The notes under the pieces are model-generated. The model did no database searches. It had not been told where the DNA came from and was given only the letters and a program-made list of their open reading frames with translations. From Rhodothalassiaceae bacterium (GTDB taxonomy: Bacteria; Pseudomonadota; Alphaproteobacteria; Sphingomonadales; Rhodothalassiaceae), in assembly GCA_026004935.1 (NCBI GenBank), contig BPKC01000001.1, forward strand, positions 1,713,491 to 1,777,490: 64,000 bases of DNA, read 5' to 3'. Positions 1 to 64,000 of this stretch are shown here, piece after piece. The position numbers were made by a program, and so were the translations under genes. Numbering within the stretch: position 1 is the stretch's first letter; each line of letters begins with the position of its first letter.

Positions 1-1236
1 GAGCTGGCCATCCTTGCCGCCTCGCTTGTGGAGGCGCTGCGCCGGGGCGAGGCGGCGGGCATCGCGCCCGCGCATCTGGCCGCGCGCACCGACATGCATC
101 TGATGGCGGATGCGGACGTGCTGCTGAGCGTGGCGAAGCTGCGGGCGGCGCGGGCGATCATGCGCCGGATCGCGGACGCGGCCGGTCTGCCCGCGGGCCT
201 GCGCCAGCTTACCGCGGAGACCGCGCCGCGCATGTTCACGCGCTGCGATCCCTGGACGAACATCCTGCGCGCGACGCTCGCCACCCAGGCGGCGCTGATC
301 GCGGGTGCCGCGGGGGTGAGCGTGCGCCCCTACACCGATGCCCTCGGCTTCGCCGACGCCCATGCCCGGCGCATCGCCCGCAACGTTCCGCTCATCCTGA
401 TGGAGGAGTCGGCGATCCGGCAGGTGATCGATGCGGCGGGCGGCAGCTGGGCGATCGAGGCGTTGACGCGCGCGCTCGCCGAACGCGCCTGGCGCCTGTT
501 CCAGGAGATCGAGGGAGGGGGAGGCCTTGCCGCCGCCATCGCGGCGGGCCGGATCGCGGAGATGATCGAGGAGACGGCCGCGCGCCGGCGCAAGGAGATC
601 GCGACCCGCCGGCGGCCCATCACCGGGGTGTCCGAATACCCGAACCTGGACGAGCGGCTGCCGCAACCGCCGGCGGGGCCGACGCGCGCGGCGCTTCGCA
701 GGCAAGCGGGGCTTCAGGATCCCGCACCCGGAGCCCGCTGGGCGTTCCGTCCGATGCGGCTGGCGGCGGAATTCGAGGCGTATCGCGCGCTCTCCGACCG
801 GCTGCTCGCCGAAAAGGGTGCGCGGCCCGCGATCTTTCTCGCCAACATCGGCCCCATCGCCCGGCACAATGCGCGCGCGACATTCGCGGCCAACGCCTTT
901 GCGGCCGGCGGCATCCGGCCGATCACGAACGACGGGTTCACCGATGCCGGGCCCATGGCCGAGGCGTTTCGTGCGAGCGGCGCGCGGCTGGCCGTCATCT
1001 GCGGCCATGACGAGGACCAGGCGGCCGAAGCGGCGGCCTTCGCGGCGGCTCTGAAGGCGGCCGGTGCCGCGCTCGTCTGGCTGGCGGGCCGGCCGGAGGC
1101 GGAACGGGCCGAGGCCTGGCGCAGGGCCGGCGTCGATCGCTTCATCGGTCTCGGCTCGGACATGCCGGCGGAATACGACGCGGCGCTCGAAGCGCTCGGG
1201 ATCGCGCCGCCGCGCGGCCGGGCGGGAAGGGATTGA
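1..1236 (+). CDS. mutA: methylmalonyl-CoA mutase small (beta) subunit, 5' partial
   Basis: The reading frame is open from the first base, so the true start lies outside the window; 411 residues are visible. It matches the non-catalytic subunit of heterodimeric B12-dependent methylmalonyl-CoA mutase, which interconverts succinyl-CoA and (R)-methylmalonyl-CoA together with MutB. A mutase-type barrel region includes [19 protein letters not shown], comparable to the [18 protein letters not shown] region of the MutB that follows. A Rossmann-like C-terminal domain (about residues 275-405) lacks the cobalamin-binding DxHxxG motif, having GPIARHN at the corresponding place; this is as expected for a small subunit. 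The stop codon sits 2 bases before the mutB ATG, so the two are co-translated. Family assignment is firm; the N-terminus is not visible. Confidence 0.93.
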
Positions 1237-1238
1237 GG

Positions 1239-3445
<2,207 letters not shown>

Positions 3446-3449
<4 letters not shown>

Positions 3450-4489
3450 GCGCGGACGCCCCGGCGCTTGTCGAGGCCCCGCCCGGCTTTCCGCCGCTGG
3501 AGGAGCTGCGCGCCGGGGTGCTCGCCGGCGACCGCATCATGCTTGCGCGCGCCATCACGCTGGTCGAAAGCCGCCACCCGGCGCACAGGCGCGCGGCCGA
3601 GGCGCTGCTCGAGTCCCTGCTGGCGCATGCGGGCACCGCCCACCGCATCGGCATCTCGGGCGTGCCGGGCGTCGGCAAGTCCACATTGATCGAGGCGCTG
3701 GGGCTCAAACTGCTCGATGCCGGCCACCGGGTGATGGTGCTGGCGATCGACCCGTCTTCCGAGCTTTCCGGCGGCGCGATCCTGGGCGACAAGACGCGCA
3801 TGACGCGGCTGGCCGCCGCAGACGGCGCCTTCGTGCGGCCGACGGCGTCCGCCGGGCGGCTCGGCGGCGTGGCGGCGGCGACGCGCGACGTGATCCTGCT
3901 GGGCGAGGCGGCGGGCTTCGACCGCATCATCGTCGAGACCGTCGGCACCGGCCAGTCCGAGACCGAGGTCGCCGATCTCGTCGACAGCTTTCTGCTCCTG
4001 CTGCTGCCGAGCGCCGGCGACGAGCTCCAGGGCATCAAGAAGGGCGTCATGGAGCGGGCGGACATCTTCGTCATCAACAAGGCCGACCGCCATCCCGAGG
4101 CGGCGAAGACGGCAGCCCGCGACGTCCGGGCGGCCCTGCGCATCCTGCGCGCGGGTGCGCGCGACGGCTGGATGCCGCCGGTGCTCACCTGCTCGGCGCT
4201 CACCGGCGAGGGACTGGATGACGTGATCGCGGCGCTCGCGCGTCACCGCGCCTGGCTCGATCAAAGCGGGGAGGGCGAGGCCCGGCGCCGCGCCCAGCGC
4301 CGGCGCTGGCTGAAGGAGGCGATCGCGGAAGCTCTGGCCGAGCTGTGGGACCGCGATCCTGATCTCGCAGCCGAGCGCGCGCGGCTCGAGCAGGAGGTGC
4401 TGGCGGGCCGGCTGCTGCCGCGCCGGGCCGCGCGCGAACTGGTCGAGCGGCGGCTCGGCAGTCCCGGAGAAAAAGCGCGCGACGGCTGA
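3446..4489 (+). CDS. meaB: methylmalonyl-CoA mutase-associated GTPase MeaB
   Basis: A 347-aa G3E/SIMIBI-class GTPase that chaperones and protects methylmalonyl-CoA mutase, gating adenosylcobalamin loading in a GTP-dependent way. The P-loop GVPGVGKST is at residues 72-80, followed by [20 protein letters not shown], then [14 protein letters not shown] (switch and Walker B region) and VINKADRH (base specificity). The C-terminal part is helical and Arg-rich, as in the dimerisation arm of the family. The start overlaps the mutB stop by 4 bases, so it is translationally coupled to its client enzyme. The family was formerly annotated as ArgK, an arginine-transport kinase; the neighbourhood makes the MeaB role clear. 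Confidence 0.95.
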
Positions 4490-4539
4490 CGGGGCAGGTC
4501 GTGCCGATTGCGGGCAGACGGATCGGGGAGGGTGAGGAC

Positions 4540-6816
4540 ATGCGCATGAAGAATCGGAGGTCACGGCCGTTCGCGTCGGTGATTCTGCTTCTCCTGACGG
4601 CTTTCGGGGCCCTGCCGCGCACGACCGATGCGGCCGGGTCGGGCGAAAAGCTGACCGTCGAGCGGCTGGAATCCAGCCCTTCACTCAACGGCCCCTCGCT
4701 CGCCGCGGTCCGCTTTTCGCCGGACGGGAAGTTCGTCAGCTATCTCAAGGGCAAGTCGGAGGATTTTCGTGTCCAGGACCTGTGGGTCTATGACATCGCG
4801 AAGGGCACACACCGCCTGCTCGTCGATTCCCGGGCGCTGCTGGGCGGCGCATCCGAGCAGCTCTCGGAGGTCGAGAAGGCCCGGCGCGAGCGCCAGCGCA
4901 TCGCCGCCTCCGGCATCGTCGAATACCAGTGGGCGCCGGACGCCTCGGCGCTCCTGTTCCCGCTGAACGGCGACCTCTATCTCTACGAGCTGGGAGACGG
5001 AAAGCTCCGCCGGCTGACGGAGACGGAAGCCTTCGAGACCGACCCGAAATTCTCGCCGGACGGCCGCTACGTCGCCTTCGTGCGCGAACGCAACCTCTTC
5101 GTCATCGATCTTGCGGACGGGCGCGAGACCGCCGTCACCACCGACGGCGGCGGGCCGATCATGAACGGCATGGCCGAGTTCGTGGCCGACGAGGAGATGG
5201 ACCGCCACACCGGCTACTGGTGGTCGCCGGATTCGCGGCGCATCGCCTATGCCCGCGTCGACGAGAGCCCGGTGCCGCTCGTCCAGCGCTTCGAGGTGGC
5301 CGCCGACGGCTCGGTGACCACGGTGCCCCAGCGCTATCCCTTCGCCGGCGGGCCGAACGTGCGCATCCAGCTCTTCGTGCACGACCTCGAAGCGGGCACG
5401 CGGCGCGAGATCCCGCTCGGGGACGACCCCGACATCTATCTCGCCCGCGTCGACTGGCTGCCGGGCGGACGCGCCCTCGGCTTCCAGCTGGAATCGCGCG
5501 ACCAGAAGCGGCTCGATTTGCGGCGGGTGGATGTGACGCGCCCCGATGCGGTGCCCGAGACCGTGCTGGTCGAGACCGATCCCTTCTGGATCAATCTCCA
5601 CGACGACCTCGTGTTCCTGAAGAAGGGACGGCGGATCCTCTGGTCATCCGAGCGGAGCGGCTTCCGGCATCTCTATCTCTTCGATGCCCGTGGCCGGCTC
5701 CTCCGCCGGCTCACAGACGGCGCATGGGTGACCGACGGCGTGAGAGGCGTCGATGAGGCAGCCGGCCGGGTCTTCTTCGAGGGCTACCGCGACACCGTGC
5801 TCGAACGGCATCTCTATGTCGTGCCGCTCAAGGGCGGCGCGATCCGGCGCCTGACGCCGGATGCGGGCACCCACCGCACGGTGCTCTCGCCCGACCGCAA
5901 GCATTTCCTGGACTTCTGGTCGTCGGTGGACCAGCCGCCGCGCGTCGACCTGAGGCGCAGCCGCGACGGCAGGCTGGTCGCCTCCCTCGTCGAGAACCGG
6001 CTGGACGAGAGCCATCCCTACCACCCCTATCTTGCGGTGGCGGCGACACGGCGCTTCGGCACCATCACCGCCGCCGACGGCAAGACCACGCTGCACTACG
6101 AGCTGCGCCTGCCGCCGGGCTTCGACCCGGGCAGACGGTATCCCGCCATCGTCTCGGTCTACGGCGGGCCGGGGGCGCAGCGGGTGCTGAACGCCTGGTC
6201 CATCGGCTTCGACGAGATCCTCGCCCGGCGCGGTTTCGTGGTGATGAAGCTCGACAACCGGGGCTCGACCCATCGCGGCAAGGCCTTCGAGAGCGTGCTC
6301 TACCGCCGCATGGGGGATGCGGAGGTGGCCGACCAGCTGGCCGGCGTCGCCTTCCTGAAGGCCCAGCCCTGGATCGATCCCGCGCGCATCGGGGTATGGG
6401 GCTGGTCCTACGGCGGCTACATGACATTGGAGCTTCTGGCCAAGGCGCCGGAGACCTTCGCCGCCGGGATGGCGGTGGCCCCCGTCACCGACTGGCGGCT
6501 CTACGACACCCACTACACCGAGCGCTACCTCGGCCGGCCCGGCGAGACGGACGTCTACGAGACCTCCAGCGTATTCGCGGCCATCGACGGGTTCCGTCCC
6601 GACCGCCTGCTGCTGGTGCACGGCATGGCCGACGACAACGTCTTCTTCGACCACTCGGTCAGGCTGATGAAGGCGCTCCAGGACAGGAGCGTCCCCTTCG
6701 CGCTCATGACCTATCCGGGCAAGCGCCACGGCATCCGCGGCGAGGCGACGCGCGTCCACCTCTGGCGTACGGCGCTCGGCTTCTTCGAGGCGCGGCTGGG
6801 TGACGGGGGGCGGTGA
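4540..6816 (+). CDS. secreted dipeptidyl peptidase IV family (S9B) serine protease
   Basis: 758 aa from ATG 4540, which has GAGGGTGAGG just upstream; GTG 4501 is in frame but has no such site. An N-terminal signal peptide (Arg/Lys-rich start, SVILLLLTAFGAL, likely cleavage near TTDAA) indicates periplasmic export. A beta-propeller with repeated SPDG/SPDS blades covers about residues 50-480. It includes the Glu-Glu loop VADEEMDRHTGYWWSPDS that anchors substrate N-termini in DPP IV enzymes. The C-terminal alpha/beta hydrolase has a Ser nucleophile at 623 in GWSYGG, Asp698 in HGMADDN and His730 in GKRHG, a complete triad. Predicted role: removal of Xaa-Pro or similar dipeptides from periplasmic peptides. 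It starts 50 bases after meaB but is not metabolically related to it. Confidence 0.92.
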   Translation: MRMKNRRSRPFASVILLLLTAFGALPRTTDAAGSGEKLTVERLESSPSLNGPSLAAVRFSPDGKFVSYLKGKSEDFRVQDLWVYDIAKGTHRLLVDSRALLGGASEQLSEVEKARRERQRIAASGIVEYQWAPDASALLFPLNGDLYLYELGDGKLRRLTETEAFETDPKFSPDGRYVAFVRERNLFVIDLADGRETAVTTDGGGPIMNGMAEFVADEEMDRHTGYWWSPDSRRIAYARVDESPVPLVQRFEVAADGSVTTVPQRYPFAGGPNVRIQLFVHDLEAGTRREIPLGDDPDIYLARVDWLPGGRALGFQLESRDQKRLDLRRVDVTRPDAVPETVLVETDPFWINLHDDLVFLKKGRRILWSSERSGFRHLYLFDARGRLLRRLTDGAWVTDGVRGVDEAAGRVFFEGYRDTVLERHLYVVPLKGGAIRRLTPDAGTHRTVLSPDRKHFLDFWSSVDQPPRVDLRRSRDGRLVASLVENRLDESHPYHPYLAVAATRRFGTITAADGKTTLHYELRLPPGFDPGRRYPAIVSVYGGPGAQRVLNAWSIGFDEILARRGFVVMKLDNRGSTHRGKAFESVLYRRMGDAEVADQLAGVAFLKAQPWIDPARIGVWGWSYGGYMTLELLAKAPETFAAGMAVAPVTDWRLYDTHYTERYLGRPGETDVYETSSVFAAIDGFRPDRLLLVHGMADDNVFFDHSVRLMKALQDRSVPFALMTYPGKRHGIRGEATRVHLWRTALGFFEARLGDGGR

Positions 6817-6822
6817 CCGGCC

Positions 6823-6844
6823 GTCATCGGTCGTCGGTCATCGG
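6823..6844. repeat. degenerate hexanucleotide tract GTCATCG/GTCGTCG
   Basis: Directly after the S9B peptidase stop the sequence repeats a GTCRTCGG-like unit about three and a half times. Related tracts border several of the palindrome clusters in this window. Confidence 0.55.
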
Positions 6845-6937
6845 CGACGGCTCTTCGGCGACGGCTCTTCTCTCCTCAGGCGCGCGCAACGGGCCGGCCC
6901 GTACCAGCAGGAAGCGCGCACCGGCGGGTGACGCTCG

Positions 6938-6974
6938 CCATGCCGATCACTGATCACTGATGACCGATGACCGA
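6938..6974. repeat. degenerate hexanucleotide tract with GCCATGCC flank
   Basis: A run of GATCACT / GATGACC units (period about 6-7) follows the flank CGCCATGCCGATC. Its reverse complement reads (GGTCATC)n-(AGTGATC)n-GGCATGGC, the same order as the tract ending GATCGGTATGGC near 59.69 kb. A palindrome cluster starts immediately to the right. Confidence 0.6.
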
Positions 6975-7352
6975 ATCGTCGTTCGCCGGCTTGACCGGCG
7001 AACCCATGAGGCGGTCGTCGCATCCCCGACGCAAGAGGCCGTCTTCGCCTTCGGCTGGACCCGCCGGTCAAGCCGGCGGGTGACGAGGAGAGGGGGCTGG
7101 CGGGTGACGAGGGATTTGTGCCGGCAAAAAATGTGAGCCGGCGGGTGCTCCTTTCTTTCATCGTCATTCGCCGCGAAAGCGGCGAATCCAGCCGCCGGGC
7201 GTCACAATCGCCGCCGCCAGGAATTGGCCCCGCCGTCTGATGGATCCGCCGATCAAGTCGGCGGATGACGAGGAGAGGGAATGGACCCGCCGATCAAGCC
7301 GGCGGATGACGAGGAGAGGGAATGGACCCGCCGGTCAAGCCGGCGGGTGACG
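6975..7352. repeat. palindromic hairpin repeat cluster 1
   Basis: Between the convergent S9B peptidase and polA genes, the roughly 680-base gap holds at least six hairpins of about 30 nt. Examples: TTCGCCGGCTTGACCGGCGAA near 6980, CCCGCCGGTCAAGCCGGCGG near 7060, TTCGCCGCGAAAGCGGCGAA near 7167, TCCGCCGATCAAGTCGGCGGA near 7244, then two more in tandem to 7351 spaced about 41 bases and separated by AGGAGAGGGAATGGA. Most are bounded by CGTC on one side and CCAG/TGGA on the other. No credible gene was seen here. From 7353 to 7494 there is only GC-rich sequence with a repeated GGACCTTGATG (7426 and 7450). Confidence 0.85.
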
Positions 7353-7494
7353 ATTGAGGGGGGGCGCTCCGGCGAGTGGCGCGGGAAGAACCGGGCCCGC
7401 ATGCTCCATCACCGGGCAGGGGACCTTGATGCAGCATCCCCGGGCCCGGACCTTGATGTCCGCCGGCAGGCGGCCGGGGCCGGACCGGCCGGGT

Positions 7495-10329
7495 TCAGTG
7501 CGCCTCGTCCCAGTTGCGGCCGGTGCCGACGTCGACGACAAGGGGAACGGACAGCTTCACGCGCGGGACGGGCGCATTTGCCATCACCTCCCGCACGAGG
7601 CGCCCCGTTTCATCGACCGCATCCTCGTCCACCTCGAAGACGAGCTCGTCATGGACCTGCAGCAGCATCCGCGCCTTGCCCCGCAGACCGGCGGCCTCCA
7701 GCGCCTTCGGCATGCGCACCATCGCGCGCTTGATGATGTCGGCGGCCGTGCCCTGGATCGGCGCGTTGATCGCCGCCCGCTCCGCGAACCCCCGCAAGGT
7801 GGGGTTCTTGGCGTTGATGTCCGGCGTGTGCACGCGCCGGCCGAAGAGCGTCGTGACATGGCCCTGATGGCGGGCCAGCCGCTTCTGCTCCTCCATGTAG
7901 GTGCGGATGCCGGGAAAGCGCCGGAAATAGGTTTCGATGATCTCCCCGGCCTCCTCGCGGCCGATGCCGAGCTGGCGCGCGAGCCCGAAGGCCGAAATCC
8001 CGTAGATGATCCCGAAATTGATGGCCTTGGCGCGCCGGCGCGTCTCGCGGTCGATCTCATCGAGCGGCACGCCGAAGATCTCGCTCGCCGTCATCGCATG
8101 GATGTCGAGACCGTCCGCGAAGGCCTGCTTCAAGGCCGGGATGTCGGCAAGATGGGCCAGGATCCTGAGCTCGATCTGGCTGTAGTCGGCCGAAAGCAGC
8201 CGGCAGCCTTCCGGTGCGATGAAGGCCGCGCGGATGCGCCGGCCGAGCTCCGTGCGCACGGGGATGTTCTGCAGATTGGGGTCGGACGAGGCGAGCCGGC
8301 CGGTGGAGGTGGCGGCCAGCGAAAAGGAGGTGTGGACGCGGCCCGTCTCGGGATTGACGGCCTCGGCCAGCGCATCCGTGTAGGTGCCCTTCAGCTTCTG
8401 GAGCTGGCGCCAGTCGAGCACCCTGGCCGGCAGCTCGTGCCCCTCGCCGGCCAGCCGCTCCAGCACCTCCGCGCTGGTGGACCAGCCGCCGCCCTTGAGC
8501 TTCTTGCCGCCCTGGAGCCCCATCTCGGTGAACAGCACCTCGCCGAGCTGCCTGGGGCTTGCGATGTTGAAGGGATGGCCGGCGAGCTCGTGGATCTCCT
8601 CCTCCAGCCGGGCCATCTCGCGGGCGAATTCCTGCGACAGGCGCCGCAGGGCCTCGGCATCCACCAGCACGCCGTGCCGCTCCATCTCCGCCACCACGGG
8701 CACGAGCGGCCGCTCGATCGTCTCGTAGAGTGCCAGCAGACGCTCGCCCACGAGGCGCGGGCGCAGCAGATGGTGCAGGCGCAAGGTGAGATCCGCGTCC
8801 TCCGCGGCATAGGCCGTCGCCTCGGCGATCCCCACCTCGGAGAAGGTTTTCTGCTTCTTGCCGCGGCCGGCCACGTCCTTGTAGGCGACCGGCGTGATCC
8901 CGAGATGCCGCCGCGCCAGCTCGTCCAGCCCGTGGCCGTGCAGCCCGGAATCGAGCACGTAGGAGACGAGCATCGTGTCGTCGATGGGCCGGGGCTCGGA
9001 AAACCCTGCGCGCACAAGGACATTGATGTCGTATTTGATGTTCTGCCCGATCTTGAGGATGGCCGGGTCCGCGAGGATCGGGTCGAGCGCCGCGCGCACC
9101 TTCTCGACATCGAGCTGGACCGGCAGCTCGCCCGCCTGCTCAAGCGCGAGCTCGCCTTCCCCGCCGCCGTCATGGGCGAGCGGGATGTAGCAGGCATGCC
9201 CCGGCTCGACGCTCAAGGCGATGCCGACAAGCCGCGCGCGCATGGCATCGAGCGATGTGGTCTCGGTGTCGATGGCGACGAGGCCCTTCGCGCGGATCCT
9301 TGCCACCCATCCGGCAAGCTGCTCTTCGGTCGTCACCGCCTCGTAGCGGGAATCGGAAACCGTGATGGCATCTTTGAGCCGCTCCTGCGCCGGCCGTCCG
9401 GCATCGAGATAGCTCATCACCCGCGCGCGGATCGAGCGGAACTCGTTTTCGTCGAGGAAGGGCAGCAGGCGCTCCGGGTCGATATCCTTCACCTTGAGAG
9501 AATCAAGGGGCCAGTCGTCGAGCGGCACGTCGGCGTGCAGCGTCACCAGCTCCTTCGACAGCCGCGCCTTGTCCGCATTCTCGATCAGGGTCTGGCGGCG
9601 CTTGGGCTGCGGAATCTCCTCGGCATGGGCGAGGAGATTTTCGAGATCGCCGTACTGGCGGATGAGCTCGGCCGCGGTCTTGGGGCCGATGCCGGGCACG
9701 CCGGGCACATTGTCCGAGGCATCGCCCATCAGCGCCAGCACGTCCGCCACCTTCTCCGGCGGCACGCCGAAGCGCTCCGCCACCTCCTTCGGCCCGATGA
9801 TGCGGTTCTTGATCGGGTCCATCATCCGCACATGGGGACCGACGAGCTGCATCAGGTCCTTGTCGGAGGAGACGATGGTGACGTCGAAGCCGCGTTCCAG
9901 CGCCTGGCGCACGTATGTCGCGATGATGTCGTCGGCCTCGAAGCCCTCCTTCTCGATGGCGGGAACCGAGAAGGCCTCGACCGCCTTGCGGATCAGCGGA
10001 AACTGGGGAACGAGGTCTTCGGGCGCCTCGGGCCGCTGGGCCTTGTACTGCTCGTAGAGGTCCTGGCGGAAGGTGATGCGCGAGTAGTCGAAGACGACGG
10101 CCAGATGCGTCGGCCGCTCTTCCTCCTTGAGATCCTTGAGCAGCTTGAAGAGCATGCCGGTGAAGCCGAAGACGGCGTTGACCGGCGTGCCGTCGGAGCG
10201 CGTCATCGGCGGCAGGGCGTGGTAGGCGCGGAAGATGTAGCCGGAGCCGTCGATGAGATAGAGATGCGGCCGGCGCCCGCCGTCCGCCGTGTCGCCGTCC
10301 GCCCTGGTGGTGGATGCCGTCCTGCTCAT
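7495..10329 (-). CDS. polA: DNA polymerase I
   Basis: 944 aa from the ATG at 10329, just before the conserved HLYLIDGSGYIFRAYHALPP start region; an in-frame extension to 10419 runs through repeat sequence and is rejected. Domains: N-terminal 5'-3' exonuclease (about 20-310, with DASDNVPGVPGIGPKTA), a 3'-5' proofreading exonuclease whose DEDD motif is intact (DTETTS, Asp354/Glu356; YAAEDADLTLRL), and the polymerase. Polymerase motif A is DYSQIELRI (Asp715), motif B RRRAKAINFGIIYG, motif C QVHDE (Asp894). It acts in Okazaki fragment processing and excision repair. The intact proofreading residues are notable because many family A polymerases have lost them. It is a single gene, flanked on both sides by palindrome clusters. 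Confidence 0.97.
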   Translation of the reverse strand: MSRTASTTRADGDTADGGRRPHLYLIDGSGYIFRAYHALPPMTRSDGTPVNAVFGFTGMLFKLLKDLKEEERPTHLAVVFDYSRITFRQDLYEQYKAQRPEAPEDLVPQFPLIRKAVEAFSVPAIEKEGFEADDIIATYVRQALERGFDVTIVSSDKDLMQLVGPHVRMMDPIKNRIIGPKEVAERFGVPPEKVADVLALMGDASDNVPGVPGIGPKTAAELIRQYGDLENLLAHAEEIPQPKRRQTLIENADKARLSKELVTLHADVPLDDWPLDSLKVKDIDPERLLPFLDENEFRSIRARVMSYLDAGRPAQERLKDAITVSDSRYEAVTTEEQLAGWVARIRAKGLVAIDTETTSLDAMRARLVGIALSVEPGHACYIPLAHDGGGEGELALEQAGELPVQLDVEKVRAALDPILADPAILKIGQNIKYDINVLVRAGFSEPRPIDDTMLVSYVLDSGLHGHGLDELARRHLGITPVAYKDVAGRGKKQKTFSEVGIAEATAYAAEDADLTLRLHHLLRPRLVGERLLALYETIERPLVPVVAEMERHGVLVDAEALRRLSQEFAREMARLEEEIHELAGHPFNIASPRQLGEVLFTEMGLQGGKKLKGGGWSTSAEVLERLAGEGHELPARVLDWRQLQKLKGTYTDALAEAVNPETGRVHTSFSLAATSTGRLASSDPNLQNIPVRTELGRRIRAAFIAPEGCRLLSADYSQIELRILAHLADIPALKQAFADGLDIHAMTASEIFGVPLDEIDRETRRRAKAINFGIIYGISAFGLARQLGIGREEAGEIIETYFRRFPGIRTYMEEQKRLARHQGHVTTLFGRRVHTPDINAKNPTLRGFAERAAINAPIQGTAADIIKRAMVRMPKALEAAGLRGKARMLLQVHDELVFEVDEDAVDETGRLVREVMANAPVPRVKLSVPLVVDVGTGRNWDEAH

Positions 10330-10371
10330 GGCCCCGTCTCTAGCAGGCGCGCGCCGGAGCGGACAACGATT

Positions 10372-10415
10372 CAGTCGCGGGTCGTCAGTCGTCGGTCGTC
10401 GGTCACCAGTGGCCG
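10372..10415. repeat. degenerate hexanucleotide tract next to polA start
   Basis: CAGTCGCGGGTCGTCAGTCG and following GTCGTCGGTC units end in CACCAGTGGCCGGCATGGC. The closing GGCATGGC flank is shared with the tracts at 6.94 kb (inverted) and 59.69 kb (GGTATGGC). It lies between the polA start and cluster 2, so it may overlap the polA promoter region. Confidence 0.55.
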
Positions 10416-10439
10416 GCATGGCGAGCCTCGCCGCTCATG

Positions 10440-11245
10440 CGCGTCCTTTCGTCACCCGCCGGCTTGACCGGCGGGTCCAGCAGGCGGCGGAGCCAATCCC
10501 GGCGGCGGGGGATGCGTTCACCGCCTCATGGGTTCGCCGGTCAAGCCGGCGAACGACGCGAGAGGGGAGCGTCACCCGCGGTCGCGCACCTTACCTCGTC
10601 ACCCGCCGGCTCGACCGGCGGGTCCAGCGGGAAGCGGGGGCAATTCCCGGCGCCGGAGCCCTCACGCCAGGCAGCTGGATTCGCCGCTTTCGCGGCGAAT
10701 GACGAGGAGGGAGAGCGACATGCGCCGCCCCTCTCTATCGTCACCCGCCGACTTGACCGAAGGGTCTTCCTTTTTTTCGTCACCCGCCGGCTCGACCGGC
10801 GGGTCCAGCAGGCGGCGGAGCCAATCCCGGCGGCGGGGGATGCGTTCGCCGCCTCATGGGTTCGCCGGTCAAGCCGGCGAACGACGCGAGAGGGGAGCGT
10901 CACCCGCGGTTGCGCACCTTACCTCGTCACCCGCCGGCTCGACCGGCGGGTCCAGCGGGCGGCGGAGCCAATCCCGGCGGCGGGGGATGCGTTCGCCGCC
11001 TCATGGGTTCGCCGGTCAAGCCGGCGAACGACGCGAGAGGGGAGCGTCACCCGCGGTCGCGCACCTTACCTCGTCACCCGCCGGCTCGACCGGCGGGTCC
11101 AGCGGGAAGCGGGATCAATTCCCGGCGCCGGAGCCCTCACGCCAGGCAGCTGGATTCGCCGCTTTCGCGGCGAATGACGTGAAGGGAGAGCGACATGCGC
11201 CGGCACTCTTTGCGTCACCCGCCGGCTCGACCGGCGGGTCGCGCG
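10440..11245. repeat. palindromic hairpin repeat cluster 2, composite 147-bp units
   Basis: About twelve hairpins in 800 bases between the divergent polA and XRE genes. Type A units of 147 bp begin with CACCCGCCGGC at 10453, 10781 and 10928. Each contains a left hairpin, a spacer with AGCCAATCCCGGCGGCGGGG, a TTCGCCGGTCAAGCCGGCGAA hairpin and the tail ACGCGAGAGGGGAGCG. Type B units start at 10600 and 11075 with spacer CAATTCCCGGCGCCGGAG and a TTCGCCGCTTTCGCGGCGAA hairpin. The A-B pair at 10453 is repeated as A-B at 10928. Long open frames cross this region in several frames, but they follow the repeats and are not credible genes. Nothing further was seen from 11246 to about 11310. Confidence 0.88.
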
Positions 11246-11317
11246 GGAAACGGGTTGCACGCGCGGGCGGGGCGGATGAACTACAAACGGTTGCAAAGAA
11301 AACTTGCGCGGACCGCC

Positions 11318-11354
11318 TTTTCATGGCAAGGGCGATGCGCTAGTATTTCAATAC
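11318..11354 (+). promoter_or_regulatory. candidate promoter and operator of the XRE regulator
   Basis: A possible -35 TTTTCA (11318-11323) and -10 TAGTAT (11341-11346) are 17 bases apart. The perfect inverted repeat GTATT-TC-AATAC (11343-11354) overlaps the -10. This AT-rich island in a GC-rich context, 75 bases before an XRE-type gene, suggests autoregulation. Both assignments are by eye. Confidence 0.4.
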
Positions 11355-11429
11355 ATTTCACAAACGGTGTCCGGAAATGGAACGCCGGCGCGACGCACGG
11401 GCGGGCGGACACGGGCGGGAGAGCACAAG

Positions 11430-11843
11430 GTGGCACGAGGCGCGACTGCGATCGACGCGTATGTGGGCGAGCGGCTGCGGCTGAGGCGCACGCTGCTCGG
11501 CATCAGCCAGACGGAGCTGGCGGAGGTGCTGGGGGTGACGTTCCAGCAGATCCAGAAATACGAGCGGGGCAGCAACCGGATCGGGGCCGGCAATCTCTAC
11601 AAGATCGCCCGGGCGCTGCGCGTGCCCGTGTCGTATTTCTTCGAGGATCTGCCCGACGACCTCGACGAGGACAATCCGCCACCCGCCACCGCCCGGTTCG
11701 ACCAGCTCCTCGGCGGGCGCCAGCTCAACCGCCGCGAGACGCTGACCCTGATCCGGCATTTCCACGCCATCAGGGACCCGCAGGTGCGCGCCGAGATCCT
11801 GGATCTCATCAAGCGCCTCGGGGACGACGGGGGCGAGGTCTGA
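11430..11843 (+). CDS. XRE-family helix-turn-helix transcriptional regulator (PraR/PhrR-like)
   Basis: 137 aa from the GTG at 11430, which has GGCGGGAGAG about 7 bases upstream. The frame extends further upstream but loses similarity and runs into the promoter island. Residues about 10-70 form a Cro/C1-type HTH: YVGERLRLRRTLLGISQTEL, then the recognition region VTFQQIQKYERGSNRIGA. The C-terminal half has VSYFFEDLP followed by an acidic stretch and a helix ending in EILDLIKRLG. This layout matches the small alphaproteobacterial XRE regulators of the PraR/PhrR type, which control stress, quorum-sensing or surface functions; the target here is unknown. It stands alone, about 240 bases before nuoA. 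Confidence 0.85.
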   Translation: MARGATAIDAYVGERLRLRRTLLGISQTELAEVLGVTFQQIQKYERGSNRIGAGNLYKIARALRVPVSYFFEDLPDDLDEDNPPPATARFDQLLGGRQLNRRETLTLIRHFHAIRDPQVRAEILDLIKRLGDDGGEV

Positions 11844-11939
11844 GGCGCCGGCTCCCGGGGCCCGTGTCCCGCGCCGGGCGCGGACGGCCGGGCGCGGAGA
11901 CGCGTGTCGCGAATCGGCCCTCCTGCGCCGAATTCCGGC

Positions 11940-11969
11940 TTGGAATTTCCGCGCCAATGCTGCTATAGC
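11940..11969 (+). promoter_or_regulatory. candidate nuo operon promoter
   Basis: TTGGAA (11940-11945) and TATAGC (11964-11969) are separated by 18 bases in the only AT-richer stretch between the XRE gene and nuoA. That predicts a leader of about 110 bases. No other promoter-like pair was seen in this 240-base gap. Assignment by eye. Confidence 0.5.
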
Positions 11970-12084
11970 GCCCCCGACCCCGGCGCGGGCGGCATCACGG
12001 GGCGCAGCGGGCTTCTTGCGCCGCCGCGCCCGCCGGGCGGCCGGCGGGCGGCGCGTCGAAAACATCCTGGCGTGAGGTGGCGCG

Positions 12085-12453
12085 ATGGTCTCCGAACTGC
12101 TTCACGAATATCTGCCGGTGCTGATCTTTCTCGCGGTGGCCGCGGCGCTGTCCGCGGTGATGGTGGCGATCCCCCTGATCATCGCGCCGAGCCGGCCCGA
12201 TGCCGAGAAGCTTTCGGCCTACGAGTCGGGCTTCGACGCCTTCATGCACACCCGCGCGCGCTTCGACGTGCGCTTCTATCTGGTCTCGATCCTGTTCATC
12301 ATCTTCGATCTCGAGGCCGCCTTCCTGTTTCCCTGGGCGGTCGCCTTCGATTCCATCGGCTGGTTCGGCTTCTGGTCGATGATGCTGTTCCTGTTCGTCC
12401 TGACGGTGGGCTTCGTCTACGAGTGGCGCAAGGGAGCGCTGGAATGGGAGTAG
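12085..12453 (+). CDS. nuoA: NADH-quinone oxidoreductase subunit A
   Basis: 122-aa membrane subunit of proton-pumping complex I, first gene of the nuo operon. Three transmembrane helices (about 10-32, 64-86, 92-112) surround the conserved loop [12 protein letters not shown], followed by [20 protein letters not shown]. The ATG is preceded by GTGAGGTGG. Its last 10 bases overlap nuoB. Subunit A sits where the membrane arm meets the peripheral arm, near the quinone site. Confidence 0.95.
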
Positions 12454-12998
12454 AACTGGAGCGGCCCGCGGCGGCGACCGCCATGCCGCCGGCCGCCGGC
12501 CTGGACGAGAGCTTCTTCGCGGGCGTGCGCGACGAGCTGGCCGACAAGGGCTTTCTCGTCACCAGTGCCGAGGAGCTCATCCGCTGGGCGCGCACCGGCT
12601 CGCTGTGGTGGATGACCTTCGGGCTGGCCTGCTGCGCGGTGGAGATGATGCACACCAACATGCCGCGCTATGACCTCGAGCGCTTCGGCGTCGCCCCGCG
12701 CGCGAGCCCGCGCCAGTCGGACGTGATGATCGTCGCGGGCACGCTGTGCAACAAGATGGCGCCGGCGCTGCGCAAGGTCTACGACCAGATGGCGGAGCCG
12801 CGCTACGTCATCTCGATGGGGTCGTGTGCCAACGGCGGCGGCTACTACCACTACAGCTACTCGGTGGTGCGCGGCTGCGACCGGATCGTGCCGGTCGACA
12901 TCTACGTGCCCGGGTGCCCGCCGACGGCGGAGGCGCTGCTCTATGGCATCCTGCTGCTGCAGCGCAAGATCCGGCGGGAGGGCGCGCTCGTGCGCTAG
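12444..12998 (+). CDS. nuoB: NADH-quinone oxidoreductase subunit B
   Basis: 184 aa, carrying iron-sulfur cluster N2, the last electron donor to quinone. Cluster ligands are the adjacent cysteines of [11 protein letters not shown], the Cys of [18 protein letters not shown] and the Cys of [16 protein letters not shown]. The start ATG lies inside the end of nuoA (10-base overlap), an arrangement that supports translational coupling. The first 30 residues are variable and Ala/Pro-rich. Confidence 0.96.
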
Positions 12999-13055
12999 CG
13001 GCCGCGGATGCGCCCCGGCGCGGGGTGCGGTGCCGGCAATGGACGGAACGGAAGA

Positions 13056-13694
13056 ATGGCGGACAGGGACCAGGAACTCAGCGACCTCGGCCGGCGCATC
13101 GAGGAGGCGCTGTCCTTCGAGGTGACCGGCTGGCATGTCGCCCTCGGCGAGCTGACGGTCGAGGCGCGCGCCGAGAGCATCGTCAAGGTCTTGACCTTCC
13201 TGCGCGACGAGCCGGACTGCCGCTTCCGCACGCTTGTCGACATCTGCGGGGTGGACTGGCCGCGGCGCGAGCAGCGTTTCGACGTCGTCTACCACCTGCT
13301 GTCCATGGAGCTGAACCAGCGCATCCGCGTGAAGATCCAGACCGACGAGGATACGCCGATCCCCTCGGTCACCGATGTCTTCCCCTGCGCCAACTGGTTC
13401 GAGCGCGAGCTGTGGGACATGTACGGCGTGAAGGTCGCCGGCCACCCGGATCTGCGGCGCATTCTCACCGACTACGGCTTCGAGGGGCATCCGTTGCGCA
13501 AGGACTTCCCGCTCACGGGCCATGTGGAGCTGCGCTACGACGAAGAGCTCAAGCGCGTCGTCTACGAGCCGGTGAAGCTGACTCAGGAGTTCCGCCACTT
13601 CGACTTCCTGAGCCCGTGGGAGGGCGCCAAATACATCCTGCCCGGCGACGAGAAGGCCTCGGGAGAGGCCGCCGGCGAGGAGGGAAAGGCCTGA
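13056..13694 (+). CDS. nuoC: NADH-quinone oxidoreductase subunit C
   Basis: 212-aa 30-kDa-type peripheral subunit, encoded separately from nuoD as is usual in alphaproteobacteria. The signature [20 protein letters not shown] is present, followed by [23 protein letters not shown] 13056 is chosen because it follows GGAACGGAAG and gives the family length; an in-frame ATG at 13008 sits only 9 bases after the nuoB stop with no visible ribosome site. The C-terminal 25 residues ([16 protein letters not shown]) are a charged extension. Confidence 0.94.
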
Positions 13695-13698
13695 CGCC

Positions 13699-14895
13699 AT
13701 GCCCCGCGACGGTGACGCATACGAGCGGCAGATCAAGAACTACAATCTGAACTTCGGGCCGCAACATCCCGCGGCGCATGGGGTTCTCCGGCTCATTCTC
13801 GAGCTGGACGGCGAGGTCGTCGAGCGCGCCGACCCCCACATCGGCCTGCTGCACCGCGGCACCGAGAAGCTGATCGAGCACAAGACCTATCTGCAGGCGA
13901 TCGGCTATTTCGACCGGCTGGACTATGCCGCGCCGATGAACCAGGAGCACGCCTTCGTGCTCGCCATCGAGAAGCTGCTCGGCATCGAGGTGCCGGAGCG
14001 GGCGAAATACATCCGCGTACTCTACGCCGAGCTCACGCGGATCATGAACCACATCCTCAACGTCACGACGCACGCCATGGACGTCGGCGCGCTGACCCCC
14101 ATCCTGTGGGGCTTCGAGGAGCGCGAGACGCTGTGCACCTTCTATGAGCGGGCCTCGGGCGCGCGCATGCACGCCAAATACTTCCGCCCGGGCGGCGTGC
14201 ACCAGGACCTGCCGCCGGATCTGATCGAGGACATCTGGAACTGGACCGAGCGCTTCCCGCAGGTGCTCGACGACATCGAGACCCTGCTCACCGACAACCG
14301 CATCTTCAAGCAGCGCAATGTCGACATCGGCGTGCTGACGAAGGAGCAGGCCTTCGAGCTGGGGTTGTCGGGGCCCATGCTGCGCTCGACGGGGCTGGCC
14401 TGGGACCTGCGCAAGGCCCAGCCCTACGAGGTCTATGACCGGATGGAATTCAAGGTGCCGGTCGGCCGCCACGGCGACTGCTACGACCGGTATCTGATCC
14501 GCATGGCGGAGATGCGCGAGTCGCTGAAGATCATGCGCCAGTGCATCAACGACATGCCGGCCGGCCCCGTGCTGTCCGACGACCGCAAGGTCGTGCCGCC
14601 GCCGCGCGCGGAGATGAAGCGCTCGATGGAGGCGCTGATCCACCACTTCAAGCTCTACACCGAGGGCTTCAAGGTGCCGCCCGGGGAGGTCTATGCCGCC
14701 GTCGAGGCGCCGAAGGGCGAGTTCGGCGTCTATCTCGTCTCCGACGGCACCAACCGGCCCTACCGCTGCAAGATCCGCGCGCCCGGCTTCGTGCATCTGC
14801 AGGCGATGGACACCATGCTCAGAGGCCACATGCTCGCGGACGTGCCGGCGGTGCTGGGCTCGATCGACATCGTCTTCGGCGAGGTCGACCGCTAG
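13699..14895 (+). CDS. nuoD: NADH-quinone oxidoreductase subunit D
   Basis: 398-aa 49-kDa-type subunit that forms the quinone-binding cavity with NuoB. The N-terminus has [20 protein letters not shown] with the conserved quinone-site His, then [20 protein letters not shown]. The middle has [19 protein letters not shown], and the C-terminus ends [11 protein letters not shown] and IVFGEVDR, as is standard for the family. It begins 4 bases after nuoC. Length and ends match the family closely. Confidence 0.97.
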
Positions 14896-14933
14896 GACGC
14901 GCAGCAGAGGCGACAGGAAGGCTTGAGCAAGCG

Positions 14934-15575
14934 ATGTCGGTTCACCTGAAGGTCATCGAGGACGGCGAGCCCTTCGCCTTTTCGGAAGAGAACAGGGCGG
15001 AGGTCGAGCGGATCCTCGCCAAGTACCCGCCCGAGCGCAAGCGCTCCGCGATCCTGCCCCTGCTGCATCTGGCGCAGAAGCAGAACGGCGGCTGGGTGTC
15101 GCGCCAGGTGGTGGAGCATGTGGCGGAGCTCTTGGAGATCCCGAAGATCCAGGCGCTGGAGGTCGCCACCTTCTACACGATGTTCAATCTGAAGCCCATC
15201 GGCCGGCATCATGTGCAGGTCTGCGGCACGACGCCCTGCTGGCTGAGAGGATCCGACGAGATCTTCCGCGCCTGCCGCGACATGGGGCTCGAGAAGGGCC
15301 GGACCACCGAAGACGGGCTGTTTCATCTGAGCGAGGTCGAGTGTCTGGGCGCCTGCGTCAACGCGCCGGTCGTGCAGATCGACGACGACTATTACGAAGA
15401 CCTCGACTATGAGAAGATGAAGGCGATCCTCGAGGCGTTCCGCCGCGGCGAAAGGCCGAAGCCGGGCCCGCAGGTGGACCGCCAGTTCGCCGCGCCCGAA
15501 GGCGGGCCGACGACGCTCAAGGATCGCGTGCCCGCGAACGTGACGCCGGGCGGGCGGCTCAAGGAGGATGCCTGA
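14934..15575 (+). CDS. nuoE: NADH-quinone oxidoreductase subunit E
   Basis: 213-aa 24-kDa-type thioredoxin-fold subunit holding the [2Fe-2S] cluster N1a beside the FMN subunit NuoF. Cluster ligands are the cysteines of [11 protein letters not shown] and [10 protein letters not shown]. The conserved [19 protein letters not shown] region precedes them. A C-terminal extension of about 45 residues (from [12 protein letters not shown]) is typical of alphaproteobacterial NuoE. The start ATG follows AGGAAGGCTTGAG. It ends 2 bases before nuoF. Confidence 0.96.
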
Positions 15576-15577
15576 TC

Positions 15578-16873
<1,296 letters not shown>

Positions 16874-16952
16874 GAGGCGGTGATGGGACTGCTGCGGCCA
16901 GCCGGTTCGTTCTCGAGGCACGCGATCCGAGCGCATTCAGGGGAGGGGCTGA

Positions 16953-17195
16953 ATGCCGACCGTCCTGAAAGATGGGCCATACCGGATCTTCTTCTATTCG
17001 AACGAGGCGGGCGAGCTGCCGCACGTCCATGTGCAGCGCGATCGCGCACTGGCAAAGTTCTGGCTCGAGCCGGTCGCCGTGGCACGCAGCCACGGGTTTT
17101 CCCCGCGCGAGCTTGGCCGGATCGTGAGGCTCGTGGAAGCGCACCGGGAACGGCTGCTGGAGCGCTGGCATGACTTCTTTGGCAAGGCAACATGA
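16953..17195 (+). CDS. DUF4160 domain protein inside the nuo operon
   Basis: 80 aa and complete for the DUF4160 family. The hallmark core is YRIFFYSNEAGELPHVHV, followed by QRDRALAKFWLEPV and a C-terminal helix with ELGRIVRLVEAHRERLLERW. The ATG follows GGGGAGGGG at good spacing. It begins 79 bases after nuoF, and its end overlaps the next small gene by 26 bases. DUF4160 genes commonly pair with DUF2442 genes, and such pairs have been suspected of toxin-antitoxin-like behaviour. No biochemical function is known to me, and nothing in the sequence ties it to complex I beyond position. Confidence 0.85.
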   Translation: MPTVLKDGPYRIFFYSNEAGELPHVHVQRDRALAKFWLEPVAVARSHGFSPRELGRIVRLVEAHRERLLERWHDFFGKAT

Positions 17196-17496
17196 CGCGC
17201 GGGCGGCGCGCGTGAGCACGACGGAGGACGAACTGGTCGTGGATCTGGTGGACGGGCGGCGTCTTTCCGTCCCGCTCGCCTGGTTTCCGCGGCTGCTTCA
17301 CGCCACGCCGGATCAACGGGCGCGCTATGAGCTTCTGGGCGATGGCGAAGGCATTCACTGGCCCGACGTGGACGAGGATGTCAGTGTCGCGGGTCTGCTG
17401 GAAGGCCTGCCGTCCCTAGAGGCGGGAGCCGCCCGGCCGCGACGGGCGCGAACCGGGTCGACGCGAGCGATGGGAAGCAGGCGATGCCGAAGCTGA
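17170..17496 (+). CDS. DUF2442 domain protein inside the nuo operon
   Basis: 108 aa with the DUF2442 core DGRRLSVPLAWFPRLLHATP, followed by YELLGDGEGIHWPDVDEDVS and VAGLLEGLPS. The last 25 residues (AARPRRARTG onward) look like unselected tail running into nuoG, which it overlaps by 13 bases. ATG 17170 overlaps the DUF4160 gene; an in-frame GTG at 17212 would also keep the domain. With the preceding gene it forms a two-gene cassette in the same direction as nuo and coupled to it by overlap at the 3' end. Function unknown. Confidence 0.82.
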   Translation: MTSLARQHDARAARVSTTEDELVVDLVDGRRLSVPLAWFPRLLHATPDQRARYELLGDGEGIHWPDVDEDVSVAGLLEGLPSLEAGAARPRRARTGSTRAMGSRRCRS

Positions 17497-19541
17497 CGGT
17501 CAATGGCAGGGAAGTGGAGGTGCCCGCGGGCGCCACGGTGCTGCAGGCCTGCGAGGCGGCGGGCGAGGAGATCCCCCGCTTCTGCTATCACGAGCGCCTG
17601 TCGATCGCGGGCAACTGCCGCATGTGCCTCGTCGAGATGGAAAAGAGCCCAAAGCCCATCGCCTCCTGCGCGATGCCGGCGGCCGACGGCATGGTGATCC
17701 GCACCAACACCCCGGCGGTGAAGAAGGCGCGCGAGGGGGTGCTGGAGTTCCTGCTCATCAACCACCCGCTGGACTGCCCGATCTGCGACCAGGGCGGCGA
17801 GTGCGACCTGCAGGACGAGACCATGGGCTACGGCCGCGGGATCTCGCGGTTCGCCGAGAACAAGCGGGCGGTCACCGAGAAATACATCGGCCCGCTCATC
17901 AAGACGGTGATGACCCGCTGCATCCACTGCACGCGCTGCATCCGCTTCCTCGAGGACGTGGCGGGCGTGCCGGAGCTCGGCGCGATCTACCGCGGCGAGA
18001 ACATGCAGATCACGAGCTATCTGGAGACCGCGCTCACCTCCGAGCTGCAGGGCAACGTCATAGACCTGTGTCCCGTCGGCGCGCTGACCTCGGCGCCCTA
18101 TGCCTTCCACGGCCGGCCCTGGGAGCTGAAGAAGGTCGAGACCGTGGACGTGATGGACGCGATGGGCTGCAACATCCGCGTCGATGCGCGCGGGATGGAG
18201 GTCATGCGCGTGCTGCCGCGGCTCAATGAGGAGATCAATGAGGAGTGGATCTCCGACAAGACGCGGTTCGCCTATGACGGGCTCAAATACCGGCGGCTCG
18301 ACCGGCCGTGGGTGCGCAACGGCGGCCGCCTCGGCGAGGCCACCTGGGTGGACGCCTTCCGGGCGGTGGAGCAGGCGCTGGCCGCCGTCAAGCCGGCGGA
18401 GATCGCGGCCGTCGTCGGCGATCTCAACGACATGGAGGGCATGTACGCCTTCCGCGAATGGCTGAAGTCGCTGGATGTCACCCGCATCGAGGGCCGGCAG
18501 GACGGCACGGCGCTCGAGCCGGGCGTGCGGGCGGGCTATCTCTTCAACAGCGGGCTCGCCGGCATCGAGGAGGCCGATGCGGTGCTGCTGATCGGCAGCA
18601 ATCCGCGCAAGGAGGCGGCCGTCTTCAACACCCGGCTGCTGCGCATGGCGCGGCGCGGGGTGCCGATCGCGCGCATCGGCGCGGCCGAGGATCTGACCTA
18701 TCCGGTGACCGAGCTCGGCGCGGATCCGCGGGTGCTGGAGGCGCTGATCGCCGGCGACCATCCCTTCGCCGAGGTGCTCGGGAAGGCGGAGCGTCCGGCG
18801 CTGATCCTGGGCCAGGGCGCGCTCTGCCGGCCGGACGGCGCGGCGATCTGGCATGCGGCGCGCCGGCTGGCGGAGGAGGCCGGCATGGTCCGGCCCGATG
18901 CGGGCTGGAACGGCTTCAACGTTCTGCATACGGCCGCCGCGCGGGTCGGCGCGCTCGACCTCGGGCTTGCGACGGACGGGGGAATCGCGCGCATCTGCGC
19001 GGACGCGGCGGAAGGCCGGGTGAAGCTCGTCTTCCTGCTGGGCGCCGACGAGTTCGATCCGGCACCGCTCAAGGATGCGACCGTCGTCTACATCGGCACC
19101 CATGGCGACCGGGGCGTGACGGTGGCGGACATCATCCTGCCCGCGGCCGCCTGGACCGAAAAGCACGGCGTCTACGTCAACACGGAAGGCCGCGTGCAGT
19201 GGGCGGAGCCGGCGGTGCCGCCGCCGGGCGAGGCGCGCGAGGACTGGAAGATCTTCCGGGCGCTCTCGGAGGTCACCGGCCGGCCGCTGCCCTTCGACAA
19301 CCGCGCGGAGCTGCTGCGTCACCTCGGCGCCGAGGCGCCGCACATCGCGCGCCTCGACGAACGGCCGGCGGAAGCCTGGGGCGCCTTCGGCAGCGACGGC
19401 GCGATCGCGGCGGATCCGCTGGCGAGCGCCGTCCAGCGCTTCCATCTGACCAATCCGATCGCGCGGGCCTCGCGCACCATGGCCGCGTGCGACGAGCTCC
19501 TTTCCGGCAACCAGGAACGGGCGACGGGAACCCATGGTTGA
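17484..19541 (+). CDS. nuoG: NADH-quinone oxidoreductase subunit G
   Basis: 685-aa 75-kDa-type subunit carrying several iron-sulfur clusters. The N-terminal ferredoxin domain has [20 protein letters not shown]. The next cluster motifs are [18 protein letters not shown], including the His ligand, then [10 protein letters not shown] and [15 protein letters not shown]. The rest is a molybdopterin-oxidoreductase-like fold without metal centre ([35 protein letters not shown]). The length matches mitochondrial and alphaproteobacterial forms rather than the longer E. coli NuoG. It overlaps nuoH by 8 bases. Confidence 0.96.
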
Positions 19542-20553
19542 ACCTCTTGCACGGCTTCTGGGCGGCGGCGCGCTGGCGGAAGCCGCGGCGATCCTGATCT
19601 GGGTGGTGGCGATCACGCTGGGGCTGCTGCTGGTGGTGGCGTTCGGCGTCTATGCCGAGCGCAAGATCTGGGCGGCAATGCAGCTGCGCAAGGGCCCGAA
19701 CGTGGTGGGCCCCTTCGGCCTGCTGCAGTCGTTTGCGGACGGCCTGAAGCTCTTTTTCAAGGAGACGATCATCCCCGCCGGCGCCAACAAGGTGATCTTC
19801 CTGATTGCGCCGATGATCACCTTCACGCTCGCGCTGGTGGCCTGGGCGGTGATTCCGTGGGGCGACGGCTGGGTGCTCGCGGACCTCAACGTCGGCATCC
19901 TCTACGTGCTCGCGATCTCCTCGCTCGGCGTCTACGGCATCATCATGTCGGGCTGGGCGTCGAACTCGCGCTACGCCTTCCTCGGCGGCCTGCGCTCGGC
20001 GGCGCAGATGGTCTCCTACGAGGTCTCGATCGGCTTCGTGCTGGTGGCGATGCTCGTGGTCATCGGCTCGCTCAATCTCTCGGAGATCGTGCGCTATCAG
20101 GCGGGCGGGATCCTCAACTGGAACATCTGGCCCTTCTTCCCGCTGTTCGTGATCTTCCTGATCTCAGCGCTGGCCGAGACGAACCGGCCGCCCTTCGACC
20201 TGCCGGAGGCGGAGGCGGAACTGGTGGCGGGATACCAGGTGGAATACTCCTCGCTGGCGTTTGCGCTGTTCTGGCTCGGCGAATACGCCAACATTTTCCT
20301 CATGTGCGCGATGATGAGCGTGCTGTTCTTCGGCGGCTGGTACGCGCCCTTCGCCTTTCTCGACTTCATCCCGCCGCCGCTGTGGCTGTTTCTGAAGATC
20401 TGCGCGCTGTTCTTCGTCTTCGCCTGGGTGAAGGCGACGGTGCCGCGCTACCGCTACGACCAGCTGATGCGGCTCGGGTGGAAGGTGTTTCTGCCCTTGT
20501 CCCTGTTCTTCATCGTGTTCTATGCGGGGGCCGCGAAGCTGCTGGCCGGGTGA
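19534..20553 (+). CDS. nuoH: NADH-quinone oxidoreductase subunit H
   Basis: 339-aa membrane subunit with about eight transmembrane helices, forming the quinone entry channel. Conserved segments are [70 protein letters not shown] and [20 protein letters not shown]. The start overlaps the end of nuoG. Confidence 0.97.
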
Positions 20554-20590
20554 TGGACGCGGGACCGAGGGGTCGAAAGGTGAGACGGTG

Positions 20591-21082
20591 ATGGTGCAGG
20601 CGGTCAGACATTTCGTGCGCACCTTCCTCCTCCTCGAGTTCGTGGAGGCGATGGCGCTCACCTTCCGCTACATGTTCCGCCCGAAGGCGACGCTGAACTA
20701 TCCTTACGAGAAGGGACGGCTGTCGCCGCGGTTCCGGGGCGAGCACGCGCTCAGGCGCTATCCGAACGGCGAGGAGCGCTGCATCGCCTGCAAGCTGTGC
20801 GAGGCGATCTGCCCGGCGCTCGCGATCACGATCGAGGCCGAACCCCGGCCCGACGGCTCGCGGCGCACGACGCGCTACGACATCGACATGGTCAAATGCA
20901 TCTACTGCGGGCTGTGCCAGGAGGCCTGCCCGGTGGACGCGATCGTCGAGGGGCCGAACTTCGAGTTCGCCGCCGAGACCCGCGAGGAGCTGCTCTACGA
21001 CAAGCAGAAGCTGCTGGACAACGGCGAGCGCTGGGAGCGCGAGATCGCGGCCAACATCGCCGCCGATGCCCCCTACCGCTGA
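20591..21082 (+). CDS. nuoI: NADH-quinone oxidoreductase subunit I
   Basis: 163-aa ferredoxin-like subunit with two [4Fe-4S] clusters (N6a, N6b): [15 protein letters not shown] and [15 protein letters not shown]. It begins with an amphipathic helix ([20 protein letters not shown]) that lies on the membrane. ATG 20591 follows AAAGGTGAGA; an upstream in-frame ATG at 20522 lies inside nuoH. Length is the family norm. Confidence 0.96.
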
Positions 21083-21136
21083 CGCGGGGCGCGCCGGCGC
21101 AGGCGACAAGAGAAAGAGAATGATCGGGGAGGACGC

Positions 21137-21280
21137 ATGACGCGGATCGGGCATGGAGGCGACGCACGCACGGGGCCTGCGGCCATGGCGAGGGGGCCGG
21201 CCGCCGGGGCCGTCGCGCGGCTGCCCGCAGCCCTCCCGCTTTCCATCCATCCCCCTGCAAGCGAGGATCTGGACGCATGA
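21137..21280 (+). CDS. possible 47-aa leader-like open frame between nuoI and nuoJ
   Basis: A short frame starts at an ATG preceded by GGGGAGGA and ends in an ATGA overlap with the nuoJ start. The product (MTRIGHGGDARTGPAAMARG at its start) is Ala/Pro/Gly-rich with no recognisable domain. The ten bases GGACGCATGA occur both at its start and at the nuoJ start, so the 140-base segment may be an insertion or partial duplication of the nuoJ translation-initiation region. It may be non-functional; it is listed because the ribosome site and the exact overlap are better than chance-looking. Confidence 0.3.
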   Translation: MTRIGHGGDARTGPAAMARGPAAGAVARLPAALPLSIHPPASEDLDA

Positions 21281-21930
21281 GCTGGACCGCCTCTGCGTTC
21301 TATCTGTTCGGGTTTTTCACGGTTCTCGGCGCCGCCGCCGTGGTGCTGGCGCGCAACCCCGTGCATTCGGTGCTGTTCCTGATCTTCGCCTTCTTCAACG
21401 CCGCCGCGCTCTTCCTGCTGGCGGGCGCCGAGTTCCTGGCGCTGCTGTTGGTCGTCGTCTATGTCGGCGCGGTCGCGGTGCTGTTCCTGTTCGTGGTGAT
21501 GATGCTGGACATCGACTTCGTGCGCCTGCGCGAAGGCTTTGCGCGCTACCTTCCGATCGGCCTGCTGGTCGGGCTCGCGTTTCTCGCCGAGCTCGTCACC
21601 GTCGCGACCTCGGCCGCCGTGCTGCCCGGCGCGCCGGAGCGGCTGGCGCTGCCGCTTGCGCGCTTTGCGGGGCTGGACAACACCACGGCGCTCGGCACCG
21701 TGCTCTATACGGACTACGTCTATCCCTTCCAGATGGCGGGCGTGATCCTGCTGGTGGCCATGATCGGCGCGATCGTGCTGACACTCCGGCACCGGCCGGA
21801 CGCGCGGCGCCAGAAGATTTCCGAGCAGGTCCGGCGCGATCCGCGCGCGGCCGTGCGACTCGTGGATCTCAAGCCCGGCGCGGGCCTGCAGGAGGTCGAT
21901 ACCCTGCCGGCCGAGGAGGAACGGGCCTGA
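21277..21930 (+). CDS. nuoJ: NADH-quinone oxidoreductase subunit J
   Basis: 217-aa membrane subunit with five transmembrane helices. It includes [20 protein letters not shown] and the helix [20 protein letters not shown], whose conversion between pi-bulge and alpha form is linked to proton pumping. The cytoplasmic C-terminal tail (from [13 protein letters not shown]) is typical for alphaproteobacteria. The initiation codon follows GCGAGGATCT. The 194-base gap before it is the longest between adjacent subunits, apart from the DUF pair insertion. Confidence 0.95.
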
Positions 21931-21970
21931 GCCGGGCCGGCGGACGGCTGCAGAAAGGACGGACGAGGCG

Positions 21971-22282
21971 ATGTTCGAGATCGGCGTCACCCACTATCTG
22001 GTGCTGTCCGCGATCGTGTTCTCGATCGGGGTGTTCGGCGTGTTCCTGAACCGGAAGAACGTCATCATCATCCTGATGTCGGTCGAGCTGATGCTGCTCG
22101 CCGTCAACATCAACTTCGTCGCCTTTTCCGCCGCGCTCCGGGATCTGCTCGGCCAGGTGTTCGCGATGTTCGTGCTGACCGTGGCGGCCGCCGAGGCGGC
22201 CATCGGGCTTGCGATCCTGGTGGTCTACTTCCGCAACCGCGGCAGCATCGAGGTCGACGACATCAACCAGATGCGGGGATGA
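21971..22282 (+). CDS. nuoK: NADH-quinone oxidoreductase subunit K
   Basis: 103 aa, three transmembrane helices, homologous to MrpC antiporter subunits. The conserved acidic residues are in [16 protein letters not shown] and [20 protein letters not shown]. The length is exactly typical. A purine-rich GGACGGACGAGGCG precedes the ATG. It ends 7 bases before nuoL. Confidence 0.96.
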
Positions 22283-22289
22283 AACATTC

Positions 22290-24227
22290 ATGACCCAGCT
22301 GCACGTCATCGTTTTCGGTCCCCTCGTCGGCTTTCTGATCGCGGGCCTGTTCGGCCGCATCATCGGCGAGAAGGCCTCGATGCTCGTCACCTCGCTGCTG
22401 GTAACGCTTTCGGCCGCATTTGCGGTGCCCGTGTTCATCGACGTGGTGCGCGACGGCGCGGTGCTGCACCAGCCGGTGCTGGAGTGGGTCAGCGTCGGCG
22501 GGCTCCACTTCACCTGGTCGCTCTATGTCGACTCGCTCACCGCCGTGATGCTGGTGGTGGTGACCGTGGTCTCGGCCCTCGTGCACTGGTACTCGATCGG
22601 CTACATGGACGAGGATCCCGACAAGCCCCGCTTCTTCGCCTATCTGTCGCTGTTCACCTTCGCGATGCTGATGCTGGTCTCGGCCGACAATCTGGTCCAG
22701 ACCTTCTTCGGCTGGGAGGGCGTGGGGCTCGCCTCCTATCTGCTGATCGGCTTCTGGTTCAAGAAGCCGGAGGCGAACGCCGCCGCGATCAAGGCCTTCG
22801 TCGTGAACCGCGTCGGCGACTTCGGCTTCTCGCTCGGCCTGTTCGCGCTCTTCATGGTGACGGGCTCGCTCACCTTCGCCGAGATCTTTCCCGCGCTCGG
22901 GAGTCTTGCCGGCGCGCGGATGACCTTCATCGGCATCGACGCCGACGTGCTGACGGTGATCGGCGTGCTGCTGTTCATCGGCGCGATGGGCAAGTCCGCC
23001 CAGATCATCCTCCACACATGGTTGCCGGATGCGATGGAGGGCCCGACCCCGGTCTCCGCGCTGATCCACGCCGCCACGATGGTCACCGCCGGCGTCTTCC
23101 TCGTCGCGCGCATGTCGCCCCTTTATGAGCTCGCCCCCGATGCCGCGGCCCTGGTGGCGGTGATCGGCGCGACCACGGCCTTCTTCGCCGCGACGGTGGG
23201 CCTCGTGCAGAACGACATCAAGCGCGTGATCGCCTATTCCACCTGCTCGCAGCTCGGCTACATGTTCGTCGCCGCCGGGCTGTCGGCCTACGGGGCCGCC
23301 ATCTTCCATCTCTTCACCCACGCCTTCTTCAAGGCGCTGCTGTTCCTCGGGGCGGGCTCCGTGATCCACGCGATCGACCACGAGCAGGACATGCGCCACA
23401 TGGGCGGGCTGCGCACGATGCTGCCGCTCACCTATCTCATGATGCTGGTCGGCACGCTGGCGCTGACGGGCTTTCCGGGCACGGCCGGGTATTTTTCGAA
23501 GGACGCGATCATCGAGTCCGCCTTCGCCCATGGCGGCGCGGTAGGCCAGTACGCCTTCTGGGCGACGGTGATCGCCGCGGCGCTGACCTCCTTCTACTCC
23601 TGGCGGCTGATGTTCATGACCTTCCACGGCCGCCTCAAGGTCAAGGAAGAGGTGGTGCGCCACGTCCACGAGAGCCCGGCGGTGATGATGATCCCGCTTC
23701 TCGTGCTCGCGGCGGGCGCGTTGGCTGCGGGCTTCCTGTTCGCGGACGACTTCATCGGCGAGGGGCGCGCGGAGTTCTGGCACGCGGCGCTGGCCGCGGC
23801 CGGCGGCGAGACGCTAGAGGCCATCCACCACGTGCCGGCCTGGGTGAAGTATTCGCCGACGGTGATGATGGTGGCGGGCTTTCTCGTCGCCTGGGCCTTC
23901 TACATCGCCGATCCCGCGCTGCCGCAGCGCTGGGCGGAGCGGCTGCCCGGCGTCTACCGCTTCCTGCTCAACAAGTGGTATTTCGACGAGCTCTACGATT
24001 TCCTCTTCGTGCGGCCGGCGATGCGGCTGGGGTGGATCCTGTGGAAGGTCGGCGACGGGCGGATCATCGACGGCCTCGGCCCCGACGGCGTGGCCCGCAC
24101 CGTGATGCGCGCCGGCGCGCGGGTGCGCCTGGTTCAGACGGGCTACATCTACACCTACGCCTTTGCGATCCTCATCGGGATCGTCGTGCTGACCGCCATG
24201 CTGTTCATCGGCGCGAAGGGAGTGTGA
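22290..24227 (+). CDS. nuoL: NADH-quinone oxidoreductase subunit L
   Basis: 645-aa antiporter-like subunit, the most distal proton channel, with its long lateral helix at the C-terminal end. Conserved segments include [19 protein letters not shown] (ionisable Glu), the channel Lys region [39 protein letters not shown] and [20 protein letters not shown]. The ATG at 22290 follows GCGGGGATGA, which includes the nuoK stop. The first in-frame ATG upstream lies inside nuoK and is rejected. Confidence 0.96.
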
Positions 24228-24234
24228 GGACGCC

Positions 24235-25851
24235 ATGATCCCGAGCTGGCCGATCCTGAGCACGCTGCTGCTCGTGCCGCTCTTCGGAGCGCTGCTGATC
24301 CTGCTCGTGCGGGGCGAACCCGAGCAGGTGGATCGCAATGTGCGCCATGTCGCGCTCTATGCGACGATCGTGAACTTCGCGCTCGCGGTCATGCTGTGGA
24401 TCCAGTTCGATCCGGCGAACCCGGGCTTCCAGTTCGTCGAGGACTATCCCTGGATCGGCGAGACGATCCGTTTCAAGCTCGGCGTCGACGGGATCTCGCT
24501 CTTCTTCGTCGTGCTCACGGCCTTTCTGATGCCGATCTGCATTCTCGCGAGCTGGGAGTCGATCACCACCCGCGTGCGCGAATACATGATCGCCTTCCTC
24601 GTGATGGAGACGCTGATGATCGGCGTCTTCTCGGCGCTCGATCTGTTCGTCTTCTACATCTTCTTCGAGGGCGGTCTCATCCCGATGTTCCTCATCATCG
24701 GGGTGTGGGGCGGCGAGCGGCGGATCTATGCGGCCTTCAAGTTCTTCCTCTACACGCTGCTCGGCTCCGTGCTGATGCTGGTCGCCGTGCTCTACATGTA
24801 TTTCACCGCCGGCACGGCGGACATCCCGACCCTGATGCAGCATCCCTTCGCGCCGCATGTGCAACCCTGGCTGTGGCTCGCCTTTTTCGCCTCCTTCGCG
24901 GTCAAGACGCCGATGTGGCCGGTGCACACCTGGCTGCCGGATGCGCATGTCGAGGCGCCGACGGCCGGCTCGGTGATCCTGGCCGGCGTGCTGCTGAAGA
25001 TGGGCGGATACGGATTTCTGCGGTTCTCCCTGCCGATGTTCCCGCTGGCGAGCGTGGAATACGGCTGGCTCATCTTCGGGCTCTCGATGGTGGCGGTGGT
25101 CTACACCTCGCTCGTCGCGCTCGCCCAGGAGGACATGAAGAAGCTGATCGCCTATTCCTCCGTCGCCCACATGGGCTTCGTGACGATCGGCATCTTCGTG
25201 CTGAACCCGCAGGGGATCGCCGGCGGCATCTATCAGATGCTCTCCCACGGCGTCGTCTCGGCGGCGCTGTTCCTGTGCGTCGGCGTGGTCTACGACCGGC
25301 TGCACACCCGGCTCATCGAGCGCTACGGCGGGCTCGCTCACAACATGCCCAAATACGCCGTCGCCTTCATGATCTTCGCGCTGGCCTCCATCGGCCTGCC
25401 GGGAACCAGCGGTTTCGTGGGCGAATTCCTCTCTCTTACGGGCGCCTTCCTGCGCGACAGCTGGATCGCCTTCGTCGCGGCCACCGGCGTCATCCTGGGG
25501 GCCGCCTACATGCTCTGGCTCTACCGCCGGGTCTTCTTCGGCGAGCTCATCAAGGACGAGCTCAAGCGCATGAAGGATCTCGGCGCGCGCGAGGTGGCGA
25601 TCTTCGCGCCGCTCGTGGCCGCCGTCTTCTGGCTCGGGATCTATCCGAAGAGCTTCCTCGACGTGATCAATCCCGCGGTAGACAGGCTGCTCGATCTCCA
25701 CCGCTCCGCGGTCGCCGAGGCATGCGGCGCGGCGGCGGACGGCGCGCCTGCGGCCTGCGCGCGGCTTGCGGATGCCGGGCGGACCGGGCGGGGCGCGGCG
25801 GGGACCGCGCAGCCGGTGCGCACACTGGTCCAGATTCATCCGGGAAGGTAG
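24235..25851 (+). CDS. nuoM: NADH-quinone oxidoreductase subunit M
   Basis: 538-aa antiporter-like subunit. The key Glu lies in [20 protein letters not shown]. The channel segment [20 protein letters not shown] includes the conserved Lys, followed by [18 protein letters not shown] and [20 protein letters not shown]. After the last transmembrane helix, an Ala/Gly-rich cytoplasmic tail of about 45 residues (from [11 protein letters not shown]) is longer than in most homologues and low in complexity. It starts 7 bases after nuoL. Confidence 0.96.
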
Positions 25852-25857
25852 GCAGCG

Positions 25858-27285
25858 ATGCAGCTTGCAGGCGTGTATCCCGAGATTCTGCTGCTGGCGG
25901 GCGCGATGCTGGGGCTGATGTGGGGCGTGTTCGCGCGCGCGAACGCCTACCGGCCGGTGCGCAGTCTCGCGCTCGTGCTGCTGCTGGCCGCCGGCGTGCT
26001 GGTGGTGCTCGGCCCGAGCGAGGCGAGCCCGCTCGGGGGCATGCTGGTGGTCGACCGCTTCGCTGTCTTCGTGAAGATCGTGGTGCTGGGGGGAGCGGCG
26101 CTGGCGCTGATGGTGGCGGATGACTACCTCGCCTTCCGCGGCATCGACCGCTTCGAATATCCGGTGCTGATCCTGCTCGCGACCGCCGGCATGATGCTGA
26201 TGGTCTCGGCCGCCAATCTGCTGGCGCTCTATGTCGGTCTCGAGCTGCAGTCGCTGGCGCTCTACGTGCTCGCCGCCTTCAACCGCGACCGGCTGCGCTC
26301 GAGCGAGGCGGGGCTGAAGTATTTCGTGTTGGGCGCGCTGTCTTCGGGCGTGCTGCTCTACGGGATCACGCTTACCTACGGCTTTCTCGGCACCATCGAT
26401 TTCGCCGGCATCGCGGCCCATGTGACGGGTGGCGAGCGGCTGGGGCTGGGCGCGCTCACCGGCCTCGTCTTCGTGCTCGCGGGACTGGCCTTCAAGATCT
26501 CGGCCGTGCCCTTCCACATGTGGACGCCGGACGTCTACGAGGGCGCGCCGACACCGGTCGTCACGCTTTTCGCCGGGGCGCCGAAGGCGGCGGCCTTCGC
26601 GCTGCTCGTGCGGGTGCTGATCGAGGCCTTCCCCGGTGCCGCGGCCGAATGGCGGCAGATCGTGATCCTGCTCGCGGTCGCCAGCATGGCGCTCGGATCC
26701 TTCGCGGCTCTGGTGCAGACCAACATCAAGCGGCTGATGGCCTATTCCTCCATCGCCCACATGGGCTTCGCCCTGACGGGGCTGGCCGCCGGCACGGCCG
26801 ACGGCGTCAAGGGGCTGCTCGTCTATCTTGCGATCTATGTGCTGATGTCGGTCGGCACCTTCGCGCTCATTCTCGCCATGCGCGAGGAGGACGGCTGGAC
26901 CGAGGAGATCGCCGATCTGGCCGGGCTCGCGACGACGCGCCCGGCGACGGCGGCGGCGATGGCGATCTTCATGTTCTCGATGGCCGGCATTCCGCTGCTC
27001 GCCGGCTTCTTCGCCAAGCTCTACGTCTTCATGGCGGTGGTCGAGGCGGGCTACGCCTGGCTTGCGGTGGTCGGCTTCGTGCTGTCGGTGGTGAGCGCGG
27101 TGTACTATCTGCGCATCGTCAAGATCATGTACATGGATCCGCCGCGGGTGACCTTCCTTGCTCCCGGCCGCGGCATCCCCTTCGTCGCGACGGTCACCGC
27201 CGCGCTCAATTCGCCGCTGCATCTGTTGCTGATCTGGCCGCTGGTGCTGGCCGCATCCGCCGCCGCGGCGAGCCTGTTCTCCTGA
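25858..27285 (+). CDS. nuoN: NADH-quinone oxidoreductase subunit N
   Basis: 475-aa antiporter-like subunit, last gene of the nuo set, starting 6 bases after nuoM. Recognisable segments are LLALYVGLELQSLALYVLAA (channel Glu), GLAFKISAVPFHMWTPDVYE (channel Lys), GAPTPVVTLFAGAPKAAAFA and KRLMAYSSIAHMGFALTGLA. About 14 transmembrane helices. Expression likely continues into birA and coaX. Confidence 0.96.
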   Translation: MQLAGVYPEILLLAGAMLGLMWGVFARANAYRPVRSLALVLLLAAGVLVVLGPSEASPLGGMLVVDRFAVFVKIVVLGGAALALMVADDYLAFRGIDRFEYPVLILLATAGMMLMVSAANLLALYVGLELQSLALYVLAAFNRDRLRSSEAGLKYFVLGALSSGVLLYGITLTYGFLGTIDFAGIAAHVTGGERLGLGALTGLVFVLAGLAFKISAVPFHMWTPDVYEGAPTPVVTLFAGAPKAAAFALLVRVLIEAFPGAAAEWRQIVILLAVASMALGSFAALVQTNIKRLMAYSSIAHMGFALTGLAAGTADGVKGLLVYLAIYVLMSVGTFALILAMREEDGWTEEIADLAGLATTRPATAAAMAIFMFSMAGIPLLAGFFAKLYVFMAVVEAGYAWLAVVGFVLSVVSAVYYLRIVKIMYMDPPRVTFLAPGRGIPFVATVTAALNSPLHLLLIWPLVLAASAAAASLFS

Positions 27286-27334
27286 TCGCGCCGGCGCGCC
27301 CGACGGCGATGACGATCCCCGGAGGACGCCGGGC

Positions 27335-28105
27335 GTGAGCGAGCCCATCATGAGCCTCGGCACCGTCACCAGCACGATGGACGAGGCGCGCAGGCGGCTG
27401 CTCGATGGCACCGGCCGGCCGCCCTTCTGGGTCCTTGCCGAGCGCCAGACCGCCGGGCGCGGCCGCCAGGGGAGGGCGTGGCAGTCGCCGCCCGGCAATC
27501 TTTACGCGACCGGCGTGTTCGCGACCCGCCGGCCGCTCGCGGAGCTGCCGTCGCTGGCGCTCGTCGCCGGGCTTGCGGTCGCGGAGACCGCGGGCGCGAT
27601 GCTCTGCCGCCCCGAGCGCCTCGCGCTCAAATGGCCGAACGACGTGCTGGTGGCCGACCGCAAGCTCGCCGGCATTCTCTGCGAGAGCGAGCGCACCGGC
27701 GCCGGGACCCTGGTGCTCGTCGGCATCGGCGTGAATCTGGCCGAGGCCCCCGCCGGCGTGGAGCTGCCCGCGACCTCGCTGGCCGGGGAGGGGATCGCGC
27801 CCCCGAGCCCGGCGGATTTCCTCGACTCTCTCGCCGCGCGCTTCGCCAGCTTGCGCGCCGTCTGGGAAGAGGAGGGCTTCGCGGCGCTGAAGCCCCGCTA
27901 TGAGCGGATGATGTGGGCGCGGAGCCGCACGGTCGCCGTCGTTGATGAGACGGCGGACGGCGCGCGGCTTGCGGGCCGCCTTGCCGGGATCGACGCGGAC
28001 GGGGCGCTGCTGCTAGAGACGGAAGACGGGCTGCGGCGCGTCGTCTCCGGCCGGCTGCGGCCGGTCGAGGACGCGCCCGCGGCCGGGGCGCCCGATGAGG
28101 GGTGA
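27335..28105 (+). CDS. birA: biotin--[acetyl-CoA-carboxylase] ligase
   Basis: 256 aa. It activates biotin with ATP and attaches it to carboxylase carrier domains. Motifs: [14 protein letters not shown], the biotinyl-AMP loop [27 protein letters not shown] with the catalytic Lys, and KLAGILCES. No N-terminal winged-helix domain is present, so this is a class I ligase that cannot repress biotin genes. GTG 27335 is taken as start because GGAGGA lies 8 bases upstream. Alphaproteobacteria commonly have birA directly after nuoN. Confidence 0.93.
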
Positions 28106-28110
28106 GGCCG

Positions 28111-28896
28111 ATGCTGCTTGCGATCGACCAGGGCAACACGAACACCGTCTTCGCGCTGATCGACGCGGACGGGACGATCCACCGCAAATGGCGCATCGCC
28201 ACCGACGACCGCCGCACGGCCGACGAGTATCTCGTGTGGATCCATGCGCTGTTCGCGCTGGAGGGCTGGGGCCAGGAGCAGGTGGAGGATGCGATCATCG
28301 CGACCGTCGTGCCCCAGGGCCGCTTTGCGCTCTGGCAGCTGTGCCGGCGCTATTTCGCCTGCGAGCCGATGATCGTCGGCACGCCGGCTGTCGAGCTGCC
28401 CATCCCCGTGCGGGTGAAGAATCCGGAGGAAGTCGGCGCGGACCGCCTCGTGAACGCGGTCGCGGCGCGCGAGATCTGCGCGGGTGCCAGAATCGTCATC
28501 GACTTCGGCACCGCGACCACCTTCGACGTGGTCGCGGCCGACGGCGGCTACGAGGGCGGCGTGATCGCGCCCGGCATCAACCTGTCGCTCAAGGCGCTGC
28601 ACGAGGCGGCCGCCAAGCTGCCCCGCATCGCGGTCGAGGCGCCGAGGAACGGGAGCGTCGTGGGCCGCAGCACGCTCGAGGCGATGCAGTCCGGCGTCTT
28701 CTGGGGCTATGTCGCGCTCATCGAGGGACTCGTCGCCCGCATCCGGGCCGAGCGCGACGAGCCGATGACGGTGATCGCCACCGGCGGGCTGGCCGCGATC
28801 TTCGAACCGCACACGAAGGCGATCGAGATCGTGGACCATGACCTGACCATCCGCGGGCTTGCCCGCATCTATCAGCACAACCGCGCGCGCGGTTGA
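28111..28896 (+). CDS. coaX: type III pantothenate kinase
   Basis: 261 aa, first enzyme of coenzyme A synthesis, ASKHA fold. Phosphate motifs are [16 protein letters not shown] near the N-terminus and [20 protein letters not shown], followed by [23 protein letters not shown] 28111 is chosen because it gives the canonical start; an in-frame GTG at 28102 overlaps birA. GGGGTGAGG precedes the ATG. The nuoN-birA-coaX order is common in the class, but the RNase J gene that often comes next is absent. Confidence 0.94.
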
Positions 28897-29010
28897 GGCG
28901 GGCGCGGACCGCGCGCCGCCGCGCGGGGCCGGCCTGCGCGCAAGATCTTTTCACGCGGGCCCCCGCCGGCTAAAGGGGGCCGAGGCGGTGGTCGGGACCG
29001 GGTGCGCGCA

Positions 29011-30111
29011 ATGACGGATCACGGGACATGGCGGGTCGCGGTGCTGGGCGCCTCGGGCTACACCGGGGCCGATCTCGTGCGCCTGCTGGCCCCGCGCCCG
29101 GACGTGGAGCTGGTGGCGCTGACCGCCGAGCGCCACGCCGGCGCGGCGATGGAGGCGGTCTTCCCCCATCTCGCCGGGCGGGGGCTGCCGCCGCTTCAGA
29201 CCATCGAGGACGTGGACTGGAAGGCGCTGCGGCCCGACGTCGTCTTCTGCGCGCTGCCCCATGCCGCGAGCGCGGAAGCCGTGCGGGCGATCATCGAGGC
29301 GCTCGGGCATCCGCTGTCGGGCGGCGCGGGCCCGCGCGTGCGCATCATCGATCTTTCGGCGGACTTCCGGCTCACGGACCCCGCCGTATATGCCGAGTGG
29401 TACGGCCGCGCGCATCCCGCGCCAGAGCTGCTTCCGCATGCCGTCTACGGCCTCAGCGAATGGAACCGCGAGATGATCCGCGACGCGCTGCTGGTGGCCT
29501 GTCCCGGCTGCTATCCGACTGCGAGCCTGCTCGCGCTGCTGCCGCTTCTCGGCGCGCCGCAGGGCCCGCTCATCGATCCGGACTCCATCATCATCGACGC
29601 GCTTTCCGGCGTCTCGGGGGCGGGCCGGGGCCTGAAGCCGGAGATGCTGTTCTGCGAGGTGGCCGAATCCGCGCGCCCCTACGGCGTCGGCCGGCACCGC
29701 CACATGCCCGAGATCGAGCAGGAGTTCGCGCGGGCGGCCGGTGCAGGCGTCACGGTCTCGTTCACCCCGCATCTCGTGCCGATGAACCGCGGCGAGCTCG
29801 TCACCGCCCATGTGCGCTGCCGGCAGGGCGTGAGTGCGGCGGATCTGAAGCGCGCGCTCGCCGACCGCTATGCGGGCGAGCCCTTCGTGCTGGTGCCGGC
29901 GGACGCGCGGGTGCCGAAGACCGGGGACGTGCGCGGCTCCAACATGGCCGTGATCAACGTCTTCGCCGACCGCCGGCCGGGCCATGCCATCGTCATTGCG
30001 GCGATCGACAATCTGGTGAAGGGCTCCTCGGGTCAGGCGGTGCAGAACATGAACATCATGCTCGGGATCGAGGAGACGAAAGGGCTCGAGGCATGTCCGA
30101 TCTTCCCGTAA
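29011..30111 (+). CDS. argC: N-acetyl-gamma-glutamyl-phosphate reductase
   Basis: 366 aa, NADPH-dependent third step of arginine synthesis. Rossmann motif VAVLGASGYTGADLVRLL near the N-terminus; catalytic Cys167 in VACPGCYPTASLL; the later segments GRHRHMPEIEQEF and TPHLVPMNRGELVT are those of the long AGPR form. ATG 29011 is preferred to the in-frame GTG at 29002. The 114-base gap after coaX holds a GC hairpin (28958-28981). The end overlaps the next gene by 19 bases. Confidence 0.93.
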   Translation: MTDHGTWRVAVLGASGYTGADLVRLLAPRPDVELVALTAERHAGAAMEAVFPHLAGRGLPPLQTIEDVDWKALRPDVVFCALPHAASAEAVRAIIEALGHPLSGGAGPRVRIIDLSADFRLTDPAVYAEWYGRAHPAPELLPHAVYGLSEWNREMIRDALLVACPGCYPTASLLALLPLLGAPQGPLIDPDSIIIDALSGVSGAGRGLKPEMLFCEVAESARPYGVGRHRHMPEIEQEFARAAGAGVTVSFTPHLVPMNRGELVTAHVRCRQGVSAADLKRALADRYAGEPFVLVPADARVPKTGDVRGSNMAVINVFADRRPGHAIVIAAIDNLVKGSSGQAVQNMNIMLGIEETKGLEACPIFP

Positions 30112-30698
30112 CCCCGCCGCCGCCCGCGCCGCTCGCGGCCCGGCGCGCGCGAGGCGAGGGTGTCCATCCCTTCCTCGACACCTGGCCGCGCATCGCCGAG
30201 GACGTCTTCATCGCGCCCGGCGCGCAGGTGATCGGCGATGTCGAGATCGGGGCCGGCTCGTCGCTGTGGTACAATGTCGTCGTGCGCGGCGACGTCTGCC
30301 ACATCCGCATCGGCCGCGGCACCAACATCCAGGACGGCAGCGTCGTGCACGTCACCCGCAAGACGCATGCGACCATCATCGGCGATCACGTGCTGATCGG
30401 CCACATGGCGATGATCCACGGCTGCGAGATCCACGACCACGCCTTCGTAGGGCTTTCCACCGTCGTCATGGACGGCTGCGTGATCGAGGAGGACGGCATG
30501 CTGGCCGCCGGCTCGCTGCTGCCGCCGGGCAAGGTGATCCGCAAGGGCGAGCTGTGGATCGGCCGGCCGGCGAAGTTCCTGCGGCGCTTGAGCGAGGAGG
30601 AGATCGCCGCCCATCGCACCGCACCGCCGGGCTATGCGGAGCTGGCGAAGCTGCATGCGGCGTCCCTTGCCGCCGCGCGGGGCGGGGAGCCGGCCTAG
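30093..30698 (+). CDS. gamma-carbonic anhydrase / left-handed beta-helix transferase-like protein
   Basis: 201 aa. After a Pro-rich N-terminus come hexapeptide repeats of the LbH fold (VFIAPGAQVIGDVEIGAGSS and following). The three expected metal His are in the region DGSVVHVTRKTHATIIGDHV and LIGHMAMIHGC. This matches the gamma-CA-like YrdA/PaaY/CaiE group; carbonic anhydrase activity is possible but unproven for many members. It overlaps argC by 19 bases. Its TAG shares the palindrome CTAG with the stop of the convergent flgL. Confidence 0.85.
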   Translation: MSDLPVTPPPPAPLAARRARGEGVHPFLDTWPRIAEDVFIAPGAQVIGDVEIGAGSSLWYNVVVRGDVCHIRIGRGTNIQDGSVVHVTRKTHATIIGDHVLIGHMAMIHGCEIHDHAFVGLSTVVMDGCVIEEDGMLAAGSLLPPGKVIRKGELWIGRPAKFLRRLSEEEIAAHRTAPPGYAELAKLHAASLAAARGGEPA

Positions 30699-31618
30699 AG
30701 GAAGTTGAGCAGCGTCACCCGCGAGAGCGTGCCGATCGCGCGGAAGGAGGCCTCGAGCGCGATCTGGTTCTGGTTGAGGCGGCTGATGGCTTCCGCCATG
30801 TCCACGTCCTCGACGTCGGAGACGAGGCCCTCCAGGAAGACCTTCGCCTCGCCCTGCTGCGCCTCCATGTCCTTCAGGCGGTTGCCGTTGAGACCGTTCG
30901 TCACCTGAAAGTTGCGCGCCGTCCGGATGGCGGAATCGAGAGCCGTGAGCTGCGACTCGAGGAAGGCGCGCTGGGCGGCGTCGATGGGTCCATCGAGCGG
31001 CCCCCCCACGCCGGCGTCGAAGTCGGCGATCGCCTTGATCACGGCCATGATGGGCCCGGCGACCTCGTCGGCGACGAGCCCGAACTGGAGCGTGATCCCC
31101 TCCGCGATCGCGGCCTCGCGCTTGTCGCCGTTGTTCGCGAAGGCATCCGAGGAGCCGGCGAGCGCGACGACGTCCGACAGGTTCTGGACCGTCACGGGCG
31201 GCTGGTCCGTGCGGCTGCCGCCGAACAGGAAGACGCCGTTGATCCGGCTGTTGAGCGCGCTGACGATGGAGGACAGCGACTGCGAGAGCTGCGAGATCAG
31301 CCCGCGGGCATCCTCCTGCGCGATGGCGGTGCGGATGGCATCCTGGAGGTCTTCGGCCGCCCCGGTCACCGCCGTCATCTGGACGTCGTAGAAGTCCACG
31401 ATCTGCTGCACCGACTTGATCGTCTTCAGGAAGGTGTCGGTGGCGGCCAGCGACCGGCGGGCGCTGAGCGCCGCCTGGACGTCGGGCGACAGCTCGGCGA
31501 AATTGTCGGCGCGCTTGCCGGTGGTGACCTGCTGCTGCGCCTGGAACAGCCGTTCCTGGTTGCGCAGCGTGTTCTGGATGAGCAGGCTCTGCTGGCCGAA
31601 GCTGGCGATCCGCGTCAT
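30695..31618 (-). CDS. flgL: flagellar hook-associated protein 3 (FlgL)
   Basis: 307 aa, hook-filament junction protein of the flagellin superfamily. The flagellin-like N-terminal coiled coil contains NQERLFQAQQQVTTGKRADN, and the C-terminal one ends EAISRLNQNQIALEASFRAI, then GTLSRVTLLNFL. Between them is a variable domain with NSRINGVFLFGGSRTDQPPV. It starts 29 bases after flgK in the same direction, so the two are one operon. No other structural flagellar gene is present nearby. Confidence 0.9.
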   Translation of the reverse strand: MTRIASFGQQSLLIQNTLRNQERLFQAQQQVTTGKRADNFAELSPDVQAALSARRSLAATDTFLKTIKSVQQIVDFYDVQMTAVTGAAEDLQDAIRTAIAQEDARGLISQLSQSLSSIVSALNSRINGVFLFGGSRTDQPPVTVQNLSDVVALAGSSDAFANNGDKREAAIAEGITLQFGLVADEVAGPIMAVIKAIADFDAGVGGPLDGPIDAAQRAFLESQLTALDSAIRTARNFQVTNGLNGNRLKDMEAQQGEAKVFLEGLVSDVEDVDMAEAISRLNQNQIALEASFRAIGTLSRVTLLNFL

Positions 31619-31647
31619 GGCCGCACTCCCGTCAGGTCCTGCGCTCC

Positions 31648-33774
31648 TCAGATCACCGAGAGCAGCGCGTCATAGAGCTGCTGCACGGTGGACAGCGCCC
31701 GCGCAGCCGCGTTGTAGCTGTTCTGAAAGATCACGAGATTGGCGAGCTCCTCGTCGAGATTGACGCCGGAGATGCTGTTGCGCCGCTGGTCGATCTCCGT
31801 CTTCTGGTTCCGGGTGTCGTCGCGCGCGAGCTTGGCGCGGTCGGCGAGCTGGGCGAAGTTGCCGATCACCGCGCCGTTGAAGGAGGAGAGCGTGCGCGCC
31901 TGGGCGGCGAGCTCGCCCGCGTCCGAAAAGTTGATCACCTTCGTCTCGAGCGCCTGAAGCGCCAGTGCCCCGGCCTGGTCGCCCTTGAACAGCGCGACCT
32001 CGCCCGGCAGCGCCGTGAGCTTGAGGCGCGCGGTGGCGAGCAGCCCCGCGTCGGCCGGCACCTCCTCGACGATGCGCATGTCGGCCGCCGCCTCGGCCCG
32101 GAAGGGATCGCCGATGCCGAAGAAGCGCGAGATCGACACCCCGGTGCCGGCGAGATCCGTGGTGTCATTGACGACCGCAAGCCGCGCACCCGACGGCGCA
32201 TTGCTCGTCGGCGTGATCACCAGGCGGCCGGCGGAATCGAGGCTGAACTGGAAGAGATTGCCGAGCCCCGCCGTCGGATCGTTCAGCGCCGTCACGATGT
32301 CGCCGAAGGTCGAGGTGCCGCCGAGCGGGATCGCGACGTCCGCGATCGTCCGGCCGAAGGCGTCCTTGACCGCCAGCTCGATCTGGCCGCCGGGCTGCAG
32401 ATTGTGGGCGTCACCCGCCGCCACGCCGGTCTCGTAGAGGCCGGGCGCGCGGGCGGTGAGCAGGTCGTTCATGCCGAAGAAATGCGCAAAGCCGCGGCCG
32501 GCGCGGTCGCTGGGGCGCGCCTCGTCCTGGGCGATGACGACGCCGTTGGCCGGATTGGCCGCCTGAAACTGCATCACGCCGTTGGTGAAGCTCAAGGTGC
32601 CGGCGCCGCCCAGTCCCGCGTTCACCGTGGCGATCACGCTGGCGAGCGAGGCGGTGGGATTGGCGTCGAAGTCGTAGCTCGCGGATGCGATGAGGGTGCC
32701 GTTCTGGTCCACCACCGCGAAATGCGCGACGCCGGTGAAATGGTGCGGCGCGCTCGCATCGAGCCCCACGACGTCGCCGGTGAGCGTATTGGGCGGCGGT
32801 ACCGCGGTGTTGGCGTTGTGCACCGCGTTCACCTCGTCGGCCACCCGCGCGGCGAGTTCGCCGAGCGCGAGCGAGAGGTTCACGAGGTCCTTGTCGCGCA
32901 TGTCGAGCAGGCCGCGCAGCGCGCCCGAGCGGATGTCGCCGTCAAGCGCGCGCACCGTGCCCGTGGGCTGGTTCGTGAACGGGTTGATGCGCGAGATGGT
33001 GATCGGCGGGAACTGGGTGCCGGCGGTGACATTGCCGGGGCTCTTGTACGCCAGCTCCGCGAAGCTCGCCTTGGTGACGAGGGCGACACCGCTCGTTGTC
33101 ACCACGTCGACCGAGCCGTCGCCGTTCTCGATGATGCGGATGTCGATCTGTTCGGCGAGCCGCGCAAGCGCCGCATCGCGCTGGTTCTCGGCGGGGCCCG
33201 GCTCGCCCGAGAGCACCGTCTGCTGCACGACGTCGCGGTTGAGCTCGAAGATCTCCTTGATCGTCGCATTGATCGCGGGCAGGCGCGCCTCGATCTCGGC
33301 GCTCGCATCCCCGCGCAGCTCCTGGAGGGCCGAGGCGATGCGCGAGACCTCGGCCGTGTAAGCGCCGAGATCGCCCAGAAACTGCTGGCGCGTCACGGCG
33401 TCGGCGGGGTCGAGCGCCAGGGCCGCAAGCGACTCGAAGAGCTTGTTCATGCGGGCGGAAAGATTGGTCTCGGCGTCCGGCCGCCCGAGCGCGGCCTGCA
33501 GGCGGTCGTGGAGCAGCGCCATGGTGTCGTTGCGCTCGGCCTCCGATGTCGCGGCCAGCGACGCGCGTTCGAGAAAGCGGTCGATGACGCGCTCGACGGC
33601 CTGGATGTCGACGCCGTTGGACTTGCCGCCGGCCAGCACCGCCTCCTGACGCACCGCCTGGCGCGCGTAGTTCGGGGTGTTCACGTTCGCGATGTTGTCG
33701 GAGGTGACCCGCAGGGCCTCCTGCGAGACCTGAAGTCCCGTCAGCGACGTGAACAGGATGCCATTGAGCGCCAT
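31648..33774 (-). CDS. flgK: flagellar hook-associated protein 1 (FlgK)
   Basis: 708 aa from the ATG at 33774, preceded by AGGAAGG. The N-terminal rod/hook motif SLTGLQVSQEALRVTSDNIA is followed by NVNTPNYARQ. The middle domains are beta-rich. The C-terminal motif is NLVIFQNSYNAAARALSTVQ, then QLYDALLSVI. Export occurs by the flagellar type III apparatus. A sigma-54-like promoter lies about 100 bases upstream, fitting late flagellar control. FlgK and FlgL together form the hook-filament junction. Confidence 0.92.
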   Translation of the reverse strand: MALNGILFTSLTGLQVSQEALRVTSDNIANVNTPNYARQAVRQEAVLAGGKSNGVDIQAVERVIDRFLERASLAATSEAERNDTMALLHDRLQAALGRPDAETNLSARMNKLFESLAALALDPADAVTRQQFLGDLGAYTAEVSRIASALQELRGDASAEIEARLPAINATIKEIFELNRDVVQQTVLSGEPGPAENQRDAALARLAEQIDIRIIENGDGSVDVVTTSGVALVTKASFAELAYKSPGNVTAGTQFPPITISRINPFTNQPTGTVRALDGDIRSGALRGLLDMRDKDLVNLSLALGELAARVADEVNAVHNANTAVPPPNTLTGDVVGLDASAPHHFTGVAHFAVVDQNGTLIASASYDFDANPTASLASVIATVNAGLGGAGTLSFTNGVMQFQAANPANGVVIAQDEARPSDRAGRGFAHFFGMNDLLTARAPGLYETGVAAGDAHNLQPGGQIELAVKDAFGRTIADVAIPLGGTSTFGDIVTALNDPTAGLGNLFQFSLDSAGRLVITPTSNAPSGARLAVVNDTTDLAGTGVSISRFFGIGDPFRAEAAADMRIVEEVPADAGLLATARLKLTALPGEVALFKGDQAGALALQALETKVINFSDAGELAAQARTLSSFNGAVIGNFAQLADRAKLARDDTRNQKTEIDQRRNSISGVNLDEELANLVIFQNSYNAAARALSTVQQLYDALLSVI

Positions 33775-33876
33775 GCTCGCCCGCCTTCCTTGTCCGTGCC
33801 CGCAACGCGCCGCATGGGCAGGATCTGCCGGCCGGTGGCGGCAGACCGCAGCGACGGCCGCCGGGCAGCCCTGCCA

Positions 33877-33892
33877 TGCATGCTCCGTGCCA
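33877..33892 (-). promoter_or_regulatory. sigma-54-type promoter of flgKL
   Basis: On the minus strand the sequence reads TGGCAC-GGAGC-ATGCA, one base off the sigma-54 consensus TGGCAC-N5-TTGCA. The -12 element is about 100 bases upstream of the flgK ATG. Late flagellar genes in several alphaproteobacteria use sigma-54, which supports the match. Confidence 0.6.
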
Positions 33893-33925
33893 GAAGGAAG
33901 GGGTGGGGCGCCGACAAGGGCCGGA

Positions 33926-35041
33926 TCAGGGGCGTGCGCCGGGCTCGCCGTTCTTCTGCCCATCGGCGCCGGGCACCTTGAACACCTGGCCCGGATAGAT
34001 GAGGTCGGGATCGGCGATCTGCTCGGCGTTCTCCTGGAAGATCAGGGTGTAGCGCACGCCGCGGCCGTAGAGCTTGCGGGCGATCCCCCACAGCGTGTTG
34101 CCCGGGCGCACGACCACGGCCTGCTTCGCCCGGCTCGGGTCGGGTGCGGCACCGGTCGAGAACGGCTGGAGCACCCGGAGCTCGACATTGTCGCTGCCGG
34201 GAAGAAGCTGGTCCAGTCTGAGCACGTGCTCGCCGTCGGCCAGCGGTTCCAAGGCCTTCAGCTCCCAGCGGCCGTCGTCGCCGACGCGGACGTCGCCCAG
34301 ATACACGTTGTCGAGATAGATCCGCAGCAGCGCCCGCGGCACGCCACGGCCGGCGAAGACGGGCACGCGGTCGTCGCCGTAGTCCACGCTGTCCACGGCG
34401 AGCTGGTCGCCGAGCTCGCCGGGCGCCGTGGCGCCCGGGCGCTGGAGCACCCGGCTCGCGCCCTCGCCGCTCTTGGGGGTGAGCACGGCGAGCACGCCGT
34501 TCTTGCGGTCGGCGGCGAAACGCTCCGGCTCGGCGCGCTCGGGGATCGACACCACGACGACATCGTCCGACTCGACTGTCTTTTCCGCGGCCTGCGCTCC
34601 GCCGCCGGGATGGTCGGCATCCGCCACGCGCTCCGGCAGCACGGCCTTGAGCGAGAGCTCGGCCGTACCGGGCAGCAGCGGCTCCTCCAGGATGAAGACC
34701 CATTCCCCGCGTTCGTCCGCCGTGACCTCGCCGACCTGCCGGCCGTTGACGAGGATCGCGACCTTCGCGCCCGGGGCGGCGCGGCCGGCGATCACACCGG
34801 TTCCGCCGCGCGAGATCCGCACGACATCGAAGCTCGGAAGCGCCGGGGCGGCGCCTTCGGCCGCCGGCCTGTCGGCCTGTGCGCCCGTGCCGCCGCCATC
34901 GCGGGTGGCGAGCCGCCACGTCGCAAGCGCCACGATCGCGAGCGCCGCCATGCCCAGCGCCACCCAGAAGCGCCAGCGGTCCCAGGGCGTGGGTTCCCTT
35001 CGCGGATCCGCAACCGGCAACGGCCGATCCATTGTCACCAT
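33926..35041 (-). CDS. membrane-anchored LysM peptidoglycan-binding protein
   Basis: 371 aa. A short cytoplasmic start (MVTMDRPLPVADPRREPTPW) precedes one transmembrane helix (WVALGMAALAIVALATW). A periplasmic region follows with two Ig-like, cell-surface-style modules, around ISRGGTGVIAGRAAPGAKVA (with WVFILEEPLLPGTAEL) and around VPVFAGRGVPRALLRIYLDN (with WELKALEPLADGEHVL). The C-terminus is a LysM domain: VVVRPGNTLWGIARKLYGRG, YTLIFQENAEQIADPDLIYP, GQVFKVP. Start could also be the ATG 9 bases later, which has GGTGA just before it. The family is common in alphaproteobacteria; the role is presumably envelope maintenance. It is not part of the flagellar operon on sequence grounds but lies upstream in the same direction. 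Confidence 0.82.
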   Translation of the reverse strand: MVTMDRPLPVADPRREPTPWDRWRFWVALGMAALAIVALATWRLATRDGGGTGAQADRPAAEGAAPALPSFDVVRISRGGTGVIAGRAAPGAKVAILVNGRQVGEVTADERGEWVFILEEPLLPGTAELSLKAVLPERVADADHPGGGAQAAEKTVESDDVVVVSIPERAEPERFAADRKNGVLAVLTPKSGEGASRVLQRPGATAPGELGDQLAVDSVDYGDDRVPVFAGRGVPRALLRIYLDNVYLGDVRVGDDGRWELKALEPLADGEHVLRLDQLLPGSDNVELRVLQPFSTGAAPDPSRAKQAVVVRPGNTLWGIARKLYGRGVRYTLIFQENAEQIADPDLIYPGQVFKVPGADGQKNGEPGARP

Positions 35042-35341
35042 GTGTCCGTCTTCATGCGCGGATGCGCATATGCCGCGCTGATCCGCCCGCTTATGCGCCC
35101 GCCCGCGCGCCGCTGGCAAGAGCCTTCGCGGCCCTTGCGCGCCGGACGAGCCGGGTCGTGCGCGGGCGATCGCCCGCCGGAGCCGCCGCCCGCCGGCACT
35201 CTCGCGCAGGCGAGGTGAACGGCCGCTGAATGCGGCAGCGCACCGGAAACGAATCCTTCATGGAACGGGCGCAATGCGGTATCGCTAACCCGGCGGGTAC
35301 AGGTTGCAGTCACGGGCATCACAGGCTGCGGATGGGAAGTC
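35042..35341. other. 300-base divergent intergenic region, no gene seen
   Basis: This gap separates the LysM gene (minus) and the LOG-family gene (plus), so it should hold both promoters. I could not pick out a convincing -10/-35 pair; no palindrome-cluster repeat is present. Confidence 0.5.
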
Positions 35342-35929
35342 ATGACGACCAAACGGGAGGACGGTGCAGGGGGCAAGCTGCGCATCGGCAGCGTCTGCGT
35401 CTTCTGCGGTTCGCACGAGGGCCGCGATCCCGCGTATCGCAAGGCGGCGGCCCGGCTCGGCCGGGAAGCGGCGCGCCGCCGGGTGACCGTGGTCTACGGC
35501 GGCGGCTCCATCGGGCTGATGGGGGTCGTCGCCCGCGCGGCGCTGGAGGAGGGCGGCCATGTGGTGGGCATCATCCCCGAGCTTCTCGACCGCCTCGAGG
35601 TGGGCCTCAAGGAGGTGAGCGAATTCGTCCTCGTGCCCGACATGCACAGCCGCAAGGCCGAGATGTTCCGCCGCGCGGACGCCTTCGTGGTGCTGCCCGG
35701 AGGGCTCGGCACGCTGGACGAGTTCGTGGAGATAACCACCTGGGCGCAGCTCGGACTGCACAGCAAGCCCATCCTGCTCGTCAATCTCGCGGACTTCTTT
35801 GCGCCGCTCGTGGCATACCTCAGGCACGCGAGTGCCGAGGGCTTCATCGCACCCCGCCATCTCGAGCTTTTCACCGTCGTGCCCGACGTGGACGCCCTCT
35901 GGGCGGCCCTTGCCGCAGACGGGGCGTAA
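35342..35929 (+). CDS. LOG-family protein (cytokinin riboside 5'-monophosphate phosphoribohydrolase-like)
   Basis: 195 aa with the Rossmann-like lysine-decarboxylase-like fold. The motifs that define active LOG nucleoside-monophosphate phosphoribohydrolases are present: [42 protein letters not shown] and PGGLGTLDE. The expected reaction is release of a free base from an N6-modified AMP, or a related nucleotide. The physiological substrate in bacteria is not certain. ATG 35342 follows GGATGGGAAG. The old name lysine decarboxylase is misleading. Confidence 0.88.
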
Positions 35930-35950
35930 CCGGCGCCGCCGGCTCTCTTT
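35930..35950 (+). terminator. weak candidate terminator after the LOG gene
   Basis: CCGGC-GCC-GCCGG forms a 5-bp GC stem right after the stop, followed by CTCTCTTT. The stem is short and the T-run mixed, so it may be inefficient. Confidence 0.35.
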
Positions 35951-36041
35951 ACACCGCCCAAGTCTTTGTGCTGAAAGTCGCGGCGACCCGGAGGGGCCGG
36001 CGGCCCGGGGAAGGCTTCAGGCAACAGGTAAAGAGGATCCC

Positions 36042-37262
36042 ATGGCAAAGATCAAGGTCAAGAATCCGATCGTCGAGCTCGACGGCGACGAGATGACGCG
36101 GATCATCTGGCACTGGATCAAGGAGCGGCTGATCCTCCCGTATCTCGACATCGACATCAAGTATTACGACCTGTCCATCCAGAACCGCGACGCGACCGAC
36201 GACCGGGTGACCGTCGAGGCCGCCGCGGCGATCAGGAAATACGGCGTCGGCGTCAAATGCGCCACCATCACGCCCGACGAGGCGCGGGTGAAGGAGTTCG
36301 GCCTGAAGAAGATGTGGCGCTCTCCGAACGGCACGATCCGCAACATCCTCGGCGGGACCGTCTTCCGCGAGCCGATCATCATCAGGAACGTCCCGCGGCT
36401 CGTGCCGCACTGGACGAAGCCCATCATCGTCGGCCGCCACGCCTTCGGCGACCAGTACAAGGCCACCGACTTCAAGGTGCCGGGCAAGGGCCGGCTGACC
36501 CTGCGCTTCGAGCCGGAGGACGGCGGCGAGGCGATCGAATACGAGGTCTACGAGTTCCCGGGCCCGGGGGTCGCGATGGGCATGTACAATCTCGACAGCT
36601 CGATCCGCGATTTCGCCCGCGCCTGTTTCAACTATGGTCTCGAACGCGGCTATCCGGTCTATTTCTCGACCAAGAACACGATTCTCAAGGCCTACGACGG
36701 CCGCTTCAAGGACATCTTCCAGGAGGTGTTCGACAGCGAGTTCAAGGACAAATTCGCGGAAAAAGGGCTCACTTACGAGCACCGGCTGATCGACGACATG
36801 GTGGCCTGCGCGCTCAAGTGGTCGGGCGGCTTCGTGTGGGCCTGCAAGAACTATGACGGCGACGTGCAGTCGGATGTCGTCGCCCAGGGCTTCGGCTCGC
36901 TGGGGCTGATGACCTCGGTGCTGATGACGCCGGACGGCAAGACCATCGAGGCGGAGGCCGCCCACGGCACCGTCACGCGCCACTACCGTCAGCACCAGAA
37001 GGGCGAGCCGACCTCGACCAACCCCATCGCCTCCATCTTTGCCTGGACGCGGGGGCTGAAATACCGCGGCAAGATGGACGGCACGCCGGAGGTCGAACGC
37101 TTCGCCGAAACCCTCGAGCAGGTGGTGATCGAGACGGTGGAGGCCGGCTTCATGACCAAGGATCTGGCGCTGCTCATCGGCCCGGACCAGCCGTGGCTGA
37201 CCACCGAGCAGTTCTTCGCCAGGATCGAGGAGCGCCTGAAGCAGCGCCTCGGCACGGCCTGA
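36042..37262 (+). CDS. icd: NADP-dependent isocitrate dehydrogenase
   Basis: 406 aa, homodimeric eukaryote-like (type II) enzyme converting isocitrate to 2-oxoglutarate. It begins [20 protein letters not shown]. Substrate-binding residues are in [20 protein letters not shown] and [19 protein letters not shown]. The metal-binding Asp residues are in [20 protein letters not shown] and [11 protein letters not shown], and the NADP segment is [11 protein letters not shown]. The ATG follows AAGAGG. The long upstream extension of the frame is in the LOG gene and intergenic DNA. It is flanked downstream by palindrome cluster 3. Confidence 0.97.
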
Positions 37263-37304
37263 GCGGCCGGCCGGCGGGCATCGCCCATCGGTCGTCGGCG
37301 GGGA

Positions 37305-37985
37305 ACATGGGGTGTTGCCGCTCTCCTTGTCGCGTCGTCCGCCGGCGGATGACGAGGAAAAGGGGCGGGACCCGCCCGTCAGGTCGGCGGATGACGATGG
37401 ACCCGCCCATCAGGCGTGGTGACTGGAAGAGCGCACCGGCGGTGACGACCTCCCCACCACGTCGTTCGCCGGCTCGACCGGCGAACCCAGCCGGCGGCGG
37501 CGCCAGCCCCGGCGCCGGGAATTGGCCCCGCTTTTGGCTGGATCCGCCGGTCAAGCCGGCGGATGACGAGAAGAGGGCGGCGGATGACGGGGAAGGGAGC
37601 TGGCCTCGCCCGTCACGTCGGCGGATGACGAAGAGAGAGGGTGCCGGCGGGTGACGCGGAAGGAGGATGGCCGCGCCGGTCGAGCCGGCGGTTGACGAGG
37701 AGAGAGTGCGCACCGGCGGTGACGACCTCCCCACCACGTCGTTCGCCGGCTCGACCGGCGAACCCAGCCGGCGGCGGCGCCAGCCCCGGCGCCGGGAATT
37801 GGCCCCGCTTTTGGCTGGATCCGCCGATCAAGTCGGCGGATGACGAAAAAAGGAAGGTGGATCCGCCGATCAAGTCGGCGGATGACGAGGAAGGGGGCGG
37901 CGGATGACGAGGAAGGGGGCTGTGCCCGCCGGTCAAGCCGGCGGGTGACGAGGGAAAGGGGCGGGCCCGGCCGTCACGTCGGCGG
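37305..37985. repeat. palindromic hairpin repeat cluster 3 with a 119-bp duplication
   Basis: The 800-base gap between icd and the pseudouridine synthase holds about ten hairpins, some intact (TTCGCCGGCTCGACCGGCGAA near 37462 and 37739; TCCGCCGATCAAGTCGGCGGA near 37820 and 37862; CCCGCCGGTCAAGCCGGCGG near 37925) and some with one arm only. The block 37431-37549 recurs at 37708-37826 with no difference seen. A short GTCGTCGGCGG piece at 37290 resembles the hexanucleotide tracts. No gene was seen here. Confidence 0.85.
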
Positions 37986-38069
37986 GTTGCGGGCGGGGAT
38001 GCGCGGCGGCGGTTGCGCCGGCCCGGGGGTTGCCGTCATGATGGCGCGCCCCATCTCGAGGGGCGGTGG

Positions 38070-38996
38070 ATGGACGCGGATTCCGCTGGACACATGGCAG
38101 AAGACCGGACGGCAGACGGACCCGCCGGCCCGGCCGCGCCGGAGCGGGGTGCGGGCGGCGAGCGGATCGCGAAGCTGCTCGCGCGCGCGGGCGTCGGCTC
38201 GCGGCGCGAGGTGGAGCGCATGATCGCCGCCGGCCGCGTCGCGCTCGCGGGCGAGCGGGTGACGAGCCCGGCGCTCAAGCTGGCGGACCTCTCGGCGGTC
38301 ACGGTCGACGGCCGGCCCGTGCCCCGGCCCGACCCGCCGCGGTTGTGGCGGCTGCACAAGCCGCGCGGCGTGCTCGTGACGCGGCGCGACCCGGAGGGCC
38401 GGCGCACGCTGGCCGACCTGCTTCCCGCCGAGCTTCGGGCTCTCAAGCCCGTCGGCCGTCTCGACATCAACAGCGAGGGGCTGCTGCTGCTCACCAACGA
38501 CGGGGAGCTCAAACGCCTGCTCGAGCATCCGGAAAGCGCCATCGCCCGCTCCTACCGCGTGCGCGTGCACGGCCCCCTCGACGAGGCGCGCCTGAAGCCG
38601 CTTCGAGAGGGCGTCGTCATCGCCGGCGAGCGGTTCCGGCCCATGGAGATCGCGCTCGAGCGGTCCGGGCGCAGCAACCACTGGCTGCTTGTCACCCTGC
38701 GCGAAGGGCGCAACCGCGAGATCCGCCGGGCGTTCGCCGCCGCAGGGCTTCAGGTCGACCGCCTGATCCGCACGCGTTATGGCCCCCTGACCCTCGGATC
38801 GCTCGCCCCGGGCGCGATCGCGGAGGTGCCGCAGAAGACGCTTCTCGCCCTGCTCGAGGCGCTGCCGGGCGGGGAGGACCTGCGCGCGGCCCTGCTCGCC
38901 GCCCGGAGCTGGTCGCCCGAACGCTGGGCGCGGCCGAAGAGACCCGCCGGCCCGCGCCGCACCCGCCGGCAGCGGGCGAAGGGGAGGGCGCGGTGA
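38070..38996 (+). CDS. RsuA/RluB-family rRNA pseudouridine synthase
   Basis: 308 aa. An S4 RNA-binding domain (GERIAKLLARAGVGSRREVE and following) covers about residues 27-90. The catalytic domain has WRLHKPRGVLVTRRDPEGR, then GRLDINSEGLLLLTNDGEL with the catalytic Asp, and RNREIRRAF near the C-terminal half. It ends in a Lys/Arg-rich tail (RPAGPRRTRRQRAKGRAR). It isomerises one uridine in 23S or 16S rRNA; the family (RluB, RluE, RluF, RsuA) cannot be told apart here, though the length favours RluB. An in-frame ATG at 38094 is an alternative start. It overlaps rsmD by one base (TGATG). Confidence 0.9.
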   Translation: MDADSAGHMAEDRTADGPAGPAAPERGAGGERIAKLLARAGVGSRREVERMIAAGRVALAGERVTSPALKLADLSAVTVDGRPVPRPDPPRLWRLHKPRGVLVTRRDPEGRRTLADLLPAELRALKPVGRLDINSEGLLLLTNDGELKRLLEHPESAIARSYRVRVHGPLDEARLKPLREGVVIAGERFRPMEIALERSGRSNHWLLVTLREGRNREIRRAFAAAGLQVDRLIRTRYGPLTLGSLAPGAIAEVPQKTLLALLEALPGGEDLRAALLAARSWSPERWARPKRPAGPRRTRRQRAKGRAR

Positions 38997-39565
38997 TGCG
39001 GGTGATCGCCGGGCGCTGGCGCGGGCTGAAGCTCAAGGCCCCGCCCGGGGACGGCCTGCGCCCCTCGAGCGACCGCCTGCGCGAGACGCTCTTCAACATC
39101 CTCGCCCACAATCCGGCCTTCCCGCCGCTTGCCGGCGGACGCGTCGCCGACATCTTCGCCGGCACCGGCGCCGTCGGCATCGAGGCGCTTTCGCGCGGGG
39201 CCGCCCATGTCGCCTTCCTCGAGCGCGATCCCCGCCACCTTGCCGTGCTGCGGGAGAACCTCGCGCGCCTGCGGCTGCCGGATCCCACGCGCATGGCCCG
39301 GGTCCTCAAGGCCGACGCGCGGCATCCGCCACCCGCGGACCGACCGTTCACCATCGTCTATCTCGACCCGCCCTATGGCGAGGGGCTGATCCGGCCGGCC
39401 CTGGAAGGCCTCGGGCGGGCCGGCTGGATCGCAGCGGACAGCCTGGTGATCGCGGAGACCGATGCGCGCGAGGAGATCGCCCTGCCGGCCGCCTGGTCGG
39501 TGATGGACAGGCGCGTGACGGGTCGCGCGGCGCTCCATTTCCTGCGCCCGCCGGCCGGCGGCTAG
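38996..39565 (+). CDS. rsmD: 16S rRNA (guanine(966)-N2)-methyltransferase
   Basis: 189 aa, SAM-dependent methylation of G966 in the 30S P-site region. MRVIAGRWRGLKLKAPPGDG and RPSSDRLRETLFNIL are the usual N-terminus. The SAM motif is VADIFAGTGAVGIEALSRGA, and the catalytic DPPY is in YLDPPYGEG. It starts by a one-base overlap with the pseudouridine synthase gene, so two rRNA modification genes form one unit. Its stop shares CTAG with the convergent thiolase-like gene. Confidence 0.93.
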   Translation: MRVIAGRWRGLKLKAPPGDGLRPSSDRLRETLFNILAHNPAFPPLAGGRVADIFAGTGAVGIEALSRGAAHVAFLERDPRHLAVLRENLARLRLPDPTRMARVLKADARHPPPADRPFTIVYLDPPYGEGLIRPALEGLGRAGWIAADSLVIAETDAREEIALPAAWSVMDRRVTGRAALHFLRPPAGG

Positions 39566-41127
39566 CCGGCGATGCGCGCGATGTTGCGGTTGCCGGTCCG
39601 CGACACGGCGACCGGCAGGCCCACCGGCCGCGGGCCCATGAGCGCCTCGATGCTTTCCTCATCCTCGCCCGGCACGACGGCGATGAAGCGGCCGCCGCGG
39701 CCGTCGCGCCCCAGCCGGCCGTAGAGCAGGCCGTGGGCCGGCCCGCCGCTGCGGTCGAAGACGACCGTCGCCGCCTCCACCACGCCCGCGCCTTCCGGCG
39801 CGTCCACCCAGGGCGGGGAGGCCATCGCCTCGATCCGGGCCTGGAGGTCGTCGGCCGGCAGATGGCGCCAGCCGTCGCGGTGCGGACGGTTCGCATACAG
39901 CCCCAGGGCGTGCTTCGTCAGATACCAGCCGTTGGCCCAGACGAGCCCGGTCGCCGGCTCTACGGCCGCGCGCAGGCGCTCGACGAGAGTTGCGATCGCG
40001 AACAGGCTGTAGCCGTTGCCCGGCCCGCCGAAGAACGGCAGCCCGCCGGTGAGCGTGAGCCCGCGCCCGCCATGCGGATCGAGACCCAGCGCCTCCGCAC
40101 CCAGCTCCACCGCGCTCGGAAAGCAGCTGTAGAGGTCGATGAAGGTGATCTCCTCGATGCCGAGACCGGCCGCGGCCAGCAGCGCCGAGCCCGCCATGCG
40201 CACCGCCGGCGCCTCGGACAGGTCCGGCCGCTCGGCGAGCGTCCATTTCTCCGCCAGCTCCACCGATGCCCAGGGGAAGATCCAGCGGTCCGGCGCGATG
40301 CCGAGCCGGCGCGCCTCGCCGACGGTGGTCAGAACCACGGCGGCCGCCTGATCCACGTACATCTGCGCGCACAGGCGCTTCGTGTAGGGCCAGGCGATGA
40401 GGCGATTGTCCGGACCCGGCGTGATGAGCTCTTCGGCGCGCCAGGGCGTGCGGTCCCAGGCGGCGGGATGCGTCGCGGCGACGGCGGCGAAGCGGGCGAA
40501 AAGCGCGCCGATGCGCTCGCGCTGTACCGGCATGGCGCGGCCGTGGCGCTGGGCCGCGGCGGATTCGAAGAGGGGATAGACATGCGCCGGCTCCGCGACA
40601 CCGTGGACGAGCTCCTGCGGCGACATGCCCGGACGCAGCACGCCGGGTTCGGCAAGCGGCGGGGCGTCGGGGCCGGAATCCTCCCTCCAGGAGAGCTTCA
40701 GGCCCGCCTTCGCCGCAAGCCGGGCACCGGCCATCGCCTCGCCGGCCACCAGCAGCGCGGCCCGCGCCTCGCCGCGCGCGAGCCGGTCGGCCAGCAAGGC
40801 CAGCGTCGCCTGCGGCGTATCGCCGCCGAGCTGGGGATAGAAGGCCGCGCGGGGTTTCAGTCCCAGCCGGCGCGCCACGGCATCGGGATAATGGCGCGGG
40901 CCGCCGAAGGGGCTTGCGAACTGCGGCGCCGAATCCGCGAAGGTGCGGATGACGGCGACATCCTCGATCGCCGGGGCGATCGCGGCGCCCGCATCGGCGA
41001 GCGCGCGCCTGGCCGCCTCGGCCATGAGCTCCTGGGGGGCGAGCACCGCGTCGGCGCCGTGTGCGCGGTGCGTGATCATCCCGGCCCCGATGATGACGGG
41101 CGTGGCGTCCGCCAGCGGCTCGGCCAT
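39562..41127 (-). CDS. thiolase-like protein without the canonical nucleophilic Cys
   Basis: 521 aa, thiolase superfamily, annotated in related genomes as acetyl-CoA acetyltransferase. N-terminal VIIGAGMITHRAHG and ALADAGAAIAPAIEDVAVIR fit the first thiolase half. At the place where thiolases have the acylated Cys the sequence reads YPQLGGDTPQATLALLADRL, with no Cys. The C-terminal half has ITFIDLYSCFPSAVELGAEA, GGLPFFGGPGNGYSLFAIAT and NGWYLTKHALGLYA, followed by an OB-fold-like tail. A canonical thiolase reaction is therefore doubtful; a lipid- or sterol-related role is suggested only by the family of SCP2-thiolase-like proteins. Confidence 0.75.
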   Translation of the reverse strand: MAEPLADATPVIIGAGMITHRAHGADAVLAPQELMAEAARRALADAGAAIAPAIEDVAVIRTFADSAPQFASPFGGPRHYPDAVARRLGLKPRAAFYPQLGGDTPQATLALLADRLARGEARAALLVAGEAMAGARLAAKAGLKLSWREDSGPDAPPLAEPGVLRPGMSPQELVHGVAEPAHVYPLFESAAAQRHGRAMPVQRERIGALFARFAAVAATHPAAWDRTPWRAEELITPGPDNRLIAWPYTKRLCAQMYVDQAAAVVLTTVGEARRLGIAPDRWIFPWASVELAEKWTLAERPDLSEAPAVRMAGSALLAAAGLGIEEITFIDLYSCFPSAVELGAEALGLDPHGGRGLTLTGGLPFFGGPGNGYSLFAIATLVERLRAAVEPATGLVWANGWYLTKHALGLYANRPHRDGWRHLPADDLQARIEAMASPPWVDAPEGAGVVEAATVVFDRSGGPAHGLLYGRLGRDGRGGRFIAVVPGEDEESIEALMGPRPVGLPVAVSRTGNRNIARIAG

Positions 41128-41261
41128 GACGACGATCCTCGGCTTCGTGCCTGCGCTTGAGCGTCCCTATAGCGCGCCGGCGCGCCCGCGCCCACCTGCC
41201 GCTTGTCAGGGACGCGCCCCCGCGCCCGCAGCAGGCGGCAGGTTGACCGGCTGGCTCGCAT

Positions 41262-42172
41262 CCCCCGCGTCACCCGCCGGCTTGACCGGCGGGTCCGTTC
41301 CCTTTCCCTCGTCACCCGCCGGCTCGACCGGCGGGTCCAGCCGGAAGCGGGGCCAACCGCCGGCGTCGAAGCCGTCACGCATGGCGGCTGGATTCGCCGC
41401 TTTTGCGGCGAATGACGAGGAAAAAAGGTGTCACCCGCCGGTGCCCACTCCCTCTCGCCACCCGCCGGCTCGACCGGCGGGTCCAGCCGCCAGCGGGGCC
41501 GATCTCCTGAGCCGGGTGTCGTCTCCACTGTGGGCTGGGTTCGCCGGTCAAGCCGGCGAACGACGCAAGAGGAGAGCGTCGCCCGCCGGTGCGCACTCCC
41601 CGGCATCGGACGCCAACTTGACCGCCAGGTCCGTCTTCCCCGCGCCACCCGCCTGATCGACCGGCGGGTCCGCCCCTTTCCTCGTCACCCGCCGGCTCGA
41701 CCGGCGGGTCCAGCCGCCAGCGGGGCCGATCTCCTGAGCCGGGTGTCGTCTCCACTGTGGGCTGGGTTCGCCGGTCAAGCCGGCGAACGACGCAAGAGGA
41801 AAGCGTCGCCCGCCGGTGCGCACTCCCCGGCATCGGACGCCAACTTGACCGCCAGGTCCGTCTTCCCCGCGCCACCCGCCTGATCGACCGGCGGGTCCGC
41901 CCCTTTCCTCGTCACCCGCCGGCTTGACCGGCGGGTCCAGCCGCCAGCGGGGCCGATCTCCTGAGCCGGGTGTCGTCTCAACTGTGGGCTGGGTTCGCCG
42001 GTCAAGCCGGCGAACGACGCAAGAGGAGAGCGTCGCCCGCCGGTGCGCACTCCCCGGCATCGGACGCCAACTTGACCGCCAGGTCCGTCTTCCCCGCGCC
42101 ACCCGCCTGATCGACCGGCGGGTCCGCCCCTTTCCTCGGCACCCGCCGGCTTGACCGGCGGGTCCAGCGGAA
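41262..42172. repeat. palindromic hairpin repeat cluster 4
   Basis: The 1.25-kb gap between the divergent thiolase-like and der genes starts with CACCCGCCGGCTTGACCGGC near 41271 and a near copy at 41314, then a TTCGCCGCTTTTGCGGCGAA hairpin near 41393. After that it becomes a regular tandem array. Open frames of up to 600 residues cross it on the minus strand, but only because the repeats avoid stops. To the right, 42173-42376 holds a hexanucleotide tract and otherwise unremarkable sequence leading to der. Confidence 0.88.
41459..42139. repeat. 227-bp tandem repeat, three copies
   Basis: Copies begin with CACCCGCCGGC at 41459, 41686 and 41913, each exactly 227 bases; the first hairpin of a fourth follows at 42140. 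Each copy contains an intact CCCGCCGG hairpin, the spacer GCCGATCTCCTGAGCCGGGT, a TTCGCCGGTCAAGCCGGCGAA hairpin, a decayed hairpin (GACGCCAACTTGACCGCCAG) and a partly decayed one (CCTGATCGACCGGCGGG). Copies differ at only a few bases. The decay is shared by all copies, so the block amplified after the decay. Confidence 0.88.
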
Positions 42173-42239
42173 AGCGGGGACGGCCGCCAGTGCCGGGATC
42201 CTGCTCGGCGGCGCGTCTCCTCCTTCTGATGCCTGGTGG

Positions 42240-42269
42240 CCGACGACGGAAGACCGATGACCGACGACC
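42240..42269. repeat. degenerate hexanucleotide tract before der
   Basis: CCGACGACGGAAGACCGATG and the following ACCGACGACC repeat a GACCGAYGACC unit, the reverse complement of the GGTCRTCGGTC units seen at the other clusters. It lies 105 bases before the der start. Confidence 0.5.
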
Positions 42270-42376
42270 GGGGCGGGCCTTGCATTCGCGCGCGTTCTCG
42301 CCCATGTGCGCATGCGCGCCGGCCGACCGCCGCACGGGTCGCGCCGGCCGTCCGATCGCAGGAGGAACGGTCCGCC

Positions 42377-43936
42377 ATGACGGCGAAAGTCGCCATCATC
42401 GGCCGCACGAACGTCGGCAAGTCCACCCTGTTCAACAGGCTCGTGGGCCGGCGCATCGCGCTCGTCGATCCCGCACCCGGCGTCACCCGCGACTGGCGGG
42501 CCGAAGAGGCGCGCCTCGGTGATCTCGTCTTCACCCTCATCGACACCGCGGGGCTCGCCGATGCCGGCTCCGGAGATCTCGCCCGGCGCCTCGCGGAGAT
42601 GACGCGGCGGGCCGCGGCCGAGGCCGACGTCCTGATCTTCATGGTCGATGCGCGCGAAGGCCTGCACCCCTGGGACACGGAGATCGCGGACTGGCTGCGC
42701 CGGGTGGACCGGCCGGTCATCCTCGTCGCCAACAAGGCCGAGGGCCGGCTCGCCGCCTTCGGGGCCGCCGTGATGCATGCGCTCGGCCTCGGCGATCCCA
42801 TCCCCATCTCCGCCACCCATGGCGAGGGATTGCAGCTGCTCTACGAGGCCCTCGCCCCGCATCTGTCCGCGCCCGGGCAGGCTCAGGAAGACGAGGCCCG
42901 CGCCGGCGAGGACGCGGAGCCGAGGCAGGAAGGCGGGGCCGGGGAGGCGGACGATGCGCTGCCGGCGGCCGCCGCGGCGCTCAGCGAGGGCGATCTCGCC
43001 TTCGACTTTGCGGCCGAGGCCGGGGCCGAAGGCGTCGAGGAGCGGCCGCTCAGGCTTGCGGTCATCGGCCGCCCGAATGTCGGCAAGTCCACGCTCGTCA
43101 ACCGCCTGCTCGGCGAGGAGCGGATGTTGACCGGCCCAGAACCCGGGCTTACCCGCGAGCCGATCGCCCATGACCTCGACTGGGACGGCCGGCCGTTCAC
43201 GCTCGTCGACACCGCCGGCCTGCGCCGGCCGGCGCGGGTCGATCCCGGGCTCGAGCGGGCCTCGGCGGGCGCGACGCTGGATGCGCTCAGACAGGCGGAT
43301 GTCGCGCTGCTGCTGATCGATGCGACGGAAGGCGTGACCCATCAGGACCTGCGGCTCGCCGAGCGCATCGTCGAGGCCGGGCGCGCGGCGGTGATCGGGC
43401 TCAACAAGTGGGACCTCGTCAGCGACCGCCTTGCCCGCGAGCGGGAGCTGAGAGCGCGGCTCGAGGCGCGGCTGCCGGATCTCAGGGGTGTCGCGATCCT
43501 GCCGCTCTCGGGCCTTCAGGGGCGCGGCGTCTCCCGCGTGATGGAAGCCGCCGAGGAGGCGTTCCAGCGCTGGAGCGCGCGGATCCCGACGCCGGTCCTC
43601 AACCGCTTCCTCGAGACCGTCGTCGGCGACCACCCTCCGCCGGCCTGGCACGGCCGGCCGACGAAGATCCGCTTCGCCGCCCAGGTGCGCGCGCGCCCGC
43701 CGGGCTTCGCCCTCTTCGTCAACCATCCCAAAGCGGTGGGCGAGGGCTATCAGCGCTACCTCGCGAACGCCCTGCGCCGGCAGTTCGGACTCGGCGGCGT
43801 GCCGATCCGCTTCTACCTGCGCAAGTCCGCCAATCCCTATGCGACGGGCCGGCGCACGAAGCGCCAGCGTCTGGAAGCGGCCGGCAAGATCGACCCGCGG
43901 CGCAAGTCCCACCGCCGCGTCCGGCGCCGCAGATAG
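42377..43936 (+). CDS. der: ribosome biogenesis GTPase Der (EngA)
   Basis: 519 aa with two tandem GTPase domains and a C-terminal KH-like domain. G1 motifs are GRTNVGKST and GRPNVGKST; G3 motifs DTAGL occur in both; G4 is NKAEG in the first domain, a form common in alphaproteobacteria, and NKWD in the second. An acidic linker of about 60 residues (from APGQAQEDEARAGEDAEP) joins the domains and explains the length above the usual 450-490. It acts in 50S subunit assembly. ATG 42377 follows AGGAGGA; the longer upstream frame is in repeat-flanking DNA. Confidence 0.96.
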   Translation: MTAKVAIIGRTNVGKSTLFNRLVGRRIALVDPAPGVTRDWRAEEARLGDLVFTLIDTAGLADAGSGDLARRLAEMTRRAAAEADVLIFMVDAREGLHPWDTEIADWLRRVDRPVILVANKAEGRLAAFGAAVMHALGLGDPIPISATHGEGLQLLYEALAPHLSAPGQAQEDEARAGEDAEPRQEGGAGEADDALPAAAAALSEGDLAFDFAAEAGAEGVEERPLRLAVIGRPNVGKSTLVNRLLGEERMLTGPEPGLTREPIAHDLDWDGRPFTLVDTAGLRRPARVDPGLERASAGATLDALRQADVALLLIDATEGVTHQDLRLAERIVEAGRAAVIGLNKWDLVSDRLARERELRARLEARLPDLRGVAILPLSGLQGRGVSRVMEAAEEAFQRWSARIPTPVLNRFLETVVGDHPPPAWHGRPTKIRFAAQVRARPPGFALFVNHPKAVGEGYQRYLANALRRQFGLGGVPIRFYLRKSANPYATGRRTKRQRLEAAGKIDPRRKSHRRVRRRR

Positions 43937-43941
43937 GCGGC

Positions 43942-45156
43942 TCAGCCCTCCGCCGCACGGCGGGCGAGCCGCCGGGCGCGGGCGAAGGCCTCGTCGGAGA
44001 TCCGGCCCCAGGCCATCGCCCGCTCGCGCGCGGCCAGGAAGCTCTCGTAGACGCGGCGCGTGAAGGGATCGCGGGAGGCGACCTCTTCCAGGACCTCGGC
44101 CGAAATCCGCGCCATGGCCGCCTGGACGTCGTCCGGAAACGGCGCGATGGTGATGCGCGGGATGCGCAGCAGACGCTGGAGCGCCAGCGCGTTCTCATGC
44201 TCGAACTCGGCATGCATCACGGCGGTCTCGGCGGCGGCGGCGTTCGCGATCACCGCACGCTCGGCTTCGTCCAGCGCGTTCCAGACCCCGAGATTGATGC
44301 CGCAGGACAGGCCCGTACCCGGTTCGTGGAAACCCGGATAGTAGTAGTAGTCCGCGATCGTGTGCAGCGCGAAGGCCATGTCGTTCCAGGGGCCGACCCA
44401 TTCGGTGGCGTCGATGTTGCCCTGGTCCAGCGCCTGGAACAGCTCGCCGCCGGCCTTGGTGACCGGCGTGCCGCCCATGCGCTTGATCACCTCGCCGCCG
44501 AGGCCGGGTATGCGCATGCGCAGGCCCTGGAAGTCGGCGAGCGAGCGGATCGGCCGCTTGAACCAGCCGCCCATCTGCGGGCCCGTGTTGCCGGCCAGCA
44601 TCGGCTTGATGGAAAAGCGCGCGGCCAGCTCGTCCCACAGCTCCTGCCCGCCGCCGAAACGGACCCAGGCCTCCAGCTCGCGCGCGAGCAGCCCCATCGG
44701 CACGGCGGCGAAGAAGTTGAAGGCGAGGGAGCGGCCCTGCCAGTAGTACTCCGCGCCGTGATACATGTCGGCCTTGCCCTGGGAGACGGCATCGAAGGCC
44801 TGCAGCGCCGGCACGAGCTCGCCCGCCGCATAGACGGTGACGGCGATGGCGCCGCCGCTCATCTCCTCGATCCGGCGCGCGAACCGCACCGCGCCGGTGC
44901 CGAGCCCGGGAAAGTTCTTCGGCCAGGTCGTGACCATCTTCAGTCTGCGCGGCGCGTTGCGCCCGCCGATCACCGCCGGCGCACGCGGGCGGTCCGCCGC
45001 CCGCCGGTCCGCGCGCGCGGAGGCGATGAGGCTGGCGGCGACGCCGAGGCCCGCCGCACCCGCCCCCAGCGCGAAGCTCGTGATGACCGCGCGGCGGCTG
45101 CGGCCCGGGGCCCGGGCCGCGCGTGCGCCGTCGTCCTGATCCCGGTCAGCAGGCAT
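43942..45156 (-). CDS. TRAP transporter substrate-binding protein, Tat-exported, orphan
   Basis: 404 aa, DctP family. The twin-arginine signal GRSRRAVITSFALGAGAAGL indicates export of a folded protein to the periplasm. The mature part starts MVTTWPKNFPGLGTGAVRFA, as in TakP-type binding proteins for 2-oxo acids, with later landmarks DMYHGAEYYWQGRSLAFNFF and NIDATEWVGPWNDMAFALH. No DctQ/DctM permease genes adjoin it; the complete TRAP system at 60.8 kb has its own binding protein. It overlaps the end of bpt by 11 bases and is convergent with der. The ligand is inferred only from family resemblance. Confidence 0.85.
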   Translation of the reverse strand: MPADRDQDDGARAARAPGRSRRAVITSFALGAGAAGLGVAASLIASARADRRAADRPRAPAVIGGRNAPRRLKMVTTWPKNFPGLGTGAVRFARRIEEMSGGAIAVTVYAAGELVPALQAFDAVSQGKADMYHGAEYYWQGRSLAFNFFAAVPMGLLARELEAWVRFGGGQELWDELAARFSIKPMLAGNTGPQMGGWFKRPIRSLADFQGLRMRIPGLGGEVIKRMGGTPVTKAGGELFQALDQGNIDATEWVGPWNDMAFALHTIADYYYYPGFHEPGTGLSCGINLGVWNALDEAERAVIANAAAAETAVMHAEFEHENALALQRLLRIPRITIAPFPDDVQAAMARISAEVLEEVASRDPFTRRVYESFLAARERAMAWGRISDEAFARARRLARRAAEG

Positions 45157-45907
45157 CGGCTGCGTTCCTCCCCTCGGCGATGTCGTCCATGCGCTTCCAG
45201 TCCTGCCCGATCAGCACCTCGAGCGGCCGGAACTCGGCCTTGTAGGCCATCTTCGGGCTGTTCTCGACCCAGTAGCCGAGATAGACGTGAGAAAGCCCCG
45301 CGGCGCGGGCGCGGCGGATGTGCTCCAGGATCATGAAGCGCCCGAGCGACCGGCGCCCGGCCGTCGGCTCGTAGAAGCTGTAGACCATGGACAGGCCGTC
45401 ATCCATCACGTCCGTGATGCTGACGGCCATGAGCGGGCGCTCGGTCCCGCCGCGCGGCCGCCAGGTGATCACCTCGGTGACGATCGGCGTGTTCTCGACC
45501 ATCTCCCGGTATTCGGGATAGCGCATCCGCACCATGTCGCCGTCGGCATGCCGGGCGGCGAGATAGCGCTTGAGCAGGGCGAACTGCTCGCCGCTCGCCA
45601 CCGGCGGCGCGACAGCGGCCTCGAGGTCCGCGTTGCGTCTGAGGATGCGACGGTCGCGCCGGGTGAAGACGTAGTCGGCCACCGGGATGCGCACCGACAG
45701 GCAGGCCGAGCAGGAATCGCAGGCCGGGCGGTAGGCGATCCGCTGACTGCGGCGAAAGCCGACATGGGCCAGAGTGTCGTGGAGCAGCCGGGCGTCCTCG
45801 CCGGCCAGCTCCGTGAACAGCTTGCGCTCGTAGCGGCCCGGCAGATAGGGGCAGGGGCTTGCCACCGTCACGAAGAATTTCGGAAACCGGAAGCCCTCGC
45901 TGGTCAC
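45146..45907 (-). CDS. bpt: aspartate/glutamate leucyltransferase (Bpt)
   Basis: 253 aa from the GTG at 45907, which has GAGAGG 6 bases before it. An ATG at 45985 would add 26 residues without a ribosome site and overlap the upstream permease gene. The N-terminal ATE domain has ASPCPYLPGRYERKLFTEL and ACDSCSACLSVRIPV; the C-terminal GNAT-like part has YSFYEPTAGRRSLGRFMILE and YLGYWVENSPKMAYKAEFRP. It transfers Leu to N-terminal Asp/Glu of proteins, making them ClpS/ClpAP substrates (N-degron pathway). Confidence 0.92.
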   Translation of the reverse strand: MTSEGFRFPKFFVTVASPCPYLPGRYERKLFTELAGEDARLLHDTLAHVGFRRSQRIAYRPACDSCSACLSVRIPVADYVFTRRDRRILRRNADLEAAVAPPVASGEQFALLKRYLAARHADGDMVRMRYPEYREMVENTPIVTEVITWRPRGGTERPLMAVSITDVMDDGLSMVYSFYEPTAGRRSLGRFMILEHIRRARAAGLSHVYLGYWVENSPKMAYKAEFRPLEVLIGQDWKRMDDIAEGRNAADAC

Positions 45908-45974
45908 CGCGCACCTCTCGCCGCCCGCGGCAGCGCCCGCGCGGGCGTCACCATCCGTCTCGCCCCCCGTCCGG

Positions 45975-47834
45975 TCAGGGAACATACAGCGCCGCGGCGA
46001 CCAGCGTAAAGGTGATCCACACGATCGCCGCCAGCGGCAGCCCCGCGCGCACGAAATCCGTGAAGCGGTAATGGCCGGGCGCCATGACCAGCAGATTCGT
46101 CTGATAGCCGAAGGGAGTCGCGAAGGCCGCTTTGGAGGCGAAGATCACGGCAAAGGCGAACGGGCGCGGGTCGGCCCCCAGATGCTCGGCGAGCGCCACG
46201 GCGATGGGCGTGAACAGCACGGCGGTGGCGTTGTTCGACAGCAGATTGGTGAAGAGCATCACCACGAGAAAGAAGACCGAGAGAATGAGGAGGTGATCGG
46301 CGCCCTTCAAGGCGGCGAGCAGGGCGTCCGCCACCACCACCGCGCCGCCCGTCGCCTGCATCGTCTCGCCCATGGCGATGGCGGCCGCGATCACCAGCAC
46401 GACCGTGCCGTCGACGGCCCGGCCCGCCTGGCGGATGTTGATGCAGCGCCCGGCCAGCATCACGAGTACGCCGAGCATCGCCGCGATGGTGATCGGCAGC
46501 GCGCCTGTGGAGGCGAGCAGGATCGTCGCGCCGAAGACGCCGAGCGCCAGCCGGCCGGTCTCGACCATGGGGAAATCCGCGGTCGACCATTCGAGCAGCA
46601 GCAGGTCGCGGTTGCCTCTGAGCGCCATGACGTCTTCGCGCCGGCCGAGCAGCAGCAGCACGTCGCCCGGCTCCAGCACGAGCTCGGAGATGTGCGAGCG
46701 GATCATCCGCGAGCGCCGCTGGATGCCGAGAACGATGCAGTTGGTGAGCGAGCGGAAGCCCACCTGCTCCAGCGTCCGGCCCTGCAGGCGCGAGGCCGGC
46801 GCGATCATGACCTCGGCCAGCATGCGGTCCTCCGGCAGCGGCGATTCGCTGTCGATCTCCTCGCCGGCCACCCCGCCGCGCCGCCAGAGCAGATGCACGA
46901 GGCCCGGGTCTTTGGCCAGCATCTCGGTCAGCGCCTCGCGGGTGGCGGCCGCGATGACGATGTCGCCGGCCTGAAGCGCGAGATCGTCGAAGGGCGGCAG
47001 CAGCGTCGCGTCGCCGCGGTGGATGGCGCGCACCGTCAGATGCGTGAGCTGCGGGAACAGGCCCGAGACGGCCTTGGCGCCCTCGAGCGAGCCGCCCTTC
47101 GGCACCTCGAACTGGATGATGAACTGCTTGGCGACCCGGCTCATGCCGCTGATGAGCGGCACGCGGTCGGGCAGCAGGCGCGGCGCGAGGAAGGCGACAT
47201 AGGCGAAGCCGACGAGGCCGATGATCAGGCCGGGCAGGGTGATCGAGAAGAAGCCGAGGCGCTCGCCCGTGATGTGCATGTAGACACCGGCCACCAGCAG
47301 ATTGGCGCTGGAGCCGATGATGGTGAGATTGCCACCGAGAATCGCGGCGTAGGACAGGGGGATCATGAGCCGCGAGGGGTTGATCTCGAGCTTGCGGGAG
47401 AGGGCGGAGAGGATCGGGATGAACACCGCCACCACCGGCGTGTTGTTGAGGAAGCCCGAGATCGCGAACACGATCGCCAGGATCCCGCGCATCACCAGAC
47501 GCGGCGCCCCGCGCGCAACCTCAAGCAGGCGGCGCACCGGCTCGTCCAGCGCGCCCGCATGCACCAGCGCCTGGCCCATGACCAGCAGGCAGATGATCGC
47601 GATCAGCGCCGGATCCGAGAAGCCGCTGAGCAGCCGGCGCATGGTGAGCGGGTCCCCGCCCCCGGGATCGGGCGGCAGCGGGAAGATGTGGAAGAACAGC
47701 AGCAGCGCGACGATGATCGCGAGCGAGACCATCTCCATCGGCCAGCGCCCCCAGGCGTAGGAGGCGATGCCGAGCAGGATGATCGCAAGCGCGACCCACA
47801 GGTGAAAACCGGCCGTCGCCAGAACCGCTTCCAT
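45975..47834 (-). CDS. SLC13/DASS-family permease with two RCK_C (TrkA-C) domains
   Basis: About 619 aa and 11-12 transmembrane helices split by a cytoplasmic insert. The first half has SGFLNNTPVVAVFIPILSAL and YAAILGGNLTIIGSSANLLV, the SNT-type signatures of DASS transporters. The insert carries two TrkA-C domains, around LTVRAIHRGDATLLPPFDDL (with LQAGDIVIAA) and around LEQVGFRSLTNCIVLGIQRR (with LEPGDVLLLLG). The second half has MLFTNLLSNNATAVLFTPIA and FATPFGYQTNLLVMAPGHYR. Substrate unknown: related proteins move sulfate or carboxylates with Na+. An ATG at 47846 is an alternative start. Confidence 0.88.
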   Translation of the reverse strand: MEAVLATAGFHLWVALAIILLGIASYAWGRWPMEMVSLAIIVALLLFFHIFPLPPDPGGGDPLTMRRLLSGFSDPALIAIICLLVMGQALVHAGALDEPVRRLLEVARGAPRLVMRGILAIVFAISGFLNNTPVVAVFIPILSALSRKLEINPSRLMIPLSYAAILGGNLTIIGSSANLLVAGVYMHITGERLGFFSITLPGLIIGLVGFAYVAFLAPRLLPDRVPLISGMSRVAKQFIIQFEVPKGGSLEGAKAVSGLFPQLTHLTVRAIHRGDATLLPPFDDLALQAGDIVIAAATREALTEMLAKDPGLVHLLWRRGGVAGEEIDSESPLPEDRMLAEVMIAPASRLQGRTLEQVGFRSLTNCIVLGIQRRSRMIRSHISELVLEPGDVLLLLGRREDVMALRGNRDLLLLEWSTADFPMVETGRLALGVFGATILLASTGALPITIAAMLGVLVMLAGRCINIRQAGRAVDGTVVLVIAAAIAMGETMQATGGAVVVADALLAALKGADHLLILSVFFLVVMLFTNLLSNNATAVLFTPIAVALAEHLGADPRPFAFAVIFASKAAFATPFGYQTNLLVMAPGHYRFTDFVRAGLPLAAIVWITFTLVAAALYVP

Positions 47835-47967
47835 GCGTGCGCGCATCCCTGCTCGCGGGCCCGCTCGCACGCTCCTCGCCCGGCGGGCCTCATGACGTCT
47901 GCCGGGCAAGATACTGAGGGCGCGCGGCTTTGGGCAATGGCCTTGCGCCGGCCGGCCGGCGCGCCCG

Positions 47968-48837
47968 CTACCAGCGCAGCCGTTCCATCACGTAGTCCGG
48001 GCACACGCCCGCCTGCGCGAGAAGCGGGCCGACGCCGTTTTCCAGCTGGTCGGCATGCAGGCCGTGGCTGATCCAGACGCTGGCGAGCCCGGCGTCCTGC
48101 GCGCCGCGTATGTCGGTCTCCAGCCCGTCGCCGACGACGAGGATGTCGCGTCGCGCTGCGGGCGTTTCGCGCCCCAGGCGCCGGGCGGCCTCCTCGAAGC
48201 AGACGGGCGCGGGTTTGCCCGCCCGGATCACGACGCCTCCCAGCTCCTCGTAGAGATCCGCCAGAAGCCCCGCACAGGGGATGCGCCGCGCGCCCCAGCG
48301 CACCCAGCGGTCCGGATTGGCGCAGACCATGGGCACGCCGCGCCGTGCGGGTTCCTCGAGCAGCGGCCGGTGGGCGGCGATGTCCTCGTCAAGGGGGCCG
48401 GTCGCCAGCAGCACCTCCGCGCCCGCCGGATCGGAGACGGGACGGGCCGGCAGGCCGTCGACGAGCGGACGGTCGAAGTCGGGCCCCAGATGGAAGAGCG
48501 GCCGGCCCGCGAAGCGCGCGGCGATCACCGCCTTCGCGCAGTCGCCGGCGGTGACCACGGCATCGACCAGCGCGGGGTCGAGGCCCAGCTTCACGAGCCG
48601 CTTCAGCACCAGCTCGCCGGGGCGCGCGCTGTTGGTGAGCAGCGCGATCGCACCATCGCGTGCGCGAAAGCGCGCGAGCGCGTCGGCGGCATCCGGGAAC
48701 AGCGTCACGCCGTCGGTCAGCACGCCCCAGACATCGGCGATGAGGGCGCCGTAGCGGTCGGCAAGGGCGCCGAGCCCGGGCACCGGCCGCGGCGGGCGGG
48801 GACGCGCGGGCTCGAGGGGGGAGGGGGAATGCGTCAT
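47968..48837 (-). CDS. HAD-superfamily (class IIA) hydrolase
   Basis: 289 aa, TIGR01459-like. Motif I is IADVWGVLTDG, in which the first Asp is kept. Motif II is the Thr/Ser of ALLTNSARPG, the Lys is in RAGKPAPVCFEEA, and motif IV is VVGDGLETDIRGAQDAGLAS. The cap sits between motifs II and III as in NagD-type phosphatases. The substrate is unknown. The start ATG is 13 bases after the TipF-like stop codon, so the two genes are probably cotranscribed. Confidence 0.85.
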   Translation of the reverse strand: MTHSPSPLEPARPRPPRPVPGLGALADRYGALIADVWGVLTDGVTLFPDAADALARFRARDGAIALLTNSARPGELVLKRLVKLGLDPALVDAVVTAGDCAKAVIAARFAGRPLFHLGPDFDRPLVDGLPARPVSDPAGAEVLLATGPLDEDIAAHRPLLEEPARRGVPMVCANPDRWVRWGARRIPCAGLLADLYEELGGVVIRAGKPAPVCFEEAARRLGRETPAARRDILVVGDGLETDIRGAQDAGLASVWISHGLHADQLENGVGPLLAQAGVCPDYVMERLRW

Positions 48838-48850
48838 CGCCCGCCCGGCC

Positions 48851-50062
48851 CTACATCGGCAGCTCGCGCGCGAGCCGCGGCTCGCCGAAGAGAAAGCCCT
48901 GGGCGAGGGGGATCTCCTGCTCGATGAGGCCGACCACGTCCGATTCGGACTCGACCCGTTCGGCCACCGGCAGGATGTTCCGGCGCCTGAGCTCATGCGC
49001 CCATTCCGCCATCCGGTCCCGAAGCAGCTCGCGCGGGATCTTGACGAAGCCGACGCCGCGCACGGCAAGCCGCTCCGGCTCGAAGGCGGGGCTCGAGACG
49101 CCGTCCAGCGAGAAGCGGTAGCCCGAGCGGATCAGCATGTCGAGGTGGCGTTCGGTCTCGCGGTCGATGGCCGCGAAGCTGTCAGCGCGGAACTCGAAGA
49201 CGAAGCGGTCGGCGAAGTCGCGATTGGCCACCATGTAGTCGACGAACTGCGGGAAGAACTCGCGGTCGCGGATCGAGCCTTCGGCGATGTTGCAGAAGAA
49301 GCGCGCCTCCGGCTTGCGCCGGCCGAGCTTGCGCACGAGCTGGATGAGGCGGAAGAGCAGGAGGTTGTCCACCGTGCCGATGAGCCCGGACGAGGTCGCA
49401 AGCGGCAGGAAGTCCTTCGGGTAGACGAGCCGGTTCTCCTCGTCGCGCACGCGCGAGAAGCATTCGTAATGCATGTGCCGGCGGCTCGGCAGCGCGACGA
49501 TGGGCTGCAGGTAGAGATCGACGCGGTTCTCGTTGAGCGCGACCCGGATGATCCTGAGCAGGCTTTCCTCGTCGTATTCCTCGATGGGCAGCGGCTCGGC
49601 ACGCGCCGGATCCGGCCGGCGCACCGGCTCGCCGCCGTCCTGGCGCGCAGCCCCGCCCGCTTCGGGACGCGCGGGTGCGCCCGCGGTCTCATTCACCTTG
49701 CCGGCACCGCGCCGGGCGAGGGCCTGGGCGAGCAGCGTCTGCAGCACCTTGAGTTCATCGACGAGCGCGCGGTTGCGGTCGGCCTCGGACTCGCTGTGGC
49801 GCTCGAGCTCGGAGACGGCCGCCGCGACCTTGCCGTGCTGGCGGATGAGCTGCGCCGTGCGCTCCTCCAGCCGGCCGACGCGCGCGGCAAGCAGGAGTGC
49901 GGTGGTCAGCGACTGCACGAGCGCGCCCACGAGCGCGATCGCCGCCGCGATCCAGCGCGCCGTCTCCGCGGGGATCGCGAGTTGTGCGGGCGCCAGCCAC
50001 GCAAACGCCAGCGCAACGGCCAGATATCCCGCCGCAATCACGAGATGGACCAGCCAGATCAT
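48851..50062 (-). CDS. tipF: TipF-like protein with degenerate EAL domain
   Basis: 403 aa. Two N-terminal transmembrane helices (about 3-24 and 36-58) are followed by a coiled coil (RVGRLEERTAQLIRQHGKVA on to about 115), a disordered linker, and an EAL-type domain from about 165. The EAL motif reads ECF (HYECFSRVRDEENRLVYPKD). The catalytic DDFG region reads SLDGVSSP, and the KID position reads VKIP. Phosphodiesterase activity is therefore unlikely, though c-di-GMP binding could remain. The architecture is that of TipF, a polar flagellar positioning factor first described in Caulobacter. The HAD gene follows directly. Confidence 0.72.
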   Translation of the reverse strand: MIWLVHLVIAAGYLAVALAFAWLAPAQLAIPAETARWIAAAIALVGALVQSLTTALLLAARVGRLEERTAQLIRQHGKVAAAVSELERHSESEADRNRALVDELKVLQTLLAQALARRGAGKVNETAGAPARPEAGGAARQDGGEPVRRPDPARAEPLPIEEYDEESLLRIIRVALNENRVDLYLQPIVALPSRRHMHYECFSRVRDEENRLVYPKDFLPLATSSGLIGTVDNLLLFRLIQLVRKLGRRKPEARFFCNIAEGSIRDREFFPQFVDYMVANRDFADRFVFEFRADSFAAIDRETERHLDMLIRSGYRFSLDGVSSPAFEPERLAVRGVGFVKIPRELLRDRMAEWAHELRRRNILPVAERVESESDVVGLIEQEIPLAQGFLFGEPRLARELPM

Positions 50063-50178
50063 GCCGCCGCCCGTCCTTTCTCCGGCCTCTCATGCGCGCC
50101 CCGCGCGCCGGCGCCGCGGATCCTGCAAGATTTGGGCCGCCGGCGCAAACCCCTTGCGCGCGTCAACCGGGCGCGCTC

Positions 50179-50223
50179 TTGAACTCCGCCTGAGGAATGG
50201 TATATTCGCTTTGTCGAATATAC
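50179..50223 (+). promoter_or_regulatory. promoter with SqrR/BigR-like operator for the DUF2892 gene
   Basis: TTGAAC (50179-50184) and TATATT (50201-50206) are 16 bases apart. Over the -10 lies a perfect 9-bp inverted repeat, GTATATTCG-CTTTGT-CGAATATAC (50200-50223). Its centre fits ATTC-N8-GAAT, the site recognised by persulfide-sensing ArsR-type repressors SqrR/BigR. The match is by eye; no such repressor gene is in the window. Confidence 0.7.
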
Positions 50224-50271
50224 AGCCCGGACGCCGCGGCCGGGCTGCGGTGCGAGGAACAGGAGGGCGCC

Positions 50272-50475
50272 ATGAACATCGACCGGATGGTGTTTGCGAT
50301 CGCCGGCAGCTTCATCCTGATCAGCCTGCTGCTGTCGCAGATCCATGATCCGGCGTGGCTGTGGTTCACGGCCTTCGTCGGCGCGAACATGCTTCAGGCG
50401 GCGTTTACCGGCTTCTGCCCGCTGGCCAGACTGCTCCGGCGGCTCGGACGCAAGCCGGGGCCGGCCTTCACCTGA
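50272..50475 (+). CDS. DUF2892 small membrane protein (YgaP transmembrane-like)
   Basis: 67 aa from ATG 50272, with AGGAGG 5 bases upstream. It begins [20 protein letters not shown], has two transmembrane helices, and carries the conserved [17 protein letters not shown] segment with its single Cys. The family equals the membrane part of YgaP-type rhodaneses and is often found with sulfide or persulfide detoxification genes. That context is supplied here only by its operator. It is probably monocistronic; the next gene starts 66 bases later. Confidence 0.85.
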
Positions 50476-50540
50476 GCTGTTGCCCGCTCCGCCGCCCTGC
50501 GCCAGTCTGGCCCGCGCACGGGCGAGGGAGCAGGGCGGCG

Positions 50541-51386
50541 ATGCTGGACGAACGTCTGCTGGAGCTCATCGGCGGAAGGGATCGCCTGCGCGATGCGGCG
50601 GCGCTCGGCGGCGGCTGCATCGCGCCGGTGCTGCGCCTGACGCTGCGGGACGGCCGCAGGCTCGTCGCCAAGCGCACGCCCCATGCCGCGATCGAGGCCC
50701 GGATGCTGCGCGATCTCGCCGCCGACGGCGCGCCGGTGCCCGCGGTGGTCGCAACCGCCGGCGACTGGCTCGTGCTCAGCGACCTGGGTGGTGCGCCGGG
50801 GCTGGCGGACGATGCGGCGGCGCGGGCGGCGGGCCGTGCGCTCGCCCGGCTGCACGCGCACACGGGAGACGCCTACGGTCTTGCCTACGACGTCGTCATC
50901 GGCCCGCTCGCCCAGGACAACCGCCCGCAGGCCGACTGGTGCACGTTCTACGGCCGCCGCCGGCTCGTCGCGATGGCCGAGGAGGCCGCGGCCGCCGGGC
51001 GGCTGCCGCAGGAGGTCCTGACGCGCATCGTCCGGCTCGCCGAGCGGCTCGACCGCCATCTGCCCGCCTCGCCGCCGGCGAGCCTCCTTCACGGCGACTT
51101 CTGGCACGGCAACATCCTGACCACGCCCGGGGCTCTGTGCGGCTTCATCGATCCCGCGATCTGGCACGGGGATCCGGGCGTGGATCTGGCGATGCTGGAC
51201 CTCTTCGGCGCGCTCACCCCCGCCTTTCTCGACGGTTATCGCGAGGGCGGCGGCGAGGCCGCGGCCGCCCGCGACCGGGAGCTGATGGCGCTCTACCGGC
51301 TCTGGCCGCTTCTCGTGCACGTGCGGCTTTTCGGCGGCGGCTATCTGTCACAGGTCGTCCGCATCCTCGAGCGCTTCGGCGTCTGA
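50541..51386 (+). CDS. fructosamine kinase family protein
   Basis: 281 aa of the aminoglycoside-phosphotransferase-like kinase fold. The ATP-site Lys is in GRRLVAKRTPHAA; the catalytic loop is LLHGDFWHGNIL, and the metal-binding region is GFIDPAIWHGDPGVDLAMLD. These match fructosamine/ribulosamine kinases that help repair glycated proteins; the in vivo substrate is not known. GAGGGAGCAGGGCGG precedes the ATG. Its 3' end overlaps the convergent thpR by 39 bases. Confidence 0.87.
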   Translation: MLDERLLELIGGRDRLRDAAALGGGCIAPVLRLTLRDGRRLVAKRTPHAAIEARMLRDLAADGAPVPAVVATAGDWLVLSDLGGAPGLADDAAARAAGRALARLHAHTGDAYGLAYDVVIGPLAQDNRPQADWCTFYGRRRLVAMAEEAAAAGRLPQEVLTRIVRLAERLDRHLPASPPASLLHGDFWHGNILTTPGALCGFIDPAIWHGDPGVDLAMLDLFGALTPAFLDGYREGGGEAAAARDRELMALYRLWPLLVHVRLFGGGYLSQVVRILERFGV

Positions 51387-51950
51387 CCAGGGCAGGCGCG
51401 CGAGCGTCTCGAGGTCCGCGTCTTCGGCCGGAAAGCGCGCGAGCGCCGCGTATTCCGCGCCGGCCGGATGGGTCCGGCTTTCGAACAGCGTGAAATGCTC
51501 GACGATCACGGGCTCGGCGCGAAAGGTGGACAGCGCCGACAGCCAGGGCGTGATCGGCGCCGTGCGGCGCGTGCAGCGGGCGAGGGTGACATGGGCGGCG
51601 AACTTGCGGGTTTCCTCGGGCACGCCCGCCCGGCGCAACGCCCGGGTGACCTTGCGGGCGAGATGCGCCACCGGGGCCGCGTCCGCCACACCGGCCCACA
51701 GCACCCGCGGTTCCGCGAGCGTGCCGAAATAGCCCACCCCCTGCAGCGTCATGGGGAATCGGCGAAAGCGGATGTCGGCGAGCGCGCTCGTCACGTCTTC
51801 GAGCTGGTGGCGGTCCAGCTCGCCGATGAAGCGCAGCGTCAGATGGAACTGGTCGAAGCGCTGCCAGCGCGCGCCTTCCACCCCGTCGCACAGGTCCATC
51901 AGCCGGTCGCGCAGATCGGCCGGCAGCTCGATTCCGACGAAGACGCGCAT
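51348..51950 (-). CDS. thpR: RNA 2',3'-cyclic phosphodiesterase
   Basis: 200 aa, 2H phosphoesterase. The two catalytic HxTx motifs are in DQFHLTLRFIGEL and KFAAHVTLARC. It starts MRVFVGIELPADLRDRL, as is usual for LigT/ThpR. GGGGAG lies 7 bases before the ATG. It hydrolyses 2',3'-cyclic phosphates at RNA ends. It follows the esterase gene by 25 bases in the same direction and overlaps the convergent kinase gene. Confidence 0.9.
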   Translation of the reverse strand: MRVFVGIELPADLRDRLMDLCDGVEGARWQRFDQFHLTLRFIGELDRHQLEDVTSALADIRFRRFPMTLQGVGYFGTLAEPRVLWAGVADAAPVAHLARKVTRALRRAGVPEETRKFAAHVTLARCTRRTAPITPWLSALSTFRAEPVIVEHFTLFESRTHPAGAEYAALARFPAEDADLETLARLPWSDAEALEDADDL

Positions 51951-51975
51951 GGTTCCGCTCCCCTGTTCCGCATGA

Positions 51976-52725
51976 TCAACGCCGCCCGCCGCCCGCCGGT
52001 TCGTCCGCCTTGCCGGCGGGTTCGGCATTGGCGGCCGATGCGCCCTGCCGGCCCGGACAGCCGCCCAGCAGCGCCGCGCGCACGACCGGCGCGATGCGGG
52101 CGACGATCTCGCGCACGCCGGCGGCGTTGGGATGGATGCCGTCCGCCTGGTTCAGGGCCGGATCGGCGGCCACGCCGTCGAGAAAGAAGGGATAGAGGCA
52201 GACGCCGAAACGGGCCGCAAGCTCGGGATGGATGGCGTCGAAACGGGCGCGGTAGTCGGGGCCGAGGTTGGGCGGCGCGCGCATGCCGATGAGCAGCACC
52301 CTGAGGTTTCGCTCGGCGAGAAGCGTCAGCATCGCCTCGAGATTGGCGCGGGTGATAGCCGGATCGATGCCGCGCAGCGCGTCGTTGGCGCCGAGTTCCA
52401 GCAGCACGAGGTCCGGCCGGCGGTCCAGCCCGTCCAGCACCCAGGCGAGCCGCGCGCGCCCCGCGCTCGTCGTATCCCCGGAAACCCCGGCGTTGATCAC
52501 GGTGACGGCAAGCCCCTCTGCGCGCAAGGCCGCCTCGAGCTGCGCCGTGAAGCCGTCCGCCGGATCGAGGCCGTAGCCCGCCATCAGGCTGTCGCCGAAG
52601 CCCAGGATCACGTAATCCGCGCCCGGGCCGGCGGCCCGCGCCTCGTCGCGGACCGGCGCCGCCGCCAGCCCCGCCAGAAGCAGCAGGATAAACAAAAGTC
52701 CGGTCCGGCCGGCTCTGGCCAGCAC
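51976..52725 (-). CDS. tesA: SGNH/GDSL esterase, TesA-like (arylesterase / lysophospholipase L1)
   Basis: About 249 aa with all blocks of the SGNH fold: GFGDSLMAGYGL (Ser nucleophile), INAGVSGDTTSAGRARLAW (Gly), LELGANDALRG (Asn) and DGIHPNAAG (Asp, His). An N-terminal signal peptide (GLLFILLLLAGLAAAP, cleavage near EARAA) places it in the periplasm. No ATG is available near the start; GTG 52725 with an unusually close GGAGG is the best choice, so the first residues are uncertain. The neighbour on the other side of the gap is the ybbA/ybbP-type transporter, the same association as tesA-ybbA-ybbP in E. coli. Confidence 0.9.
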   Translation of the reverse strand: MLARAGRTGLLFILLLLAGLAAAPVRDEARAAGPGADYVILGFGDSLMAGYGLDPADGFTAQLEAALRAEGLAVTVINAGVSGDTTSAGRARLAWVLDGLDRRPDLVLLELGANDALRGIDPAITRANLEAMLTLLAERNLRVLLIGMRAPPNLGPDYRARFDAIHPELAARFGVCLYPFFLDGVAADPALNQADGIHPNAAGVREIVARIAPVVRAALLGGCPGRQGASAANAEPAGKADEPAGGGRR

Positions 52726-52932
52726 GCCCTCCGATCGGTCATCCTTGGACCGGCGCGGCCGTCGGGTGCGGTCGGCCCTGCCCGCTCCGTCGGGTTGTTT
52801 GCCGGTTTCACCGACGAACCCGACCAGCGGTGGGGCCGTGCGCTGCGGCCGGGAGTCGCCCGGATTTCTGCCGGGATCGCCGGCGAGACTGGTGGCTGAC
52901 GGGTTGGGATGCGCACGGGTGATGACGTATTC

Positions 52933-53050
52933 ACCGACACGTCGTTCGCCGGCTTGACCGGCGAACCCGGCCGACGGCGGGGCGAACTCCGTCGTTCGGT
53001 GTTGCGGCAGCGATCGGCTGGATCCGCCGGTCGAGCCGGCGGATGACGAG
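52933..53050. repeat. palindromic hairpin repeat cluster 5 (one complete doublet)
   Basis: One doublet: a TTCGCCGGCTTGACCGGCGAA hairpin (52946-52966), a 60-base spacer and a TCCGCCGGTCGAGCCGGCGGA hairpin (53023-53043), bounded by CGTC on the left and GACG on the right. A decayed hairpin with GCCGGTTTCACCGACGAACC lies to the left near 52800. The rest of the 530-base gap between the esterase and ABC genes holds no gene I can support. Confidence 0.8.
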
Positions 53051-53254
53051 AAAGAGGGCATGTCGGCAGACGATGGAAAGGCGGAAACCCACGCGACCGG
53101 CACCCCGATTCGTCGAACGACCGCCGGGGTGATGATCCAGTTGTGTGCTGAAGGGGGTTCTGCGACATGGGGCCGCCGCGCGGCGCCGGTGTGCCGGCAC
53201 GGTCGGAGGGTCGGCGGAAAGGAGCGTCGAGAGGGCATGGCGGGAAGCGGACGC

Positions 53255-53950
53255 ATGGATGATCCCCTCATCACGCTTGAGGAGGTGACGCTCACCTTGA
53301 GCTCCCTTGCGGGGCCCGTGCCGATCCTACGCGGGATCAGCCTCCACATAAAGAGCGGCGAGACGGTGGCGATACTCGGCCCGTCGGGATCGGGCAAATC
53401 GTCGCTGATGGCGGTGATGGCCGGGATCGAGAAGGCGAGCGGCGGGCGGGTGCGCGTCGACGGGGCGGAGCTCGTGACCATGGACGAGGATGCGCTCGCC
53501 CGCTTCCGCCGCCGGCGCATCGGCATCGTGCTCCAGGCCTTCCACCTCATCGAGACCATGACGGCGCTGCAGAACGTCGAGATCGCCCTGGAGCTTGCGG
53601 GATACGTGACGGACGCGGGGGGACGCGCGCGCCGGGCGCTCGAGGCCGTCGGGCTCGGCCACCGCCTCGACCACTACCCCGTGCAGCTGTCCGGGGGCGA
53701 GCAGCAGCGGGTGGCGCTGGCCCGGGCGCTGGCGCCGGGGCCGAAGATCCTGTTCGCGGACGAGCCGACCGGCAATCTGGACGGCGAGACGGGCCGCCAG
53801 GTCATCGACCTCGTCTTCGCGCTGCATGCCGAGAGGGGCGCGACGCTCGTGCTGATCACCCATGATCCGGCGCTCGCCAACCGCTGCGGGCGCGTGCTCA
53901 CCATGCGCGACGGCCGCATCGTCGCCGACGAGCGGGGAGGCGCCGCGTGA
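53255..53950 (+). CDS. ABC transporter ATP-binding protein, YbbA-like
   Basis: 231 aa from ATG 53255; an in-frame ATG at 53237 is also possible. Walker A is GPSGSGKSS, the Q-loop is in GIVLQAFHLI, the signature is QLSGGEQQRVALARALA, Walker B is ILFADEPTGNLDG, and the H-loop is LITHDPAL. This places it in the MacB/LolD/FtsE group. With the downstream FtsX-like permease (GTGA overlap) it forms a YbbA-YbbP-type exporter, and the divergent tesA-like gene completes the known association. The substrate is not established. Confidence 0.92.
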   Translation: MDDPLITLEEVTLTLSSLAGPVPILRGISLHIKSGETVAILGPSGSGKSSLMAVMAGIEKASGGRVRVDGAELVTMDEDALARFRRRRIGIVLQAFHLIETMTALQNVEIALELAGYVTDAGGRARRALEAVGLGHRLDHYPVQLSGGEQQRVALARALAPGPKILFADEPTGNLDGETGRQVIDLVFALHAERGATLVLITHDPALANRCGRVLTMRDGRIVADERGGAA

Positions 53951-56493
53951 CCGGCGCCGCCGCACCGCCGCGCTGGCGCGCCGCCTGGCGGATCGCGCGC
54001 AGCGAATGGCGCGCCGGTTTGAGCCAGCTCAAGACGCTCATCGCCTGCCTTCTCGTCGGCGTGCTGACGATCGGCGGGGTCGACAGCGTCAAGCGCAATC
54101 TGGAGGAGGGCATCGCCGACAACGGCCGGCGCCTGCTGGCAGGGGATCTTTCGGTCTCGCGCCTTCAGATCCCCCTGGACGACAAGGTGCGGCGGATGCT
54201 CGCGCGCTTCGGCACCGTGCAGGCCGGGGTGCGGCTCGTCACCAACATCCGGCGCGAGGGCGGGGAGGCGCCGGCGCTCGCGCTGCTGCGCGCCGAGGAT
54301 TCCGGCTATCCGCTCTACGGCGCGGTGCGTCTCGACCCGCCGATGAGCCTCGCCGAGGCGCTGGCGGCGGATGCGGACGGCCCGGGCATCGTGCTCGCGC
54401 CCGAGCTTGCGGACCGCCTGGGTGCGCGGCCCGGCGACCGGATCCGCGTCGGCAACGCCGTCTTCGTGCTGCGGGCGCTGCTCCTGGACGAGCCCGACCG
54501 GCTCGCCACCGGCATGCGGCTCGGGCCCACGGCGCTGATCTCGCTGGATGAGGTCGAGGCGACGGGGCTGCTCGCCTTCGGAAGTCTGGCGACCCATGTG
54601 CTGCGGCTTGCGATCGCGCCCGGGGGACCTGCGCCCCAGAAGGTCCGCGCCGTGCTGCTCGAGGCGTTTCCCGATGCCAATCTGCGCGTGATCACCGCCG
54701 ATCGCGCCGCGCCGGGGCTCAGACGCTTCCTCGACCGTTTCGGCCATTTCCTGCTGCTGGTGAGCCTGACCGCCCTGCTGCTCGGAGGCGTCGGGGTCGC
54801 AAACGGCGTCCATGCGTATCTCGCGCGGCGCGAGGAGGCGATCGCGACCCTGAAACTGATGGGCGCCGACCGCGCGACGGTCGGGGCGGGGTTCGCGCTG
54901 GTGCTGGCGGGCATCGTCGGCCTTGCGACGGCGATCGGTCTCGTGCTCGCGGCGGCGGCACCCTTTGCGGTCAAGGCCGTGCTCGCCGACGTCCTGCCGG
55001 TGCCCTATGCGCCGCGGATCGCCTGGGACGCCCTCGCATACGCGGCGCTCGCAGGCGTCCTGATCGCGGCGGCCTTCGCACTCGTGCCCCTTGCGCGGGC
55101 CGCGGCGCTGCCGGCCGGGCGGCTGTGGCGGCGGCAGGTGAGCAGCGAGCGCTGGCGTGCGCCGCGCGTCGTCCTCGTGAGCGCAGGCATGGTGCTCGCC
55201 GTCGCCGCCAGCGCGATCTGGCGCACGCCGCGGCCGGCGTTCGCGGCGATCTTCGTCGCGGGCAGCGCCTTGGCGGTCGTGCTGCTGTGGCTGTTGGCGC
55301 GGTTGATGCCGTGGATTCTCGGCGTGCTGATCCGGCGTCCGCGCGGCGGGCTCAAACTCGCGCTCGCCCATCTCACGCGGCCCGGCGCGCGCAGCGCCAG
55401 CATCATGCTCTCGCTCGGACTCGGGCTCGTGCTGTTTGCGACGCTGGCGCTGGTGGAGAGCAATCTGCAGACCGGGATCCGCCAGGACCTCGGCGCGCGC
55501 GCGCCGAGCTTCTTCTTCCTCGACATCCCGAAGGACGAGGCCGAGCGCTTCGCCCGACTCGCCCGGCGCTTCGCGGAGCGGCCGGAGGATCTGCGGCTCG
55601 TCCCCTCGTTGCGCGGGCGGATCGAGAAGCTGAACGGCCGGCCCGCCGATCCCGAGGCGGTGGCGCCCGACGTGCGCTGGGTGCTGCGCGGCGACCGCGG
55701 CGTGACCTTCGCCAGGGACGTTCCACCCGGCAACCGCATCGTCAAGGGCGCATGGTGGCCGCCGGACTACGCGGGCCCGCCGCGGGTCTCGGTGTCGGCG
55801 GAAGAGGCGGAAGGCCTCGGCCTCGATGTCGGCGACACCATCACGGTCTCGGTGCTCGGGCGCGAGATCACGGCGACCGTCGCCTCGCTGAGGGAGCTGT
55901 CCTGGCGCTCCGCCGGCTTCAACTTCGTGCTGGTCTTCGATCCCGCCACATTCGCGCCGGCGCCCTTTACCTGGATGGCGAGTCTGAGGACGCCGGACCT
56001 TGCGACCGAGGAGCGGGCCTGGCGCGCCCTCACGGAGGCCTTCCCGGTGGTCACCGCCGTGCGGGTGCGCGACGTGCTGGGCACGGTCGAGGAGCTGCTC
56101 GGGCAGATGGCGGCGGCGATCCGGCTGACGGCGGCGCTCACGATGCTGGCCGGGATCATCGTGCTGGTGGGCGCGATCGCCGCCGAGGAGCGGCTGCGCC
56201 AGCACGAGGCGGCCGTCTTCAAGCTGCTGGGCGCGACGCGCGCGCAGGTCGTGCGCAGCTTCCTGCTGGAGCTGCTGCTGATCGGGGCGATGGCCGCCCT
56301 GCTTGCGCTCGCCGTCTCCGGGCTGGCCGCGCGCTTCGTGGTGGTCGAGGCGCTGGAGCTGCCCTTCGCGTTCGACCTCGCGGTGACGGCCGGCACGCTT
56401 GCGGCAAGTCTTGTGGCGACCCTCGTGGTCGGCGGGGCGATCGGCTGGCGGGCGCTCAAGGCGCGCCCGGCCGCGCTGCTGCGCGAGGCCTAG
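53947..56493 (+). CDS. FtsX-like ABC permease, YbbP-like
   Basis: 848 aa, about ten transmembrane helices. One helix is at residues about 20-42. A periplasmic domain follows, then an FtsX module at about 255-410 (FGHFLLLVSLTALLLGGVGV, ATLKLMGADRATVGAGFALV). After a middle helix set come a second periplasmic domain and a C-terminal FtsX module (AVFKLLGATRAQVVRSFLLE). This double-FtsX layout is typical of YbbP. The GTG start overlaps the ATPase stop. Predicted role: export or extraction of hydrophobic compounds or lipids from the inner membrane, by family only. Confidence 0.92.
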   Translation: MTGAAAPPRWRAAWRIARSEWRAGLSQLKTLIACLLVGVLTIGGVDSVKRNLEEGIADNGRRLLAGDLSVSRLQIPLDDKVRRMLARFGTVQAGVRLVTNIRREGGEAPALALLRAEDSGYPLYGAVRLDPPMSLAEALAADADGPGIVLAPELADRLGARPGDRIRVGNAVFVLRALLLDEPDRLATGMRLGPTALISLDEVEATGLLAFGSLATHVLRLAIAPGGPAPQKVRAVLLEAFPDANLRVITADRAAPGLRRFLDRFGHFLLLVSLTALLLGGVGVANGVHAYLARREEAIATLKLMGADRATVGAGFALVLAGIVGLATAIGLVLAAAAPFAVKAVLADVLPVPYAPRIAWDALAYAALAGVLIAAAFALVPLARAAALPAGRLWRRQVSSERWRAPRVVLVSAGMVLAVAASAIWRTPRPAFAAIFVAGSALAVVLLWLLARLMPWILGVLIRRPRGGLKLALAHLTRPGARSASIMLSLGLGLVLFATLALVESNLQTGIRQDLGARAPSFFFLDIPKDEAERFARLARRFAERPEDLRLVPSLRGRIEKLNGRPADPEAVAPDVRWVLRGDRGVTFARDVPPGNRIVKGAWWPPDYAGPPRVSVSAEEAEGLGLDVGDTITVSVLGREITATVASLRELSWRSAGFNFVLVFDPATFAPAPFTWMASLRTPDLATEERAWRALTEAFPVVTAVRVRDVLGTVEELLGQMAAAIRLTAALTMLAGIIVLVGAIAAEERLRQHEAAVFKLLGATRAQVVRSFLLELLLIGAMAALLALAVSGLAARFVVVEALELPFAFDLAVTAGTLAASLVATLVVGGAIGWRALKARPAALLREA

Positions 56494-56546
56494 ACGGACG
56501 GCGGATCGGCTGCGACGAACGGCGGGGATGCGGCATCCGGTTTTAC

Positions 56547-56575
56547 TTGAAGTCCGCGGCGGCCGGCCCGATATT
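56547..56575 (+). promoter_or_regulatory. candidate promoter of the BAX inhibitor-1 gene
   Basis: TTGAAG (56547-56552) and GATATT (56570-56575) are 17 bases apart, in the only AT-rich stretch of the gap after ybbP. The leader would be about 70 bases. Confidence 0.45.
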
Positions 56576-56648
56576 GGGAGGCGGGGACGCGGGGCGATTC
56601 CCGCGCCCCGCTACGAGGACCGGACCGCAAGTGAGGAGCAGGACAATC

Positions 56649-57401
56649 ATGGTCGATCCCATTCCGACCCGCACCCGCGTCGACGCCCGCGCGCGCGCCA
56701 TCGCCCGCGACGAGGGGCTGAGGGCCTACATGCTGCGGGTCTACAACCTGATGGCCTCGGGCGTGCTGCTCACCGGCATCTTCGCCATTCTCGGCTTCAG
56801 GGTGGAGGCGATCCGCGATCTGCTCTACCACCCCGTCGTGACCCCGGCCGGGATCGGCTACGGGCTCACGGGGCTCGGCTGGATCGTGACCCTCGCACCC
56901 CTCGGGATCGTGCTCGCCATGTCCTTCGGCCGGCGGATGCGGCCCGAGACGGCGGGCACGCTGTTCTGGATCTTCTCCGCGCTGATGGGCCTGTCGCTGT
57001 CGTCCGTCTTCTTCGTCTTCACGGGTGTTTCGATCGCGCGCACCTTCTTCATCACGGCGGCCGCCTTCGGTGCGCTGTCGCTATACGGCTACACGACGAA
57101 GCGGGATCTGACGGGCTTCGGCACCTTCCTGTTCATGGGGCTCATCGGCATCATCATCGCGGCGCTGGTGAACCTCTTCATCCGGTCGACGATGATGGAC
57201 TTCATCATCTCCGCGGTCGGCGTGCTCGTGTTCGCGGGGCTGACCGCCTATGACACCCAGCGGCTGAAGGACATCTATTACGAGATCGCCGATGACGGGA
57301 CGGCGATCCGCCGCGCGGCGATCATGGGCGCGCTGGCGCTCTATCTCGATTTCATCAACCTGTTCCTGATGCTGCTGCGCTTCATCGGCGACCGGCGCTG
57401 A
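56649..57401 (+). CDS. BAX inhibitor-1 / YccA-family membrane protein
   Basis: 250 aa with seven transmembrane helices. The N-terminal segment LRAYMLRVYNLMASGVLLTG and the C-terminal LTAYDTQRLKDIYYEIADDG, then ALYLDFINLFLMLLRFIGDR, are the family signatures; the paired Asp residues needed for cation leak in homologues lie in these segments. Bacterial members (YbhL, YccA) modulate FtsH or calcium leak; the function here is unassigned. It has its own promoter and terminator, so it is probably monocistronic. Confidence 0.92.
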   Translation: MVDPIPTRTRVDARARAIARDEGLRAYMLRVYNLMASGVLLTGIFAILGFRVEAIRDLLYHPVVTPAGIGYGLTGLGWIVTLAPLGIVLAMSFGRRMRPETAGTLFWIFSALMGLSLSSVFFVFTGVSIARTFFITAAAFGALSLYGYTTKRDLTGFGTFLFMGLIGIIIAALVNLFIRSTMMDFIISAVGVLVFAGLTAYDTQRLKDIYYEIADDGTAIRRAAIMGALALYLDFINLFLMLLRFIGDRR

Positions 57402-57431
57402 GCCGGGCATCGGCCGCACCGGATCAAGGCG

Positions 57432-57464
57432 GGGGCCGGTCACCGCGACCGGCCCCGTCCTTTT
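57432..57464 (+). terminator. rho-independent terminator after the BAX inhibitor-1 gene
   Basis: A perfect 10-bp stem GGGGCCGGTC / GACCGGCCCC encloses the loop ACCGC and is followed by GTCCTTTT, 30 bases after the stop codon. It is the best-formed intrinsic terminator in the window. Confidence 0.75.
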
Positions 57465-57485
57465 CGCTGCCGGCGATGGCTACCT

Positions 57486-58001
57486 TCAGCGGTCCTGCGG
57501 ATGCGCGCCCAGCAGACGGGACAGACGAGCCACCCCACCTGCGGCCTGCGCGAGGAGGGCGTCCAGATCCTCCGGCGGATCACCCCGCTCCAGCATGCGC
57601 CGGAACGTCAGATAGGCGTCGTGCCGGCTGCCATAGGCCCTGAGGTTCCTTTCGTCGTTCACCCAGACCAGCACGATCACCCGGCGCTTCGCACTAAACC
57701 GGAAGAACAGACGGTATTGCTGGAAGAACTTCGCCCGCCGCCAGTGACCACGCCGCGTCCCCAGACTGCCTCCCAGGCGAAAGGCGGGGGAAGCGGGGTC
57801 GGAAGGGATCACCTCCGTCATCAGGCGGAGGATGGCGGCAAGACGTTTGGTGCAGTTCTTGCGGCGCCAGCCGTCGGGATCGCGGCGCCGGCAGGACTCG
57901 ACTTCGGTGATCAGCTTTTCGATCTGCGAAAGAAAAAGCGGATGGGCGTAGATCGCCCAGCCGTTGACGACGAGTGGCGGGCCGGCGGGACCCGCGCTCA
58001 T
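57486..58001 (-). CDS. yhaV: type II toxin, YhaV family
   Basis: 171 aa, RelE-superfamily ribonuclease toxin. Family landmarks are VVNGWAIYAHPLFLSQIEKL at the N-terminus, NCTKRLAAILRLMTEVIPSD, KFFQQYRLFFRFSA and VLVWVNDERNLRAYGSRHDA with YLTFRRML. It follows the PrlF-type antitoxin by 9 bases, the same order as prlF-yhaV in E. coli. The expected action is mRNA and rRNA cleavage when the antitoxin is lost. The C-terminus ends in a short Ala/Arg-rich tail. Confidence 0.92.
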   Translation of the reverse strand: MSAGPAGPPLVVNGWAIYAHPLFLSQIEKLITEVESCRRRDPDGWRRKNCTKRLAAILRLMTEVIPSDPASPAFRLGGSLGTRRGHWRRAKFFQQYRLFFRFSAKRRVIVLVWVNDERNLRAYGSRHDAYLTFRRMLERGDPPEDLDALLAQAAGGVARLSRLLGAHPQDR

Positions 58002-58010
58002 GCCACCCGC

Positions 58011-58325
58011 CTATTCGTCCGCCGAATCGAGCGGCGTGTCGAGATCGATCCCCACGTCGCCCACGAGCCTGCGCATCCGGTCGGCCAGTTCGGGCGAAAC
58101 CGGCGCGATGCGGTCCGGCCGCACCGCAACGTCCCGCTCCAGCAGATCGAGGAAGGCGCCAAGGGCCGGGTCCTCCGCCTTGCGTTCGGGCTCGATGTAG
58201 ACGCGGCCGTCGCTGCCCAGACGGTAGCGGATGCGATCCCCCTTTCGGAGACCGAGAAGGTTACGGACCTCGCGGGGAACGGTGGTCTGGTAGCGGTCGG
58301 TGAGCCGGGACACGGCCTCCAGCAT
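58011..58325 (-). CDS. prlF: type II antitoxin, PrlF family (AbrB-like)
   Basis: 104 aa. A SpoVT/AbrB-type DNA-binding domain fills the first 50 residues: SRLTDRYQTTVPREVRNLLG and RKGDRIRYRLGSDGRVYIEP. The C-terminal half (ALGAFLDLLERDVAVRPDRI) should bind and neutralise YhaV. ATG 58325 is preceded by AAGGAG 9 bases away; the longer frame to 58454 crosses the promoter. As in other type II pairs, the antitoxin gene is first and probably represses its own promoter. Confidence 0.92.
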   Translation of the reverse strand: MLEAVSRLTDRYQTTVPREVRNLLGLRKGDRIRYRLGSDGRVYIEPERKAEDPALGAFLDLLERDVAVRPDRIAPVSPELADRMRRLVGDVGIDLDTPLDSADE

Positions 58326-58389
58326 GTTGCCAAACTCCTTCGTCCTGATCACGGCGGGTCCGGTCCGCCAGTTTCCCATGCCGCCATGT

Positions 58390-58403
58390 AATGCAACCGC
58401 ATT
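58390..58403 (-). promoter_or_regulatory. candidate prlF-yhaV operator
   Basis: The perfect inverted repeat AATGC-AACC-GCATT lies 65 bases upstream of the prlF ATG in an AT-richer stretch. On the minus strand TTGATCATGACAATGC leads into it. It is a plausible autoregulatory site; the promoter boxes are not clear enough to name. Confidence 0.4.
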
Positions 58404-58466
58404 GTCATGATCAAGTCCGGGATTCTGAACGGCCGGCGGATCGCGCCCGGCCAAGGTACCGTCAGC

Positions 58467-58856
58467 TCACCGCACGGGGTCGGGCAGCGCCTCGCGCTGC
58501 CAGAGGCGGATCAGGCGGCGTTCGAAGGGTGCGAGCAGGGTGGTGAGACTCGGGGCGCGGCGCAGGATCCGCCCGTCCGGACCCGTCAGAAGATAGAAAG
58601 GGCGGCCGCCGTGCGCGCCGCCCTCGGCATCAGCCGCCTTCACGATGCGGAAGGCCGGCAGGCTCCGGTTGCCCCGAAACACCAGAAAGGCGACGCGCCC
58701 GCGCCCCCTTTCCAGCCCGTAGTCGCACCATTCGCCCGCCGCGACCATGCGGCCATAAAGATCGATCAGCCGCGACCATTCGCGGCGGTCGAAGAAGATC
58801 TCCGCGGCACCCTCGCGGGAGCCGGAGCGACCGGGGAAGACGACGACCGCAGCCAT
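58467..58856 (-). CDS. DUF2794 family protein
   Basis: 129 aa from ATG 58856. The core matches the alphaproteobacterial DUF2794 family: FFDRREWSRLIDLYGRMVAA, GEWCDYGLERGRGRVAFLVF, PAFRIVKA, RPFYLLTGPDGRILRR. Function unknown. The C-terminal extension LAPFERRLIRLWQREALPDP is basic. It lies upstream of the toxin-antitoxin pair in the same direction, but the 141-base gap with an operator suggests separate transcription. Its 5' side faces palindrome cluster 6. Confidence 0.85.
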   Translation of the reverse strand: MAAVVVFPGRSGSREGAAEIFFDRREWSRLIDLYGRMVAAGEWCDYGLERGRGRVAFLVFRGNRSLPAFRIVKAADAEGGAHGGRPFYLLTGPDGRILRRAPSLTTLLAPFERRLIRLWQREALPDPVR

Positions 58857-59384
58857 GACCGCGGCATTCTGTGCCGGCCGCGCGCAAAATGCAATCCGTC
58901 GCCGCCGCGCGCCGGCCACCGCCACCTGCCGGCTCGACCGGCGGGTCCGCTTCCTTTCCCTCGTCACCCGCCGGCTTGACCGGCGGGTCCGCTTCCTTTC
59001 CCTCGTCACCAGCCGGCCTGACCGGCGGGTCCATTCCCTTCCCTCGTCATCCGCCGACTTGATCGGCGGATCCAGCGGGGAGCGGGGACAACCGCAAGCG
59101 CCGATACCGTCGCGCACGGCGGCTGGATTCGCCGCTTTCGCGGCGAATGACGAAAGGGGAGAGGGTCACCCGCCGGCACCCTCTCTTCGTCACCCGCCGG
59201 CCTGACCGGCGGGTCCGCTTCCTTTCCCTCGTCACCAGCCGGCCTGACCGGCGGGTCCTGCGCCCTTCTCGTCATCCGCCGACTTGATCGGCGGATCCAG
59301 CAGGAAGCGGAGCCAACCTCCAGCGTTAGGGATGCGACAGTAGCGGCTGGGTTCGCCGGTCAAGCCGGCGAACGACGATTCAGG

Positions 59385-59412
59385 GATCGGTCATCGGTCA
59401 TCGGTCATCAGA
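59385..59412. repeat. degenerate hexanucleotide tract in cluster 6 (first)
   Basis: GATCGGTCATCGGTCATCGG continues to TCATCAGAC, four units of CGGTCAT with period 7. It follows a TTCGCCGG hairpin directly. Confidence 0.6.
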
Positions 59413-59649
59413 CGGCGCTCGGAGGCCGTCACACGGGCGGATGTCCCCCAGCTCGCTACCTCTCCACCCGCCGGCTTGACCGGAGGGTCCATGCCTTTCG
59501 GCGTCACCCGCCGGCTTGACCGGAGGGTCCATGCCTTTCGGCGTCACCCGCCGGCTTGACCGGCGGGTCCAACGGGCCCTGAAGACAACCTCCTGCCCCC
59601 GGGGTGGCGCGACCATCTCATGGGTTCGCCGGTCAAGCCGGCGAACGAC

Positions 59650-59697
59650 GTATCAGTCATCAGTGATCAGTCATCAGTCGTCAGTGATCGGTATGGC
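59650..59697. repeat. degenerate hexanucleotide tract in cluster 6 (second)
   Basis: Five to six units of CAGTCAT/CAGTGAT/CAGTCGT end in GATCGGTATGGC. The end matches the GGCATGGC flank of the tracts near 6.94 and 10.41 kb. It follows directly on the ACGACG edge of a hairpin. Confidence 0.62.
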
Positions 59698-59920
59698 CGG
59701 CGGCACCCGGCACCTTTTTCCTCGTCGTCCGCCGACTTGATCGGCGGACCCAGCGGGGGCGGGGACAACCGCAGACGGCGGGGATGCCGTCGCCACCGGC
59801 GGGAGTCGCCCGCCGCGCGCTCACGGGGCCGTGATTTCGCAGCTGCCCTGGTCTGTGGTAGAATGTCTTTCGGGGAAGGCCGTGGTGCGTCGAACGGCGG
59901 AGACAAGGAGGAGAGAGACC

Positions 59921-60718
59921 ATGGCGATCACCGGGACGGCCGACGGCGCGGCCGGCGCCGCGCGGGCGATCGAGATCCGCAGGATCTCGGCCGCGGACAT
60001 GAGAGAGGCGCTGCGGCGCGGGGTGGACGACTTCCTCGCCCGGCCCAGCCATCTGATCTTTCTCGCCGCGATCTATCCCGTCATCAGCTTCGCGCTCTTC
60101 ATCGTCGCCTCCGGGCGCGAGTTCTGGCCGATCCTCTGGCCGCTGGCTGCCGGGTTCACGCTCGTGGGGCCGATTGCCGCGGTCGGCCTGATGGAGATCT
60201 CGCGCGAGCGCGAGCGCGGGCGCGAGGTGCACTGGCGCGAGGCGCTCGGCGTCATTGGAGAGGGACGGCTCGGGCCGCTCGTCGTGCTGGCGCTCGTGCT
60301 GCTCACCATCTTCATCGGCTGGCTGGTGGCCGCCCAGGCGCTCTACGTCTCGCTGTTCGGCCAGCCCTACGGGGTGACGCTGCCCGAGTTCCTGCACAAC
60401 CTCTTCTTCACGCCGCAGGGGCACAGTCTCATCATCTGGGGCAATCTGGTGGGCGGCCTGTTCGCGCTGCTCGCCCTCGTCGTGAGCCTCGTGTCCTTTC
60501 CGATGGTGGTGGACGGGGAGCGCGACCCGGTGCTCGCGATCATCACCTCGGTGCGCGCCTTCTTCCGCAATCCCGGCCCGGTGCTGCTGTGGGGCGCGGT
60601 CGTGGCCGCGGCGGTGTTTCTGTCGGCGATGACGGCCTTCGTGCTGCTCGCGATCGCGCTGCCGATCCTGGGACACGCGACCTGGCATCTCTACCGCCGG
60701 ATCGTCGTGCGCCGCTGA
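59921..60718 (+). CDS. DUF2189 family integral membrane protein
   Basis: 265 aa. After an N-terminal segment with IEIRRISAADMREALRRGVD DFL-type spacing come about six transmembrane helices, including LIFLAAIYPVISFALFIVA, LGPLVVLALVLLTIFIGWLV and VLLWGAVVAAAVFLSAMTAF. LVGPIAAVGLMEISRERERG and VVSLVSFPMVVDGE are family landmarks. AGGAGGAGAGA lies just before the ATG. A TAGAAT at 59858-59863 may be the -10. Function unknown. Confidence 0.87.
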   Translation: MAITGTADGAAGAARAIEIRRISAADMREALRRGVDDFLARPSHLIFLAAIYPVISFALFIVASGREFWPILWPLAAGFTLVGPIAAVGLMEISRERERGREVHWREALGVIGEGRLGPLVVLALVLLTIFIGWLVAAQALYVSLFGQPYGVTLPEFLHNLFFTPQGHSLIIWGNLVGGLFALLALVVSLVSFPMVVDGERDPVLAIITSVRAFFRNPGPVLLWGAVVAAAVFLSAMTAFVLLAIALPILGHATWHLYRRIVVRR

Positions 60719-60789
60719 CCGGGCCGTCGCGCTTGGCAGGCCCGCGCCGCCTCGGCTAGCCTTCCCGCGCAAGGCGGGAGGACGGGGCC

Positions 60790-61866
60790 GTGCGGCGACT
60801 TGCGGAAAACGACGGCGAGCGGGAGAGCGCGTGGCGGGCGGGCCGCGCGGCCGGTGCGGCGGTGATCCTTGCGCTGCTCGCGGCGCTGTGGGCCGCGGCC
60901 GCGGCCGGGCGCGGGGAGGGGGCCGTGCGCATCGACCTGTCCTCTCCCTGGAACCCGCAGGAATTTCACGTCGCCAACGCCCGCGACTTCGCCGCCGCCG
61001 TCGCCGCGGCGACCGGAGGCCGGGTGCGGATCGTGGTCCATCCGGCCGCCGCGCTCGGCATCAAGGGGCCCGATTCGCTGGCCGCGGTGGCGCGCGGGGC
61101 GGTGCCGGCGATCGACATGGCCGGCTTCCAGCAGACGGGGCTGGAGCCGCTGTTCGGCATCGAGGCGCTGCCCTTCCTCGTGCGCGACCGGCAGGAGCTT
61201 GCGCTCCTCGTCTCGCTGATGCGGCCCGCGATCGCCCGGCGACTCGCCCGTTTCGGGCTCGAGCTGCTCTATCTGGTGCCCTGGCCGCCGCAGAACCTCT
61301 TTCTCGCCCGGCCCGTCGCCGGCATCGGCGATCTGCGCGGCCTGCGGGTGCGCACGCTGGATGCCCACACGACGCGGCTCGCCCGCGCGCTCGGCATGCA
61401 TCCGCGCCAGCTTCCGGCCGCCGACGTCGTGCCGGCGCTCGCCGCCGGCAGCCTCGACGCCGTCATGACCTCCACCACTACCGCAGCCGCCCAGCGCTAT
61501 CCCGCCTTCCTGTGCTGCATGCTGCCCACCCACCACGGCTGGGTGATCAACTATGTGGTGATCCGCCGCGACGTGCTGGCGCGTCTCGCGCCCCGTGACC
61601 GCGAGGCGCTGGTCCGCACCGCCCGCGCGCGCGAGGCGGCCTACTGGGCGGTCTCGGCCGCCGATGACGCCGCGCGCTGGAAGGAACTCGAGGCGGCCGG
61701 CATGCGCCGGCTGCCCCTGCCGCCGGAGCTCGCCGCCCGCCTCGAGGCTCTGGCGCGGCCGCTGTGGGAGGAGTATGCGGCCGCCGTGCCCGCCGCGCGG
61801 CCCGTCATCTCCGCCTTCCTGATCCGCACGGGCCGGGCGCCGCTTGCGGGAGAGGCGGGGGGATGA
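60790..61866 (+). CDS. TRAP transporter substrate-binding protein (DctP family)
   Basis: 358 aa from a GTG preceded by GGGAGGA. A single N-terminal hydrophobic segment (AAGAAVILALLAALWAAAAA) serves as signal peptide or anchor. The mature part has DLSSPWNPQEFHVANARDFA, VHPAAALGIKGPDSLAAVAR and LRGLRVRTLDAHTTRLARAL with the conserved Arg expected to bind a carboxylate. The stop overlaps the dctQ-like start as ATGA, so binding protein and permease form one operon. The ligand is not predictable from the sequence. Confidence 0.9.
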   Translation: MRRLAENDGERESAWRAGRAAGAAVILALLAALWAAAAAGRGEGAVRIDLSSPWNPQEFHVANARDFAAAVAAATGGRVRIVVHPAAALGIKGPDSLAAVARGAVPAIDMAGFQQTGLEPLFGIEALPFLVRDRQELALLVSLMRPAIARRLARFGLELLYLVPWPPQNLFLARPVAGIGDLRGLRVRTLDAHTTRLARALGMHPRQLPAADVVPALAAGSLDAVMTSTTTAAAQRYPAFLCCMLPTHHGWVINYVVIRRDVLARLAPRDREALVRTARAREAAYWAVSAADDAARWKELEAAGMRRLPLPPELAARLEALARPLWEEYAAAVPAARPVISAFLIRTGRAPLAGEAGG

Positions 61867-62369
61867 GCGCGCGGCTCGTGGCGGCGGCGGACCGGCTGCT
61901 CCGGCTGTTCGACCGGCTGGGCGCGCTGCTGCTGGCGGCGCTCTTCGGGCTGACGCTGGCCGAGATCGCGGCCCGTCAGATCGCCGGCGTCAGTCTTTCG
62001 ATCTCGCTGGAATATCAGGGCTATCTGCTGATCGCGAGCGCGCTTCTGCCCCAGGGGCGGGTGCTGCGCGACGGCCGCGCGCTCGCCTTCCGCCTGCTGC
62101 TCGACCGGCTGCCCGCCGGCCCGCGCGCGGCGGCCGAGATCGCGGGACGCCTCGTCGCGGCGGCCGCCGCCGCGGGCATGGCGGCGGCCCTGTGGGATCT
62201 CGCCCTGTTCTCGCTGGCGACCGGGGCGCGGTCCTATTTTCCGAGCGCGACCGCGCTGTTCTGGCCGCAGGCGCTGGCGGCGCTGGGTGCGAGCGGGCTC
62301 GCGCTCGCCTGCCTCATCGGTCTCGTCGGCCCGCAGCCCGGCACCCGCCGGCAGGAGGATGGCGCATGA
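61863..62369 (+). CDS. TRAP transporter small permease (DctQ family)
   Basis: 168 aa with four transmembrane helices: LLLAALFGLTLAEIAARQI, SLEYQGYLLIASALL, VAAAAAAGMAAALWDLAL and ALAALGASGLALACLIGLV. LTLAEIAARQIAG and PQALAALGASGLALA are family-like segments. It overlaps both neighbours by ATGA, indicating tight translational coupling. Confidence 0.9.
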   Translation: MSARLVAAADRLLRLFDRLGALLLAALFGLTLAEIAARQIAGVSLSISLEYQGYLLIASALLPQGRVLRDGRALAFRLLLDRLPAGPRAAAEIAGRLVAAAAAAGMAAALWDLALFSLATGARSYFPSATALFWPQALAALGASGLALACLIGLVGPQPGTRRQEDGA

Positions 62370-63631
62370 GCCCCGAGCTGCTGCTGATCGTTCTGCTTGC
62401 GGCCCTCCTGCTGCTCGGCGTGCCGGTGGGGCTGGCGCTGCTGATGGCGAGTCTGGCCGCGATCGCCGCGGGCTCCGAGGTGGACGCGCTGGCGCTCCTC
62501 GGCGGCGACGTGTGGCGGAGTCTGACGGCGCCGGAGCTCGTCGCGCTGCCGCTGTTCATCCTCATGGGCGAGCTCGTCTCCCGCGGCGGGCTGGCGGATC
62601 AGGTGTTCGGCGCGCTCGCGCGGCCGCTGGCGCGCCTGCCGGGCGGTCTGCTGCAGGTCAATGTCGTGGCGGCGACCATGTTCGCCGCGATCACCGGCTC
62701 CTCGGCCGCGACCACCGCGACGGTGGGCCGGATCACCGTGCCGGCGTTGGTGAGAGCCGGATACGACCGGCGGGCGATCGTCGGCTCGCTTGCGGGCGCC
62801 GGCACCCTCGGCTTTCTCATTCCACCGTCTCTCGTGCTCATCCTCTACGGCGTCGCCGCACGCCAGTCGATCGTGGACCTGTTTCTGGCCGGCGTCCTGC
62901 CCGGCCTCGTCTTCGCGCTCTCCGCCATGGTCTGGCTCGGGGTTGTGACGCGGCGGCCGCCCGCCGACGCGCACGGGGAGGAAGACGAGCGGGCGGAGCC
63001 GGGGGCATGGCCGGTCGTCAAGCTCCTCGCCGTGATTGCGGCCGTGGTCGGCGGCATGGCCGCGGGCGTGATCGGCCCGAGCGAGGCGGCCAGTCTGGGC
63101 GCGGCGCTGGTGATCGCGATCCAGGCGCGCGACTTCCTCGCCCGTCCCCGCGCGCTGTGGCAGGCGGTGCGCGGCGCGGCCAGGGCCACGGCGGTGCTCG
63201 CGCTGCTGCTCGTCGGCGCGCTGTTCTTCGCGAAGGCCGTCGCGCTCTTCGAGATTCCCGCCCGCCTCGGCGACGCGATCGCGGCCGCCGGGCTGTCTCC
63301 CTTCGCGCTGTTTCTGCTGCTGATCGCCGTGCATGCGCTGGCGGGCATGCTGCTCGACGGGTTGTCGCTGGTGCTGCTGTCGGTGCCGCTCACGCTGCCG
63401 CTCGCCGAGGCCGCGGGCTTTCATCCGGTCTGGTACGGGATCGTGCTCGTGATCACCGTCGAGATGGCCCAGATCACGCCGCCCGTCGGCTTCAACCTTT
63501 TCATCGTCCGGGACATCGCCGGCGTGTCGATCGGCGAGGCGGCGCGGGCCGCGCTGCCCTTCTTTTCCCTCTTGTTCGCGCTCGCGCTTTTGCTCTATGT
63601 GGTGCCCGCGATCGCGCTCTGGCCCCTGTAA
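62366..63631 (+). CDS. TRAP transporter large permease (DctM family)
   Basis: 421 aa, about 11-12 transmembrane helices. Family landmarks are VALPLFILMGELVSRGGLAD, VVAATMFAAITGSSAATTAT, AGAGTLGFLIPPSLVLILYG and VEMAQITPPVGFNLFIVRDI. It forms the transport channel of the DctPQM system, energised by a Na+ gradient as in the family. An acidic loop (HGEEDERAEPG) separates the two halves. Last gene of the operon. Confidence 0.94.
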   Translation: MSPELLLIVLLAALLLLGVPVGLALLMASLAAIAAGSEVDALALLGGDVWRSLTAPELVALPLFILMGELVSRGGLADQVFGALARPLARLPGGLLQVNVVAATMFAAITGSSAATTATVGRITVPALVRAGYDRRAIVGSLAGAGTLGFLIPPSLVLILYGVAARQSIVDLFLAGVLPGLVFALSAMVWLGVVTRRPPADAHGEEDERAEPGAWPVVKLLAVIAAVVGGMAAGVIGPSEAASLGAALVIAIQARDFLARPRALWQAVRGAARATAVLALLLVGALFFAKAVALFEIPARLGDAIAAAGLSPFALFLLLIAVHALAGMLLDGLSLVLLSVPLTLPLAEAAGFHPVWYGIVLVITVEMAQITPPVGFNLFIVRDIAGVSIGEAARAALPFFSLLFALALLLYVVPAIALWPL

Positions 63632-63772
63632 GGGGCGGAGCGGCCGCGGGCCTCCGGGACAGTTCGCGCGGGCGGCATCCGGAACGGCGCAATCCAGATC
63701 GACCATCGGGTGAACATGACCAAGAGCATCCGGCCTCCGGTCATCCCCCTTCCAGCACGTCCGGAACGGCAG

Positions 63773-64000
63773 ATGAACAAGCGGCACAAGATCTACGAGG
63801 GCAAGGCCAAGATCCTCTACGAGGGGCCCGAGCCCGGCACGCTCATCCAGCACTTCAAGGACGACGCCACCGCCTTCAACGCCCAGAAGCGCGCGGTGCT
63901 GCAGGGCAAGGGCGTGCTGAACAACCGCATCAGCGAATACATCTTCACCCAGATGAACGCGGTGCAGATCCCCAACCACTTCATCAAGCGGCTCAACATG
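63773..64000 (+). CDS. purC: phosphoribosylaminoimidazole-succinocarboxamide synthase, 3' partial
   Basis: The first 76 residues are visible and the gene runs off the window end. [20 protein letters not shown], then [20 protein letters not shown], then [14 protein letters not shown] are the ATP-binding N-terminal half of SAICAR synthetase, a purine pathway enzyme. ATG 63773 is the family start; an in-frame ATG at 63716, preceded by GGGTGA, would add 19 residues. Confidence 0.92.

Follow-up and report, generated by a model that had tools for sequence, protein, structure and literature searches.

Two relatives of the DUF4160-DUF2442 gene pair have been tested as toxin-antitoxin systems. DhiT of Dickeya dadantii is reported to inhibit growth of that species and of E. 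coli, an effect that DhiA relieves (PMC8198452); as described there, DhiTA of strain 3937 forms a bicistronic operon with its own autoregulated promoter. On Thermus plasmids a module of the same kind is described as stabilising the plasmid (the Persistence Enhancing Module, PMC12724237). Introduction into the host failed for a plasmid without the second ORF of this module and succeeded for one without the first; the second ORF is needed whenever the first is present (PMC12724237). The Thermus module is plasmid-borne behind a replication gene, and the account of it in that paper describes no link to a core operon. In the section of PMC12654330 that concerns it, the DUF4160-DUF2442 pair appears among predicted toxin-antitoxin loci only. 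Two other kinds of system offer parallels. Restriction-modification systems are described as addiction modules with no known mobile element that produce target duplications of ~100 bp on insertion (PMC3874152), and an MNT-HEPN module, i.e. a toxin-antitoxin system in a biosynthetic operon, is reported in the lysine operon of Thermus thermophilus HB8 and is absent in HB27 (PMC2701414); the latter is one case in another toxin family, and no recurrent junctions are described in that account. Target duplication by an addiction module and the placement of a toxin-antitoxin system within an operon are thus precedented, whereas in the open-licence PMC literature we found no paper on DUF4160-DUF2442 pairs recurring at core-gene junctions.

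We analysed a stretch of 64,000 nucleotides from a Rhodothalassiaceae bacterium (hereafter the window), in which a DUF4160-DUF2442 pair lies between nuoF and nuoG, both frames being intact and on the same strand as the two host genes (Table 1). The ORFs, their order, their strand and both overlaps proved to be as given in the initial annotation, which had also called some pairs of these families suspected toxin-antitoxin-like, a wording that the two tested relatives (PMC8198452, PMC12724237) have made outdated. The two proteins score 72.1 bits against PF13711 and 76.1 bits against PF10387, compared with Pfam gathering cut-offs of 23 and 23.9 respectively, and are members of these families. The pair is not a chance arrangement, because the family scores lie far above the cut-offs, the same junction is occupied in a second genome (G004) and the offset between the toxin and antitoxin starts has been kept, at 217 bp in 34 of the 39 pairs measurable with the window proteins. 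As the DUF4160 protein reached only 24.1 bits against the NCBI DhiT model NF048015, far under the equivalog cut-off of 100, it was filed only under the broader DUF4160 family and not as DhiT itself.

Table 1. Features of the nuoF-nuoG junction, in window positions.
Feature	Position	Strand	Basis
nuoF, upstream host gene	15578..16873	+	TIGR01959 668.7 bits, cut-off 558.65
79-bp leader between nuoF and the pair	16874..16952	+	sequence
Shine-Dalgarno-like GGGGAGGGG before the DUF4160 gene	16940-16948	+	sequence
DUF4160 gene, 80 aa, putative toxin; conserved PxHxH and W72	16953..17195	+	PF13711 4.3e-20
DUF4160/DUF2442 gene overlap, 26 bases	17170..17195	+	ORF coordinates
DUF2442 gene, 108 aa, putative antitoxin	17170..17496	+	PF10387 2.6e-21
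Shine-Dalgarno-like GGGAAG of nuoG, within the DUF2442 frame	17472..17477	+	sequence
DUF2442/nuoG overlap, 13 bases	17484..17496	+	ORF coordinates
nuoG, downstream host gene	17484..19541	+	TIGR01973 715 bits, cut-off 470.05

The layout of the window pair is that described for DhiTA (PMC8198452), with genes of the same two Pfam families on one strand, the toxin gene first and the antitoxin gene overlapping it by a short distance. It differs from DhiTA in lying inside nuo, in having an overlap of 26 rather than 3 bases, and in that no sigma-70-like promoter was seen in a consensus scan of positions 16800-17600. The order DUF4160 then DUF2442 also likens it, by description, to the plasmid-stabilising Thermus module (PMC12724237). 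In a Meiothermus pair (L108) the DUF4160 protein is 59% identical to that of the window.

Across 38 aligned DUF4160 sequences H24 and H26 (the HxH motif) and W72 are invariant, which makes an enzymatic toxin at most plausible. The AlphaFold2 model of DUF4160 has a pLDDT of 90.6, but a Foldseek search gave no match at E <1 and we found no convincing relative in the PDB; the best VIA-align Z score was 5.0, to unrelated proteins, which does not show a new fold. The predicted model of DUF2442 matches two solved proteins whose function is not known, 3k8r and 2x8n, both of which its sequence also matches. Beyond residue 80 its pLDDT falls to 45-65, and the last ~28 residues form an extra low-confidence tail whose coding sequence crosses the ribosome-binding region of nuoG.

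We consider that the window pair is probably an addiction-type toxin-antitoxin pair that has inserted in a housekeeping operon, between nuoF and nuoG, and uses the transcription of that operon. Having no evident promoter, it would be transcribed with the nuo genes, and translation of the putative toxin gene would begin from a ribosome-binding site of its own. DUF2442 starts within the toxin gene and nuoG within the antitoxin gene, and because of these overlaps translation is likely to be chained from DUF4160 through DUF2442 to nuoG, the 26-base overlap suggesting translational coupling of the two pair genes. By analogy with the relatives for which neutralisation has been demonstrated, DUF2442 would bind and silence DUF4160. 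Such a pair would persist in two ways: loss of the antitoxin would poison the cells, and a mutation that broke the antitoxin frame would also disturb nuoG.

To see how this junction is arranged in related bacteria, we compared 60 genomes including the window's own, 58 of which encode a NuoG-type iron-sulphur domain. Among the nuo junctions examined, the pair occupied nuoF/nuoG only in the window's own genome (G000) and in G004, which belongs to another genus of the same family. In the sister genome G001 (99/99 support) the two nuo genes are separated by a bare 22-bp gap, and the pair is also absent from G002, G003, G005 and G006 of the same family. The tight spacing of the nuo genes that had been remarked on in the window holds for the relatives, where the median gap is 19 bp across 55 pair-free nuoF/nuoG loci (53 distinct junctions, as two genomes occur twice). 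At eight of these 55 loci (L013, L018, L027, L037, L039, L045, L052 and L062), however, other sequences, 198-1347 bp long, fill the junction. Several of these eight fillers contain ORFs that resemble, by eye, exported proteins of no known function.

Between the window and G004 the identity is 86% for nuoF, 56% for DUF4160 and 67% for DUF2442 (first 85 residues). The corresponding pN/pS values are 0.44 for DUF4160 and 0.36 for DUF2442, and on these ratios both proteins are being kept, i.e. they are under purifying selection. The dS values of the pair (1.29 and 1.44) exceed those of nuoF (0.79) and nuoG (0.67), a difference that hints at separate entries in G000 and G004, although only 80-86 codons were compared and the nuo genes are codon-biased. 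An AU test did not reject one vertical insertion for G000 and G004 (p 0.56), and its result is compatible both with one entry later lost in G001 and with two separate entries; a clean loss of the pair in G001 might speak against strong addiction. Foreign codon usage was considered as a sign of recent arrival and dropped: the GC3 of the pair is 0.79 and 0.72, compared with 0.92-0.93 for nuoF, nuoG and nuoH, but these values fall at quantiles 0.45 and 0.20 among the 204 short genes of the genome and are ordinary.

These comparisons bear on the alternative that the pair is a worn-out passenger, i.e. that it arrived as a toxin-antitoxin module whose toxin is now dead and stays since a deletion that is safe for nuoG is rare. 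A passenger would fit the clean absence in the sister genome, the way in which the DUF2442 tail enters the nuoG leader and the lack of any remaining insertion footprint in the window. It fits poorly with two intact frames, with the retention of the invariant HxH and W residues and with pN/pS values well under 1 for both genes, and we regard it as unlikely.

The only other DUF4160-DUF2442 pair in the window's own genome lies between atpG and atpD. This pair (L072, 7136-7674; G000:C1 ~481135-481673) belongs to a divergent subfamily and sits in the ATP synthase operon; in G052, a member of another family, a pair is also found at atpG/atpD (L120). With the own genome included in each case, the window DUF2442 gene has homologues in 50 of the 396 genomes from the order, and the atp-type DUF4160 in 12 of the 396; in the class, 38 of 385 genomes contain PF13711. 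A DUF4160 homologue is present in 36 of 72,556 plasmid records, some of the plasmids being only 3.4-3.7 kb, and in one of 50,697 phage records.

A role unconnected with toxin-antitoxin activity, e.g. a small housekeeping or repair function that gains from steady expression in these operons, would be in keeping with the fact that only two of the papers found test the family for toxicity, both in distant relatives, with the apparent lack of an own promoter at the window pair and with the failure to find a convincing PDB fold match for DUF4160. However, it accounts poorly for the plasmid copies and tandem arrays, for the patchy distribution (38/385 class genomes) and for the behaviour of the tested relatives, DhiTA and the Thermus module, and we think it quite improbable. 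The arrays include L187 (G654:C67:1-5000), where several DUF4160-DUF2442 pairs lie in tandem and other small ORFs look toxin- or antitoxin-like by eye, and the Acidiphilium cryptum plasmid pACRY06 (8.8 kb; L366), where two tandem pairs follow a RelE/ParE-type toxin and two DUF genes.

On chromosomes, relatives of the window pair occupy many core-gene junctions, the identities of whose flanks were verified with NCBIfam models. Pairs lie between sdhA and sdhB (L006, L188), atpG and atpD (L072, L120), sucB and lpd (L140), leuC and leuD (L147), fabI and aroC (L152), glmM and thiD (L165), and carA and guaA (L114). Others follow thiC (L007), nrdB (L080), ilvB (L112, L113), rpoD (L136) or lolCE (L115), and at L083 the site is that of bioB behind a methylmalonyl-CoA mutase gene, this mutase flank being cut at the locus end and scoring below the full-length cut-off and above the C-terminal domain cut-off. 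Flank names assigned by eye (L128 tesB, L134 cheW and similar) were left out of the evidence. Of the order-level units, 46/68 adjoin a listed core gene (45/67 with one double-counted locus merged), a count that describes clustering and is no test of enrichment, as the core list was drawn from the same pair loci. This list was defined by similarity to the verified flanks and to the phaC and accC flanks (phaC being under its cut-off), and adjoining genes are those on the same strand that end at most 250 bp before, or start at most 500 bp after, the unit. The order-level counts by site are thiC ten, nrdB nine (eight distinct), mcm/bioB/accC ten, fabI/aroC five with a further three at aroC only, glmM/thiD one, and two each for phaC, sdhA/sdhB, atpG/atpD and nuoF/nuoG. 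Core-gene neighbours were found for 6/41 units in the class sample and for 4/9 on GTDB contigs.

Two candidate tests of core-site enrichment were rejected. The finding of core flanks at 0/58 control (HicA/ParE) loci is circular, because the core list came from the pair loci. When part of the own genome was used as the yardstick, the flanks were adjacent in the own genome for 6/117 pair loci (units that include 29 with DUF4160 and an unnamed next ORF and 13 single genes), 1/29 HicA loci and 0/29 ParE loci, and these counts are too weak.

The distribution of sites bears on the two readings put forward in the initial annotation. One of these was that the pair had been recruited to sense or tune complex I. 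Such a role would explain why the same nuoF/nuoG junction is used in two genera, why both pairs of the own genome are in oxidative phosphorylation operons and why the sdhA/sdhB and sucB/lpd pairs elsewhere are at respiratory or TCA-cycle sites. However, there is no conserved association with complex I genes, only 2/68 order-level units being at nuoF/nuoG; the commonest sites (thiC, nrdB, bioB and fabI/aroC), and most of the other named sites, are unrelated to respiration; the pair is absent from G001, G002, G003, G005 and G006; and other sequences too fill nuoF/nuoG gaps (8/55 loci). A complex I regulator is thus very improbable. The other reading, capture of a mobile pair in an essential operon, is supported by the absence of the pair in G001, the many core junctions, the plasmid copies and the footprints seen at relatives (below). 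Absence from all relatives combined with decay had been named as an outcome that would count against these readings, but G004 carries the pair and the pN/pS values are those of maintained genes. Because relatives of the pair are inside many other core-gene operons, we favour a travelling addiction pair over a complex I regulator, and we would interpret the nuo placement as one of the many cases in which the DUF4160-DUF2442 family has entered a core operon. The pair would then have no specific role in complex I, as its family enters many such operons, sometimes leaving a duplicated target-gene end.

We asked whether single sites have been occupied more than once. A tree of 77 pairs was poorly resolved, but AU tests rejected one clade for five fabI/aroC pairs (p 5e-43) and for four nrdB pairs (p 2e-5), the site groups having been set by junction, but after the tree was seen. 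By these tests unrelated sublineages occupy the same junctions, via either separate insertion or exchange at an occupied site. The AU test gave no support for separate insertions of the two sdhA/sdhB pairs, L006 and L188 (p 0.33). Within one genus, two species (G148 and G270) have pairs at different sites, thiC and mcm/bioB respectively.

A strong direct repeat (score of at least 50) flanks the pair in 11/116 pair loci, and nine of these 11 repeats consist of the 3' part of the preceding gene. In L078, L081, L087, L091, L094 and L095 the gene concerned is thiC, with copies of between 59 and ~327 bp; in L112 (107 bp) and L113 (39 bp) it is ilvB, and in L181 (153 bp) a YoeB gene. In G148 the two copies of the thiC end are 91% alike, compared with 92-91% to the nearest congeners, and both copies are congener-like. 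It is in these nine relatives, whose duplicated target-gene ends measure between 39 and ~327 bp, that the likeness to restriction-modification systems lies; those systems consist of other proteins, and the window itself has no repeat. The primary papers on restriction-modification insertion with long target duplication are reportedly Nobusato 2000 and Furuta 2010. Random-unit controls gave flanking repeats in 37/3000 cases in the own genome and at 0/919 positions in nuo loci. At other toxin loci the frequency was 3/57 vs 11/116 for the pairs (p 0.39), so that flanking repeats are not significantly commoner at DUF4160-DUF2442 loci than at those of other toxins. At one ParE control locus (L244, in G406) the toxin gene behind ychF has the footprint seen at DUF4160 pairs, in that a 151-bp duplicate of the ychF 3' end brackets it.

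At the nuo junction no duplicated target end was found in the window, either between the leader and the 5' end of nuoG (p 0.64) or across 700-bp flanks (p 0.29). In G004 the nuoG start is repeated exactly over 14 bp ahead of the pair, with p 0.001 uncorrected for ~90 comparisons and p 0.05 on wider flanks. We did not count the repeats flanking the atp pair of the own genome (p 0.04; the match is long and gappy and lies between coding regions) or that of G052 (p 0.17).

We also compared how closely the pairs and other toxin genes are embedded in operons, using relatives' gene calls that are approximate, as they come from a simple GC-position caller. Both flanks were co-directional and within 100 bp in 26/67 order units, 11/41 class units and 5/9 units on GTDB contigs, compared with 2/29 HicA and 7/29 ParE loci. 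For the class pairs the difference from HicA gave p 0.059 and that from ParE p 1.0, so operon embedding is not commoner for the pairs than for ParE toxins. An overlap of exactly 4 bases between the unit and the gene downstream of it was seen in 15/116 pair loci, 0/29 HicA loci and 2/29 ParE loci.

A more general model, which we put forward tentatively and think rather unlikely, is that DUF4160-DUF2442 pairs are self-sufficient mobile addiction units that have no recombinase and use conserved core genes as homology arms. Such a unit might land at a housekeeping-gene end, make a second copy of it and then lock itself in via the transcription of the operon and the overlap with the next start. The same junctions (fabI/aroC, nrdB, sdhA/sdhB, atpG/atpD and nuoF/nuoG) would be refilled, the first two at least by unrelated sublineages, owing to the conservation and steady expression of the genes that form them. 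Should the wider pattern hold, a small addiction pair with no transposase can spread to, and persist in, the most conserved operons. Sister genomes in which the same junction is empty or filled, and duplicated ends that are intact or decayed, provide natural experiments. For annotation, when small genes lie between those for the subunits of a core complex, toxin-antitoxin pairs should be looked for before the genes are given a role in that complex.

Two further loci were noted. At G777:C1:623535-624196 the 3' end of thiC is followed, a few hundred bp on, by extra partial matches to it, perhaps the remains of an insertion. At L124/L169 (G341:C18) nrdB is followed by a divergent DUF4160 gene and, ~1 kb further on, by a DUF2442 gene of the window subfamily, perhaps as a result of stacked insertions.
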